41,240 nucleotides of DNA from a virus. This document shows positions 1 through 41,240 of this stretch, one piece after another. Below the pieces are notes generated by a model, which saw only the letters and a program-made list of their open reading frames with translations, did not search any database and was not told the DNA's origin. Location of the stretch: positions 1 to 41,240 of the IMG/VR virus record IMGVR_UViG_3300024264_000073; one strand, given 5' to 3'. The translations under genes were made by a program, and so were the position numbers. Every line of letters begins with the position of its first letter. Position 1 is the first letter of the stretch.

Positions 1-94
1 AAAAAAAGAAACCAAAAAAAGGGCAAGTTCTGGAGGATCAAGAAAAAAAAATGTAAAAAAATTATTAAAAATTTATAACTTTTTAAATGTTTGA
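1..94 (+). CDS. C-terminal part of a small basic protein that crosses the genome junction
   Basis: If the ends are joined through the 59-bp repeat, the frame opened by ATG at 41174 runs through bases 1-61 and stops at TGA 92-94. The product is about 32 residues, begins MTQKETKKRASSGG and is rich in Lys, Arg and Ser. With the eight-A version of the terminal run the frame instead ends a few codons earlier (TAA at 76-78), so the C-terminus is uncertain. No family is recognised. See the entry at 41174 for the start. Confidence 0.45.
   Translation, partial: KKETKKRASSGGSRKKNVKKLLKIYNFLNV
3..61. repeat. Terminal direct repeat, left copy (59 bp)
   Basis: Bases 3-61 are identical to 41181-41239. 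This is what a circular or terminally redundant phage genome looks like after linear assembly, and it gives a unit length of about 41,178 bp. The A-run that ends the repeat has seven bases here and eight at the right end, so the exact closing base is uncertain. A reading frame that begins at 41174 continues through this copy to 94. Confidence 0.9.
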
Positions 95-215
95 AGCTCA
101 AAAAATTAAAGTTTATATTTACGTAATTGGGGGGTTATTTAGGGGTAGTCTAATATTCACACTAGATTTTTGGATTTTGAACTTTTATTACACCAACTGC
201 ATAATATATATTTTT
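95..215. other. Leader region upstream of the terminase operon, no gene seen
   Basis: No convincing reading frame is present. The stretch holds two G-runs (GGGGGG at about 129-134 and GGGG at about 142-145) in very AT-rich DNA, and leads into the late promoter at 216-251. Its place just before the terminase genes, together with the G/T-rich tract at 40894-41073 on the other side of the junction, makes it part of the most likely packaging-initiation neighbourhood. That is inference from position only. Confidence 0.4.
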
Positions 216-251
216 GTTCCAAACTATATTATTTATTATTTGTTATATTGT
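216..251 (+). promoter_or_regulatory. Late-class promoter for the terminase operon
   Basis: GTTCC at 216-220, 23 nt, then the -7 box TATATTGT at 244-251. The same box with the same 23-nt spacing occurs at 3121-3156 and 24342-24377. The first gene starts at 276, so this copy, unlike those two, leaves a short leader of about 20 nt. The -7 box resembles the Bacteroidota TAnnTTTG element. The usual TTTG -33 box is absent and GTTCC takes its place, which suggests activator dependence. Confidence 0.7.
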
Positions 252-275
252 GCATAAATAATGTAACTTTACAAT

Positions 276-791
276 ATGAATAAAAGGGATCAGGAAAGGG
301 CTGACAAGAGAAATGCCAAGCTATCGCAAAAAAAAGAAGATGAGAAAATTATTAGCACAGTAGTTTCAAAATATAATCCAAGTGATTTGGACTTAAATAA
401 GAGTTCAGGTAAGGCAACAGGTCTTGTGAGTTATAAAAGAACAACTGAAGTGGTAAAGCTAATATTGAGAGGCATAAGATATACAGATATAATGGAATAT
501 TGTGAAGCTCATTGGGGTATAAAAAGAAGGATGGCTAGTATTTATTATAAAAAGGCATTAGAAAGTTTTGCAGAGCAATTTTCGGAGGAAAGAGAGTATG
601 AGATTGATAAACATCAAATCATGTTACAAGATTTATATAGTAAGTCATATAAGTCTGGAGATTTGAATTTATGTAGATTGTTATTGCAAGATGTTGCAAA
701 GATGAAAGGTATAGTTGTTGATAGAGTTGATTTAACTAGTGGTGGAGATAGTTTTGTCTTTAATTATGAGAGTCCTTCTGACAAAACATAG
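276..791 (+). CDS. terS: Terminase small subunit candidate
   Basis: The 171-residue product has a Lys-rich, charged N-terminus, then a helix-turn-helix-like part around residues 60-105 (EVVKLILRGIRYTDIMEYC, then GIKRRMASIYYKKA), followed by helical segments and a Ser/Asp-rich tail. Small terminase subunits usually combine an N-terminal DNA-binding HTH with a helical oligomerisation region, and this gene lies two genes upstream of an unmistakable large terminase. It would recognise the packaging site and load the motor onto it. The ATG lies 24 nt after the -7 box of the late promoter. The family assignment rests on position and predicted fold, since small terminase sequences are poorly conserved. 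Confidence 0.6.
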   Translation: MNKRDQERADKRNAKLSQKKEDEKIISTVVSKYNPSDLDLNKSSGKATGLVSYKRTTEVVKLILRGIRYTDIMEYCEAHWGIKRRMASIYYKKALESFAEQFSEEREYEIDKHQIMLQDLYSKSYKSGDLNLCRLLLQDVAKMKGIVVDRVDLTSGGDSFVFNYESPSDKT

Positions 792-797
792 TATGTG

Positions 798-830
798 CTA
801 ATCATCGCTTAAACAAAAGAAAATAACTTT
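798..830. other. Short intergenic hairpin
   Basis: ACAAAAG and CTTTTGT form a 7-bp AT-rich stem with a loop of about seven bases in the 136-bp gap after the small terminase gene. No long U-tract follows, so it is at most a weak terminator or processing site. The rest of the gap, up to the ATG at 928, holds no gene of meaningful length. Confidence 0.3.
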
Positions 831-927
831 TGTTAAAGGTTTATATCTTTAATTATTAAGTTAAATTATAAGTGCAAGTATAATAAAAATAAATAACATA
901 ATATGGAAACTTTAGAAATAAAAAAAC

Positions 928-1617
928 ATGACAAAATTTAATACAAAGACAGTAATTTTAAGAGCAGAAGCTACATCTCCTATTATAAAAGGTAAGGAGT
1001 CTTTAGGTGTTGCCAAAGATAGATTAAGAATAATAACTAAGGATCAAGATGTTGAAAAAAGAACACAAAGATTAGGTTCAATAAGCAAACACTCTGAAGA
1101 TGGTAAAGATGTTTTGTCTAACGATAAAAACTCTTTAGTTATTAGGCCGGATGCCAATATTAAGATGCAACAAACAGAAGAAGCTACTTTTAATATGTAC
1201 CTAGATGTATTTACAGCATCTGGCACTACTTCTAATAAAAGAGTAGAAACATTATTAGTAGCTGACATAACATTATCAGAATTAAAGGTGTTGGAAAAAG
1301 GATTTAGTTTAGGTGGTACATTTTTAGAGGGAGCAAGAACTGCAGGTAAAAATTATTCGCCATCTAGCACTTCTAATAGCTATTCTGAAAGAGTTAATTA
1401 TTATGATTTAGTAAAGTCTATACAAATTAGTGATGTTGTTCCTAATGCAGATGCTTTTGGGGATATTAATTTGGGTGCTGGTGGCGACACATCAGTTTCA
1501 ACAGAACACTCTACAATAAAAAGTGATTTTCTTTTAAAACAAGAAGGAGATGTATATGTAAATAAAATACCAGGCATTTCAAATTCAGCTTGGCTAACTT
1601 TAATAAATAATATGTAA
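928..1617 (+). CDS. Hypothetical protein between the terminase genes
   Basis: A 229-residue product that I do not recognise. It is soluble, with no signal peptide or membrane segment, and is rich in Ser, Thr, Asn and Asp. The pattern of short hydrophobic strands (for example KRVETLLVADITLSELKVL) suggests a beta-rich fold. The C-terminal third has Gly/Asp/Ser-rich linkers. Position between the small and large terminases suggests a virion or packaging accessory role, but no motif supports a specific one. The stop TAA shares its last A with the ATG of the next gene, indicating translational coupling. Confidence 0.75.
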   Translation: MTKFNTKTVILRAEATSPIIKGKESLGVAKDRLRIITKDQDVEKRTQRLGSISKHSEDGKDVLSNDKNSLVIRPDANIKMQQTEEATFNMYLDVFTASGTTSNKRVETLLVADITLSELKVLEKGFSLGGTFLEGARTAGKNYSPSSTSNSYSERVNYYDLVKSIQISDVVPNADAFGDINLGAGGDTSVSTEHSTIKSDFLLKQEGDVYVNKIPGISNSAWLTLINNM

Positions 1618-1796
1618 TGAAAAAAATAATTAAATCAATAGGAGGGCTTTTTAAATCTAAAGATGCAGGTTTTTTAGAATATGTTTTTGCAATATCTTGT
1701 ATAATTTGTGTTTTGCCATCAGTATTGGCATATATAATTTTACAAAAGCTAATTTTACAACCAGCATATAGCCTTGTCAAAACAATTTGGAAATAA
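1617..1796 (+). CDS. Small membrane protein upstream of large terminase
   Basis: A 59-residue frame starting MKKIIKSIGGLF, whose ATG overlaps the preceding stop (TAATGA). A Lys-rich N-terminus is followed by one clear membrane segment at about residues 20-45 (EYVFAISCIICVLPSVLAYI) and a short C-terminal tail. The end overlaps the start of the large terminase by 10 bases, which argues that it is translated as part of the same operon. No family is recognised. A holin or membrane anchor role is possible, but the lysis genes lie elsewhere. Confidence 0.6.
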   Translation: MKKIIKSIGGLFKSKDAGFLEYVFAISCIICVLPSVLAYIILQKLILQPAYSLVKTIWK

Positions 1797-3106
1797 ATTT
1801 TAAACCAACAAAAAAGCAACATCTAGCTTGGGAGTATTTACATGATGAAACCACATCCGAAATTTTATTTGGAGGAAGTGCTGGTGGAGGTAAATCTTAT
1901 TTTGGAGCTGCATGGCTTTTATACTCTTGCCTTCGTTTTCCAGGAACTAGATGGTTAATGGGTAGAGCTACACTAAAAACATTAAAAGAAACTACTTTAA
2001 ATTCTTTTTTTATGGTTTGTAGTGATTGGGGGGTTAAAAAAGGAGAAACTTATAAATTTAATGCCCAAAGTAATGTCATAGAGTTCCAAAATGGCAGTAC
2101 AATTCTTTTAAAAGACTTATTTCAATATCCTGCTGATCCAAACTTTGATTCACTTGGTTCATTGGAAATTTCTGGTGCATTTATTGATGAAGTGAACCAA
2201 TGTACTGAAAAAGCAAAGAATGTAGTGGCTTCTAGGATAAGATTTAAACTTGCAGAATATAATTTACGCCCAAAAGTGTTAATGAGTTGTAATCCATCAA
2301 AAAATTGGGTTTATGACTTCTATAAACAAAATAGAGATGAAACTTTGCCAACACATAAAAAGTTTGTACAAGCAAAATTAGTTGATAACCCTCATATTTC
2401 AGAGTTTTACGAAGAACAACTAAAAAAACTTGATCCTGTTTCAAGGGAAAGGCTTTTACATGGTAATTGGGAGTATGATTCAGGAGAAGATAGACTATTT
2501 GACTATGAAGCTGTTTTAGATGTGTTTACTAACTCAAAAGTTACTTCAGACAACTCTGAAAAGTATCTTTCTTGTGATATTGCCTTATTAGGTAGTGATA
2601 AATTGGTTATTTGTGTGTGGAATGGGTTAATAGTTGAAGAAATAGTAACAAAAGACAAGACATCTGCTGATAATGTGGAGAAATTGATAAGAAACTTGGC
2701 AGATACGCACAAAATACCACAGAAAAACATCATAATTGATAGTGATGGAGTAGGCCAATATCTATCTCATTACATGAAAGGAGTACAACCTTTTGTGAAT
2801 AATGCAAAACCTCTTAATAAAGAAAATTATCAAAACTTAAAAACACAATGTTATTACAAGTTAGCTGAACAGATAAATGTAGGTAATGTTTGGATAAAAT
2901 GCAATGATATTGATTTAAGAAACAAAATTATAGAAGAATTAGAGGTTGTAAGAAGAAAAAACATGGACAATGATAATAAACTTGCTATTTTATCAAAAAA
3001 AGAAATGAAAGCTGTATTAGGACATTCTCCTGATTTTGCAGATGCTTTAATGATGAGAATGAGATATATGTTTAAAAATAACAAGCGAATTATGGCTTGG
3101 AGGTAA
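1787..3106 (+). CDS. terL: Terminase large subunit (packaging ATPase and nuclease)
   Basis: This 439-residue protein drives DNA translocation into proheads and cuts the concatemer. The Walker A loop is GGSAGGGKS at residues 29-37, and the Walker B segment AFIDEVN is at about 131-137. The RNase H-like nuclease half shows acidic residues at D264 (SCDIALLGSD), D318/D320 (IIIDSDGVGQ) and the terminal PDFADA motif near 415-421. Length is normal for the family. The only start that keeps the N-terminus and ATPase loop is TTG at 1787, 10 bases inside the previous gene; the next in-frame Met lies beyond Walker A. It ends 14 bases before the next late promoter box. Confidence 0.95.
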   Translation: MEINFKPTKKQHLAWEYLHDETTSEILFGGSAGGGKSYFGAAWLLYSCLRFPGTRWLMGRATLKTLKETTLNSFFMVCSDWGVKKGETYKFNAQSNVIEFQNGSTILLKDLFQYPADPNFDSLGSLEISGAFIDEVNQCTEKAKNVVASRIRFKLAEYNLRPKVLMSCNPSKNWVYDFYKQNRDETLPTHKKFVQAKLVDNPHISEFYEEQLKKLDPVSRERLLHGNWEYDSGEDRLFDYEAVLDVFTNSKVTSDNSEKYLSCDIALLGSDKLVICVWNGLIVEEIVTKDKTSADNVEKLIRNLADTHKIPQKNIIIDSDGVGQYLSHYMKGVQPFVNNAKPLNKENYQNLKTQCYYKLAEQINVGNVWIKCNDIDLRNKIIEELEVVRRKNMDNDNKLAILSKKEMKAVLGHSPDFADALMMRMRYMFKNNKRIMAWR

Positions 3107-3120
3107 AAAACTAACTTTTT

Positions 3121-3156
3121 GTTCCATAAAGTTCCAAAGGTTATTTGTTATATTGT
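3121..3156 (+). promoter_or_regulatory. Late-class promoter for the tail operon, leaderless start
   Basis: GTTCC at 3121-3125, 23 nt, then TATATTGT at 3149-3156. A second GTTCC begins at 3131, exactly 10 bp after the first, so two boxes lie one helical turn apart. The ATG of the next gene (3160) begins after only three bases (AAG), so transcription would begin at or next to the start codon. The layout matches the promoter at 24332-24377, including the paired boxes and the 3-nt gap. Confidence 0.75.
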
Positions 3157-3159
3157 AAG

Positions 3160-3564
3160 ATGTCGTACAAAGAAGAAATATATTTTTTAAATAACAGACA
3201 TTCTGTTATAATAAATGATTATTTAACTAAAGTTCAAAATTTAATGGACTCTTCTACTTTTTTTAACGAAGATTATGTTGGATATGAAGTTTTAGTCTTA
3301 AATGTTATAGATTATCACAATGGATTAAGCAAATATGTTTCAGAAGGATTAGTTAATCGTAGAGATTGGTTTGTATCTTTGCCTAACAATTTATATTGGG
3401 CCACAAAGGGTTATTTGGCTAATTTACAATTAAATCAAAATGAAGATATATATTATTGTGAAGAAAAACTATTATCTTTGACTTTAGATGTGTTAGATGA
3501 ATTAAATGAAAGCATATTAATACATCCATTTACAGAAAAAGAATATAAAATTAATTTAAACTAA
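3160..3564 (+). CDS. Hypothetical protein, first gene of the tail operon
   Basis: A 134-residue protein, MSYKEEIYFLNNRHSV onward, mainly helical and acidic, with no motif I recognise. A longer version starting at TTG 3145 would place the start codon inside the promoter -7 box, so ATG 3160 is preferred. The stop overlaps the ATG of the tail chaperone gene (TAATG). Position directly before the chaperone suggests a tail or head-tail joining function, for instance tail completion, but this is unproven. Confidence 0.75.
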   Translation: MSYKEEIYFLNNRHSVIINDYLTKVQNLMDSSTFFNEDYVGYEVLVLNVIDYHNGLSKYVSEGLVNRRDWFVSLPNNLYWATKGYLANLQLNQNEDIYYCEEKLLSLTLDVLDELNESILIHPFTEKEYKINLN

Positions 3565-4411
3565 TGGAATCATATATTTTAAACGACAATAAAATAACAT
3601 TCCCATCATCATGGGAAGAATGTACTTATGGAAAGTTTTTAGCTTTTGTAAGGTTATCAGATAATTTATCTGCTAATCAAGAAGAAGAAACTGATAATGA
3701 ATATCAACAAACTTTAAATGATTTAAAGCAAAATACTAAAGTATTATCTTTTTGGTTAGGAGTTTCAGAAGATGAGATAAGCATGATGGATTTAGATGTT
3801 GCAAATGACATTATGAGTAAACTAAGTTGGGTTGGAGAAAAATATACTCCAATAAATATAGATTCTTTTACTATAGGCGAAGAAAAGTTTTATTTACCTA
3901 AAGATTTAATGGCTAAAAGTAGTTTTGGTAGATTTATAGAAGCTGAACAGTTAGAATTACAAGCAAATATGCTAGATAATGGTATTATAGAAATATTGCC
4001 TAGACAAATTGCTATTTTATGTAAAAAAGAAGGGGAAGAAGAAAAATTAAATGATGCCCTCATAGATGAAAGGGCTAAGAAGTTTGAAAAACTTGACATG
4101 GCAACTATTTGGGATGTCGGTTTTTTTTTGAGCAAGTTAGAACAGAAATTGACACTAAATTTCCTAATCTCAACGGAGAAGGAGGGGAAGGAAAGTCAAA
4201 AATTGCAACAAAAGGCACAATAGATGGTTATGGTTGGTTAAATTCTCTTTATGATGTAGCTAAAGATGGAATTTTTACAAAAGACAATCTAAGTGCTGTG
4301 GAAAGTGTGTTAATTACAGAGTTATATGAGATATTTACATATTTATCTTGGAAATCTGCTTGTAATTCGTATGAAGAGAAATTAAATGATTTAAACAAGA
4401 AAACTAGCTAA
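3564..4411 (+). CDS. Tail assembly chaperone, two products by -1 ribosomal frameshift
   Basis: Frame 0 runs 3564-4223 (219 residues, MESYILNDNKITFPSSWEEC onward). A second frame covers about 4109-4411 and has no plausible start of its own. The two share the T9 run at 4121-4129, read GGT TTT TTT TTG in frame 0. A -1 slip there joins ...DVGFF to FEQVRTEID and yields about 282 residues, stopping at 4411. This is the G/GT architecture of siphophage tail chaperones, in which a minority frameshifted product recruits the tape measure while tube subunits assemble. The protein is acidic and helical, as expected. The tape measure gene is further away than usual (11603). An undercounted T in the sequence would make one continuous frame instead. 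Confidence 0.75.
4121..4130 (+). promoter_or_regulatory. Slippery site for -1 frameshifting
   Basis: Nine T followed by G (T TTT TTT TTG) near the 3' end of frame 0 in the tail chaperone gene. P- and A-site tRNAs can both re-pair after slipping back by one. The frame entered is open for about 280 more bases and ends just before the next gene at 4413. No strong downstream pseudoknot is obvious by eye. Confidence 0.65.
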
Positions 4412-4412
4412 T

Positions 4413-5003
4413 ATGGAATATACTTTAACAAAAATTATAGAAACAATGAAAGAATGTGCAGAATCTGCTGGATTTTGTAGCTTTCAATTTGGGCCTCACA
4501 CAAACATTAACAATAATCATAATATTTGCTATGATCATCTTAATGCAAGTTACCCAACCTCAACACTTGCATCTGGTAAGTTAGAAACTTGGAATTTTGA
4601 TATAGTTTTAGCTAGACCTGATAATAAAAGTAATACTTCAGGGGTACAAACATTAAATGATGTTCATTTAATTATGACAGACTTAGAAATAAAGTTTTGG
4701 AATTTTATTTCTTGTTGTGCTTTAGGTATTTCAGGAGGAGGAGGATGTAAAGAAGCTGTTCCAAAAAATTTAATAAGAATATCAAGAGATAAAGGAACAT
4801 TTAATGATAATCTTGTTACATTACAATGCCAATTTACAATACAAGTTGTGTTAGCAGGACTTACTGATCCTTGTGGGGGTAGTTCTGGTTCATCAGATCC
4901 TTGCTATGGATTTTTTGAAGATGAATTTGATCCTTGTGAGCCTTGTGATGATGAGTTCGCATTTCCACCTACTTTTCCAGCTAATCAGACACTAAATCCT
5001 TAA
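4413..5003 (+). CDS. Hypothetical tail or head-tail protein with Cys-rich tail
   Basis: A 196-residue protein starting one base after the stop of the chaperone fusion. The N-terminal 140 residues look alpha/beta, with no membrane segment. The C-terminal 45 residues are low in complexity and rich in Cys, Asp and Pro, with four DPC or EPC repeats followed by a Phe/Pro stretch. Cysteine is uncommon in virion proteins, so disulfides or metal binding in the tail end are possible. No family is recognised. The context (chaperone before, gp10-like protein after) points to a tail or joining component. Confidence 0.7.
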   Translation: MEYTLTKIIETMKECAESAGFCSFQFGPHTNINNNHNICYDHLNASYPTSTLASGKLETWNFDIVLARPDNKSNTSGVQTLNDVHLIMTDLEIKFWNFISCCALGISGGGGCKEAVPKNLIRISRDKGTFNDNLVTLQCQFTIQVVLAGLTDPCGGSSGSSDPCYGFFEDEFDPCEPCDDEFAFPPTFPANQTLNP

Positions 5004-5004
5004 T

Positions 5005-5517
5005 ATGGGTAGATTATCTAATATATTAAAACTAGTGCAAAGATCAGGATTAGCTGCTGAAAGAATCGCTAAAAAAAGACTTACTGTTCGTAGAAAAGGC
5101 AATTCTCCTATGAATACTTTTGGCTTGTTAAGTGATAGCATAACATTTCAAATAAAAGAGAACAATGGACTTGCAAATTTAACTTTAGAGTCATTTGAGG
5201 AGGGATTAATTCTAAATGATGGATATACTGATGTTCCATTTAGAGGTAAAACAGGAAAGTATGATGATAGTCAATATATAACTCAATTAGCTATTTGGGC
5301 AGCCAAAAAGTTTTATGGTAATAATTATAAAAAAGGTTTAAAGGCGGCTTTTGCTATTGCTAGAACACAAAAAGCAAATAATTCTGGGGTAAAACATCCT
5401 GGCTGGATGGATGAGGTTAAAGAAAAAATAGATGATAAAATAAATGAAATATTAACACAAGATACTATTTTAGCTATACAAGCAGACACAATGGCTAAAT
5501 TAAATTTAACAATATAA
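5005..5517 (+). CDS. HK97 gp10-like tail completion or neck protein candidate
   Basis: A 170-residue basic protein (MGRLSNILKLVQRSGL onward) with a helical N-terminus, a central beta part (LANLTLESFEEGLILNDGY) and a C-terminal helix. Its size, charge and position among the tail genes resemble HK97 gp10-type head-tail proteins, which cap or complete the tail tube. It starts directly after the previous stop and is followed four bases later by the next gene. Fold-level resemblance only; there is no diagnostic motif. Confidence 0.5.
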   Translation: MGRLSNILKLVQRSGLAAERIAKKRLTVRRKGNSPMNTFGLLSDSITFQIKENNGLANLTLESFEEGLILNDGYTDVPFRGKTGKYDDSQYITQLAIWAAKKFYGNNYKKGLKAAFAIARTQKANNSGVKHPGWMDEVKEKIDDKINEILTQDTILAIQADTMAKLNLTI

Positions 5518-5521
5518 CAAA

Positions 5522-6946
5522 ATGTCAAAACCATTATTTATAAAAGATTTTTATAGAAAGTTTTACGCTGCTTATAGACCTATAGTATGTAGTTTAACTT
5601 GCAATGATTCAGATGTTTCTTTTTTAAGAGCAGAATTACTTGTAGCACTAAATGGAAGTAACTCATATAGTAGCACTGGAGTTTTAATAAATGCATATAA
5701 CAACGAAAACAATGTTTATGAATTTAATGTAATGGAATACACTAGGGCTTACATTGGATCAGGAACAGGGGTTATTTTATCATTTTTAAACTTTATAATT
5801 CCTGGATATTTTGAAACTTCTAAATTTAAGCTAGTTGTATGGCCTGTAAGATATAGTAATACAGCACAAGGTTTGCTTTTTGATGATTTAGCTGATTCAG
5901 TAGAATCTTCTTCATTTATATCAACAGATACCACAACTGATGAACAAGAAAACACAGATTTTGGGCAATATCACTTTTTAGATAGATATGTATTAGGAGA
6001 AAACTATAATAATGGTGGTACAGGAACTTGTAAGCCATTAACTAATATGCCATATCAAGGTAGTAATTCCTATGATAGTGGTGCATTAGATTTTACACAG
6101 AAACATCCAACAAATTATGGTGTTTCTATAGATATTAGTGATAACATGACTCCTTCTTTGTATTATCTTAATGGTAGAAATGGTTATAACTCTATGATTT
6201 ACTTTGTAAGAAATGGAACTACAGGTTATGTAATGACTGGTGGATTTGTTCAAATATCTTATCCTAGTAATACTCAAAATATGCATAAAATTCCTTTACA
6301 TCCTATACAATTAGAACAATTCATTTTAAATCAAAATGGTGTAGCTTCTAATTTAATTGTTGATGCTTCAGGTAATTTAATTGCTAGTGAAATATATATT
6401 GTTGCATTATCTGGAGGGCTTTTTAGTTCATCTAATAGTTGGGGAGGTTTTGATGAAAATGGAAATCCAGAAGCAAGATGGATGAAAGTTGCTTATACAG
6501 ATAGAGATAATAATAAAGGAGTAGATGCTTGTAAAAGAACAAGATTTCATTTTAAAAACTCATTAGGGGGTTATGATTTTTTTAATTGCTATGGAACGGA
6601 AAGTAAATCAATATCTATTAAATCTACAAGATATGAAAAATACAATCCAACTGCATTTAGAGGATTAAGAGGCAAAAAAGAGCTTTGGGTAAATAGAGAA
6701 GATACTTATAGTGTAATAACACAGCCTATAACTAATAATGAAGCTATTTGGTTGCAAGAGCTTATATCAAGTCCTTTGGTTTGGGTAGAAGTAAAAGTAA
6801 AAGATATAGCAAAAGGAGAGCAATATCAATTAGTAGCAGTACAAATAGTGCCAGGTAGTTATGAAATATATAATACAGAAAATAATATAAATTATATTGA
6901 GTTTAAATATACATTGGCAAATTCTAGAACACAACAAAGAGGATAA
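5522..6946 (+). CDS. Distal tail or baseplate protein candidate
   Basis: A 474-residue protein, beta-rich and full of Asn, Tyr, Ser and Gly, without membrane segments. It sits immediately upstream of the 1551-residue tail-tip protein and overlaps its ATG (TAATG). Its C-terminal half (residues 380-470) has a compact strand pattern (YSVITQPITNNEAIWLQEL, then WVEVKVKDIAKGEQYQLVAV) that could form an interaction domain. A distal-tail or tip-hub role is suggested by position and composition only. Confidence 0.5.
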   Translation: MSKPLFIKDFYRKFYAAYRPIVCSLTCNDSDVSFLRAELLVALNGSNSYSSTGVLINAYNNENNVYEFNVMEYTRAYIGSGTGVILSFLNFIIPGYFETSKFKLVVWPVRYSNTAQGLLFDDLADSVESSSFISTDTTTDEQENTDFGQYHFLDRYVLGENYNNGGTGTCKPLTNMPYQGSNSYDSGALDFTQKHPTNYGVSIDISDNMTPSLYYLNGRNGYNSMIYFVRNGTTGYVMTGGFVQISYPSNTQNMHKIPLHPIQLEQFILNQNGVASNLIVDASGNLIASEIYIVALSGGLFSSSNSWGGFDENGNPEARWMKVAYTDRDNNKGVDACKRTRFHFKNSLGGYDFFNCYGTESKSISIKSTRYEKYNPTAFRGLRGKKELWVNREDTYSVITQPITNNEAIWLQELISSPLVWVEVKVKDIAKGEQYQLVAVQIVPGSYEIYNTENNINYIEFKYTLANSRTQQRG

Positions 6947-9900
6947 TGAGCAATAATATACACCCAAACACTACAATAATAGAACTAGGAGAAAAGTCTG
7001 GTAGCACAACACAAACTTATCAAGAAGTAGTTGGAACGACTAGTGAAGTTACTTTTAATGGATGTATAGATGTTGGGAATACTGATCAAGCTCCTAACTT
7101 GCCATATAAACAAAATTATTATAGTGGTAGTGGTTATAGTGGTTTTACAGGAATTGGTAATGCTAATATAGGTTGTTCTTTACAAAATGATGCTTCTAAT
7201 AGATTTGATCCTGGAGGAAATAAATTATTAATATTAGATTTAAGTGGAGGTGTAGCTACCTCTGGTGGTGTCTTTTTTGCTAATGATGTAGACACATCCG
7301 AAATATATGACCAAACACAAGGTTGGACTACAATAAAATTTCAAAACCCATGCTCATATCCTAACAACACTTTAAATTTATCTAATTATTTTACTTTTAC
7401 AGATAGCACTGTATCAGGAAACCCTACAGGAAATCATTTTACAGCACCTTATGATAATTTAAAAGTAAGTTTTTCTACTCAAGTATATACAAATGGAGTA
7501 ACGCCTGGAAGTTCTAATGCAAACAATATTAGCTTTAGATTAAGGTTAAGGCATTATAAAGCAAATACAAACAACTATCAAAACTATGAAAAACTAAATT
7601 CAAATGGTACTCCAGATGTTTTAGGAACAAACTATAACACACCATGTAATGTTACTAATGGTAGTGCTTCATCTCATTTTGGAGTTATTGATGCTAACAC
7701 ACAACAATCTCCTTTAGGAGACAGTAATATTACTTTACAAAGTGGAGATAAACTATGGATTCAAATACTAATAACTCAAGCTGCTTTAGAAACAAAACTA
7801 TGTGATGGAGTTGGTTTAGGTTTAACGCAAAGTAGTAGTAATTGTATTACAGGTATGGGTACTCGTAATTTATATAGTTTAGATACATCTGGCATTGTAG
7901 GAAGCTCTCCCCAATTCCAATGGAGTGGAAATGCTGGAATGAATTTTAGTGGAATTTCAGGATTATATACTCCAGACAATCAAATGCCTAATGATGAACA
8001 CTCGCAAGGAAGGAGTTTATATTTTTTAGACCAAACTAATATGCTTAGTAGTCAAGAGCTAAAAAACTCAACATTAATTTTTGATATAGTTTCGGGCTTA
8101 ACAGGAGATGATTCAAAACTTATTGTAAAAGGTACAGGTGGAGACCAACTTTCACAATTAATACAAGATGTTCCTAATTTAAACAATTTTGGCTCTGATA
8201 CTTATCAATGGTATGTGTCGGCATATCAACATGGTGGTAATTGGAACTCTAAAGGTAATAACTTATCTTGGAATTTTGATGCAGAAGATAAAACAAGAAT
8301 ATTATCTTACGAAGGAGAAGCAGGACAAAAAAGACATCATAGTGTTTATGACACTTTAGGAGAGTTGGGTTTGCGTTCAAAAGATTTTGAAGGTAATGTA
8401 GATTATTACGAAATAGAAATAGATGTTGCATCGTGTGTAAACTCACAGATAACTGTATTTGAATCTCCATCATCTACAGGAGTAATTAATGCAAATCCAC
8501 GCCAACCAATAACATCTGCAGGAATATATACATATTGTTTAACTTCTTTAACTAAAACAAACATTTGGGGTGGTGCTTCTGATGGCTCAAATAGTGGTAA
8601 AGTATGGATGACTAATGGTTTTCCAAGTGGTGCATTTTCTTCTGCTCATTATTATTTTGCAAATGGTTCTATAAAAGTATTAGATGCAGAAAAAGTAGGT
8701 TCTTCAGGTAATCATTCAATAGTAATAAATTCCATTAAGCTAAAAAAAATGGAACCAGATATTACTACAACTATAAGAGATGTTTATGGAGGTTCATTTG
8801 ATTACGAAGTAGATAATTATAATTGGGAAAAAATAGATGTTATGGAAAGCAATAAAGTTCCATTATCATTAACTTTTCAAGCTTCTGATTTACACGACAT
8901 TTCTAAAAGAACTGCAGGTTATAGTAAAACTTTTAATATTCCAGCGAGTCATAACAATGAAACTATATTAGGCAATATGTTAGCTGTTGGAGTTCAAAGA
9001 CAAAAAATAAGTTGGGAGAAAGCTAGAATTAAAAGTAATGGAGTTATAGTTTTTGCAGGTTTAATGCGTATTGAACAAGGAGTAACAGGTAAAGGAGGTT
9101 ATTACAAATGCCATATAATAGAAGATACTATAGATTGGAGTCAAGCTATAGGAGATAGAGAGCTTTGTGATATTTCTATAGCTCCTAGAGTTCCTGAATT
9201 AAAAAACAGAGATAATATAATTAATAGTTGGAGTCAAAACAAACCTTATGATTTTGACAGAGCAGGAGTTATGGGTTCAGGAGCAAAACAATCAGAGGAT
9301 TATTTTTGGGGAATAGCTAATTATGGAGATTGGCATAGATTTTCAATAAACACAAGTCAACATAAATATTCAAGAGATTTATATGATTTTCATCCTGTAG
9401 TTTATGCTAAAAAAGTAGTACAAAAAATATTTAGACAAGCGGGATATACTTTAAAAAGTGATTTTTGGAATAGCATAACAGCATCTTTATTAGTGCATCC
9501 TTTTGGTTCAGGAGCTAATTACTATCAAACTGATCCTGCTCTTTTAACTGGAGATTCAGGAAACAATGTAGCTCATGCTTCTCTTCCAGGCTCTCATGCC
9601 TGTTTAGGTAATTATCAATCTGGAGGTAAAATTCCAGCAGGTGGTTATGGCAGAACCTGGTATCCTGTTTTAAATGTAACAACAGATGTAAATAGCTTAG
9701 TAACAGGTATAGGCACTAATACTTGGGGAGGTTCATCTACTTATGGATATGTAGTTCCTTTTACTGGACAATATGTAGTTAATTTTAAAGGTGGTATAAG
9801 AACTTCTCATAATATAGCAAGTGCAGGTTCAGAAATAAAAGCTACTTGTTTGTTAAATGGACAAACACTACTTTATCAAGGAGGACAGCCTGTGCAACAT

Positions 9901-11601
9901 CAAACGACACAAGATGTATTATCTGTTTTTGATATGCCTGTTTTAAAAAACTTAAATGCTGGGGATATTATTTCTTATAAAATAACCGGAACAAATTCTA
10001 GTTCTACTTTTCCTTGTTGGCAAGATGCAGAAAATTTAGAAATATTATGTTATCCCGATTCTGGAACAACAGCACCAGCACAATTTACAAACTTTGCAGA
10101 AGTTTTAAAATGTGGAACTAAGCAAATAGACTATATAAAAGGTTTTACAGAAATGTTTAATTTACAATGGACAAGTAATAATCAAACTAAAATAGTTGAG
10201 TGCGAACCTTATGATGATTTTTATGGTTCAGGAAAAGTGTTAGATTGGACTGAAAAGTTAGACCAAACAAGTTGGAATGATAAATTCATTATAGAAGAAC
10301 TAGCTAAAAAAGTTACATGGAAATATAATCAAGATAGTGGAGATGAAGGGTTAGACAATTTATATGAGTGGAGAGAAAACAATAATTATGATATTTACAA
10401 ATCTCACACGCAAACTAATGAAGAAAAATTTAGAAAAGAAGAAATGTTTTTAGGAACAGACGTTTTTTCTGCTACTTGGAGATTTAATAATTATGGAACA
10501 CAATCTAATCCTCATCAACATGGGCCTAGTCATCCTTTTGCTCCTAACTCGTATGGATGGGGAGATATGACTTGGACTTCATCTGGAGGTTCTGTAACTA
10601 ACAATCCATTAATGCCTGTAATATGGATGGGAGAAGGAGGAAGAATAAATGGAGATTTTGATGACAGACCTGATTTTAATATGTTTCCATCTTCTGAATT
10701 AAGAGTTGTAAATTATTACAGCTTACTTAATGGGGTAAAGGCTGATGGTTCTGGAGATAAAACACAACCTTCTGTAACTTCATGTAGAAATTGGGGTTTC
10801 TTTGAAACCAATAATCAAATACAAAATTCATATCCATTTATGGATTGGATTGATGGCTATAAAAAAGGAAATAGTATTGATCCTTATTGCTTATCATGGG
10901 GAGATTATGATGATGGGTTAGGAAATGTAAGTCCAGGTTTGTTTTCTAAATATTGGAAAACAGCATATAATAAAATGAATGGTGGAGCTGCATTAAGAAC
11001 TTGTAAAATGAATCTAAATCAAAACGATATAGCTTCTTTTGATTACAAAGATATTATAAAATTAGAAATAGATAATGTTCCTACATATTGGACAATTAAT
11101 AAAATAACAGATTACAAGCCTAATCAAGAGGTTTTAACAACTGTAGAGCTTATTGAATATAAAGAGAAAGTACAATATGGCAACATAAAAACTAATAAAG
11201 GAACAGGAACAAAACATATCCCTTTTGGAACTATAGAAAGAGAAGATAATTCAGCTAGAAAATCTTTAAAGAAAATAACAAACAAAAATAATGTAACTAA
11301 AGGTTCTGGAATAGCAATAGGAGATGGCATAATAGCTAATAATAGTCAAACAGTAGTAGGAAGCTATAATGAAGAAACACCAAATGCAATATTTTCTGTA
11401 GGAATTGGAACTAGCAATGAAGATAGACACACTGCTTTTTCAATAGATTCTTGTGGAGAAATGCAAGTACAAGGAGGTTCTTTAATAGTAGAAGAAGAAG
11501 ATGGAGTAGTTCATGATTTAGTATTTACAGAAGAAAATACAAATGAAGATGGTACAACAGAATCAAGTATAAAAAAAGTTTACTTAAAGAAAAACAAATA
11601 A
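6946..11601 (+). CDS. Large tail-tip / host-contact protein
   Basis: The largest gene, 1551 residues. The first 600 residues are a Gly/Asn/Ser/Thr-rich beta region with features of carbohydrate-binding or adhesin-like modules. Around residues 630-760 a segment (SNKVPLSLTFQASDLHDISK) resembles the start of tail-tip hub domains. The C-terminal 150 residues contain IAIGDGIIANNSQTVVGSYN, similar to the short repeats of trimeric adhesin heads, followed by an acidic tail. In siphophages such a protein at the tail tip contacts the receptor. It overlaps the preceding gene by one base and lies one base upstream of the tape measure gene. Confidence 0.6.
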   Translation: MSNNIHPNTTIIELGEKSGSTTQTYQEVVGTTSEVTFNGCIDVGNTDQAPNLPYKQNYYSGSGYSGFTGIGNANIGCSLQNDASNRFDPGGNKLLILDLSGGVATSGGVFFANDVDTSEIYDQTQGWTTIKFQNPCSYPNNTLNLSNYFTFTDSTVSGNPTGNHFTAPYDNLKVSFSTQVYTNGVTPGSSNANNISFRLRLRHYKANTNNYQNYEKLNSNGTPDVLGTNYNTPCNVTNGSASSHFGVIDANTQQSPLGDSNITLQSGDKLWIQILITQAALETKLCDGVGLGLTQSSSNCITGMGTRNLYSLDTSGIVGSSPQFQWSGNAGMNFSGISGLYTPDNQMPNDEHSQGRSLYFLDQTNMLSSQELKNSTLIFDIVSGLTGDDSKLIVKGTGGDQLSQLIQDVPNLNNFGSDTYQWYVSAYQHGGNWNSKGNNLSWNFDAEDKTRILSYEGEAGQKRHHSVYDTLGELGLRSKDFEGNVDYYEIEIDVASCVNSQITVFESPSSTGVINANPRQPITSAGIYTYCLTSLTKTNIWGGASDGSNSGKVWMTNGFPSGAFSSAHYYFANGSIKVLDAEKVGSSGNHSIVINSIKLKKMEPDITTTIRDVYGGSFDYEVDNYNWEKIDVMESNKVPLSLTFQASDLHDISKRTAGYSKTFNIPASHNNETILGNMLAVGVQRQKISWEKARIKSNGVIVFAGLMRIEQGVTGKGGYYKCHIIEDTIDWSQAIGDRELCDISIAPRVPELKNRDNIINSWSQNKPYDFDRAGVMGSGAKQSEDYFWGIANYGDWHRFSINTSQHKYSRDLYDFHPVVYAKKVVQKIFRQAGYTLKSDFWNSITASLLVHPFGSGANYYQTDPALLTGDSGNNVAHASLPGSHACLGNYQSGGKIPAGGYGRTWYPVLNVTTDVNSLVTGIGTNTWGGSSTYGYVVPFTGQYVVNFKGGIRTSHNIASAGSEIKATCLLNGQTLLYQGGQPVQHQTTQDVLSVFDMPVLKNLNAGDIISYKITGTNSSSTFPCWQDAENLEILCYPDSGTTAPAQFTNFAEVLKCGTKQIDYIKGFTEMFNLQWTSNNQTKIVECEPYDDFYGSGKVLDWTEKLDQTSWNDKFIIEELAKKVTWKYNQDSGDEGLDNLYEWRENNNYDIYKSHTQTNEEKFRKEEMFLGTDVFSATWRFNNYGTQSNPHQHGPSHPFAPNSYGWGDMTWTSSGGSVTNNPLMPVIWMGEGGRINGDFDDRPDFNMFPSSELRVVNYYSLLNGVKADGSGDKTQPSVTSCRNWGFFETNNQIQNSYPFMDWIDGYKKGNSIDPYCLSWGDYDDGLGNVSPGLFSKYWKTAYNKMNGGAALRTCKMNLNQNDIASFDYKDIIKLEIDNVPTYWTINKITDYKPNQEVLTTVELIEYKEKVQYGNIKTNKGTGTKHIPFGTIEREDNSARKSLKKITNKNNVTKGSGIAIGDGIIANNSQTVVGSYNEETPNAIFSVGIGTSNEDRHTAFSIDSCGEMQVQGGSLIVEEEDGVVHDLVFTEENTNEDGTTESSIKKVYLKKNK

Positions 11602-11602
11602 A

Positions 11603-14600
11603 ATGGCAACTACTATATATAATTTTCAAGCAGATTTAACTCAATTATTAAGATTAAATAGCGAATTAGAAAAAGCAAACGCAACTCTTTTAAGATTAAA
11701 AGCAAATACTGCTGGTTATAATGCTACATCTAAAAAGCTAGGGCAAATGCAAACAGCATTAAATAAAAACACTACTGCCTTAAAAAAAACTAACACTCAA
11801 GCTAGGATGCTAAACACACAAGGGAATAGAATGATTGCTATTTTTAAGTCCGCAAGTATTGCCATAGCTTCTGCTTTTGCTTTTAGGGCCATCATAGGTG
11901 GTATTAGAGGGGTTATAACTTCTTTTTCTGATTTTGAATCTCAAATGGCTGCTGTAAAAGCTATTTCAGGTGCGACAGATGAAGAATTTAAAAAATTAAA
12001 AAAATCAGCAGAACAATTAGGTAGAACAACAGTGTTTACAGCAACACAAGTAGCCCAATTACAAGAAGAGTATGCTAGATTAGGTTTTACAGCTGATGAA
12101 ATAGTACAAGCTCAAGCAGGAACAATAGATTTAGCGGCTGCAACAGGAGAGTCATTAAAATCATCTGCTGAAACTGCTGGAGCTGTAATTAGAGCCTTTG
12201 GATTAGATGCTAAAGATACAGGAACTGTGGTTGATGTAATGGGTGCTTCTTTTACAAGTTCTGCTTTAAATTTAGAGAGATTTCAACAATCTATGAAATT
12301 CGTAGCTCCTGTGGCCAAAGCTGCTGGATTTACTTTAGAAGAAACTTCTGCTATGTTGGCACAACTTGCAGACAATGGACTTCATGGTTCTATTGCGGGT
12401 AATGCTTTAAAAAATATAATGTTGAGGTTGGGAGATGCAAATTCTACATTAAATAAAAAGCTTGGTAAAACAGTGCAAGGACTGCCTCAATTTATTGAAG
12501 CACTTAGAGGTATGAAAGAGGAGTCTTTTGGGCTTACAGAGGCTACAGAGCTTTTAGATAAGCGTTCTGCTCCAGCGTTCCTAACATTAATAGGTAATAT
12601 TGAGGGATTAGAAGGAAGCTTAGACACTTTAAATAATGCAGAGGGAGCAGTTACAAGAATGGCGGCTATTAGATTAGATAATTTAGAAGGAGATTTTACA
12701 TTATTAAAGTCAGCAACAGAAGGATTAGGAATTGCTATTGGAGAAATGTTTAATAATAGTTTAAGAGGATCAATAGATAGTTTGACATTATGGATTCAAG
12801 CTTTAACTAATAGTAAAAGTGCAATGTTTACAATAAAACTAGCTTTTAATACTTTAGTTGCTATATTAGGAATGGCTACTCTTCGTTTAGCTGCACTTAA
12901 AGCTATGACTTTATCACAAACTTTAAGTTTTAAAGGAATGGGTAAAGGAGTAAGGCTTCTAGCTGTTTCTATGAGAGGATTGGTTACTGGCACATATTCT
13001 GCTTCTACTGCCATGAAAGGATTAAAAGTAGCTATTGCAAGTACAGGTGTTGGGGTTTTAGCTGTAGCTGTAGGAACTTTAATAGGATATATGATGACTC
13101 TTGGAGATGAAACAAGTGAAGCAGTTATGCAAATGGATAGATTACACCGATCATTTGATAAAGATATAGAAAGTGTAATGGAATTAAATGAAAATGATAA
13201 TGCAAGAGTAAATGTTTTAAGAAAGCTTAAACAAGAATATCCTGAATTAATAGGTTTTATAGATGCAGAAATTGCTAGTAACAAAGATTTAGCTTCTATA
13301 CAAAAATTAGTAAAAGATACTAAAACTGAAAGAGGAGAAATAGCTGCAAAAAGAGAATTAATACGTTTAGCTTTTGACCAAGAAGAAGCAGAAACAAAAA
13401 GTATTAGAAAAAGGATTCTAACTCAAGAAGCTTTTATAGAATCTACAAAACATATGAACGATGAGGAACGTAGACGGAATACTTTTGCGGTAGAAAGCTC
13501 TAAAATAACAATTAAAAATTTAGATAAAGAAATTACACGAAGAGAAAATAAAACTAAAGGGATAGAAAAAGCTTTATTGGAAGAAATAGAACTTTTACAA
13601 AATTTAATTGCTAAAAAACAACAAGCTAATCATGTATTTAGAAAATTAGACACAAGAGAAGAAGAAAAATTTAGAAAAAAACTTAGTGATGGTTATTTAA
13701 AAGATTTAGAAGATTTTAGAGCTATTGGAGAATTATCTAATACTGAAAAAGCAAGAATGTCGCAAGAAGAAATAGATAGATTTATAGATAAAGCTAAGAA
13801 AAAACAACTTGCAGAAATTGATGAAGCACAAGCTGAAAAAGATACCTTAGATGCACAACTTAAATATGCTGAAATAAGAAACAGACTAGATAGCAATAGG
13901 ACTAGTGTAAGAACACAAGCAAGAAGAGATTTAGAGGCATTTAAAGAAACACAAGGTGGTGCAATACCACAACACATTAAAGAGGCAGAAGCATTAAATT
14001 TAGTAGGCATACGAGTACAAGAGCTTAGAATTAAACTACAAAAAATGGACACTGCTTTATTAAAGTCTGGTAAATCAAGTGGTAAATCTGCCATTAGTGT
14101 TCATAGACTTAATTCAACAAAAGACAGGATCAAAGAACTTTTAAAACTACAAACAGACTCTATAGTAGAAGTTAATGAAAGGGAAAAAAAGGAAATTGAA
14201 AATAATTTCCAAGCTAAAATGAATAAGTATGAAAAAGAATTAAAATTAATAGATACTAATTTAAAAAGCATAGAATCATATCAAAATGGAGTTGCTACAA
14301 ATCAAGATAAATTAAACAAAAAATTTATAGAAACTAATAAAAATAAATATGATGTATTAAAAAATCTTGATGCAGCTAGTTGGAAAAAATTAAACTTATC
14401 TTCTGCAGAGGGTATAGCGAGAAGAGAAAGTATGTTAGTTGCAATGCATCAAGAAGAAACGAGAAGATTCAATACAAACACCAGCATACAACTTACATTA
14501 GCAGATGAAAGACAAAGACTTTTAGATATACAAAGTGCTAATAATTTTCAAAGAAATTTAGATGCCACATCTGAATTTGAAGATAGAAAGTTTGAAATGG

Positions 14601-15649
14601 AAGATGATGGTGCTTTAGCTATATTTAGAAACAATGAAGAAAGACAAAGACAATTAGCTGAAGATTCTGTAACACAAACTAATATAATTAAAATGAAAGT
14701 TAAAGCTGGTGTTATGACTGAAGCTGAAGGTAAACTTGCTATATTAGAAAATGAAAAAAAGTTTAGTGATGATATGAATAAACTCCAAGATGATAGATTA
14801 AACAAAATAAAAGATGTTTATTCTCAAATAGCTGGAGTAATTATGGATTTTTCTGCTAATAGAGCAGAAGCAGAATCACAAAGAGTAACACAAGAAGCTG
14901 ATAAGTCTATACAAGTACAAGAAGATAAGTTTTCTAGAGAATTAGAAATTGCAGAAAAAGCAGGGTTAGATACAGTAGGTATGCAAAAGAAACAAGACAT
15001 GAAGATTAGAGCTTTAGAAGAACAAAAAGCTGCTGATTTAAGAGAAATTGCAAGAAAACAATTTGTTTTAAAGAAAGCTAATGATTTAGTTATGGCAACA
15101 ATAAATGGTGCGTTAGCTATAACTAAAGTTACTGCACAAACAGGTATTGGAGCTATAGCTGCTGTGCCATTAACTACTGCATTAGTAGCTGCTCAAATTG
15201 GTGCTATAGCTTCTAGACAATTTGTAGGTAAGTTTGGAGGGATTACACCTAGCAACAATAATGAAGGAACATTAGAGAAATTTGCATCAGGAGGAATGGT
15301 ACATGGAAATAGTCATGAGAGAGGTGGGGTTAAATTTAGAACAGGAGGTAGAGTAGTAGAATTAGAAGGAGGAGAAGCTGTAATTAATAAAAAAAGTACA
15401 GCAATGTTTAGACCTCAACTTTCTGCTATGAACTCATATAATGGCTATGGTAAAAAGTTTGCACAAGGAGGGTTAACTCCAGGTATGCGTTCTACTATGG
15501 ATAATGCAAAAGGAAGTTGGACTGCAAATGATATTGCAGGATTAATAAGTAGTTCTATAAATTCACAACAAGTATTTGTAACTGAATCTGATATTAGTAG
15601 TTCACAGTCTGTTGTTAATATTATAGAAGGACAATCAAGTATATTTTAA
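11603..15649 (+). CDS. Tape measure protein
   Basis: A 1348-residue protein that sets tail length and probably helps DNA cross the envelope. A coiled-coil N-terminus (residues 10-65) is followed by hydrophobic segments (near 84-108) and the conserved phage_tail_tape core (SDFESQMAAVKAISGAT, QEEYARLGFTADEI, AGNALKNIMLRLGD) at roughly 110-300. Further hydrophobic stretches lie near 405-440 and 470-500, then long charged coiled coils to about 1150. A last hydrophobic stretch (about 1165-1200) precedes a Gly-rich C-terminus with GGMVHGNSHERGGV and ELEGGEAVINK. At about 0.15 nm per residue the tail would be near 200 nm long, which fits a siphovirus. It comes after the tail-tip gene, an unusual order. 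Confidence 0.92.
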   Translation: MATTIYNFQADLTQLLRLNSELEKANATLLRLKANTAGYNATSKKLGQMQTALNKNTTALKKTNTQARMLNTQGNRMIAIFKSASIAIASAFAFRAIIGGIRGVITSFSDFESQMAAVKAISGATDEEFKKLKKSAEQLGRTTVFTATQVAQLQEEYARLGFTADEIVQAQAGTIDLAAATGESLKSSAETAGAVIRAFGLDAKDTGTVVDVMGASFTSSALNLERFQQSMKFVAPVAKAAGFTLEETSAMLAQLADNGLHGSIAGNALKNIMLRLGDANSTLNKKLGKTVQGLPQFIEALRGMKEESFGLTEATELLDKRSAPAFLTLIGNIEGLEGSLDTLNNAEGAVTRMAAIRLDNLEGDFTLLKSATEGLGIAIGEMFNNSLRGSIDSLTLWIQALTNSKSAMFTIKLAFNTLVAILGMATLRLAALKAMTLSQTLSFKGMGKGVRLLAVSMRGLVTGTYSASTAMKGLKVAIASTGVGVLAVAVGTLIGYMMTLGDETSEAVMQMDRLHRSFDKDIESVMELNENDNARVNVLRKLKQEYPELIGFIDAEIASNKDLASIQKLVKDTKTERGEIAAKRELIRLAFDQEEAETKSIRKRILTQEAFIESTKHMNDEERRRNTFAVESSKITIKNLDKEITRRENKTKGIEKALLEEIELLQNLIAKKQQANHVFRKLDTREEEKFRKKLSDGYLKDLEDFRAIGELSNTEKARMSQEEIDRFIDKAKKKQLAEIDEAQAEKDTLDAQLKYAEIRNRLDSNRTSVRTQARRDLEAFKETQGGAIPQHIKEAEALNLVGIRVQELRIKLQKMDTALLKSGKSSGKSAISVHRLNSTKDRIKELLKLQTDSIVEVNEREKKEIENNFQAKMNKYEKELKLIDTNLKSIESYQNGVATNQDKLNKKFIETNKNKYDVLKNLDAASWKKLNLSSAEGIARRESMLVAMHQEETRRFNTNTSIQLTLADERQRLLDIQSANNFQRNLDATSEFEDRKFEMEDDGALAIFRNNEERQRQLAEDSVTQTNIIKMKVKAGVMTEAEGKLAILENEKKFSDDMNKLQDDRLNKIKDVYSQIAGVIMDFSANRAEAESQRVTQEADKSIQVQEDKFSRELEIAEKAGLDTVGMQKKQDMKIRALEEQKAADLREIARKQFVLKKANDLVMATINGALAITKVTAQTGIGAIAAVPLTTALVAAQIGAIASRQFVGKFGGITPSNNNEGTLEKFASGGMVHGNSHERGGVKFRTGGRVVELEGGEAVINKKSTAMFRPQLSAMNSYNGYGKKFAQGGLTPGMRSTMDNAKGSWTANDIAGLISSSINSQQVFVTESDISSSQSVVNIIEGQSSIF

Positions 15650-15671
15650 TAATTATTTATCAAATTTGAAC

Positions 15672-15908
15672 ATGGAAGATTTAAAAAAATTGTTTTGGAA
15701 ATTAGTAATAGGAGAGGGATTAAACTTAGCTCCTAAAAAAGTTTATGAAAAGCGTATGAAAATATGCAGAAGTAATAAATGTGGTTCTTATAAAGATCCT
15801 TTAAAAATGAAAGTTTTAGAAAAATGTGGAGAGTGTGGATGTTTCCTAAAAGTAAAAACTAAAATAGATGAATCTTTTATAGATTGCCCAAAAAATTTAT
15901 GGCAATAA
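15672..15908 (+). CDS. Small zinc-ribbon-like protein
   Basis: A 78-residue protein. A basic amphipathic N-terminus is followed by cysteines in the order C-x4-C, then CGECGC and a final C (ICRSNKC, EKCGECGC, FIDCPKNLW). This looks like one treble-clef or zinc-ribbon site. ATG at 15672 is chosen over an in-frame TTG six bases upstream. It follows the tape measure gene by 22 bases and abuts the next gene. Similar short Cys proteins occur near tail genes in Bacteroidota phages as far as I recall; the function is unknown. Confidence 0.7.
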   Translation: MEDLKKLFWKLVIGEGLNLAPKKVYEKRMKICRSNKCGSYKDPLKMKVLEKCGECGCFLKVKTKIDESFIDCPKNLWQ

Positions 15909-16232
15909 ATGGCAAATCAAAAAGATGTTATTGATGACTTTTTAGAAATAATTAGAAATCAATCAGAATTGAGATGGGGAAAAGATTTTACAGTAAAAGA
16001 TTTAGTATATCATTTGATTGAAAATGGAATTATACCTCCTAAGTCATTAAGAAACTTTATGATGTTTCAAGATTTTGATAAGTTTATAGTTAGTAATGAA
16101 GGGCATATAGGAAATACTTTTATTGATATTTCTATTAGGCATGATATTACTGAAAAACAATGCAGAAATATAATCTATAAACAAAGATATAAAGGAGAAA
16201 AAGATTATAATATCAAGAGAGTAAAAGATTAG
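15909..16232 (+). CDS. Hypothetical protein ending the tail operon
   Basis: A 107-residue, charged, mostly helical protein starting immediately after the previous stop (TAAATGG). The C-terminal half (DITEKQCRNIIYKQRYKG) could be a helix-turn-helix, which would fit a late regulator, but this is weak. Its last 20 bases overlap the end of the convergent RusA-like gene on the other strand, so late rightward and early leftward transcripts collide here. No strong terminator is seen in the overlap. Confidence 0.65.
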   Translation: MANQKDVIDDFLEIIRNQSELRWGKDFTVKDLVYHLIENGIIPPKSLRNFMMFQDFDKFIVSNEGHIGNTFIDISIRHDITEKQCRNIIYKQRYKGEKDYNIKRVKD

Positions 16233-16593
16233 TTTTTTTATAAAACTCTATACACCCTTGTTCAGACCATATCTTTCTAGCATAAACGGTATGTATATGT
16301 GAATCTTCTTCTAATAAAGCATCCATTAATCCTTTTAGTAAGTTATCTATATCTGGCCTTTGTTGATGATCCTGATAGTTCATTTGCTGTTTCTTTTTTA
16401 AACTCCAAGACTTTGGCATAGGTATATGAAAAATGCAATAAATTTCATTGCCTAATCTAAAATTATTTTGAAAGGCCCAATTTTTAATACTATCTTTATA
16501 TGCCCAATACTTTAAAACTATAGGTCTTTTTTTCCAGGTGTCAGCCTTAGTCATTCTAGGCTTTGCCATTCCTGTTAGTGGGTATCTAATCAT
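16213..16593 (-). CDS. rusA: RusA-family Holliday junction resolvase
   Basis: A 126-residue endonuclease that resolves branched DNA during replication and packaging. Recognisable features are KPRMTKADTW near the N-terminus, IPMPKSWS in the middle and the catalytic signature RPDIDNLLKGLMDALLEED with D81, D83, D91 and D97, then the basic KIWSEQGCIEFY. Length matches RusA (about 120 residues). It is the last gene of the leftward early operon and overlaps the preceding gene by 8 bases. Confidence 0.88.
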   Translation of the reverse strand: MIRYPLTGMAKPRMTKADTWKKRPIVLKYWAYKDSIKNWAFQNNFRLGNEIYCIFHIPMPKSWSLKKKQQMNYQDHQQRPDIDNLLKGLMDALLEEDSHIHTVYARKIWSEQGCIEFYKKTNLLLS

Positions 16594-16819
16594 TTGACTT
16601 TATACCTTTTAAAATATCTAATTTATTTAAGTCCTCTACAGGTTTTGTTAAAATTTCTAAGTTGTTAGTTCCATCATACACTATCCCTACAACTCTTTGT
16701 GTGTTATCCTCTTCTACTCTTATTATAATGTCCTTTAAATCGTTTTTTACAAACAAACCTCCCTTTGCGTTACCTGTAACTTCTAAGTCTACAAACACTC
16801 TTATATTATTTTTTGTCAT
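16586..16819 (-). CDS. Hypothetical small protein
   Basis: A 77-residue, probably beta-rich protein (MTKNNIRVFVDLEVTGNAKG onward), with no membrane segment or metal-binding motif. Overlaps both neighbours by a few bases (end with the resolvase, start with the small Cys protein), typical of a tightly packed early operon. No function recognised. Confidence 0.6.
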   Translation of the reverse strand: MTKNNIRVFVDLEVTGNAKGGLFVKNDLKDIIIRVEEDNTQRVVGIVYDGTNNLEILTKPVEDLNKLDILKGIKSND

Positions 16820-16970
16820 CTTTTTCTTTCTTTAAAATTTCTAATTTACGATTATATTGATTTAAACAAGTGCTATGGACTAGATTACCATCATTTGCTT
16901 TTCTCATTCTACACTTGCACCCTTTCATTTCATCTTTACAATGATAACACCTTAATCTTTCTTCACTCAT
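16806..16970 (-). CDS. Small cysteine-rich protein, possible zinc finger
   Basis: A 54-residue frame beginning MSEERLRCYHCKDEMKGCKC, with CxxC, CxC and a later HxxC (LVHSTC). Five cysteines plus histidines in the first 36 residues suggest one zinc site, followed by a basic C-terminal helix. Overlaps the 5' end of the next downstream gene by 14 bases and the 3' end of the upstream gene by 8, which supports real translation. Confidence 0.6.
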   Translation of the reverse strand: MSEERLRCYHCKDEMKGCKCRMRKANDGNLVHSTCLNQYNRKLEILKKEKDDKK

Positions 16971-17157
16971 TTTTATTTTTCATTTTTTCCATTAATGATT
17001 TTAATCTAGTTTCTACAGCTCCATGTATGCTAGAGTCATAAGTACCCCAATCTCCAGGCCAAACTTTTATTCCTTTTAACCTTCTTTTAGTTTTTTTATT
17101 TTCTTCTTCTCTTCTTTTCTTATAATCCTCGTAGGATTCATTTTCTTTTCTTTTCAT
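16963..17157 (-). CDS. Small basic hypothetical protein
   Basis: A 64-residue, Lys/Glu/Arg-rich protein. The first 30 residues (KENESYEDYKKRREEENKK) form a probable charged helix, followed by KVWPGDWGTYDSS and a second helix. Overlaps neighbours at both ends. No family recognised; nucleic-acid or host-protein binding is possible but unsupported. Confidence 0.55.
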   Translation of the reverse strand: MKRKENESYEDYKKRREEENKKTKRRLKGIKVWPGDWGTYDSSIHGAVETRLKSLMEKMKNKNE

Positions 17158-17227
17158 ATTTTTTTAAATTTTCATCTAATTTATTTTCATATCCAAATCC
17201 AAAAAGCCAACAAATAAATTTTAACAT
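17138..17227 (-). CDS. Possible 29-residue peptide
   Basis: ATG at 17227 overlaps the stop of the upstream diphosphohydrolase-like gene in another frame (AAATGTTAA) and the frame ends inside the start of the next gene. The peptide begins MLKFICWLFGFGYEN, hydrophobic then Lys-rich. The overlaps suggest coupled translation; size makes it uncertain. Confidence 0.4.
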   Translation of the reverse strand: MLKFICWLFGFGYENKLDENLKKYEKKRK

Positions 17228-17637
17228 TTGCAATTTCTATTTTTTATTTCTTTTTCTAATTCCTTTTGTAAATAAGCTAAAGCTCTCCAGGCCACCTTCG
17301 CAGAATGTCTAACTCCATCACTATCAAAAGTACCCGCATCCATTAAATGCCTAGTTAAAGCATCTAGCTCATCTCCACTTTTTTTACGATCCCAATGAAG
17401 AGGTTTGTTTGGGTTGTGTTGAAACTGCCCAGCATAACTACACTTTGCTATTTCTTTAATGGCATCTGGAAAGTATTTTAAAACTCCTGTATATATAGGA
17501 ATTTTTTTTCTATCGTTTTGATTCTTTAAACCTAACTCTTCTTTTGTCATTTTCATTTTTGGGTTTACACATGAATTTACAGATAAGTTTCTATCTTTTT
17601 CATAATAATATTCGCTTTTAATAGTTTGTTTCTCCAT
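17221..17637 (-). CDS. dATP/dGTP diphosphohydrolase-like (DUF5664 / PF18909-type) protein
   Basis: A 138-residue protein. Its last 90 residues follow the pattern of the phage dATP/dGTP diphosphohydrolase N-terminal family: IYTGVLKYFPDAIKEIAKCS, then W..KKSGDELDALTRHLMDAG, D.DG..H.AKVAWRALAYLQ. These enzymes have a helical MazG-like metal site (E/D-rich helix plus H) and act on dNTPs, altering the pool available to the phage polymerase. In some phages they accompany 2-aminoadenine synthesis, but no PurZ-like gene is present here. It lies in the same operon as the methyltransferase. Assigned from remembered family motifs. Confidence 0.65.
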   Translation of the reverse strand: MEKQTIKSEYYYEKDRNLSVNSCVNPKMKMTKEELGLKNQNDRKKIPIYTGVLKYFPDAIKEIAKCSYAGQFQHNPNKPLHWDRKKSGDELDALTRHLMDAGTFDSDGVRHSAKVAWRALAYLQKELEKEIKNRNCKC

Positions 17638-17863
17638 GTTGTCCTAGTATTTTAATGTTAGTTATTTTAATATTTACATTTTCATCTTTAGCTTTTATTT
17701 GCCTTAAAATTTTAGATTTTATATGTTCAAATATTTCATCTTTATTTTTAGACAATGCAAAAGTATCAATAGTATCGCTTTTAATTTGTGTCTTAATATA
17801 GTTTCCTTTGCCTTTATTTCTATATTCATATTCAACAAGAACTCTATATATTGGTTTACCCAT
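17618..17863 (-). CDS. Hypothetical small protein
   Basis: An 81-residue protein with a beta-strand N-terminus (PIYRVLVEYEYRNKG) and a Lys-rich, mixed C-terminus. Overlaps the next gene by 20 bases and lies one base from the methyltransferase stop. No motif recognised. Membership of the replication operon is its only functional clue. Confidence 0.6.
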   Translation of the reverse strand: MGKPIYRVLVEYEYRNKGKGNYIKTQIKSDTIDTFALSKNKDEIFEHIKSKILRQIKAKDENVNIKITNIKILGQHGETNY

Positions 17864-17864
17864 T

Positions 17865-19055
17865 TTATATTAAATTTTTAATAACTGATTGAACTACATC
17901 TACTGTTATTGTATTACCTAATTGTTTATACCTTTGGGTATCACTAACTCCATTAGTAAAGTTGTCAGGAAAGCCTTGTAATCTTTCAGATTCTATAGGT
18001 GTTAATTTTCTTATATTAGAAGTGTTTTTATGTCCATACACTAAACTATCACATTCATGCGTTGTAATAGAATTAGCAACATCATCTGATCTTAGTTCTA
18101 ATCTTTTACTTCTACCATTTTCTCTATCTTTGTCAGGATTACTAGTTCTTGGAAATGTCCTCAAAGCTCCACTTTTTACCTCTATAGCTTGTGAATTAGC
18201 TGTGTCTAAACAATATGATGTTCCATCTTCTTTTTGTAGCCTACCCGAGCCTCCCTTACCTGTTTTACTTGTTCTTGGGTGTAAACTATGCACAAGCACT
18301 CTTTCATCTTTAAAACAAGGAGTATCTCCTCCTACTTTTAAAGTTTTACAAACCCCTTCTGTACTCATGGGTTGTCTTTCTCTAAAATTACTTTTATTAA
18401 TACCATCTACCATTCTTTGACTTAAAAAATATTTTTCATCTACATTATCCTCTAAAATGTCTTTTAATTTTAGTTTTAATGGCATATTTTTAGGAAATCT
18501 AAAATCATTATCTTCATCATCTCTTATGCCTACAATAAATATTCTTTCTCTATTTTGTGGCACTCCAAAATCTCTTGTATTCATTACTTGATAATGTATA
18601 TGATAACCTAAATTATCAAATTGCATTAAAGAAAACTGATTATTTTCTGTCTTTGCTAAACAATCTACAATGGTTCTAAAAGTTTTACCATTATCATGAC
18701 TTAGTAAACCCTTTACATTTTCTCCTATAAAATATCTAGGTTTATGTTCAATTAAATATCTTAAGGCATCATAAAACAAAGTACCTCTTGTATCATCAAA
18801 ACCTCCTCTTCTACCTGCCAAACTAAAGGCTTGACAAGGGAATCCAAAAACTAATAAATCTACAGGATCTAAATCTTTCATGTCTAATTTAGTTATATCC
18901 TCATACATATTTTTAGGATTAAAATTCTTTAAATATGTTTCTCTTGCATACTTATCTATTTCACAAGCAAAAGTTACTTCATGCTCAACATCTAAATTTA
19001 TTAATGCTTGTTCTGGACTCCCTATGCCACTAAAAAATGTTCCTATTTTAATCAT
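17865..19055 (-). CDS. C5-cytosine DNA methyltransferase
   Basis: A complete 396-residue m5C methyltransferase, using S-adenosylmethionine to methylate cytosine in duplex DNA. The motifs are in order: I GTFFSGIGSPEQAL (5-18), IV GFPCQAFSLAGRRGG with catalytic Cys74, VI GENVKGL (Glu112), VIII QNRERIFIVG (167-176), a variable target-recognition region (about 215-340), IX ERLQGFPDNFT and X QLGNTITVDVV near the C-terminus. No restriction enzyme gene lies beside it, so it probably protects phage DNA from host nucleases. Its ATG overlaps the stop of the small membrane protein gene upstream. Confidence 0.95.
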   Translation of the reverse strand: MIKIGTFFSGIGSPEQALINLDVEHEVTFACEIDKYARETYLKNFNPKNMYEDITKLDMKDLDPVDLLVFGFPCQAFSLAGRRGGFDDTRGTLFYDALRYLIEHKPRYFIGENVKGLLSHDNGKTFRTIVDCLAKTENNQFSLMQFDNLGYHIHYQVMNTRDFGVPQNRERIFIVGIRDDEDNDFRFPKNMPLKLKLKDILEDNVDEKYFLSQRMVDGINKSNFRERQPMSTEGVCKTLKVGGDTPCFKDERVLVHSLHPRTSKTGKGGSGRLQKEDGTSYCLDTANSQAIEVKSGALRTFPRTSNPDKDRENGRSKRLELRSDDVANSITTHECDSLVYGHKNTSNIRKLTPIESERLQGFPDNFTNGVSDTQRYKQLGNTITVDVVQSVIKNLI

Positions 19056-19230
19056 CAGTATATTTATTTTTCCAATTATTTAATAACTCATGGTATCTTG
19101 TTCTAAAATAATCTAACTCTTCTTCTAGCATTTTTATTTCATTATGCGTTTGATAAACTATAAAAACTGTTCCCAATGCAAATCCTAAAGAAATACATAC
19201 TGTTATTAATATAAAAGGTTCGAAAGTCAT
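19048..19230 (-). CDS. Small membrane protein, leaderless early gene
   Basis: A 60-residue protein, MTFEPFILITVCISLGFALG onward, with one membrane helix at about residues 5-27 and a charged coiled-coil tail (HNEIKMLEEELDYFRTRYHEL). ATG 19230 lies exactly 3 nt after the TACATTGT -7 box; a longer TTG start would fall inside that box. First gene of the transcript that carries the methyltransferase and resolvase. Membrane anchor or host-interaction roles are possible; no family is recognised. Confidence 0.7.
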   Translation of the reverse strand: MTFEPFILITVCISLGFALGTVFIVYQTHNEIKMLEEELDYFRTRYHELLNNWKNKYTDD

Positions 19231-19233
19231 ATT

Positions 19234-19266
19234 ACAATGTAACAACTAATTTATTTAATATCCAAA
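19234..19266 (-). promoter_or_regulatory. Early-class promoter (leftward, methyltransferase operon)
   Basis: Read on the minus strand: TTTG (19266-19263), 21 nt, then TACATTGT (19241-19234). The upstream part TATAATTTGGATATTAAAT is identical in the promoter at 24281-24313, and ATAATTTGGAT also recurs at 36772. The spacing and boxes match the Bacteroidota sigma-ABfr pattern (TTTG ... TAnnTTTG). It lies in the 36-bp gap between the primase-helicase gene and the small membrane protein gene. Confidence 0.8.
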
Positions 19267-20961
19267 TTATAACATAGATTTTTGGTTGTTAATCATGTAG
19301 CTATCATTATCTATGTGTTCTCCTACCTCACTATATCTACCATTTTGTAAATTATATTTAAACTGTGCCTCTCCTAATTCTCCAATATGTCTAAATTTAA
19401 CTTTTTGTACTAATACTTTTGTGAGTTGATTTTTGTAATCTCTATAAACAGTAATACCATTATCAACTTGATTGTAAAAATTTGCAGAACCCGCTATATC
19501 ATAGAGGCTAGGTATTTCGTATTCTCCATTATCTTTTTTACTCATCTTTCTTGGATGAGCAACTAAAAATATATGTATATCATATTTTTGCTTAAAAATA
19601 GTAAGTTTTGTTAAAAATTTATTTATAAAATTAGTTTCATTTTGAGTTCCTATATTAGCATCAATTTTATTATAAGGATCAATAATTAATGCGTTTATAC
19701 CATGCCTTCTTATTAATGCTTTTGCAGTATTTAATATAGAATCAATAGTATATACATCTCCATTAGGTCTAATCCAATGATAATGCTCTGATATAAAACT
19801 TTTAGCTAAATGCAATTCATTTTTAGTCATCCTATTATACCTTGTAATTTTTCTAAATGACTTTCCTATTAATTTTTCAGCTAACACAGAAAAGTGTAAT
19901 TGCATAGGATAATGTTCAGGACTAAAAACCCCAAACTTCCATCCATGTAAAGAAGAAAGTCTTATGGCTAGATGTTCTAAAAAATTACTTTTACCATGAG
20001 TTGGTATTCCTGTAACTACAGTTAATTGTGATGGAGCAAAACTAAACAATCTATCAAATGTATTATGATTAACACTACAACCTCTTTCTAATCCTGTCTC
20101 ATATAATGAATCAATATCTATATTAAAATCATTTACATTTAACACCCCTTCTAATGGATAATTTAATGATTCATTTAAACATTTTGCTACACTTTCTTTA
20201 CCATGCTTAATTAATACATCATTTATATCTTTACAGTCATTAGGATATGTAACCCTTAAACATATATCTCTACCAATTCTTCTTGATAATTCATCTTGCA
20301 ATTTTCTACCAGGATCATCATTGTCTACAGCTAAATATACTTTATCTAAATTTTCTGATAAATCTTTAAGATACTCCATTTTTAAATTACTTGCTCCATT
20401 AGGAACAGAAACACAATTTTTAAAGCCTGCTTCATAAAAAGCAAGTTTATCCATTTCGCCTTCTACAATAATCACTTCTTTTTTTCCTAGCACATCATCT
20501 AACCCATACATAATCCTTTCGGCATCTTTAACTAGTTTAAAATTCTTAGCTCCATCTCTATATTTAATATTAATTAATTGAGAATCCCTAAAGTATTTAA
20601 AATTTATTGTTTTAGCTTCTCTACCTAGTTGTGGCATATATTCTATACCTTCTGCTATTCTATTAGATATGAGAGTTTTTGAACTTATGCCTCTGTCTAA
20701 AAACCATTTTATAAACTTTTCAGAATAAACTTGATTTACATTTACTTCTTTTGGTTTTACATAAGTTTTCTCTTCCATATAATTATTCTTTTTTAGACCT
20801 CCTTTCCATCCACAATTATGACAATTCCAAATGCCTTCATCAATATTTACAGATAAACAAGGATCTGATTTCTTTTTTCTATCAACAGAACATTTTGGAC
20901 ATTTAGTTTTTACTTGTCCAGAACTTTTTTTAATTATTATGCCATATTCATAAAACCCCAT
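19267..20961 (-). CDS. Bifunctional primase-helicase (T7 gp4 type)
   Basis: A 564-residue protein that primes and unwinds at the phage fork. The N-terminal zinc finger has C21/C24 and C47/C50 (CPKC ... CHNC). The Toprim domain has the VEGEMDKLAFYEAG motif with Glu168, and D213/D215 in AVDNDDPGRK. The C-terminal RecA/DnaB-type helicase has Walker A GIPTHGKS (318-325), Walker B ALIIDPYNK (424-432) and IFLVAHPRK. All key residues are present, so both activities are expected. The ATG overlaps the stop of the winged-helix replication gene upstream, implying coupled expression. The early promoter for the next transcript lies just downstream. Confidence 0.95.
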   Translation of the reverse strand: MGFYEYGIIIKKSSGQVKTKCPKCSVDRKKKSDPCLSVNIDEGIWNCHNCGWKGGLKKNNYMEEKTYVKPKEVNVNQVYSEKFIKWFLDRGISSKTLISNRIAEGIEYMPQLGREAKTINFKYFRDSQLINIKYRDGAKNFKLVKDAERIMYGLDDVLGKKEVIIVEGEMDKLAFYEAGFKNCVSVPNGASNLKMEYLKDLSENLDKVYLAVDNDDPGRKLQDELSRRIGRDICLRVTYPNDCKDINDVLIKHGKESVAKCLNESLNYPLEGVLNVNDFNIDIDSLYETGLERGCSVNHNTFDRLFSFAPSQLTVVTGIPTHGKSNFLEHLAIRLSSLHGWKFGVFSPEHYPMQLHFSVLAEKLIGKSFRKITRYNRMTKNELHLAKSFISEHYHWIRPNGDVYTIDSILNTAKALIRRHGINALIIDPYNKIDANIGTQNETNFINKFLTKLTIFKQKYDIHIFLVAHPRKMSKKDNGEYEIPSLYDIAGSANFYNQVDNGITVYRDYKNQLTKVLVQKVKFRHIGELGEAQFKYNLQNGRYSEVGEHIDNDSYMINNQKSML

Positions 20962-21569
20962 TAAAATACAAAATTATCAAAGCCTCCTCCTGTAAAGCCT
21001 TGTTGATTATTATTATCAATATCATCATCCCAACAACCTTGATTTAACCAAGTTCCAGGATGTTTTTTAAACTTAATATCAGTTATAGAATCTGAATATA
21101 GCTTTGCTGAAACAACACATTTCTTACATATCTTTAAACTTAAATTCATAAATTTATCATAACATAACTTTCTACTTTTCTTAAAATTATAATTGTTCCA
21201 AAATTCTTCAAAAAGTATAATCTTTTCTTTATTAGTATTATTATTAACATTTTTGTTAAGGGGGGGTACACTTTTTTGTGAAGGGGTATGTACTAGAGTT
21301 ATTATTCTAGTTTCTACATTATTATCCCTTGTTCTTATCATTTTTATTTTAATAAATCCATATAATGCTAGTTTAGATAAATTCCTGCTTATACTATTAG
21401 GATTTCTTTTAAATAATTTGCCAAAATATTTATTTGTAGCCCAACAATAACCTTTAAAATTTGATAGACAAGTTATTTCAGCATATAATAATTTTTCCAT
21501 AGGATTTATGGCATCACTATATCTTACATCTGCTGGTAATGTAGCGTAATAATTAGGGTTTTCTTTCAT
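20961..21569 (-). CDS. Winged-helix replication protein / helicase loader candidate
   Basis: A 202-residue protein. Residues 20-85 look like the replisome-organiser winged helix (NPMEKLLYAEITCLSNFKGY, then NKYFGKLFKRNPNSISRNLS, LALYGFIKIKM). After a polar linker, a second domain begins LFEEFWNNYNFKKSRKLCYD and contains HPGTWLNQGCWDDD, a motif common at the end of phage DnaD/DnaT- or P-like loaders. It would bind origin DNA and recruit the primase-helicase encoded directly downstream, with which it overlaps. Family inferred from motif memory. Confidence 0.75.
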   Translation of the reverse strand: MKENPNYYATLPADVRYSDAINPMEKLLYAEITCLSNFKGYCWATNKYFGKLFKRNPNSISRNLSKLALYGFIKIKMIRTRDNNVETRIITLVHTPSQKSVPPLNKNVNNNTNKEKIILFEEFWNNYNFKKSRKLCYDKFMNLSLKICKKCVVSAKLYSDSITDIKFKKHPGTWLNQGCWDDDIDNNNQQGFTGGGFDNFVF

Positions 21570-21592
21570 TTAGTTTTGTTTAGTAAAAAAAA

Positions 21593-21649
21593 GGGGGGGG
21601 TAAAAACATTTAATATTGTTATAAAGTGCCAGTCGTTGGCTTCCCCCCC
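21593..21649 (-). promoter_or_regulatory. Long G/C inverted repeat with internal hairpin in the replication operon
   Basis: Eight G at 21593-21600 pair with seven C at 21643-21649 around 42 nt. That loop contains its own hairpin, GCCA/TGGC around GTCGT (21628-21640). Read on the minus strand it is G7, the small hairpin, an AT-rich spacer, C8 and then a T-run, 15-25 bases before the winged-helix gene. It could be an attenuator, an RNA stability element or a terminator with partial read-through. Confidence 0.5.
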
Positions 21650-21659
21650 AATTTATAAT

Positions 21660-21959
21660 TTAGAATGGCAAATCATCTGCATCTCCATTCATCATGTTGT
21701 CTTTGTTATCTAACAAGTTTTTAGAACCTTCACTAGCTTTTTTTGGTTTCCAAGTGTCTACATAAGAATAATGAGTTATCCCTGTTTCAGAAGGCTCTTT
21801 TCTTCTTGATACAATTAAATTTACCCAACCATTATCTTCTAGCTCTTTTAATTGAGCTATTACTTCATCAGTCTTAAGGCTTATCTTAAGCTGTGTTCCA
21901 CCATTATCAAAAGTTTTTTCTTTGATAATCATTCCATTTACATACTTTTTTTCTGACAT
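21660..21959 (-). CDS. SSB-like single-stranded DNA-binding protein candidate
   Basis: A 99-residue, beta-rich protein (VNGMIIKEKTFDNGGTQLKI, then WVNLIVSRRKEPSETG, HYSYVDTWKPKK) that ends in an acidic tail, DADDLPF. A C-terminal DDLPF/DDIPF tip is the hallmark by which SSB proteins recruit replication partners. The size suggests one OB-fold. It sits between the DnaA-like protein and the winged-helix replication gene. The OB-fold is inferred; only the tail is diagnostic. Confidence 0.65.
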   Translation of the reverse strand: MSEKKYVNGMIIKEKTFDNGGTQLKISLKTDEVIAQLKELEDNGWVNLIVSRRKEPSETGITHYSYVDTWKPKKASEGSKNLLDNKDNMMNGDADDLPF

Positions 21960-21970
21960 TTTGCTTTTTT

Positions 21971-22387
21971 TTAGTTATTATTTAATTTAATTTGTCCTGC
22001 TTTTATCATTCTTCTTTTTATTTTTCTAATAGAAGATTGTAATTCGTTAATTTGTTGTTGCATAAGAGTTACTTCAGCTCCTCTATAACCTGTTTCATGT
22101 TCTTCTTGAACTTTTAAATACATTTCTTTATAATCAGGATATGACAAAATATTAAACTTATGATCCTTTGAGTATTTTAAAATAGAAGCATGATGTCTAT
22201 TAATAATTTCTCCAACTCTTTTAGCTGTAACACCACCCTCTCTTAACATAATACTTAATATGCTTCTTGGCAAGGTTACTTCAGAACCCCTATAAGGGCT
22301 TCTTATCTTGTTTATATTTGTTTTAGATACTTGTTCTACTATTTGTATAATAGCCTCTTCGTTAGGCTTCAAAGACATTTCTTTCAT
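21971..22387 (-). CDS. Protein with DnaA domain IV-like DNA-binding region
   Basis: A 138-residue protein. Residues about 30-75 (RGSEVTLPRSILSIMLREGG, then VTAKRVGEIINRHHASILKY) follow the pattern of DnaA domain IV: basic loop, LPR start, then a helix-turn-helix ending in an H-x-S-I/V box. The C-terminal 50 residues are a basic coiled coil. There is no AAA+ domain, so it could bind DnaA-box DNA without the ATPase. ATG 22387 is preferred to an adjacent GTG. It overlaps the upstream gene by 26 bases. See the DnaA boxes at 39111-39131. Confidence 0.7.
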   Translation of the reverse strand: MKEMSLKPNEEAIIQIVEQVSKTNINKIRSPYRGSEVTLPRSILSIMLREGGVTAKRVGEIINRHHASILKYSKDHKFNILSYPDYKEMYLKVQEEHETGYRGAEVTLMQQQINELQSSIRKIKRRMIKAGQIKLNNN

Positions 22388-22817
22388 CACTTAATTTTTT
22401 TGATTTAATTAATAATAATTTTAATTCTCTTTCTTTAAGGTTTTCTTCTAAATATTTTATAGCTGCCAAAAATCTTACTTTATTATTTTTATACCCATAA
22501 AATAAAGGTTCTTCATTATCTAACACTCTAGTTATTTCTAAATCTAATTTTGTAAAACACAATTCTAAATATTTTGTTCTTAAAGTAGACTTGTGTATTT
22601 TTTCTCCTAAAAAACCTAAAGCATCCCAACAAACTAATTTTGAATTACAATAAAATGTACATTCTTTACACCAAAGATTTAAGGGCATTAAATTTAAAAA
22701 TTCATAATAATAGCTTAATGGAATATAATTATCAAAATTTATAGGTAATATATCATTTAAAAATTCTTTATTAATTTTCTCAATAGCCCTTATTTTTCTT
22801 TGCTTATTTGAAAACAC
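22362..22817 (-). CDS. Hypothetical protein with a cysteine cluster
   Basis: Starting at GTG 22817 the product is about 151 residues; the frame stays open up to ATG 22904, but that start would lie 100 bases inside the upstream gene. The middle has WCKECTFYCNSKLVCWDALG, four cysteines in 15 residues, suggestive of a metal site, set in a largely helical, basic protein. No family recognised. It is in the replication operon, directly before the DnaA-like gene. Confidence 0.55.
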   Translation of the reverse strand: MFSNKQRKIRAIEKINKEFLNDILPINFDNYIPLSYYYEFLNLMPLNLWCKECTFYCNSKLVCWDALGFLGEKIHKSTLRTKYLELCFTKLDLEITRVLDNEEPLFYGYKNNKVRFLAAIKYLEENLKERELKLLLIKSKKLSDERNVFEA

Positions 22818-23085
22818 CTTTTCTTTGCATAATTTTATATTGTTCTTTAGGATCTTTAGGGCAGTTGTTCTCCTGTAAATCCTTGATGATATTCTCCGCT
22901 TCATTTGCTGTTAATGTATTAAAGTCAATATTTTCATATAAATAATTTGCTGCAGAAGTTATAAGTAATTGCTCTATAATACCAATTTGCCACATTCCAC
23001 ATACCTCATCTTCTAAAACCTCATCTATCCAATCTTTATTTCTTAAAGTCATCGCTTTCATCTTCTCCAAAGAATCCTTGCTCAT
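22804..23085 (-). CDS. Hypothetical early protein
   Basis: Up to 93 residues. The first ATG (23085) overlaps the upstream gene by 50 bases; ATGs at 23061 and 23052 give shorter overlaps and may be the true start. The protein is acidic and helical (WIDEVLEDEVCGMWQIGIIE onward) with a Lys-rich C-terminus. No motif recognised. Confidence 0.55.
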   Translation of the reverse strand: MSKDSLEKMKAMTLRNKDWIDEVLEDEVCGMWQIGIIEQLLITSAANYLYENIDFNTLTANEAENIIKDLQENNCPKDPKEQYKIMQRKGVFK

Positions 23086-23428
23086 AAAAACCAGCTAACA
23101 TAAGCACAATTCTTGATTTTGCTCTCTTTTCTGCCATAGCAACAGGATAGGCATTGCTATTGTTCTTTGGCGTACACTCTCCAAATGTTTCTATAATTTT
23201 ATCTCCCATTTTACCAAATGCTTTTATTAAACAAAAAGAAAAATCTTCAGATATTTTTATAATTTCATATCTAATTTCTATTTGATTTGCAGCCATAATT
23301 TTATCTATGCCTTGCCTTGTAATAATATTATAAAATTTATGTTTAAATACATCTTCTTTTACTAAATTATTTGCTATAAATAATCTTCTTAATATATCTT
23401 TTTGAGTTTCAGCAGTTTTATTTTCCAT
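23036..23428 (-). CDS. Possible single-strand annealing / recombination protein
   Basis: A 130-residue protein. The N-terminal 50 residues are helical and basic. The C-terminal part carries ECTPKNNSNAYPVAMAEKRA followed by LAGFYEQGFFGEDESDDF. A YP.AMAEKRA..R..L.L......GEDE.DDF pattern is, as I recall, frequent in phage proteins encoded near SSB and replication genes and suspected to act in strand annealing. Its place in this early operon fits. The family name is not certain and the protein is shorter than classic RecT, Erf or Sak proteins. Confidence 0.45.
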   Translation of the reverse strand: MENKTAETQKDILRRLFIANNLVKEDVFKHKFYNIITRQGIDKIMAANQIEIRYEIIKISEDFSFCLIKAFGKMGDKIIETFGECTPKNNSNAYPVAMAEKRAKSRIVLMLAGFYEQGFFGEDESDDFKK

Positions 23429-23597
23429 TTTTATTTTTTTTAGTTTTAGTATTTATTTTTATTGCACTTTTATATAAATCATAGAAATCTTGTTTTACGT
23501 TTAATGAATTTGCTACATCATATAAATGTGAGTAATATTTATTAAAATCATCTAGCTCTTGTTGGTGTAGAGCAAACACTTCTTTCATTTTTCCCAT
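23418..23597 (-). CDS. Small hypothetical early protein
   Basis: A 59-residue frame, MGKMKEVFALHQQELDDFNK onward, helical with a Lys-rich C-terminus. It overlaps the start of the downstream gene by 11 bases and fills what would otherwise be a 188-base gap in a compact operon, which is the main support. No family recognised. Confidence 0.55.
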   Translation of the reverse strand: MGKMKEVFALHQQELDDFNKYYSHLYDVANSLNVKQDFYDLYKSAIKINTKTKKNKNGK

Positions 23598-23616
23598 ATA
23601 TTTAATTTAGTTATTA

Positions 23617-23904
23617 TTATACTCCTTCAGTATTATCTGCTTTATGGCAACTTTTAGAACAATATGATATATCTTCATCTAATTCTTCTCCACAAAAGCG
23701 ACATTCAAATTCTTCTTCTACTAAGTCTATATCATCACACCATTCTCCACAATCATCACATACATTGCCTTCAGGCTCTGCGTGTTCTTTGCAATCATAA
23801 CATAAACCTGTTTCTGATATTTTAGCTTCACAACAAGCACTAACAGTATCATCTTCGTACCCTGCATTACAGCAAGAGGTTACTAATTTTCTTTCTTCAC
23901 TCAT
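23617..23904 (-). CDS. Multi-zinc-ribbon acidic protein
   Basis: A 95-residue protein with 15 cysteines, arranged as CC, CC, CxxC, CxxCxxxC, CxxC and CxxxC (for example GLCYDCKEH, NVCDDCGEWC, FECRFCGEEL, SYCSKSCH). Very acidic between the cysteines. This implies two or three zinc sites, as in small ribbon proteins that bind RNA polymerase, ribosomes or nucleic acid. Second gene of the early leftward transcript. No named family is certain; a host-takeover factor is a reasonable inference. Confidence 0.65.
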   Translation of the reverse strand: MSEERKLVTSCCNAGYEDDTVSACCEAKISETGLCYDCKEHAEPEGNVCDDCGEWCDDIDLVEEEFECRFCGEELDEDISYCSKSCHKADNTEGV

Positions 23905-23906
23905 AA

Positions 23907-24254
23907 TTAAAAGTTTACAATAAATTCTTTACGCTTTAAATCAACCCATATGTCTTGTGGTTGTATGCAATCTCCAAAGTTAATATTGGAAGTGTCTGAT
24001 GTTATTGTCCACCCTTTATCTTCAGAGTTTACTACAATTCTTTCACTCTCTTCAACCTCATCATCACTTTTAAATACAACCCCTTCAACACTTGTGGCAT
24101 ATACTCCTATGTCTTTAACACCCCAATCTCTTAGTTCTGTATAAAAATCCCATTTAACAGTAAATGCACCATCTAAGCTAGAAGTGTCTAAAACTCCATT
24201 AGTAACTGAAACATCGTAATTTGTTAGTTTTGTTTCAAAATCAAATCCTTTCAT
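23907..24254 (-). CDS. Hypothetical first gene of the early leftward operon
   Basis: A 115-residue acidic, beta-rich protein (MKGFDFETKLTNYDVSVTNG onward), no membrane segment. It is transcribed first from the early promoter at 24281-24313, with a leader of about 20 nt, and is therefore among the earliest products. No family recognised. Confidence 0.7.
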   Translation of the reverse strand: MKGFDFETKLTNYDVSVTNGVLDTSSLDGAFTVKWDFYTELRDWGVKDIGVYATSVEGVVFKSDDEVEESERIVVNSEDKGWTITSDTSNINFGDCIQPQDIWVDLKRKEFIVNF

Positions 24255-24280
24255 AATTTTATTTTTAATTGTTTAGTATT

Positions 24281-24313
24281 ACAATGTAACGAACAATAAA
24301 TTTAATATCCAAA
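24281..24313 (-). promoter_or_regulatory. Early-class promoter (leftward, replication operon)
   Basis: Minus strand: TTTG (24313-24310), 21 nt, TACATTGT (24288-24281). It shares TATAATTTGGATATTAAAT and GTTACATTGTAATA with the promoter at 19234-19266. The late rightward promoter lies back-to-back at 24332-24377, so one 126-bp gap controls both the early and the late halves of the genome. Confidence 0.8.
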
Positions 24314-24331
24314 TTATAATTAATAAACTTT

Positions 24332-24377
24332 ATTCCACAAAGTTCCAAACTGTACAAAAACTTAATTGTTATATTGT
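24332..24377 (+). promoter_or_regulatory. Late-class promoter for the head operon, leaderless start
   Basis: ATTCC at 24332 and GTTCC at 24342 are 10 bp apart. The second is 23 nt from TATATTGT at 24370-24377, and ATG 24381 follows after three bases (TGT). The sequence CTTTATTCCACAAAGTTCC is nearly the same as that at 3115. The two-box arrangement suggests a dimeric activator bound on one face of the helix. Confidence 0.75.
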
Positions 24378-24380
24378 TGT

Positions 24381-25373
24381 ATGAATTGGTATAATATAAA
24401 AAACATTGCTGAAAGTAACCTAGCTGAAGTAATGATTTATGATGAAATAGGTATGTATGGGGTAGATGCTAAATCTTTTATTAATGAAATAAAATCTATT
24501 CCTAAAGATAAATCTGTTCTTTTAAGAATAAATTCGCCAGGTGGTTCTGTTATAGATGGTTTGGCTATCTATGATGCTGTAAGCAGATTGCCACAAAAGG
24601 TAACTTCTCGTATAGAGGGTATAGCTGCATCTATGGCAAGTGTTGTTGCATTAGCTGCTGATGAAGTTATAATGAGTGAAAACTCACTTTATATGATACA
24701 TAATGTATGGGGAGGAGAAGTTGGAGAGTCAGATGATTTAAGAAAAGCCGCTGATCTTATGGATAAAATGGGAGAAAGGCTTATTAATATATATGTGTCC
24801 AAGACAGGTCAATCTGAAGAACAAATAAAATCTTGGATGGATGAAGAAACTTGGTTTAATAGTTCAGAGGCGGTAGAAGCTGGATTTATTAGCCTAGTAG
24901 AAGAACCAATCAAACTAGCTGCTAAGTTTGATATAAACAAGTATGATTACAAGAACAAAACCCTTGTAAATAATTTATTTAATAATCAAAAAAAAGAAAA
25001 TCAAATGGAAAAAGAGTTTGAAAACCTAAAGTCTTTTATTTCTGAAATGTTTAATAAAACGACAGAGGCAAAAGAAGTGAAAATTCTTGACAATGAAGAA
25101 GTGTCTAACAAAATGAAAGCTATTGAAGAGTCTATTGAAGAGTCTAGCAAAGCTATTTTAGAGTTAAATGGTTCTATAGTTGAAAAGGATGGTTACATTG
25201 CAACGCTTGAGGCAGAAATTGCTGGTTATAAAGTTGCTAAATTGGAAGGAGTAGCAAGTGATGTTGTTCCTTCAAAAGATCCTAGCCCAACACTAGAAGA
25301 AAAAAGTGAAAATGCATGGGATGTAATAGCATCTTCAATAGCTGGAGATTCTAGAAACTATTTTACAAAATAA
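24381..25373 (+). CDS. ClpP-type (S14) prohead protease with C-terminal scaffold
   Basis: A 330-residue protein. Residues 15-175 form a ClpP fold with RINSPGGSVIDG, catalytic Ser84 in EGIAASMASV, His107 in MIHNVWGG and a likely Asp154 (SWMDEETWF). Residues 205-330 are charged and coiled-coil (ILDNEEVSNKMKAIEESIEE), typical of a scaffold removed during maturation. Such fusions assemble the prohead and then cleave. ATG 24381 is used because an upstream TTG would lie inside the promoter box. The major capsid gene follows after 24 bases. Confidence 0.9.
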   Translation: MNWYNIKNIAESNLAEVMIYDEIGMYGVDAKSFINEIKSIPKDKSVLLRINSPGGSVIDGLAIYDAVSRLPQKVTSRIEGIAASMASVVALAADEVIMSENSLYMIHNVWGGEVGESDDLRKAADLMDKMGERLINIYVSKTGQSEEQIKSWMDEETWFNSSEAVEAGFISLVEEPIKLAAKFDINKYDYKNKTLVNNLFNNQKKENQMEKEFENLKSFISEMFNKTTEAKEVKILDNEEVSNKMKAIEESIEESSKAILELNGSIVEKDGYIATLEAEIAGYKVAKLEGVASDVVPSKDPSPTLEEKSENAWDVIASSIAGDSRNYFTK

Positions 25374-25397
25374 TTAATTTAAAAAAAAGAAAAAAAA

Positions 25398-26414
25398 ATG
25401 GCAAATGTAATTAACACAAGTTTAACATGGACACAAGAAGATGCTCAAAAGTATTTCTTAGAGCCAATGTTTTATGAAAATGATCACCTCAAATATATAG
25501 ATGTGATGACAAATATTGATGGAGCTTCTATTACTTTAGATAAGTATTCAGCTCTTAGCAATATAACTAAAGCAATTAACACTGATTGTTTCGCAGAAGA
25601 AGCAACTGTTTCTGATAACTCAAACATAGTTTTATCTCTATGTAGATTAGAAGTAGAGCATAAGCAAAAAGCTTCTTCTTTATTTTCTCATATTAAATCA
25701 CAACTACTTAAGCAAGGAATTAGCAGAAATGATTTATCTGGAACAAAAATGATGGAAATTTTATCTGCACTTATCATGCAAGGTATTGCAAGAGATATGA
25801 GTACAATTTTATGGTGGGGAGATGCTACAAATGGAACTTCAGGTTCTTCACAAGCATTATGTAATGGTGTATGGAAAGCAATGGACACGCACATTGGTTC
25901 TACTGCTGGTGTAACTTTAGCTTTAAATAGAGCTTTATATAACACTTCAGCTTTACAAACATTAGAAGATATGTTGGCACTAAGAAACAATGAATTAGCT
26001 GCTTCAGAGCAAGTAATTTTCTGTTCTAGAGCTTTCGCTGATGACTATGCATCTTCTTTAAGAGCTGCTGGTACTCATGTTGCTGCTTACGCAGATTTAC
26101 AAAATGGTATTACTAACTTAAGATTTAATGGTGTTGAGTTAGTTGTTAATCCTTCTTGGGATACTGATATTACTAATCATGGTGCGGCATTAGCAAATAT
26201 GACAAATGCTTTAGCTCCAGATGCGGTAGGAGAAACTAAAGCTGCAATGTGGACTGCAAAAAACAACATTACTGTAGGAACTGATTTTTCAGTACAAGAT
26301 GTTGATATGTGGTACAATAGAGATTGTAAAGAAAACAGATTTAGAATGAACTATTCTTTTGGTGTTGAGATTAAAGAGCCAAAAATGGTAATCTGCTCTG
26401 TACAAACTGCATAA
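25398..26414 (+). CDS. Major capsid protein
   Basis: A 338-residue protein directly downstream of the prohead protease; an HK97-like fold is presumed. It begins MANVINTSLTWTQEDAQKYF and has the balanced, Ala/Asn/Thr-rich composition of a shell protein, with strands at the end (CRMNYSFGVE-like: NRFRMNYSFGVEIKEPKMVI). The start follows an A/G-only tract (AAAAAAAAGAAAAAAAA) with no Shine-Dalgarno sequence, a strong initiation context in Bacteroidota. A 10-bp perfect hairpin follows the stop. Confidence 0.85.
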   Translation: MANVINTSLTWTQEDAQKYFLEPMFYENDHLKYIDVMTNIDGASITLDKYSALSNITKAINTDCFAEEATVSDNSNIVLSLCRLEVEHKQKASSLFSHIKSQLLKQGISRNDLSGTKMMEILSALIMQGIARDMSTILWWGDATNGTSGSSQALCNGVWKAMDTHIGSTAGVTLALNRALYNTSALQTLEDMLALRNNELAASEQVIFCSRAFADDYASSLRAAGTHVAAYADLQNGITNLRFNGVELVVNPSWDTDITNHGAALANMTNALAPDAVGETKAAMWTAKNNITVGTDFSVQDVDMWYNRDCKENRFRMNYSFGVEIKEPKMVICSVQTA

Positions 26415-26427
26415 TTAATATATATTC

Positions 26428-26454
26428 CTTAGGGGAGTTAGTAGCTCCCCTAAG
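26428..26454 (+). terminator. Perfect 10-bp hairpin after the major capsid gene
   Basis: CTTAGGGGAG and CTCCCCTAAG flank a 7-nt loop. The bases that follow (TATTTAACTTT) are only moderately T-rich, so this may be a partial terminator or a 3'-end stabiliser that keeps capsid mRNA abundant relative to downstream genes. Confidence 0.7.
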
Positions 26455-26482
26455 TATTTAACTTTAAAAAAAATAAAAAAAA

Positions 26483-27130
26483 ATGGCTTTAACTAAAGGA
26501 CACGCAATTATATGTTGCGACAGAAACCGAAGAGGTGGTTTGAAAAGAATCTGGTTGATGGAACAAGGGAACTTAGATGCTGTAGCTTACGCTACTGCTG
26601 GTACGGGTCCAGGTTCTGATGCAGCTGGAGGAGAGTTCAATGCTTTTTCAGGAGATAATTGGTACGAATTTGAGTTTGATAGAGGAACTGCTGGTTTCAC
26701 TGCAAATGCAAGTAGAGAGAATGGTTCAACTCTTGTTAATATTGAACTAGAATTTTACATTCCTAAAATTACTGAAGAAATTAATGGTAGATTAAGAGAA
26801 TTAACTGAATCTTGTGGTGTTTACGCTTTAGTTGAAACTTACGCAGATGATTGTGATTCTGTTGCACCAGAAACTTATTTCTTTATATTAGGTTATGATA
26901 AAGTATTTGAAAAGAAAGCATATCTAGAATTTACTTCTGGAGAGCAAGGAACAGGTGTTGGACTACAAGATGCTAATGGAACTGCTGTTAAATTATCTGG
27001 TGTTCACGCTGAATATCCTAGAGAGGCAATTTTAGTAGTATCTGCAGCAAATGCTGATCCTGGTACAGCTGCTTGTATTGATTTTTGGCAACCGGTTACG
27101 GGTACAACCCTAGCTTGGACTGCATCTTAA
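26483..27130 (+). CDS. Tail tube or virion structural protein candidate
   Basis: A 215-residue beta-rich protein (MALTKGHAIICCDRNRRGGL onward) flanked by strong hairpins on both sides and preceded by an A-rich initiation tract like that of the capsid gene, which suggests high expression. The repeated strands (NIELEFYIPKITEEINGRLR, then LVETYADDC, YFFILGYDKVFEKKAYLEF) fit a tail-tube fold. Between capsid and portal it could instead be a capsid decoration protein. No exact family recognised. Confidence 0.6.
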   Translation: MALTKGHAIICCDRNRRGGLKRIWLMEQGNLDAVAYATAGTGPGSDAAGGEFNAFSGDNWYEFEFDRGTAGFTANASRENGSTLVNIELEFYIPKITEEINGRLRELTESCGVYALVETYADDCDSVAPETYFFILGYDKVFEKKAYLEFTSGEQGTGVGLQDANGTAVKLSGVHAEYPREAILVVSAANADPGTAACIDFWQPVTGTTLAWTAS

Positions 27131-27146
27131 TATAATTTTTATTAGA

Positions 27147-27176
27147 ATAGGGGGTTAATCCCCCCTATTTTTTTAT
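27147..27176 (+). terminator. Rho-independent terminator
   Basis: ATAGGGGG and CCCCCTAT form an 8-bp stem around a short loop, followed by TTTTTT. It lies between the abundant structural gene and the portal region, so it would set a lower level for the downstream genes, or end a transcript read from the head promoter. Confidence 0.85.
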
Positions 27177-27193
27177 CTTTACAAAAAAATGTC

Positions 27194-27466
27194 ATGAAAT
27201 ATAAATTCATAAAGGATTATTTTGTTTCAGCTGATGCTGATGTTGTTCAGATAGCTGGAAATACTGTAAATTGTTGTTTTGACTCACAATTTAGTCAAAA
27301 AGTATTATCCAATTTATATGTTTTAGGCAAACCCTATGTAGTTTTTGAAGATGAAAACGAAATTAAAGTAGAAAACATTAATAAAATTGAAAAAATTATC
27401 ATAGATGAGCCGAAAAAAACAATCAAATACAAAAAAGGTACAAAATCCTACAAAAAGAAGTCCTAA
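27194..27466 (+). CDS. Hypothetical small protein upstream of the portal gene
   Basis: A 90-residue protein, beta-strand N-terminus (MKYKFIKDYFVSADADVVQI) and a Lys-rich C-terminus. The last 62 bases overlap the start of the portal gene in another frame. No family recognised; a head accessory role is guessed from position. Confidence 0.6.
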   Translation: MKYKFIKDYFVSADADVVQIAGNTVNCCFDSQFSQKVLSNLYVLGKPYVVFEDENEIKVENINKIEKIIIDEPKKTIKYKKGTKSYKKKS

Positions 27467-28727
27467 AATATTAGGATATTCCTTTTCTAAGGATGTATCT
27501 AAAGATGCTCCAAAAGAGCCTAGCCTTACATCTGATGTATTAAGAGATGATTGGATTCCTTTTGGTAAAGATAATTTATTCCCACAAGAACTTTCAGAAC
27601 TGTCAAGAGCTGCCTCTACTCATAGAGCAATACTTAGCACAAAAACAACATTTAGTATAGGAGAAGGATTAAGGACTAGTAACAAAGCATTAACTACTTT
27701 ATTGGAGGATGTTAATGTTTATGGGGAGTCTATGGATGATGTTGCAAAAAAAGTATTGTCTGATTATTGGAAGTTAGGTAATGCATATATGGAAGTAGTT
27801 GTAGGGCAGGGTTATCTAAACTTTTTTCATCAAGATGGAACTACAGCTAGAGTACATAAAGGTGGAAAACATATATTATTACATCCTGATTGGGAACACG
27901 CTAGAAGATTTCCAGATGATATGAGAAAAGTTCCTATTTATCCTGATTTTAAAAAAGAGGAAAATGGGAATATTTATCGTACTATGATTCATTTTGCAGA
28001 TTATGAGAGTACATATTACTATTATGGGATGCCAGATTATTGTGCTGCCTTAGACCACATTCGTATAGCAAATCAAATAGGAGTTTATAATCTCACACGC
28101 TTCAAAAATGGTTTTATGCCTAGTGCAATCGTTGAGTTAAACGCAGATATGGGAGAAGATGAAGCTCAAGACTTTATAGATGATGCTGTTGCTAAATTAA
28201 CAGGTGCTGGAGATAATTCAAAAATATTATTTATAGCTAAAAATGGAGATGGAGATGCTACAAGTGTAAATATTATAAATGATACTAGTGATGGTTCTTT
28301 TATGGAGTTGCAAAAAATAACTAATGACAACATTATATCTGCACATAGATGGAATCCAGCTTTATCTGGAATACAAGTTGCAGGACAATTAGGAAACAAT
28401 CAACAAATACTTACTGCTTATGATATAGCTATGAGTACGGTTATAAAAGAACCACAACAAATGTTTCTTAAATGTATTAAAAAAATATTGAAGGTAGAAA
28501 AAGGAATAAATGTTAGTGATTTATCTTTTTATACAAAACCTCCTGTTTCATTATTAGGAGCTATAGCACCTTCTGAATTTATATCAATTAAAGAAGGAAG
28601 AGAAATATTTCATTTGCCAGAGTTAAGTGAGCAAGAAATGTTAAAGTTAATGGAAGAAAAGTCAGCCGGGAAAAAAGAAGAAAATAACGACAAAAATAAA
28701 GAAAATGGCACTGATAACGACAACTGA
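27405..28727 (+). CDS. Portal protein
   Basis: A 440-residue protein with a portal-like layout: a basic N-terminus, then DDWIPFGKDNLFPQELSELS and RAILSTKTTFSIGEGL (residues 45-90), a central alpha/beta core with HPDWEHARRFP, and a C-terminal helical crown ending in a Lys/Glu/Asn-rich tail. The portal ring is the DNA entry gate at one capsid vertex and docks the terminase. It lies after, not before, the protease and capsid genes, which is unusual. The start overlaps the preceding gene, and its end overlaps the next start by 23 bases. Confidence 0.85.
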   Translation: MSRKKQSNTKKVQNPTKRSPKILGYSFSKDVSKDAPKEPSLTSDVLRDDWIPFGKDNLFPQELSELSRAASTHRAILSTKTTFSIGEGLRTSNKALTTLLEDVNVYGESMDDVAKKVLSDYWKLGNAYMEVVVGQGYLNFFHQDGTTARVHKGGKHILLHPDWEHARRFPDDMRKVPIYPDFKKEENGNIYRTMIHFADYESTYYYYGMPDYCAALDHIRIANQIGVYNLTRFKNGFMPSAIVELNADMGEDEAQDFIDDAVAKLTGAGDNSKILFIAKNGDGDATSVNIINDTSDGSFMELQKITNDNIISAHRWNPALSGIQVAGQLGNNQQILTAYDIAMSTVIKEPQQMFLKCIKKILKVEKGINVSDLSFYTKPPVSLLGAIAPSEFISIKEGREIFHLPELSEQEMLKLMEEKSAGKKEENNDKNKENGTDNDN

Positions 28728-29181
28728 AGTAGTAGATAGAGCAATGACTAATGCTAATTTTGATACTCACTTAATAAAATCTACTTTTATTGAGATAGCA
28801 GAGCTTAATCATGTCAAGCCATTTTTAGGAGAAGATTTGTACAATGCTGTTTCAGGAGGTAGTTATGCCACATTAGTTCCATATATTAAAGACTATTTAG
28901 CATTTTGTGTTAAATTTGAAATATTGCCTGATATAACATATAATACTACTTCACAAGGAGTAGTAGATAATTTAGCAGACTTTACAAGTCCTGTTAGTGA
29001 AAAAAAATTAAATTTTTTAAGACAAGAAACATATAAAAAAGCAGAAACTTTTAAAAAGAAAATGCACATATATTTAGATGATAATAGAGCCATTTATAAA
29101 GAATGGAAGGGTTGTGCGGGATCTTGTTGTGGTAGTAGCAGTAGCGGAGTAAGTAAAAGACATGGGATAATAACATATTAA
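28705..29181 (+). CDS. Head-tail connector candidate
   Basis: A 158-residue, mainly helical protein (MALITTTEVVDRAMTNANFD onward) immediately downstream of the portal gene. The helix pattern (VKPFLGEDLYNAV, LKDYLAFCVKFEILPDI-like) resembles the adaptor proteins that bind under the portal. The C-terminus has a Cys/Ser/Gly stretch (GCAGSCCGSSSSG). I recall a DUF6712-type family of similar size in Bacteroidota phages, but this is not certain. Confidence 0.55.
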   Translation: MALITTTEVVDRAMTNANFDTHLIKSTFIEIAELNHVKPFLGEDLYNAVSGGSYATLVPYIKDYLAFCVKFEILPDITYNTTSQGVVDNLADFTSPVSEKKLNFLRQETYKKAETFKKKMHIYLDDNRAIYKEWKGCAGSCCGSSSSGVSKRHGIITY

Positions 29182-29186
29182 AAGAA

Positions 29187-29969
29187 ATGAAACACCACAA
29201 TAATCTAGAAGATTCGCAAATACACAATCCTAAAGGATTTAAACCAGCTAGAAAAAGAACAATATCTACAAAAAATGCAACAGGTAATGTAGATTGGGTA
29301 AAAGCTGGGTACACTAGTACGCATAGTGTAGTTTGTTTGGCAGACATAAATAATAGTTTGCATTTAAGATACTTTAGCTTATATTCTAGTGAAGATGCTG
29401 TAAGATATGCTGTGTATTTTAAAATAGTTAGCGCAGAAGCTATGGCAATTCCATCTGGTTTTGGAGGTGTTATTGAAGTAGATTTAACATCAATAGGCGC
29501 AGGAGCAACAGATATTCAAGTAGCTGATGCTTTACAATCTACTTTAGATGCACACGCTAGTTTTACTGCTGTAGATGATAATTCTGGAGTAGTAACTATA
29601 ACAGGAGTTCCAAGCTTAACTACTACAACGCCTGTTGCAGATGTAGATTCAGGATTTAGTTTTATAACTACAGATTTAGAAGTTGTAAATGAAATTCTTG
29701 TAACTGATGGAAGTGGTAATTTTAAATTTACACCAGCAAATGCGTATATTGCGGCTGCATCATCTGCTGAATCAGATAAAAATTATGTACATACTCAAAA
29801 CACAACAAGCTCATCATGGGTTGTTACTCATAACTTAGATAAATTTCCAAGTGTTTCGGTGGTAGACACTGCTGGAACTAAAGTAATAGGACAGGTAGAT
29901 TACGACTCATTAAATCAAATAACTTTAACTTTTAAGTCTGCTTTTATAGGCAAGGCTTACTTTAACTAA
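29187..29969 (+). CDS. Tail fibre-like protein
   Basis: A 260-residue protein. The first 60 residues are basic; the middle is a Thr/Val/Ala/Asp-rich beta region (VDLTSIGAGATDIQVADALQ, VTITGVPSLTTTT). The C-terminal 65 residues (SSWVVTHNLDKFPSVSVVDT, GQVDYDSLNQITLTFKS) share a strand pattern with the C-terminus of the next gene (VSHGLNSRDVVVQMYD), suggesting related receptor-facing tips. An accessory fibre is the likeliest role. Confidence 0.6.
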   Translation: MKHHNNLEDSQIHNPKGFKPARKRTISTKNATGNVDWVKAGYTSTHSVVCLADINNSLHLRYFSLYSSEDAVRYAVYFKIVSAEAMAIPSGFGGVIEVDLTSIGAGATDIQVADALQSTLDAHASFTAVDDNSGVVTITGVPSLTTTTPVADVDSGFSFITTDLEVVNEILVTDGSGNFKFTPANAYIAAASSAESDKNYVHTQNTTSSSWVVTHNLDKFPSVSVVDTAGTKVIGQVDYDSLNQITLTFKSAFIGKAYFN

Positions 29970-30002
29970 TTAACAATAAATAAATAATAAAAAACAAAAA
30001 AA

Positions 30003-31724
30003 ATGGCAATTAAATTTTTACATGACTTAGATGTTCAGGGAAACATAGATTTCAATGACAATCAAGCACTTAATATGGTGCTACAACAACTAGTTACTAA
30101 TCCAGCTTCTGTAGTAGAAGGGATGATTTTCCAAAACACTACTTCAGATAAAGTTTATGTAGGTCTTAATGGTTCTTGGGTTGAGCTATCATCTGCAATC
30201 GGAGATATTACAGAAGTAATTGGTGGAACTAATATTAATGTTTCTGGTGGAACGAGTGGAGCAGCTACAGTAAACTTAGATTCTTCAGTAACAGATGCTA
30301 TAGCATTAAATACTGCTAAGACAGGAATTACTGCTGGACAAACTTCAGCAATTACTGCAAATACGGCTAAAACAGGTATATCATCTTCACAAGCTAGTGC
30401 AATTACTGCTAATACTAGTAAAACAGGTATTACTTCTTCACAGGCATCTGCAATCGCTGCGAACACAGCTAAGACAGGAATTTCTTCAGCACAAGCAAGT
30501 GCAATTTCTGCCAACAGTGCAAAAGTATCTGATATAAATCACAATGTTACAACTGATCTAGATGTTACTGCAACTGATAGTTCTCTTGTAATTACTTCTT
30601 CAGATGGGGATGATGCTTCAATTCCAGCTGCTACTACCTCTGCGTGGGGAGCAATGACAGATGGACAAGTGTCTGCTTTAATAGCAAACTCTGCTAAAAC
30701 AGGAATTACTTCAGCACAGGCTTCAGCTATTACTGCAAACACAGCTAAGACTGGTATATCAAGCGCTCAAGCATCTGCTATAACTGCAAACACTGCGAAA
30801 ACGGGAATTTCCTCTTCTCAAGCATCTGCTATTACTGCGAATACTGCAAAGGTAGGTATTACTACATCACAAGCTGAAAAAATTACTGCAAACAGTGCTA
30901 AAGTATCTGATGTTAATCATAATGTTAGCACAAATTTAGGTATCACAGGAACTACTGCTGCAAGAGTAATAACATCTTCTGATGGTACAGATGCAACAAT
31001 TCCTGTAGCTACAACATCTGTATCTGGTGTTATGTCAGCTTCACAGGTTTCTACTTTAAATGGCAAAGCAAATACTGCAAGTCCTACTTTTACAGGTACA
31101 CCTGCTGCTCCAACTGCAAGTGCTGCAACAAATTCTACACAAATAGCAACAACTGCTTATGTAACAACTGCTGTAAGTAATTTAGTAGGAGGCGCTCCCG
31201 GAGCTTTAAATACATTAAACGAATTAGCTGAAGCTATTGGAGATGATGATGATTATGCTGCAACAATTACAACTGCTTTAGGTACAAAAGCACCAACTGC
31301 AAGTCCTACATTTACAGGAACTGTTAGTGGTATTACTAAAGCTATGGTTGGTTTAGGTAACGTAGCAAATATTGCAGTTTCTGGAACAAACACAGGAGAT
31401 GAGCCAGATGCTGCTACAGGAACTAAGGGTATTGTGCAATTAGCTTCTACTGCTGAAGCATTAGCAGGAGAAAACACTACTAAAGCTGTAACACCTGCTG
31501 GATTAGCTGCTCGTTCATATAGAGCTGCAATAGGAGGATCTGCTTCTATAGCGGTAAGTCATGGTTTAAATTCACGAGATGTAGTAGTTCAAATGTATGA
31601 TTCTACAACTTTTGATACTGTATATGCACAAGTAGTTAGAACTTCTGCTTCTGTTGTAACTGTAGGTTTTAATTCTGCACCATCAAGTGGAGCTGTAACA
31701 ATACTTATTACTAAAATAGATTAA
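30003..31724 (+). CDS. Tail fibre protein with tandem NTAKTGI repeats
   Basis: A 573-residue fibre. The N-terminal 90 residues probably attach to the virion. Residues 103-174 and 229-300 hold two blocks of four near-identical 17-residue repeats (NTAKTGISSSQASAITA), each block ending in NSAKVSD.NHNV and a DG.DA.IP.ATTS module, so a whole block was duplicated. Then come the common fibre motifs SPTFTGTPAAPTASAATNST and STQIATTAYV, and a tip domain. Such repeats form trimeric shafts. The start follows an A-rich tract (AAAACAAAAAA) before ATGGC. Confidence 0.85.
   Translation: MAIKFLHDLDVQGNIDFNDNQALNMVLQQLVTNPASVVEGMIFQNTTSDKVYVGLNGSWVELSSAIGDITEVIGGTNINVSGGTSGAATVNLDSSVTDAIALNTAKTGITAGQTSAITANTAKTGISSSQASAITANTSKTGITSSQASAIAANTAKTGISSAQASAISANSAKVSDINHNVTTDLDVTATDSSLVITSSDGDDASIPAATTSAWGAMTDGQVSALIANSAKTGITSAQASAITANTAKTGISSAQASAITANTAKTGISSSQASAITANTAKVGITTSQAEKITANSAKVSDVNHNVSTNLGITGTTAARVITSSDGTDATIPVATTSVSGVMSASQVSTLNGKANTASPTFTGTPAAPTASAATNSTQIATTAYVTTAVSNLVGGAPGALNTLNELAEAIGDDDDYAATITTALGTKAPTASPTFTGTVSGITKAMVGLGNVANIAVSGTNTGDEPDAATGTKGIVQLASTAEALAGENTTKAVTPAGLAARSYRAAIGGSASIAVSHGLNSRDVVVQMYDSTTFDTVYAQVVRTSASVVTVGFNSAPSSGAVTILITKID
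30309..30902 (+). repeat. Two blocks of 51-bp coding repeats in the tail fibre gene
   Basis: Four repeats at 30309-30524 and four at 30687-30902, each about 51 bp, encoding the 17-residue unit NTAKTGI(S/T)(S/T)(S/A)QASAI(T/A/S)A. DNA identity between units is lower than protein identity, showing old divergence under selection. Unit number could change by recombination and alter fibre length. Confidence 0.85.
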
Positions 31725-31728
31725 TTAA

Positions 31729-32193
31729 ATGGCAACTACTAAAAAGTCATACGAAAAGTTTGGTTCTAGGAACTTTGTTCCTAGTTCCACAACTATCGGA
31801 GATGGAGAAGGAGATATATTATTTTTAGGAGGTACATCCGAATTTACAGTAGTTGTGGGTAAAATCTACTATATGGTTACTAGTGGTAGTAATATAGTAT
31901 GGACTTTAGCAGATTCTGATTCTGTAAATTCATCTAAAAATATGCTAGGTGTTGCTTTAGGAACAGGATTGCCATCGGATGTAGGTATGTTGATAAGAGG
32001 AGTAGTAACAGTATATACATCTCCTGGCACTGGTGCTGGAATACCTTTATATTTATCTAGTGTTGCTGGAAAATGTGATAGAAATGCACCAACTTCTGGT
32101 ATTGTAAGGGTTATAGGCTATAATATTGAAACAGGAACTAATGGAAAAATATTTTTTAATCCAGATGCTACTTATGTAGAAATTGATGCCTAA
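31729..32193 (+). CDS. Small virion or fibre-associated beta protein
   Basis: A 154-residue beta-rich protein (MATTKKSYEKFGSRNFVPSS onward). The pattern VGKIYYMVTSGSNIVWTLAD and MLGVALGTGLPSDVGMLIRG resembles small decoration or fibre-tip proteins of the DUF2190-like kind, but I cannot name a family firmly. Starts five bases after the fibre gene and overlaps the LamG gene start. Confidence 0.55.
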   Translation: MATTKKSYEKFGSRNFVPSSTTIGDGEGDILFLGGTSEFTVVVGKIYYMVTSGSNIVWTLADSDSVNSSKNMLGVALGTGLPSDVGMLIRGVVTVYTSPGTGAGIPLYLSSVAGKCDRNAPTSGIVRVIGYNIETGTNGKIFFNPDATYVEIDA

Positions 32194-33148
32194 TATAGCT
32201 AAAATAAATAACGTACAAATTGGTAATGTTGCTAATATAAATGGCATACAAGCCTCTAATATTGCTAATGTTTATGGCATAGATAATTATATTGAACCAT
32301 CTTTTTCAGATTCTTATGCTTTAAGTAAAACTATAAGCACAGGAACATCTAATGCTGTATATTTTGTAGACAGCTCTGATACATTTAATTTTGTAGGGGG
32401 AGATGCTTGGACAATATCATTTTGGATTAAAGCAGGTTGGAGTTCATCATTAAATACTAATATTCATTTTGTTGTTGGGCATAAGAACAATACTTCATAT
32501 CAAGTAGAAGATGGTATAAAAGTTTTATATAACGAATCTAACAATAGAATACAAGTACGTTATGGAAACAAAACTACTAGCTCTAATACTTGGTATAAAG
32601 ATGGGCAATGGCTTTTTCACGCAAACTCTGGAGCTTATGCTGCTGGATATAGTGCTGCTGGTTTAGGAAGTTCATATTGGAGTGCTACAAATAGAGGATA
32701 TGTAGGGGATGATGATTTTACTATGATAACTATTACAAAAGCATCTACTAATTTGGCTAGTAGTTTAAAACTATATTGGAACGCAAATAGTGCGGGTTCT
32801 GCTCCAATTCAATCAAATGCAGGAACTGCTAATGTAAATGTAATTCCTATGAGTGCGACAGATGATAGATTATGGAGTGTTGGTGCTAGAGGAAAGTATG
32901 GAAGTCTAGACCAAGACAAAGCTGGTAATAGTTCTGCAACATTATACAATGATTTGACTATATGGGATAAAGAATTGAGTGCAAGTGAGGTATCTTCTTT
33001 ATATAATTCTGGAACAAGAATGGATGCTACAACACATTCTGCATCTTCAAATTTAAAAGGCTATTGGCAATTTGAAGGTAATGGAAATGCTACTGTTTCT
33101 AATCATAATTTTACAATAGCTGGAGGTTCAAATACAACTGAAATATAA
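32186..33148 (+). CDS. LamG / concanavalin A-like fibre protein
   Basis: A 320-residue protein. The first 30 residues contain three imperfect IAKINNVQIGN, VANINGIQASN and IANVYGID repeats. From about residue 55 there is a jelly-roll with the LamG signature WTISFWIKAG, a central sugar-binding-type sheet, and LTIWDKELSASEVSSLYNSG followed by LKGYWQFEGNG. Such domains bind carbohydrates, so this is a likely receptor-binding component. ATG 32186 is chosen over an adjacent TTG. Overlaps the previous gene by 8 bases and the next by one. Confidence 0.75.
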   Translation: MPNIAKINNVQIGNVANINGIQASNIANVYGIDNYIEPSFSDSYALSKTISTGTSNAVYFVDSSDTFNFVGGDAWTISFWIKAGWSSSLNTNIHFVVGHKNNTSYQVEDGIKVLYNESNNRIQVRYGNKTTSSNTWYKDGQWLFHANSGAYAAGYSAAGLGSSYWSATNRGYVGDDDFTMITITKASTNLASSLKLYWNANSAGSAPIQSNAGTANVNVIPMSATDDRLWSVGARGKYGSLDQDKAGNSSATLYNDLTIWDKELSASEVSSLYNSGTRMDATTHSASSNLKGYWQFEGNGNATVSNHNFTIAGGSNTTEI

Positions 33149-33408
33149 TGAATTATTATTTACTAACAGAAGAGCAGTACAAGGAATTGAAAAAAGAAAA
33201 TGTATCTTTTATGAGAAAAAACATAGAAGAAACAGAAAGAGTTGTTTCTACAACTGAAAAAATAGAAGATAGTAAAAGAAAGTTTTATAGCAATATAACT
33301 CTTTCTAATTACACATCTTTAAATCATATTAAATGGGTTGGAGATGGCACAAGAATAGACACAGAAGAAATAGATGAAGAAATCTATATAAAAGAATTAG
33401 ATAACTAA
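33148..33408 (+). CDS. Hypothetical small acidic protein
   Basis: An 86-residue protein, Lys/Glu/Asp-rich, helix then strand (MNYYLLTEEQYKELKKENVS onward). Its ATG overlaps the LamG stop (TAATG). It may be a chaperone or attachment factor for the adjacent fibre, as is common for small genes after fibres; nothing in the sequence proves that. Confidence 0.55.
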   Translation: MNYYLLTEEQYKELKKENVSFMRKNIEETERVVSTTEKIEDSKRKFYSNITLSNYTSLNHIKWVGDGTRIDTEEIDEEIYIKELDN

Positions 33409-33422
33409 AAAAAACAAAAAAA

Positions 33423-33875
33423 ATGGCAACAACAGTAACAAACGCAAATTTAACAGTAACATTAACTGATAGTGTTACTCTTAATGGACAAGCTTATGGT
33501 AATACAAACACTCTTACTATAGGTTCTATTGATGAAGTATATAACAGAGTAGTAGAAGTTCCTATTTCTGCTTTTACATCTATATTACAATTAGGTGCAA
33601 CAGGACAAGGATCTCTAGATGCTTCTAATGTAAAATATATCAGAGTAACAAATTTAGATGACACTAATTATGTAAATTTGAAGGTTTTTGGAACAGATAC
33701 TATGGTTATAAAACTAGAGGCAGGTAAATCTTTCATTTTAGGAGGGGTTAGTTTTGATGCGGTAGATAGTTCTGATATAGCACAAGGAGCAGTATCACAT
33801 AATGCTGCTTTTGTAATGTCTGCTGAAGCAAGTGTTGCAGCTTGTGATGTAGAGGTATTTGTAGCTTCAATCTAA
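33423..33875 (+). CDS. Virion structural protein candidate
   Basis: A 150-residue beta-rich protein (MATTVTNANLTVTLTDSVTL onward), Thr/Val/Ala/Asp-rich, no Lys-rich regions. It has a strong A-tract initiation context (AAAACAAAAAAATGGC) like the capsid and fibre genes, which suggests an abundant virion protein. No family recognised. Confidence 0.6.
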   Translation: MATTVTNANLTVTLTDSVTLNGQAYGNTNTLTIGSIDEVYNRVVEVPISAFTSILQLGATGQGSLDASNVKYIRVTNLDDTNYVNLKVFGTDTMVIKLEAGKSFILGGVSFDAVDSSDIAQGAVSHNAAFVMSAEASVAACDVEVFVASI

Positions 33876-34351
33876 TGAAGCTCAAAGTTCTAAGGTTTAG
33901 TAGTCAGACTGATTGCACTAATGGACTTCTTTTTGAGGAGTCTGAAATGGGCATGAGGTTCTTGTGTTATACCTTAGAAGATGAGCATAGAGCATTAAAA
34001 GTAAAAGGAGAAACTAGAATACCTAGTGGTATTTATAACATAAACTTTAGAAATGAAGGAGGGTTTAATGAAAGATACAAAAAACGATTTAAAACATTAC
34101 ATAAAGGTATGTTGGAAATTTGTGATGTTGTTAATTTTCAGTATGTTCTTATTCATTGTGGTAATGATGATTCAGATACTTCTGGATGCCTTCTTTTGGG
34201 TGATTCGCAAGAAAATAATGTTATCATCAAAGATGGTTTCATTGGAAAGTCCACTAATGCGTATAAAAGAGTATATCCAATTATTGCAGAAGAGTTAGAA
34301 TTAGGTAATGAAGTTATTATAGAATATATAGATTTAGACAATAGAATATAA
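33875..34351 (+). CDS. DUF5675-type candidate lysin
   Basis: A 158-residue protein with a compact strand-rich fold: MRFLCYTLEDEHRA, TRIPSGIYNI, then VLIHCGNDDSDTSGCLLLGD with His94 and Cys105. This His...SGC pattern recalls the DUF5675 (YkuD-like) family found in phage lysis regions. There is no signal peptide, so a holin would release it. The holin candidates follow directly. Overlaps the upstream stop (TAATG) and the next start. Confidence 0.7.
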   Translation: MKLKVLRFSSQTDCTNGLLFEESEMGMRFLCYTLEDEHRALKVKGETRIPSGIYNINFRNEGGFNERYKKRFKTLHKGMLEICDVVNFQYVLIHCGNDDSDTSGCLLLGDSQENNVIIKDGFIGKSTNAYKRVYPIIAEELELGNEVIIEYIDLDNRI

Positions 34352-34599
34352 TGGCAACGAATAAAGATATAGTAAAAGAGATGGCACTAATGGAACAAAG
34401 AATAGACTCTATGGAAGATAAATTAGATAAAATGGACAGTAAACTAGATATGCTAACAGAAAAACTTTTAGATCCTGATTATGGTGTTGTTGCCAGAGTG
34501 AATCAGAATACATCTACGAGAAAAGTTATTGTAAAGGCATTATGGGTTGTTTATGCTGCCACTATAGGTTTAATTATAAAAATGTTTTTTAATGGCTAA
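34351..34599 (+). CDS. Coiled-coil protein with C-terminal membrane helix (XhlA-like)
   Basis: An 82-residue protein. Residues 5-45 are a heptad-rich coiled coil (MEDKLDKMDSKLDMLTEKLL) and residues 60-80 a membrane helix (KALWVVYAATIGLIIKMFF). This is the topology of XhlA-type haemolysin/holin partners. It is in the lysis cluster, overlapping both neighbours. Confidence 0.65.
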   Translation: MATNKDIVKEMALMEQRIDSMEDKLDKMDSKLDMLTEKLLDPDYGVVARVNQNTSTRKVIVKALWVVYAATIGLIIKMFFNG

Positions 34600-34639
34600 A
34601 AAAAGAAAAAACAAAAAACCCCCATACATTAAGAAATGA
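34592..34639 (+). CDS. Possible 15-residue basic peptide
   Basis: ATG 34592 opens MAKKRKNKKPPYIKK, which ends by overlapping the ATG of the next gene (ATGA). Its first six residues match the N-terminus of the 43-residue protein at 35269 (MAKKRK). Too short to be sure, but the coupling and similarity argue for it. Confidence 0.35.
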   Translation: MAKKRKNKKPPYIKK

Positions 34640-34863
34640 TACAAAAAGATTATACTATTAATATAGGGAATATAATATGGATAATAGGAATCATATTTAC
34701 AATGGGAATTGCTTATAGTCAAATAGGTCAATTAGGAGAGGACATTAAAGTCTTAGAACAAAGGCTAGAAAAAAAAATCAAAGTAATTAATGAATGTGAA
34801 GATAGAATTGTTGAGATAGAAAAAGACTTAGCAACATTTAAAAATTGCAAAAATCATAAATAA
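34636..34863 (+). CDS. Membrane-anchored coiled-coil protein, spanin-like
   Basis: A 75-residue protein. A membrane helix at about 9-28 (IGNIIWIIGIIFTMGIAYSQ) is followed by a periplasmic-type coiled coil (LGEDIKVLEQRLEKKIKVIN). Inner-membrane spanins have this shape, and the gene lies between the candidate lysin and the 3TM holin. No partner outer-membrane lipoprotein is evident in this cluster. The 37-residue lipoprotein at 38570 is far away. Confidence 0.55.
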   Translation: MIQKDYTINIGNIIWIIGIIFTMGIAYSQIGQLGEDIKVLEQRLEKKIKVINECEDRIVEIEKDLATFKNCKNHK

Positions 34864-35255
34864 TGAGTATATTTTCTAAAATATTATCTAGTGGTGCTAC
34901 TGATCTCGTAAAAGAGGTTGGTGGTGTTATAGATAATCTTACAACTACAAAAGAAGAAAAACTAGAAGCAGAAGCAAAAGTGCGTGAATTAGTTCTTTCT
35001 TATGAGGCAAAAATGCAAGAACAAATTACAGAAAGATGGAAAAGTGATATGCAATCTGATTCTTTTTTGTCTAAAAATGTACGCCCAATGGTACTTATAT
35101 TTTTGGTTATATGTACTATGTTATTAGCTTTTATTGATGCTGGAGTATTGACTTTCAAGGTAGAAAACACCTGGATAGAACTTATTAAAATGACTTTATT
35201 AACAGTCATTGGTGCATATTTTGGTGGAAGGAGCTGGGAAAAGGTTAAAAAATAG
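34863..35255 (+). CDS. Holin of the GTA 3TM family
   Basis: A 130-residue protein. N-terminal helices (LVKEVGGVIDNLTTTKEEKL) and the signature WKSDMQSDSFLSKNVRPMVL are followed by membrane helices at about 67-88 and 98-118, ending GAYFGGRSWEKVKK. The SDM.SDSFLSKNVRP..L motif is characteristic of the GTA_holin_3TM family. It would permeabilise the inner membrane and time lysis. Overlaps the upstream stop by one base. Confidence 0.85.
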   Translation: MSIFSKILSSGATDLVKEVGGVIDNLTTTKEEKLEAEAKVRELVLSYEAKMQEQITERWKSDMQSDSFLSKNVRPMVLIFLVICTMLLAFIDAGVLTFKVENTWIELIKMTLLTVIGAYFGGRSWEKVKK

Positions 35256-35268
35256 TTTAAGTTTAGGC

Positions 35269-35400
35269 ATGGCTAAAAAAAGAAAATTAAATAGTAAAAA
35301 CCCAAAATACTCTCCAAAACAAGAAACGCCAGAATATAAAAAAGTTGTTGTAAAGGTAGTAAAAGGGTGTAAAATCACATTTTTATGGGGAAAAGACTAA
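35269..35400 (+). CDS. Small basic protein
   Basis: A 43-residue protein, MAKKRKLNSKNPKYSPKQET onward, ending TFLWGKD, 13 bases after the holin stop and overlapping the next gene by 16 bases. A longer frame upstream has no plausible start. Lys-rich, and its N-terminus repeats that of the 15-residue peptide at 34592. Function unknown; possible nucleic-acid binding. Confidence 0.55.
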   Translation: MAKKRKLNSKNPKYSPKQETPEYKKVVVKVVKGCKITFLWGKD

Positions 35401-36470
35401 GACTATCAGATAAAGAAGTTGATTTAATTTACCAGCATAGAGCTGGAGAATTAGACAATCTAAATTATAACTTAACACACAATTCTGCTTTAGATAAGCA
35501 TTTAATAGAAAGAGGAATAGATAAGAAGGATGTGGTAAGTGTAAAGCATTGGCAGAACATGGGAGGAGAGCTTAGATTCTCTGTAGTAACCAAAAATGCC
35601 CTAATAGATGAAAAAAGCGTTTTTCAAAATGTTTTAAAGCTAATTGAAGAAAATGCTCCTGAATATAAAAAAATTAAGCATAAAGAAGGAACTCATCTAT
35701 TAGTTATCAACCCAGCAGATGTTCATATAGGTAAATACGCTAACAAAATTGAAACTGGAGAGGACTATAACATGGATATTGCTATAGAAAGAGTTTTAAG
35801 GGGTGTAGATGGGCTTATAAAGAAATCTAAGGGATTTGCTGTAGATAGGGTTTTATTTTGTATAGGAAACGACATTCTCCACACAGATAATGTTATGTCA
35901 TCTACTACAAAATCAACATACCAGGACACTCAAGGCAAATGGTGGGAACACTACCAGGTTGCGTTACAAGTATATGTAAAATGTGTAGAAATGTTGAGGG
36001 AAATTGCTCCTGTTGATTGCATACATTCTATGAGTAATCATGATTTTATGAGTGGATTTCATTTAGCTCACGCTTTACAATCCTGGTTTAGAAACGCTAA
36101 AGATGTTAGTGTTGATTGTGGAGTGGCTAATCGTAAGTATTATTCGTATGGATCAAATTTAATAGGTTTAGAGCATGGAGATGGAGCTAAGATGGATAAA
36201 TTACCCTTGTTGATGGCACAAGAGCAGCCTTTACTCTGGTCTGAAACTACTCATAGGTATTGGTATTTACATCATTTACATCACAAAGTTAAACACAGAT
36301 GGTTAGATGGTAAAGATTTTATAGGTGTTACAGTAGAATATATGCGTTCTCCTTCAGCAAGTGATTCCTGGCACTCTGGTAAAGGGTTTACGGGAGTTCC
36401 AAAAGCAGTAGAAGGCTTCTTGCATGAGAAAAATAGTGGACAAGTAGCAAGATTAGTACATTATTTTTAA
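35385..36470 (+). CDS. Calcineurin-like metallophosphoesterase
   Basis: A 361-residue protein. The two-metal motifs appear in order: NPADVHIGK (D112, H114), CIGNDILHTDN (GND 161-163), SMSNHDF (NHD 218-220), LEHGDG (H264) and HHLHH (296-300). The N-terminal 100 residues have a KH/wHTH-like helical region. Such enzymes hydrolyse phosphodiesters, and phage copies near replication or structural genes may act as nucleases. It is the last gene of the head/lysis transcript, so late expression is expected, an odd place for a DNA enzyme. Confidence 0.75.
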   Translation: MGKRLRLSDKEVDLIYQHRAGELDNLNYNLTHNSALDKHLIERGIDKKDVVSVKHWQNMGGELRFSVVTKNALIDEKSVFQNVLKLIEENAPEYKKIKHKEGTHLLVINPADVHIGKYANKIETGEDYNMDIAIERVLRGVDGLIKKSKGFAVDRVLFCIGNDILHTDNVMSSTTKSTYQDTQGKWWEHYQVALQVYVKCVEMLREIAPVDCIHSMSNHDFMSGFHLAHALQSWFRNAKDVSVDCGVANRKYYSYGSNLIGLEHGDGAKMDKLPLLMAQEQPLLWSETTHRYWYLHHLHHKVKHRWLDGKDFIGVTVEYMRSPSASDSWHSGKGFTGVPKAVEGFLHEKNSGQVARLVHYF

Positions 36471-36523
36471 AATTATACGCAAAACCTGCCTTTTATGTAA
36501 AAATTTTTTTGTTATATTGTAAT

Positions 36524-36598
36524 GTTTTGTTTCATGGTGTAAAAACCGTAATTGAGTTTAGTAAAGAAAGGGGGGTATTTTACCCCTCTTTTTTATTT
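36524..36598 (+). ncRNA. Candidate small RNA (about 70 nt) between promoter and terminator
   Basis: TATATTGT at 36513-36520 is identical to the late -7 boxes (GTTATATTGT), and a G-rich terminator ends at about 36594. The roughly 70-nt interval encodes no protein (only a 6-codon frame). The GTTCC box is missing, though TGCC lies at a similar distance upstream. Either a small RNA is made, or the box is fortuitous and the terminator just ends the late transcript. Confidence 0.45.
36569..36594 (+). terminator. Rho-independent terminator of the head/lysis operon
   Basis: GGGGTA and TACCCC pair around a three-T loop, with extra G/C and G-T pairs below, then TTTTTT. It follows the metallophosphoesterase gene by 99 bases and would end late transcripts from 24381 onward. 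Confidence 0.85.
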
Positions 36599-36602
36599 CA
36601 AA

Positions 36603-36648
36603 GTCAAATGCACCTGGAAAATTGCATTTTATAGTCAAATGCACTATA
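36603..36648. promoter_or_regulatory. GTCAAATGCAC repeats with palindrome (operator candidates)
   Basis: GTCAAATGCAC occurs at 36603-36613 and 36634-36644, 31 bp apart (about three helical turns). The second lies in the palindrome TATAGT-CAAATGC-ACTATA (36630-36648). A third copy is at 39193-39203. This looks like a binding site for a dimeric regulator or an iteron. Confidence 0.6.
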
Positions 36649-36771
36649 CCCTTTCTTTTATATATATAGATTTTATTTCTTGATCCTATTATTTTTTAGC
36701 TTTTTTTAAAGTTGATTTTATGCTTTGAAATTAAATACAAAATCTTATCAAAAAAACATTATTACTCATAA

Positions 36772-36804
36772 TTTGGATTTGTAAAAAAGTATTCGTTATA
36801 TGTA
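36772..36804 (+). promoter_or_regulatory. Early-class promoter (rightward operon)
   Basis: TTTG at 36772-36775, 21 nt, TATATGTA at 36797-36804. Bases ATAATTTGGAT are shared with the two leftward early promoters. The -7 box differs from TAYATTGT by one missing T, so it may be weaker. It drives the run of genes beginning at 36831, with an A/T-rich leader of about 20 nt. Confidence 0.75.
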
Positions 36805-36830
36805 ATTAATATTAATCAAAAAAAATTATT

Positions 36831-37130
36831 ATGAGTAAATACGAGGAAGTAATACTAAACCCACCAAGATTGGTAGTTAAAGGAACACCTAGACAAATCA
36901 AGATTGATTTGGTAAGTTGTATGTGTGATAATAAGTATAGATGGATATGCAACAAAAATGATAATGGCGATTGGAAAATCAATACTTTGAGATTTGCTTA
37001 TTCAAATTTTGGCATTAAACAACATCAAAAGGATGATATTGAGTGGATAATGGATGAGGGCAAATGGAATCAAGTTTGGAGAATGATAAATAGTGGAACT
37101 AGTAAGGTGTTCAACATAACATATAGATAA
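36831..37130 (+). CDS. Hypothetical first gene of the rightward early operon
   Basis: A 99-residue basic protein (MSKYEEVILNPPRLVVKGTP onward) with a VSCMCDNKYRWICNK segment (three Cys) in the middle. Mostly beta with Trp residues (WICNK, DWKIN, WIMDE, WNQVWRM). No family recognised. The A/T-only leader before ATG is typical here. Confidence 0.7.
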   Translation: MSKYEEVILNPPRLVVKGTPRQIKIDLVSCMCDNKYRWICNKNDNGDWKINTLRFAYSNFGIKQHQKDDIEWIMDEGKWNQVWRMINSGTSKVFNITYR

Positions 37131-37159
37131 TAAAAATTAATAATAAAAAAAAACAAATT

Positions 37160-37372
37160 ATGAGTAATATGAGCTATTGTAGGTTTGAAAATACAAGTAG
37201 AGATTTATGCGATTGCGTAGATGCTATAGAAAATAATGAAATAGATGTAGATTCTTCTATGCGTGAGATAGATGGATTAGCATCTATTTTAGGTTATGCT
37301 CTACAAATTGTAGAGATGCAAGATGATATTAAAAATATCATTGATAACGCAAATAGTGATGATGATTATTAA
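37160..37372 (+). CDS. Small hypothetical protein of the MSYCRFENT type
   Basis: A 70-residue acidic helical protein beginning MSNMSYCRFENTSRDLCDCV, either from the first or the fourth codon. Proteins starting MSYCRFENT..DL..C are, as I recall, common small unknowns in Bacteroidota phages and mobile elements. Function unknown. Confidence 0.65.
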   Translation: MSNMSYCRFENTSRDLCDCVDAIENNEIDVDSSMREIDGLASILGYALQIVEMQDDIKNIIDNANSDDDY

Positions 37373-37419
37373 ATCTCTATTTTACAACAATAAACTAAAC
37401 TAACTAAACTAAAACAATT

Positions 37420-38568
37420 ATGAAAACTTTTGAAACTTTCCAAAAAACTAGAAGAAAAATAAGCGTAAAAGATTTTAATGAGGCATCACAAAGTGATGTT
37501 GAAGAAAATGGCGTGTCTTTTGTATATACTTATCAAAATTTTACCTATATAAATATATATGATAATAAGTCAATAGGCTTTCCATCTCAAAATAAAAAAT
37601 ATGGATTAATAATTTGTAATGAATATTACGAAAGTGATAATCTAGAAGAATTAGAAATTAAATTGTATAACGATTGGTTCATTGATAATCTTGAAGGTAG
37701 TGAAGAGTGGTTGTATAAAGTAGGTTATCACACTCCTAAACAAACACCATTATATTATAAAATGTTTCAAGACATGGAATTAAATGTTGAGGATATTAGT
37801 TACAAACATGATGTTGTAGATACTTTAAGATTGTCTTGGGATGCAATACCTATTTGTGATGTGTTATTGCCTAATAGTGCAACACAAGATTTGGATAATG
37901 AAAAGTTTGATACTTTTAATGTTGTTTATTTAGATAAATATGGTGAAAGATTGGATGGCACTATGACTAGAGATGGAAATTGGGAAGAAACAAATAAAGA
38001 AGGTTTATTTGATAATATAGATGATTTGCAAAACGCTTTAGTTGAGTGGCTTCATCAAATGGCTAGGGATTATATGGAAGAGGTAGAAGATAACACAAGA
38101 GATAATACTCCTATGAGTTTAGATGAGTTCTTAATTCAATACAAAGATTTTATTGCATTAGAAGATTGGAATAGAGGTAAGCGTATAGAAAGCCTACACG
38201 AAAATTTTAAGCCTTTAGATGATTGGTATAAGTTTGGATGTGAGCCTAAAAATATGTTTGAGGATGGTGTAGAGGTAAAGGAAACATATAGTGGTAGTGA
38301 AACAAGGAAGTATCTTATATCTTTTTTACAAAATAGTAATAAGGTTAAAGAGATGTGGCTAGATAGTGAAATTAAGAACATACCTAACCTCTCTACAAAG
38401 GCATTACAAGAGTGTTATAGTGAGTTACAAGATGTATATCATTGTTTTGATATTGAAAGTAGCTTGACTAGTAGCTTTAGAAAACTCCTAGACAATTATG
38501 ATGACAATATGATTAATAAGGAGCATTTCATTCAAAGAATGGAAGAAGAAATTAAAACACATAACTAA
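37420..38568 (+). CDS. Hypothetical early protein (382 residues)
   Basis: A large acidic protein, mixed alpha/beta, no membrane segment. The N-terminal 130 residues look strand-rich, 150-240 contain FNVVYLDKYGERLDGTMTRD followed by helices, and the C-terminal half is helical and charged. No catalytic motif seen. It is the longest gene in the rightward early operon besides the 307-residue one, and a takeover or anti-defence role is possible but not shown. Confidence 0.7.
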   Translation: MKTFETFQKTRRKISVKDFNEASQSDVEENGVSFVYTYQNFTYINIYDNKSIGFPSQNKKYGLIICNEYYESDNLEELEIKLYNDWFIDNLEGSEEWLYKVGYHTPKQTPLYYKMFQDMELNVEDISYKHDVVDTLRLSWDAIPICDVLLPNSATQDLDNEKFDTFNVVYLDKYGERLDGTMTRDGNWEETNKEGLFDNIDDLQNALVEWLHQMARDYMEEVEDNTRDNTPMSLDEFLIQYKDFIALEDWNRGKRIESLHENFKPLDDWYKFGCEPKNMFEDGVEVKETYSGSETRKYLISFLQNSNKVKEMWLDSEIKNIPNLSTKALQECYSELQDVYHCFDIESSLTSSFRKLLDNYDDNMINKEHFIQRMEEEIKTHN

Positions 38569-38569
38569 T

Positions 38570-38683
38570 ATGAGAAAGATAATAATAATTACAATCGCTT
38601 TGTTAATGCTTTTAATGAGTTGTGGCGTAACTAAACACAATCCTAATGGCAATAGACTAAAGTGCGTAGAAAGAAGGGTATAA
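38570..38683 (+). CDS. Small lipoprotein
   Basis: A 37-residue product: MRKIIIITIALLMLLMSCGV, a lipoprotein signal with the lipobox LMSC (Cys18), then a 19-residue basic tail (TKHNPNGNRLKCVERRV). A mature lipopeptide of about 20 residues would sit in the envelope. Candidate roles are superinfection exclusion or the outer-membrane partner of a spanin. The ATG lies two bases past the upstream stop. Confidence 0.6.
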   Translation: MRKIIIITIALLMLLMSCGVTKHNPNGNRLKCVERRV

Positions 38684-38710
38684 ACTAATTAATAACTAAA
38701 CTATAAAACA

Positions 38711-38908
38711 ATGGCAAAAGAAATAACTTATGATGATGTTAGAGATATATCAATAAGAATCGTAGATTCCTTAGTAGGTATGGGAATCTTAATTGATGAT
38801 GAAGATTGTGATGGCACATTTCAAGTGCAAGATTTAGTAACAATGGAAATCAATAAGGTACTAAAATTAGATATAGATAATAACTTTAAAATAACAATAA
38901 ATGAATAA
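38711..38908 (+). CDS. Small acidic hypothetical protein
   Basis: A 65-residue, strongly acidic protein (MAKEITYDDVRDISIRIVDS onward), helical. No motif recognised. Its last 8 bases overlap the next start. Acidic small early proteins often bind host proteins, but nothing here proves that. Confidence 0.6.
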   Translation: MAKEITYDDVRDISIRIVDSLVGMGILIDDEDCDGTFQVQDLVTMEINKVLKLDIDNNFKITINE

Positions 38909-39119
38909 ACTAAATCAACAACAAATCAACCAATTAAAAATAGGCGATAAGATTGAAATTATCACTTTTCATTATATGATAGGTAGGCTACATACAACTA
39001 GAATCATACGAGATATATTTAAGAATCTAGATGGCAATCAAACTATATATGTAAAGTGCTTTGGATGGGCTTCTTTTAAGCTTAGAGCTAACGAAATAAT
39101 TTCTAAAGTATGTGGATAA
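38901..39119 (+). CDS. Small basic hypothetical protein (possible OB/Tudor-like)
   Basis: A 72-residue, strand-rich protein: MNKLNQQQINQLKIGDKIEI, then TIYVKCFGWASFKLRANEII. The IGDKIEI start followed by alternating strands suggests a small barrel, but family is not certain. The final codons, TGT GGA TAA, lie in a DnaA-box-like sequence. Confidence 0.6.
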   Translation: MNKLNQQQINQLKIGDKIEIITFHYMIGRLHTTRIIRDIFKNLDGNQTIYVKCFGWASFKLRANEIISKVCG

Positions 39120-39169
39120 CCTTTTGGATAATAATGGGCTTACTAGCGATTGCAAGTCTATTTGATTAA
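39110..39169 (+). CDS. Possible 19-residue membrane peptide
   Basis: ATG overlaps the last codons of the upstream gene and encodes MWITFWIIMGLLAIASLFD, nearly all membrane helix. Short but consistent with other tiny membrane proteins in this operon. The same bases contain the DnaA boxes, so the frame could be accidental. Confidence 0.3.
   Translation: MWITFWIIMGLLAIASLFD
39111..39131. promoter_or_regulatory. DnaA-box pair (possible origin element)
   Basis: TGTGGATAA (39111-39119) is the exact reverse complement of the consensus DnaA box TTATCCACA; 12 bases on lies TTTGGATAA (39123-39131), one mismatch. They sit at the edge of the 321-bp AT-rich non-coding stretch, and the phage encodes a DnaA domain IV-like protein. 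Only two sites are seen, fewer than in a typical origin. Confidence 0.45.
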
Positions 39170-39192
39170 AAAATAAATCGCAAATAATAAGT

Positions 39193-39205
39193 GTCAAATG
39201 CACTA
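39193..39205. promoter_or_regulatory. Third GTCAAATGCAC repeat
   Basis: GTCAAATGCACTA matches the copy at 36634-36646 over 13 bases. AGTG and CACT flank it in inverted orientation. It lies just before a terminator, in the gap between the two parts of the rightward early operon. Confidence 0.6.
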
Positions 39206-39209
39206 CAAG

Positions 39210-39241
39210 AACCTCCTTTACAAAGGGGGTTTTTTGTTTTT
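39210..39241 (+). terminator. Rho-independent terminator
   Basis: AACCTCCTTT and AAAGGGGGTT (one G-T wobble) form a 10-bp stem with a tiny loop, followed by TTTTTTGTTTT. It ends the transcript of the small early genes 36831-39169. Confidence 0.8.
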
Positions 39242-39422
39242 CTACCTATCTTCAAATGTACGCTTGATATTCTTTTATATGGATTCGCAACCTCTTTCTC
39301 TCCTCTTTTTTTGATGATTTTTTTTGTTGCTATTTAGATCTCAAGAAGCCTAAAAAATAAAGCGCTTTTTTGAGTTAATAACATATAACAAAAAAGTTTT
39401 TTAAAAAACAAATAAAAAAAGC

Positions 39423-39450
39423 TTTGATATTAAATTTATTTATATATTGC
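39423..39450 (+). promoter_or_regulatory. Early-like promoter for the 39491-40844 genes
   Basis: TTTG at 39423-39426 followed by ATATTAAATTTATT, which also follows the TTTG box of the promoter at 24281-24313, and TATATTGC at 39443-39450. The spacer is 16 nt instead of 21, so it fits the class only partly. A terminator lies upstream, so a new promoter is needed here. Confidence 0.5.
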
Positions 39451-39490
39451 ACCCATCAAAACAAACTCAATTAATTAAAAAAAAAAGAAA

Positions 39491-39601
39491 ATGAAAAAAG
39501 AAACAAACAAAACAAAAGAAACAACACTAAACAATGTATTTGATTTAATTTATTTAGCTTCTTTACCTATAGCTATAATATTTTATATCATTAACCTTTA
39601 A
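39491..39601 (+). CDS. Small membrane protein
   Basis: A 36-residue frame: a Lys/Thr-rich N-terminus (MKKETNKTKETTLNNVFDLI) then one membrane helix (ASLPIAIIFYIINL). It starts after an A-rich tract, 40 bases past the promoter-like element, and ends 11 bases before the next gene. No family recognised. Confidence 0.5.
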   Translation: MKKETNKTKETTLNNVFDLIYLASLPIAIIFYIINL

Positions 39602-39612
39602 AAAAAAACAAA

Positions 39613-40536
39613 ATGAAAAAAGTATTTAGTAGCTCGAGTGATGTAATGCATTTATATGCAAACCAACAACAAACAAACGCCACAAATCAAAGTAGAAATG
39701 TTTATTTTAATAGAACCTCTATATATAGCTATGGCGAACACTACAAACTAGCAAAAATTTTAGACACAAAAAATGCTATTTTAATTAATAATAATGGTTA
39801 TAGTGTTACAACCTCAAAACACATTAACGAAATCTCCCACGCTTCAAGGCATTTAAAAAGATTTTACTCGCAAGATGTATTTATTAAAAACGCATTGCAA
39901 AGAATAGAAACTTTAGTACAAAAGCTTCCAAAGGCTAGAAGCTCAAAAGCTCACTACATCGCAACAATAAAAGCAATTTTTAATAGCTTCCAAAAATTTC
40001 AAACATATTGCAATGATAATAAATTGTCTAGTATTAAATGGAGCAACAACACTATTATAAATTTACTAGTAGATAAAAGAAGCAAAGAATATAAACGCTT
40101 ATTATTTATTGCTCAATCAATGAATAATATCCAACTATTAGAAAAAGATGTACTAGAGGCACAAAAGAAGCAAAAAACAAAAGAAGCCAAAAAGCAAAAG
40201 CAATTAATCAAACTTTATAGAGATAATAAAAGAGATTTTGTTAGGTTAGATTATGATTTGCTAAGTGTTAGATATAAAGGGGAGCAACCTAAACTAGAGT
40301 TTTATATACATACATCGCAAAATGTTTGTATTAGCCTAGAAGATGGTATTAAAGCTATTAAAAGCTTAAAGGCTCTAGAGTATAACTATGAAGCAATCAA
40401 CACCCATTTAAAGGGCTATAAAATAGGATGGCATAGAATAACAAAAGCAACAAAAAAAGCTTTATTTGTTGGATGTCATAAAATAGAGTTCAAAGAAATA
40501 AAAAGAATATCAAAACAAATTAAATTAATTAAATAA
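39613..40536 (+). CDS. Uncharacterised 307-residue basic protein
   Basis: A strongly basic protein. The N-terminal 75 residues include RNVYFNRTSIYSYGEHYKLA and LINNNGYSVTTSKHIN, a pattern I recall from widespread phage proteins of unknown function (DUF8033-like). Residues 75-210 are helical and Lys-rich with a coiled coil (EAQKKQKTKEAKKQKQLIKL), followed by a strand-rich C-terminal part. RNA or DNA binding is likely from charge, but no catalytic motif is seen. Its A-tract initiation (AAAAAAAACAAA) implies good expression. Confidence 0.65.
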   Translation: MKKVFSSSSDVMHLYANQQQTNATNQSRNVYFNRTSIYSYGEHYKLAKILDTKNAILINNNGYSVTTSKHINEISHASRHLKRFYSQDVFIKNALQRIETLVQKLPKARSSKAHYIATIKAIFNSFQKFQTYCNDNKLSSIKWSNNTIINLLVDKRSKEYKRLLFIAQSMNNIQLLEKDVLEAQKKQKTKEAKKQKQLIKLYRDNKRDFVRLDYDLLSVRYKGEQPKLEFYIHTSQNVCISLEDGIKAIKSLKALEYNYEAINTHLKGYKIGWHRITKATKKALFVGCHKIEFKEIKRISKQIKLIK

Positions 40537-40544
40537 ATAAACCA

Positions 40545-40844
40545 ATGAAAATAGAATATAAAATACTCTATAATAGAGAATCAAGAACGCCAAAGGCTCA
40601 AAACAAATTAAACGCTTTAAAAGATTACCTTAACAATACACTAACGCAAACGCCCTATTTTTTAAGCATTGGCTTTGTGGGTGGTGTGGATGTGGGCGAA
40701 GCTCAAACCTCATATAATATATTAACTTATATAGAGAATGAAGCACAAACTAGGCTAGATATACACAATTATATATTAAAGCATTTTAAAGGCTTCAAGG
40801 TTTACTTATTTGAGGCAAACGCTCCACCATTTATTATTGAGTAA
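40545..40844 (+). CDS. Hypothetical protein, last gene of the rightward operon
   Basis: A 99-residue alpha/beta protein (MKIEYKILYNRESRTPKAQN onward; GFVGGVDVGEAQTSYNILTY; LKHFKGFKVYLFEANAPPF). No motif recognised. It starts nine bases after the 307-residue gene and is followed 20 bases later by a terminator, so the two form a small operon. Confidence 0.65.
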   Translation: MKIEYKILYNRESRTPKAQNKLNALKDYLNNTLTQTPYFLSIGFVGGVDVGEAQTSYNILTYIENEAQTRLDIHNYILKHFKGFKVYLFEANAPPFIIE

Positions 40845-40862
40845 TAAGCAAAGCTAGTATAT

Positions 40863-40892
40863 TAAAGCCCTCTTTTTTAGAGGGTTTTTTTT
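40863..40892 (+). terminator. Rho-independent terminator
   Basis: CCCTCT and AGAGGG form a 6-bp stem around a five-T loop, followed by nine T. It closes the transcript of 39491-40844 before the G/T-rich tract. Confidence 0.9.
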
Positions 40893-41173
40893 TGGCTCAT
40901 TTTGGGGGGTTGGGGGGTGTTTGTTGGTGTGGGTGGGTTGTTGGTGTTGGTTGGTTCTATTGGCTCAATATGGCGTTAATATTAAAGCTTTGATATTGGG
41001 CTTCTTTGCTTTGTGTGGTGTGGTGGTGGTGTTGGTTGTTGGTGTGGTGGTGGTGGCGTGGTGTGGGCGTTGGTTTATGGCTCTAAGTCTTACTTACAAA
41101 GAAATTGTTTTACACCAATAGCGACAAAAAAAGACATTAAAAAAGGCTTATTTTGTTGTTGATATGTTGCAAG
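40893..41173. other. G/T-rich non-coding tract and run-up to the junction
   Basis: From about 40894 to 41073 the plus strand is almost only G and T, apart from a short AT-rich interruption near 40958-40990. It starts with GGGGGGTTGGGGGG and continues with repeats of GTTGGT and GTGGTG. This is unlike any other part of the AT-rich genome. An open frame through it (40921-41121) is low-complexity and rejected as a gene. G-quadruplexes are possible. Position just upstream of the terminase side of the circle suggests a pac or cos region or a replication element. Confidence 0.65.
41163..41170 (+). promoter_or_regulatory. -7-like box before the junction-spanning gene
   Basis: TATGTTGC fits TAnnTTGy, and ATG 41174 follows after AAG, the same 3-nt gap (and the same three bases) as at 3157-3159. 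No TTTG or GTTCC box is found at the right distance upstream, so the promoter call is weak. Confidence 0.35.
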
Positions 41174-41240
41174 ATGACACAAAAAGAAACCAAAAAAAGG
41201 GCAAGTTCTGGAGGATCAAGAAAAAAAAATGTAAAAAAAA
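41174..41240 (+). CDS. N-terminal part of the junction-spanning basic protein
   Basis: ATG 41174 encodes MTQKETKKRASSGGSRKKNV and stays open to the end of the window. Through the 59-bp repeat it continues in bases 62-94 (see the entry at 1). Lys/Arg/Ser/Gly composition suggests nucleic-acid contact. That a frame stays open through the join is weak support for both the gene and the circular map. Confidence 0.45.
   Translation, partial: MTQKETKKRASSGGSRKKNVKK
41181..41239. repeat. Terminal direct repeat, right copy (59 bp)
   Basis: Identical to bases 3-61. See the left copy. Overlaps the 5' part of the junction-spanning gene. Confidence 0.9.

Follow-up and report, generated by a model that had tools for sequence, protein, structure and literature searches.

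Three genes of this phage, with start codons at 3160, 24381 and, on the minus strand, 19230, are with high probability expressed from leaderless mRNAs, each transcribed by the host RNA polymerase from an SM5-type promoter that would place the ATG at or near +1. At all three, a TAYATTGT box ends exactly 3 nt 5′ of the ATG. The window, by which we mean the whole 41,240-bp stretch analysed (virus record IMGVR_UViG_3300024264_000073, 30.5% GC), contains the strict pattern TTAYATTGYNNNATG three times where 0.07 copies would be expected, a count matched by none of 100 dinucleotide shuffles. The first-pass annotation had proposed four sites with this gap, with an mRNA start at or near each AUG, and for three of them the proposal is supported by our sequence tests and by published spacings of transcription start sites (TSSs). 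The fourth, TATGTTGC at 41174, was rejected because the box is not conserved in the nearest sister contig, which reads TATGGTGC, and the ORF comprises just 32 codons.

Table 1. Promoter elements, junctions and first genes in the window
Feature	Position	Strand	Remarks
TATATTGT-AAG-ATG	box 3149-3156, ATG 3160	+	tail-operon late promoter; SM5-like TAnnTTGY -7 element
TATATTGT-TGT-ATG	box 24370-24377, ATG 24381	+	head-operon late promoter
TACATTGT-AAT-ATG	box 19241-19234, ATG 19230	-	second early promoter
TTCCA-N5-TTCCA direct repeat	3122-3126 and 3132-3136	+	ends 12 nt 5′ of the 3149 box
TTCCA-N5-TTCCA direct repeat	24333-24347	+	ends 22 nt 5′ of the 24370 box
Single TTCCA	217-221	+	22 nt 5′ of the 244 box
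TATATTGT box, terminase-region late promoter	244-251	+	leadered control; ATG 276, gap 24
TACATTGT box, first early promoter	24281-24288	-	leadered control; ATG 24254, gap 26
TTTG, -33-type element	19263-19266	-	21 nt 5′ of the box, inside TAATTTGG
ClpP-like head maturation protease, 330 aa	24381-25373	+	phrog_133, E 2e-71; PF00574; predicted leaderless
First gene of tail operon, 134 aa	3160-3564	+	no assigned function; predicted leaderless from ATG 3160
60-aa protein with N-terminal hydrophobic stretch	19048-19230	-	leads into C5 methyltransferase gene; predicted leaderless

By comparison of their sequences, spacing of the 3-nt type is kept in dozens of related viruses. The protease orthologs that carry their own TTATATTG[TC] promoter have gaps of 3 (9) or 4 (6) nt in 15 of 15 non-redundant cases, with variable spacer letters, and the 14 non-redundant orthologs of the 3160 gene all have gaps of 3 (12) or 4 (2). 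For orthologs of the 19230 gene the gap is 2 or 3; some phages have the 19230-type promoter immediately before the methyltransferase, at a gap of 2. In the window and 15 related records, the distances from distinct TTAYATTGY boxes to a following ORF start are bimodal, with 16 at 2–4 nt, 20 at 21–30 nt and three within 5–20 nt.

The same preference appears at 429 non-redundant ORF starts, where TAHHTTGY peaks at offset 3 (9 sites, with 3 at offset 2 and 2 at offset 4) and the canonical box TAHHTTTG at offset 4 (7 sites, with 2 at offset 3), such that the conserved G mostly lies 4 nt before the A of the ATG. The binomial p values (4e-9 for TAHHTTGY and 6e-7 for TAHHTTTG) treat orthologs as independent events, which they are not, and so overstate the evidence. 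The canonical-box sites with short gaps belong to other genes, among them the small gene upstream of the terminase and members of two small-protein families. At gaps 3–4, rearranged controls that share no overlap with the motif yielded next to nothing; the pattern [TC]GTTA[TC]ATT, which overlaps the motif itself, was left out of this set. Short-gap boxes were not found in Pelagibacter phage HTVC010P, an AT-rich non-Bacteroidota control, nor in Tenacibaculum JQ, Flavobacterium lillamy, or Cellulophaga phi46:1 and phi39:1, so the feature is not universal among flavophages. Chance could account for the junctions if TAnnTTG fell near ATG often enough in an AT-rich genome, and the loosest pattern, TANNTTGNNNNATG (TANNTTG-N4-ATG), is indeed not above expectation in the window (6 found, 3.5 expected), the fourth site being spurious as well. 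Against this stand the shuffles of the strict motif, the near-empty controls and the persistence of the gap across diverged upstream regions, several gene families and both box types, which together render the probability of a chance origin practically negligible.

The box resembles a characterized promoter element. In Flavobacterium psychrophilum, the SM5 motif is TAnnTTGY, occupies positions -12 to -5, and has been confirmed by mutagenesis at one promoter (PMC9723704). Both TATATTGT and TACATTGT, as well as TATATTGC, fit TAnnTTGY, with Y being T or C across orthologs, and the two systems are inferred to share a host phylum. In Flavobacterium johnsoniae, 4–5 nt separate the -7 box from the TSS (PMC6847099), and in the phage the distance from the box's G to the A of the ATG is likewise 4 or 5 nt. 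Applied to the phage, the F. johnsoniae spacing would make the A +1 whether the gap is 3 or 4; under the literal SM5 spacing, +1 would be the A where the gap is 4 and the U of the AUG where it is 3, and gap-2 sites would need a start even nearer the box. In the leadered promoters the box is followed by A-n-T-A; of 23, 13 have A at nt 4 and 17 have A at nt 6, which fits a start at nt 4–6. From these spacings and A positions, the register is uncertain by 1–2 nt, and a leader of more than ∼2 nt is hard to fit.

A genuine promoter that starts at a purine 1–4 nt before the ATG would instead leave the mRNA with an ultra-short leader, as in AAG-AUG at 3160. At most short-gap sites a T precedes the ATG, in keeping with a pyrimidine-purine initiator, and in most protease orthologs this T makes the A of the ATG the first purine in range; the 3160 family is different, with mostly purines before the ATG (AAG, AAA, AGG, AGA), and its mRNAs could carry 1–2 extra nt. 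RNA polymerase is also known to shift its choice of start by 1–2 nt. However, a start within the spacer would fall 1–3 nt past the box, short of the published 4–5 nt after the G or the still longer SM5 distance, and we regard the ultra-short leader as unlikely. Because the box matches SM5 and +1 would fall on, or within ∼1 nt of, the A, the product of host RNA polymerase at these sites is most likely a leaderless mRNA.

Two promoter classes were proposed at first pass, and both are present: a late class on the plus strand with TTCCA repeats, and an early class on the minus strand with TAATTTGGATATTAAAT. In the early promoters (19241 and 24288), the TTTG of TAATTTGGATATTAAAT lies 21 nt 5′ of TACATTGT. 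The TAATTTGG block at the 19230 junction shares bases with the stop codon of the primase-helicase gene that lies upstream, and the same block is found at the 24288 promoter. The 3-nt gap had also been read as a trait of both classes, and this part did not hold: each class includes a leadered copy, so the gap is a property of gene junctions rather than of promoter classes. These leadered copies are built-in internal controls.

The TTCCA repeats, spaced 10 bp (one helical turn) apart, are a family-wide late-promoter signature, found in the window and in contigs L214–L302. They are probably a binding site for an activator of the phage. A search of the early proteins against Pfam and PHROG gave no clear candidate for a sigma factor or late activator; the only matches were a replication protein with an HTH_36 domain (20964-21569) and, below the cut-off, a DnaA-C helix-turn-helix at 21974-22387. 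An IMG/VR scan for TTCCA repeats plus TATATTG, blind to ORFs, recovered late promoters in which the spacer is 12 or 22 nt. Among 26 non-redundant late promoters with either spacer, 19 have an ATG at gap 3 or 4; the others have gaps of 13–14 nt (5) or 24 nt (1), or no ORF (1). TTCCA at spacers of 25–35 gave five matches, none followed by an ORF start, and represents background only.

An alternative is that the real promoter lies further upstream, with the TAYATTGY box forming part of an ordinary leader or a regulator site in a leadered mRNA. In favour of this, the protease has a 126-bp divergent region with room for other promoters; across its class this region spans 108–158 bp and is shared with a leadered early promoter. 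The other junctions are tighter, with only 36 bp between the upstream gene and the ATG at 19230 and 53 bp at 3160 (35–37 bp and 52–64 bp across the respective classes). In addition, the box sits at a fixed 12 or 22 nt from the TTCCA repeats, it matches a mapped and mutated Flavobacterium promoter element, and the stretch from box to ATG lacks the A-rich leader present at sites with gaps of 21–30 nt. A distant promoter is thus very improbable. The short intergenic gaps are just enough room for a promoter without a leader; genome economy would be the simplest driver of the leaderless junctions, and a selective role, through initiation by initiator tRNA and IF2 rather than by leader features, is possible.

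The gene labels given at first pass were borne out, with 24381 opening the ClpP-like head maturation protease and 3160 leading a series of genes in which the tape measure protein lies at 11603. The 19230 product, called a small membrane protein, had no family match in PHROG or Pfam. ATG stands at all short-gap sites by construction of the search, and the start codons were assessed separately from homology. Residues M1, N2, W3 and Y4 of the protease are invariant in 11 diverse orthologs, and this start is kept in clades in which the protease lies inside an operon or follows a different upstream region with no adjacent box. The ATG is therefore the real start. Orthologs of the 3160 gene likewise begin at the same ATG, with homology starting at M1, and no in-frame start further upstream is conserved. 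RNA folding predictions for the initial 60 nt gave nothing notable.

If the ATG were not the start, translation would begin within the ORF or at the TTG that precedes the box. Mechanical ORF calls do open at TTG codons, as the earlier reading had stated; these codons (3145, 24366 and 19245) lie just upstream of the box, in TTG-T-TAYATTGT, and not inside it as then described. The in-frame TTG is missing from many orthologs and is thrown out of frame where the gap is 2 or 4, which, together with homology that begins exactly at M1, makes a non-ATG start extremely unlikely. The gene starts are corrected accordingly from those TTG codons to the ATG.

One clade has a gene of ∼494–498 aa (MAETYNDY/MAKTYxDY), in place of the protease, under the head-operon late promoter. 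The gap at this gene is 3 nt in L214 (10628, minus strand) and 13–14 nt in its siblings (L034, L039, L047, L215 and L267). This pattern indicates that leaderless and short-leader states interchange, and that very short leaders are tolerated.

We propose the following mechanism for the leaderless junctions. Host RNA polymerase would recognize a TAnnTTGY -7 element of the SM5 kind, and the A of the ATG would be +1, or within 1–2 nt of it, at the head-protease, tail-operon and 19230 genes. The mRNA would thus open at or very close to its AUG, and translation would follow the leaderless route, with the 5′-terminal AUG bound by a ribosome that already has initiator tRNA. Late promoters additionally carry TTCCA direct repeats at a constant helical phase, probably for a phage activator, early promoters retain a TTTG -33-type element, and other copies of the same promoters would drive leaders of ∼17–26 nt.

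The host is very likely a marine bacterium of the Bacteroidota and probably a flavobacterium. The closest kin of the terminase are in Flavobacterium phage 11b (51%) and Cellulophaga phi10:1 (46%). Shine-Dalgarno-like sequences precede 6.2% of gene starts, no excess over the 6.0% in shuffles, and the starts are A-rich, with A at -3 in 66%. Gene starts of F. johnsoniae are reported to have the same pattern, with no Shine-Dalgarno excess and A at -3 (PMC6847099). It is the combination of Bacteroidota-phage kin with A-rich starts that lack Shine-Dalgarno sequences that points to this host. A GTDB search with the protease alignment gave only distant matches in Sulfurimonas and Sphingomonas metagenome-assembled genomes, and the host genome was not found among them. 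The two ends of the record (1-58 and 41183-41240) overlap by ∼58 bp as judged by eye, homopolymer slips aside, and the genome is therefore probably complete and circularly permuted or terminally redundant. The record was probably opened within a short ORF that spans both ends.

Two further regions are conserved in relatives. Upstream of the first packaging-region gene (ATG 276), the DNA at 150-290 (plus strand) is ∼85–99% conserved over ∼138 nt, and this stretch is possibly a packaging site or a regulator region besides a promoter. Before the ATG of 276-gene orthologs stand two boxes: the late box at 24 nt and a canonical one, TAACTTTG or TAAATTTG, at 4 nt (L169 548, L175 18596, L178 18531 on the minus strand, and L181 587). 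The window's copy of the canonical box (252-275) has decayed to TAACTTTA. At 36508-36600 (plus strand), a conserved intergenic TTGTTATATTGT promoter is followed by a short predicted transcript that ends in a G+C-rich hairpin and a T run. The hairpin is predicted at -24 to -28 kcal/mol in all six phages folded (L170, L173, L175, L182, L231 and the window). As this region has no conserved ORF, it is a candidate phage small RNA of ∼75–85 nt, for which no Rfam match was found.

Leaderless mRNA is already a known kind of message. The mRNA of the lambda cI gene opens at its AUG and is translated without a leader; cI, however, is a repressor gene in a host that uses Shine-Dalgarno pairing, whereas the junctions described here belong to structural operons, in hosts whose lineage makes little use of it. 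Within the Bacteroidota, leaderless mRNAs make up 5.5% of those mapped in F. psychrophilum (PMC9723704), about 13% of F. johnsoniae mRNAs have leaders of 10 nt or less (PMC6847099), and 3.7% of those in B. thetaiotaomicron have leaders below 10 nt (PMC7366714). Most messages of such hosts are leadered. The phage mRNAs would share with these leaderless messages a start codon at or near the 5′ end and the lack of a Shine-Dalgarno sequence. They differ in that the host examples, established by RNA-seq, are a scattered minority of genes, whereas in the phage family the arrangement is conserved at head and tail operons and is a prediction from sequence. The text available for F. psychrophilum does not tie its leaderless mRNAs to SM5 and does not name the sigma factor for SM5 (PMC9723704). 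Unlike SM5 promoters, those of the phage also bear a TTTG block or phased TTCCA repeats, and they would set the ATG at the start point.

Among cultured flavophages, Polaribacter P12002L, Cellulophaga phi10:1 and Flavobacterium 11b have a few genes with a TAHHTTTG box 4–5 nt before the ATG, which is the annotated start in three of them (P12002L 5260, which opens the terminase, and 13709, and phi10:1 40973, which opens gp089). These differ from the junctions in the window in having a canonical sigma-A box rather than TAnnTTGY, and in the genes concerned. In the open-access literature searched, we found no paper mapping flavophage transcription starts, no conserved leaderless use for phage head or tail operons and no dedicated leaderless-translation system in Bacteroidota. 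As far as these searches go, the conserved use at head and tail operons is new, as is the phased TTCCA late-promoter signature.

We suggest, tentatively and as a reading slightly more doubtful than probable, that this marine flavophage lineage has come to base the expression of its head and tail operons on leaderless translation, the AUG being set at the +1 of SM5-type promoters, which an activator of the phage would open by way of the helically phased TTCCA repeats. Leaderless translation in Bacteroidota is little studied, and the junctions described here are strong candidates that come with leadered controls. The two-class promoter code, TTCCA-phased for late and TTTG for early genes, suggests a means by which early and late genes could be sorted in uncultured marine flavophages. 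If the proposal is true, virion synthesis in these phages would rely on leaderless initiation in a host that barely uses Shine-Dalgarno pairing.
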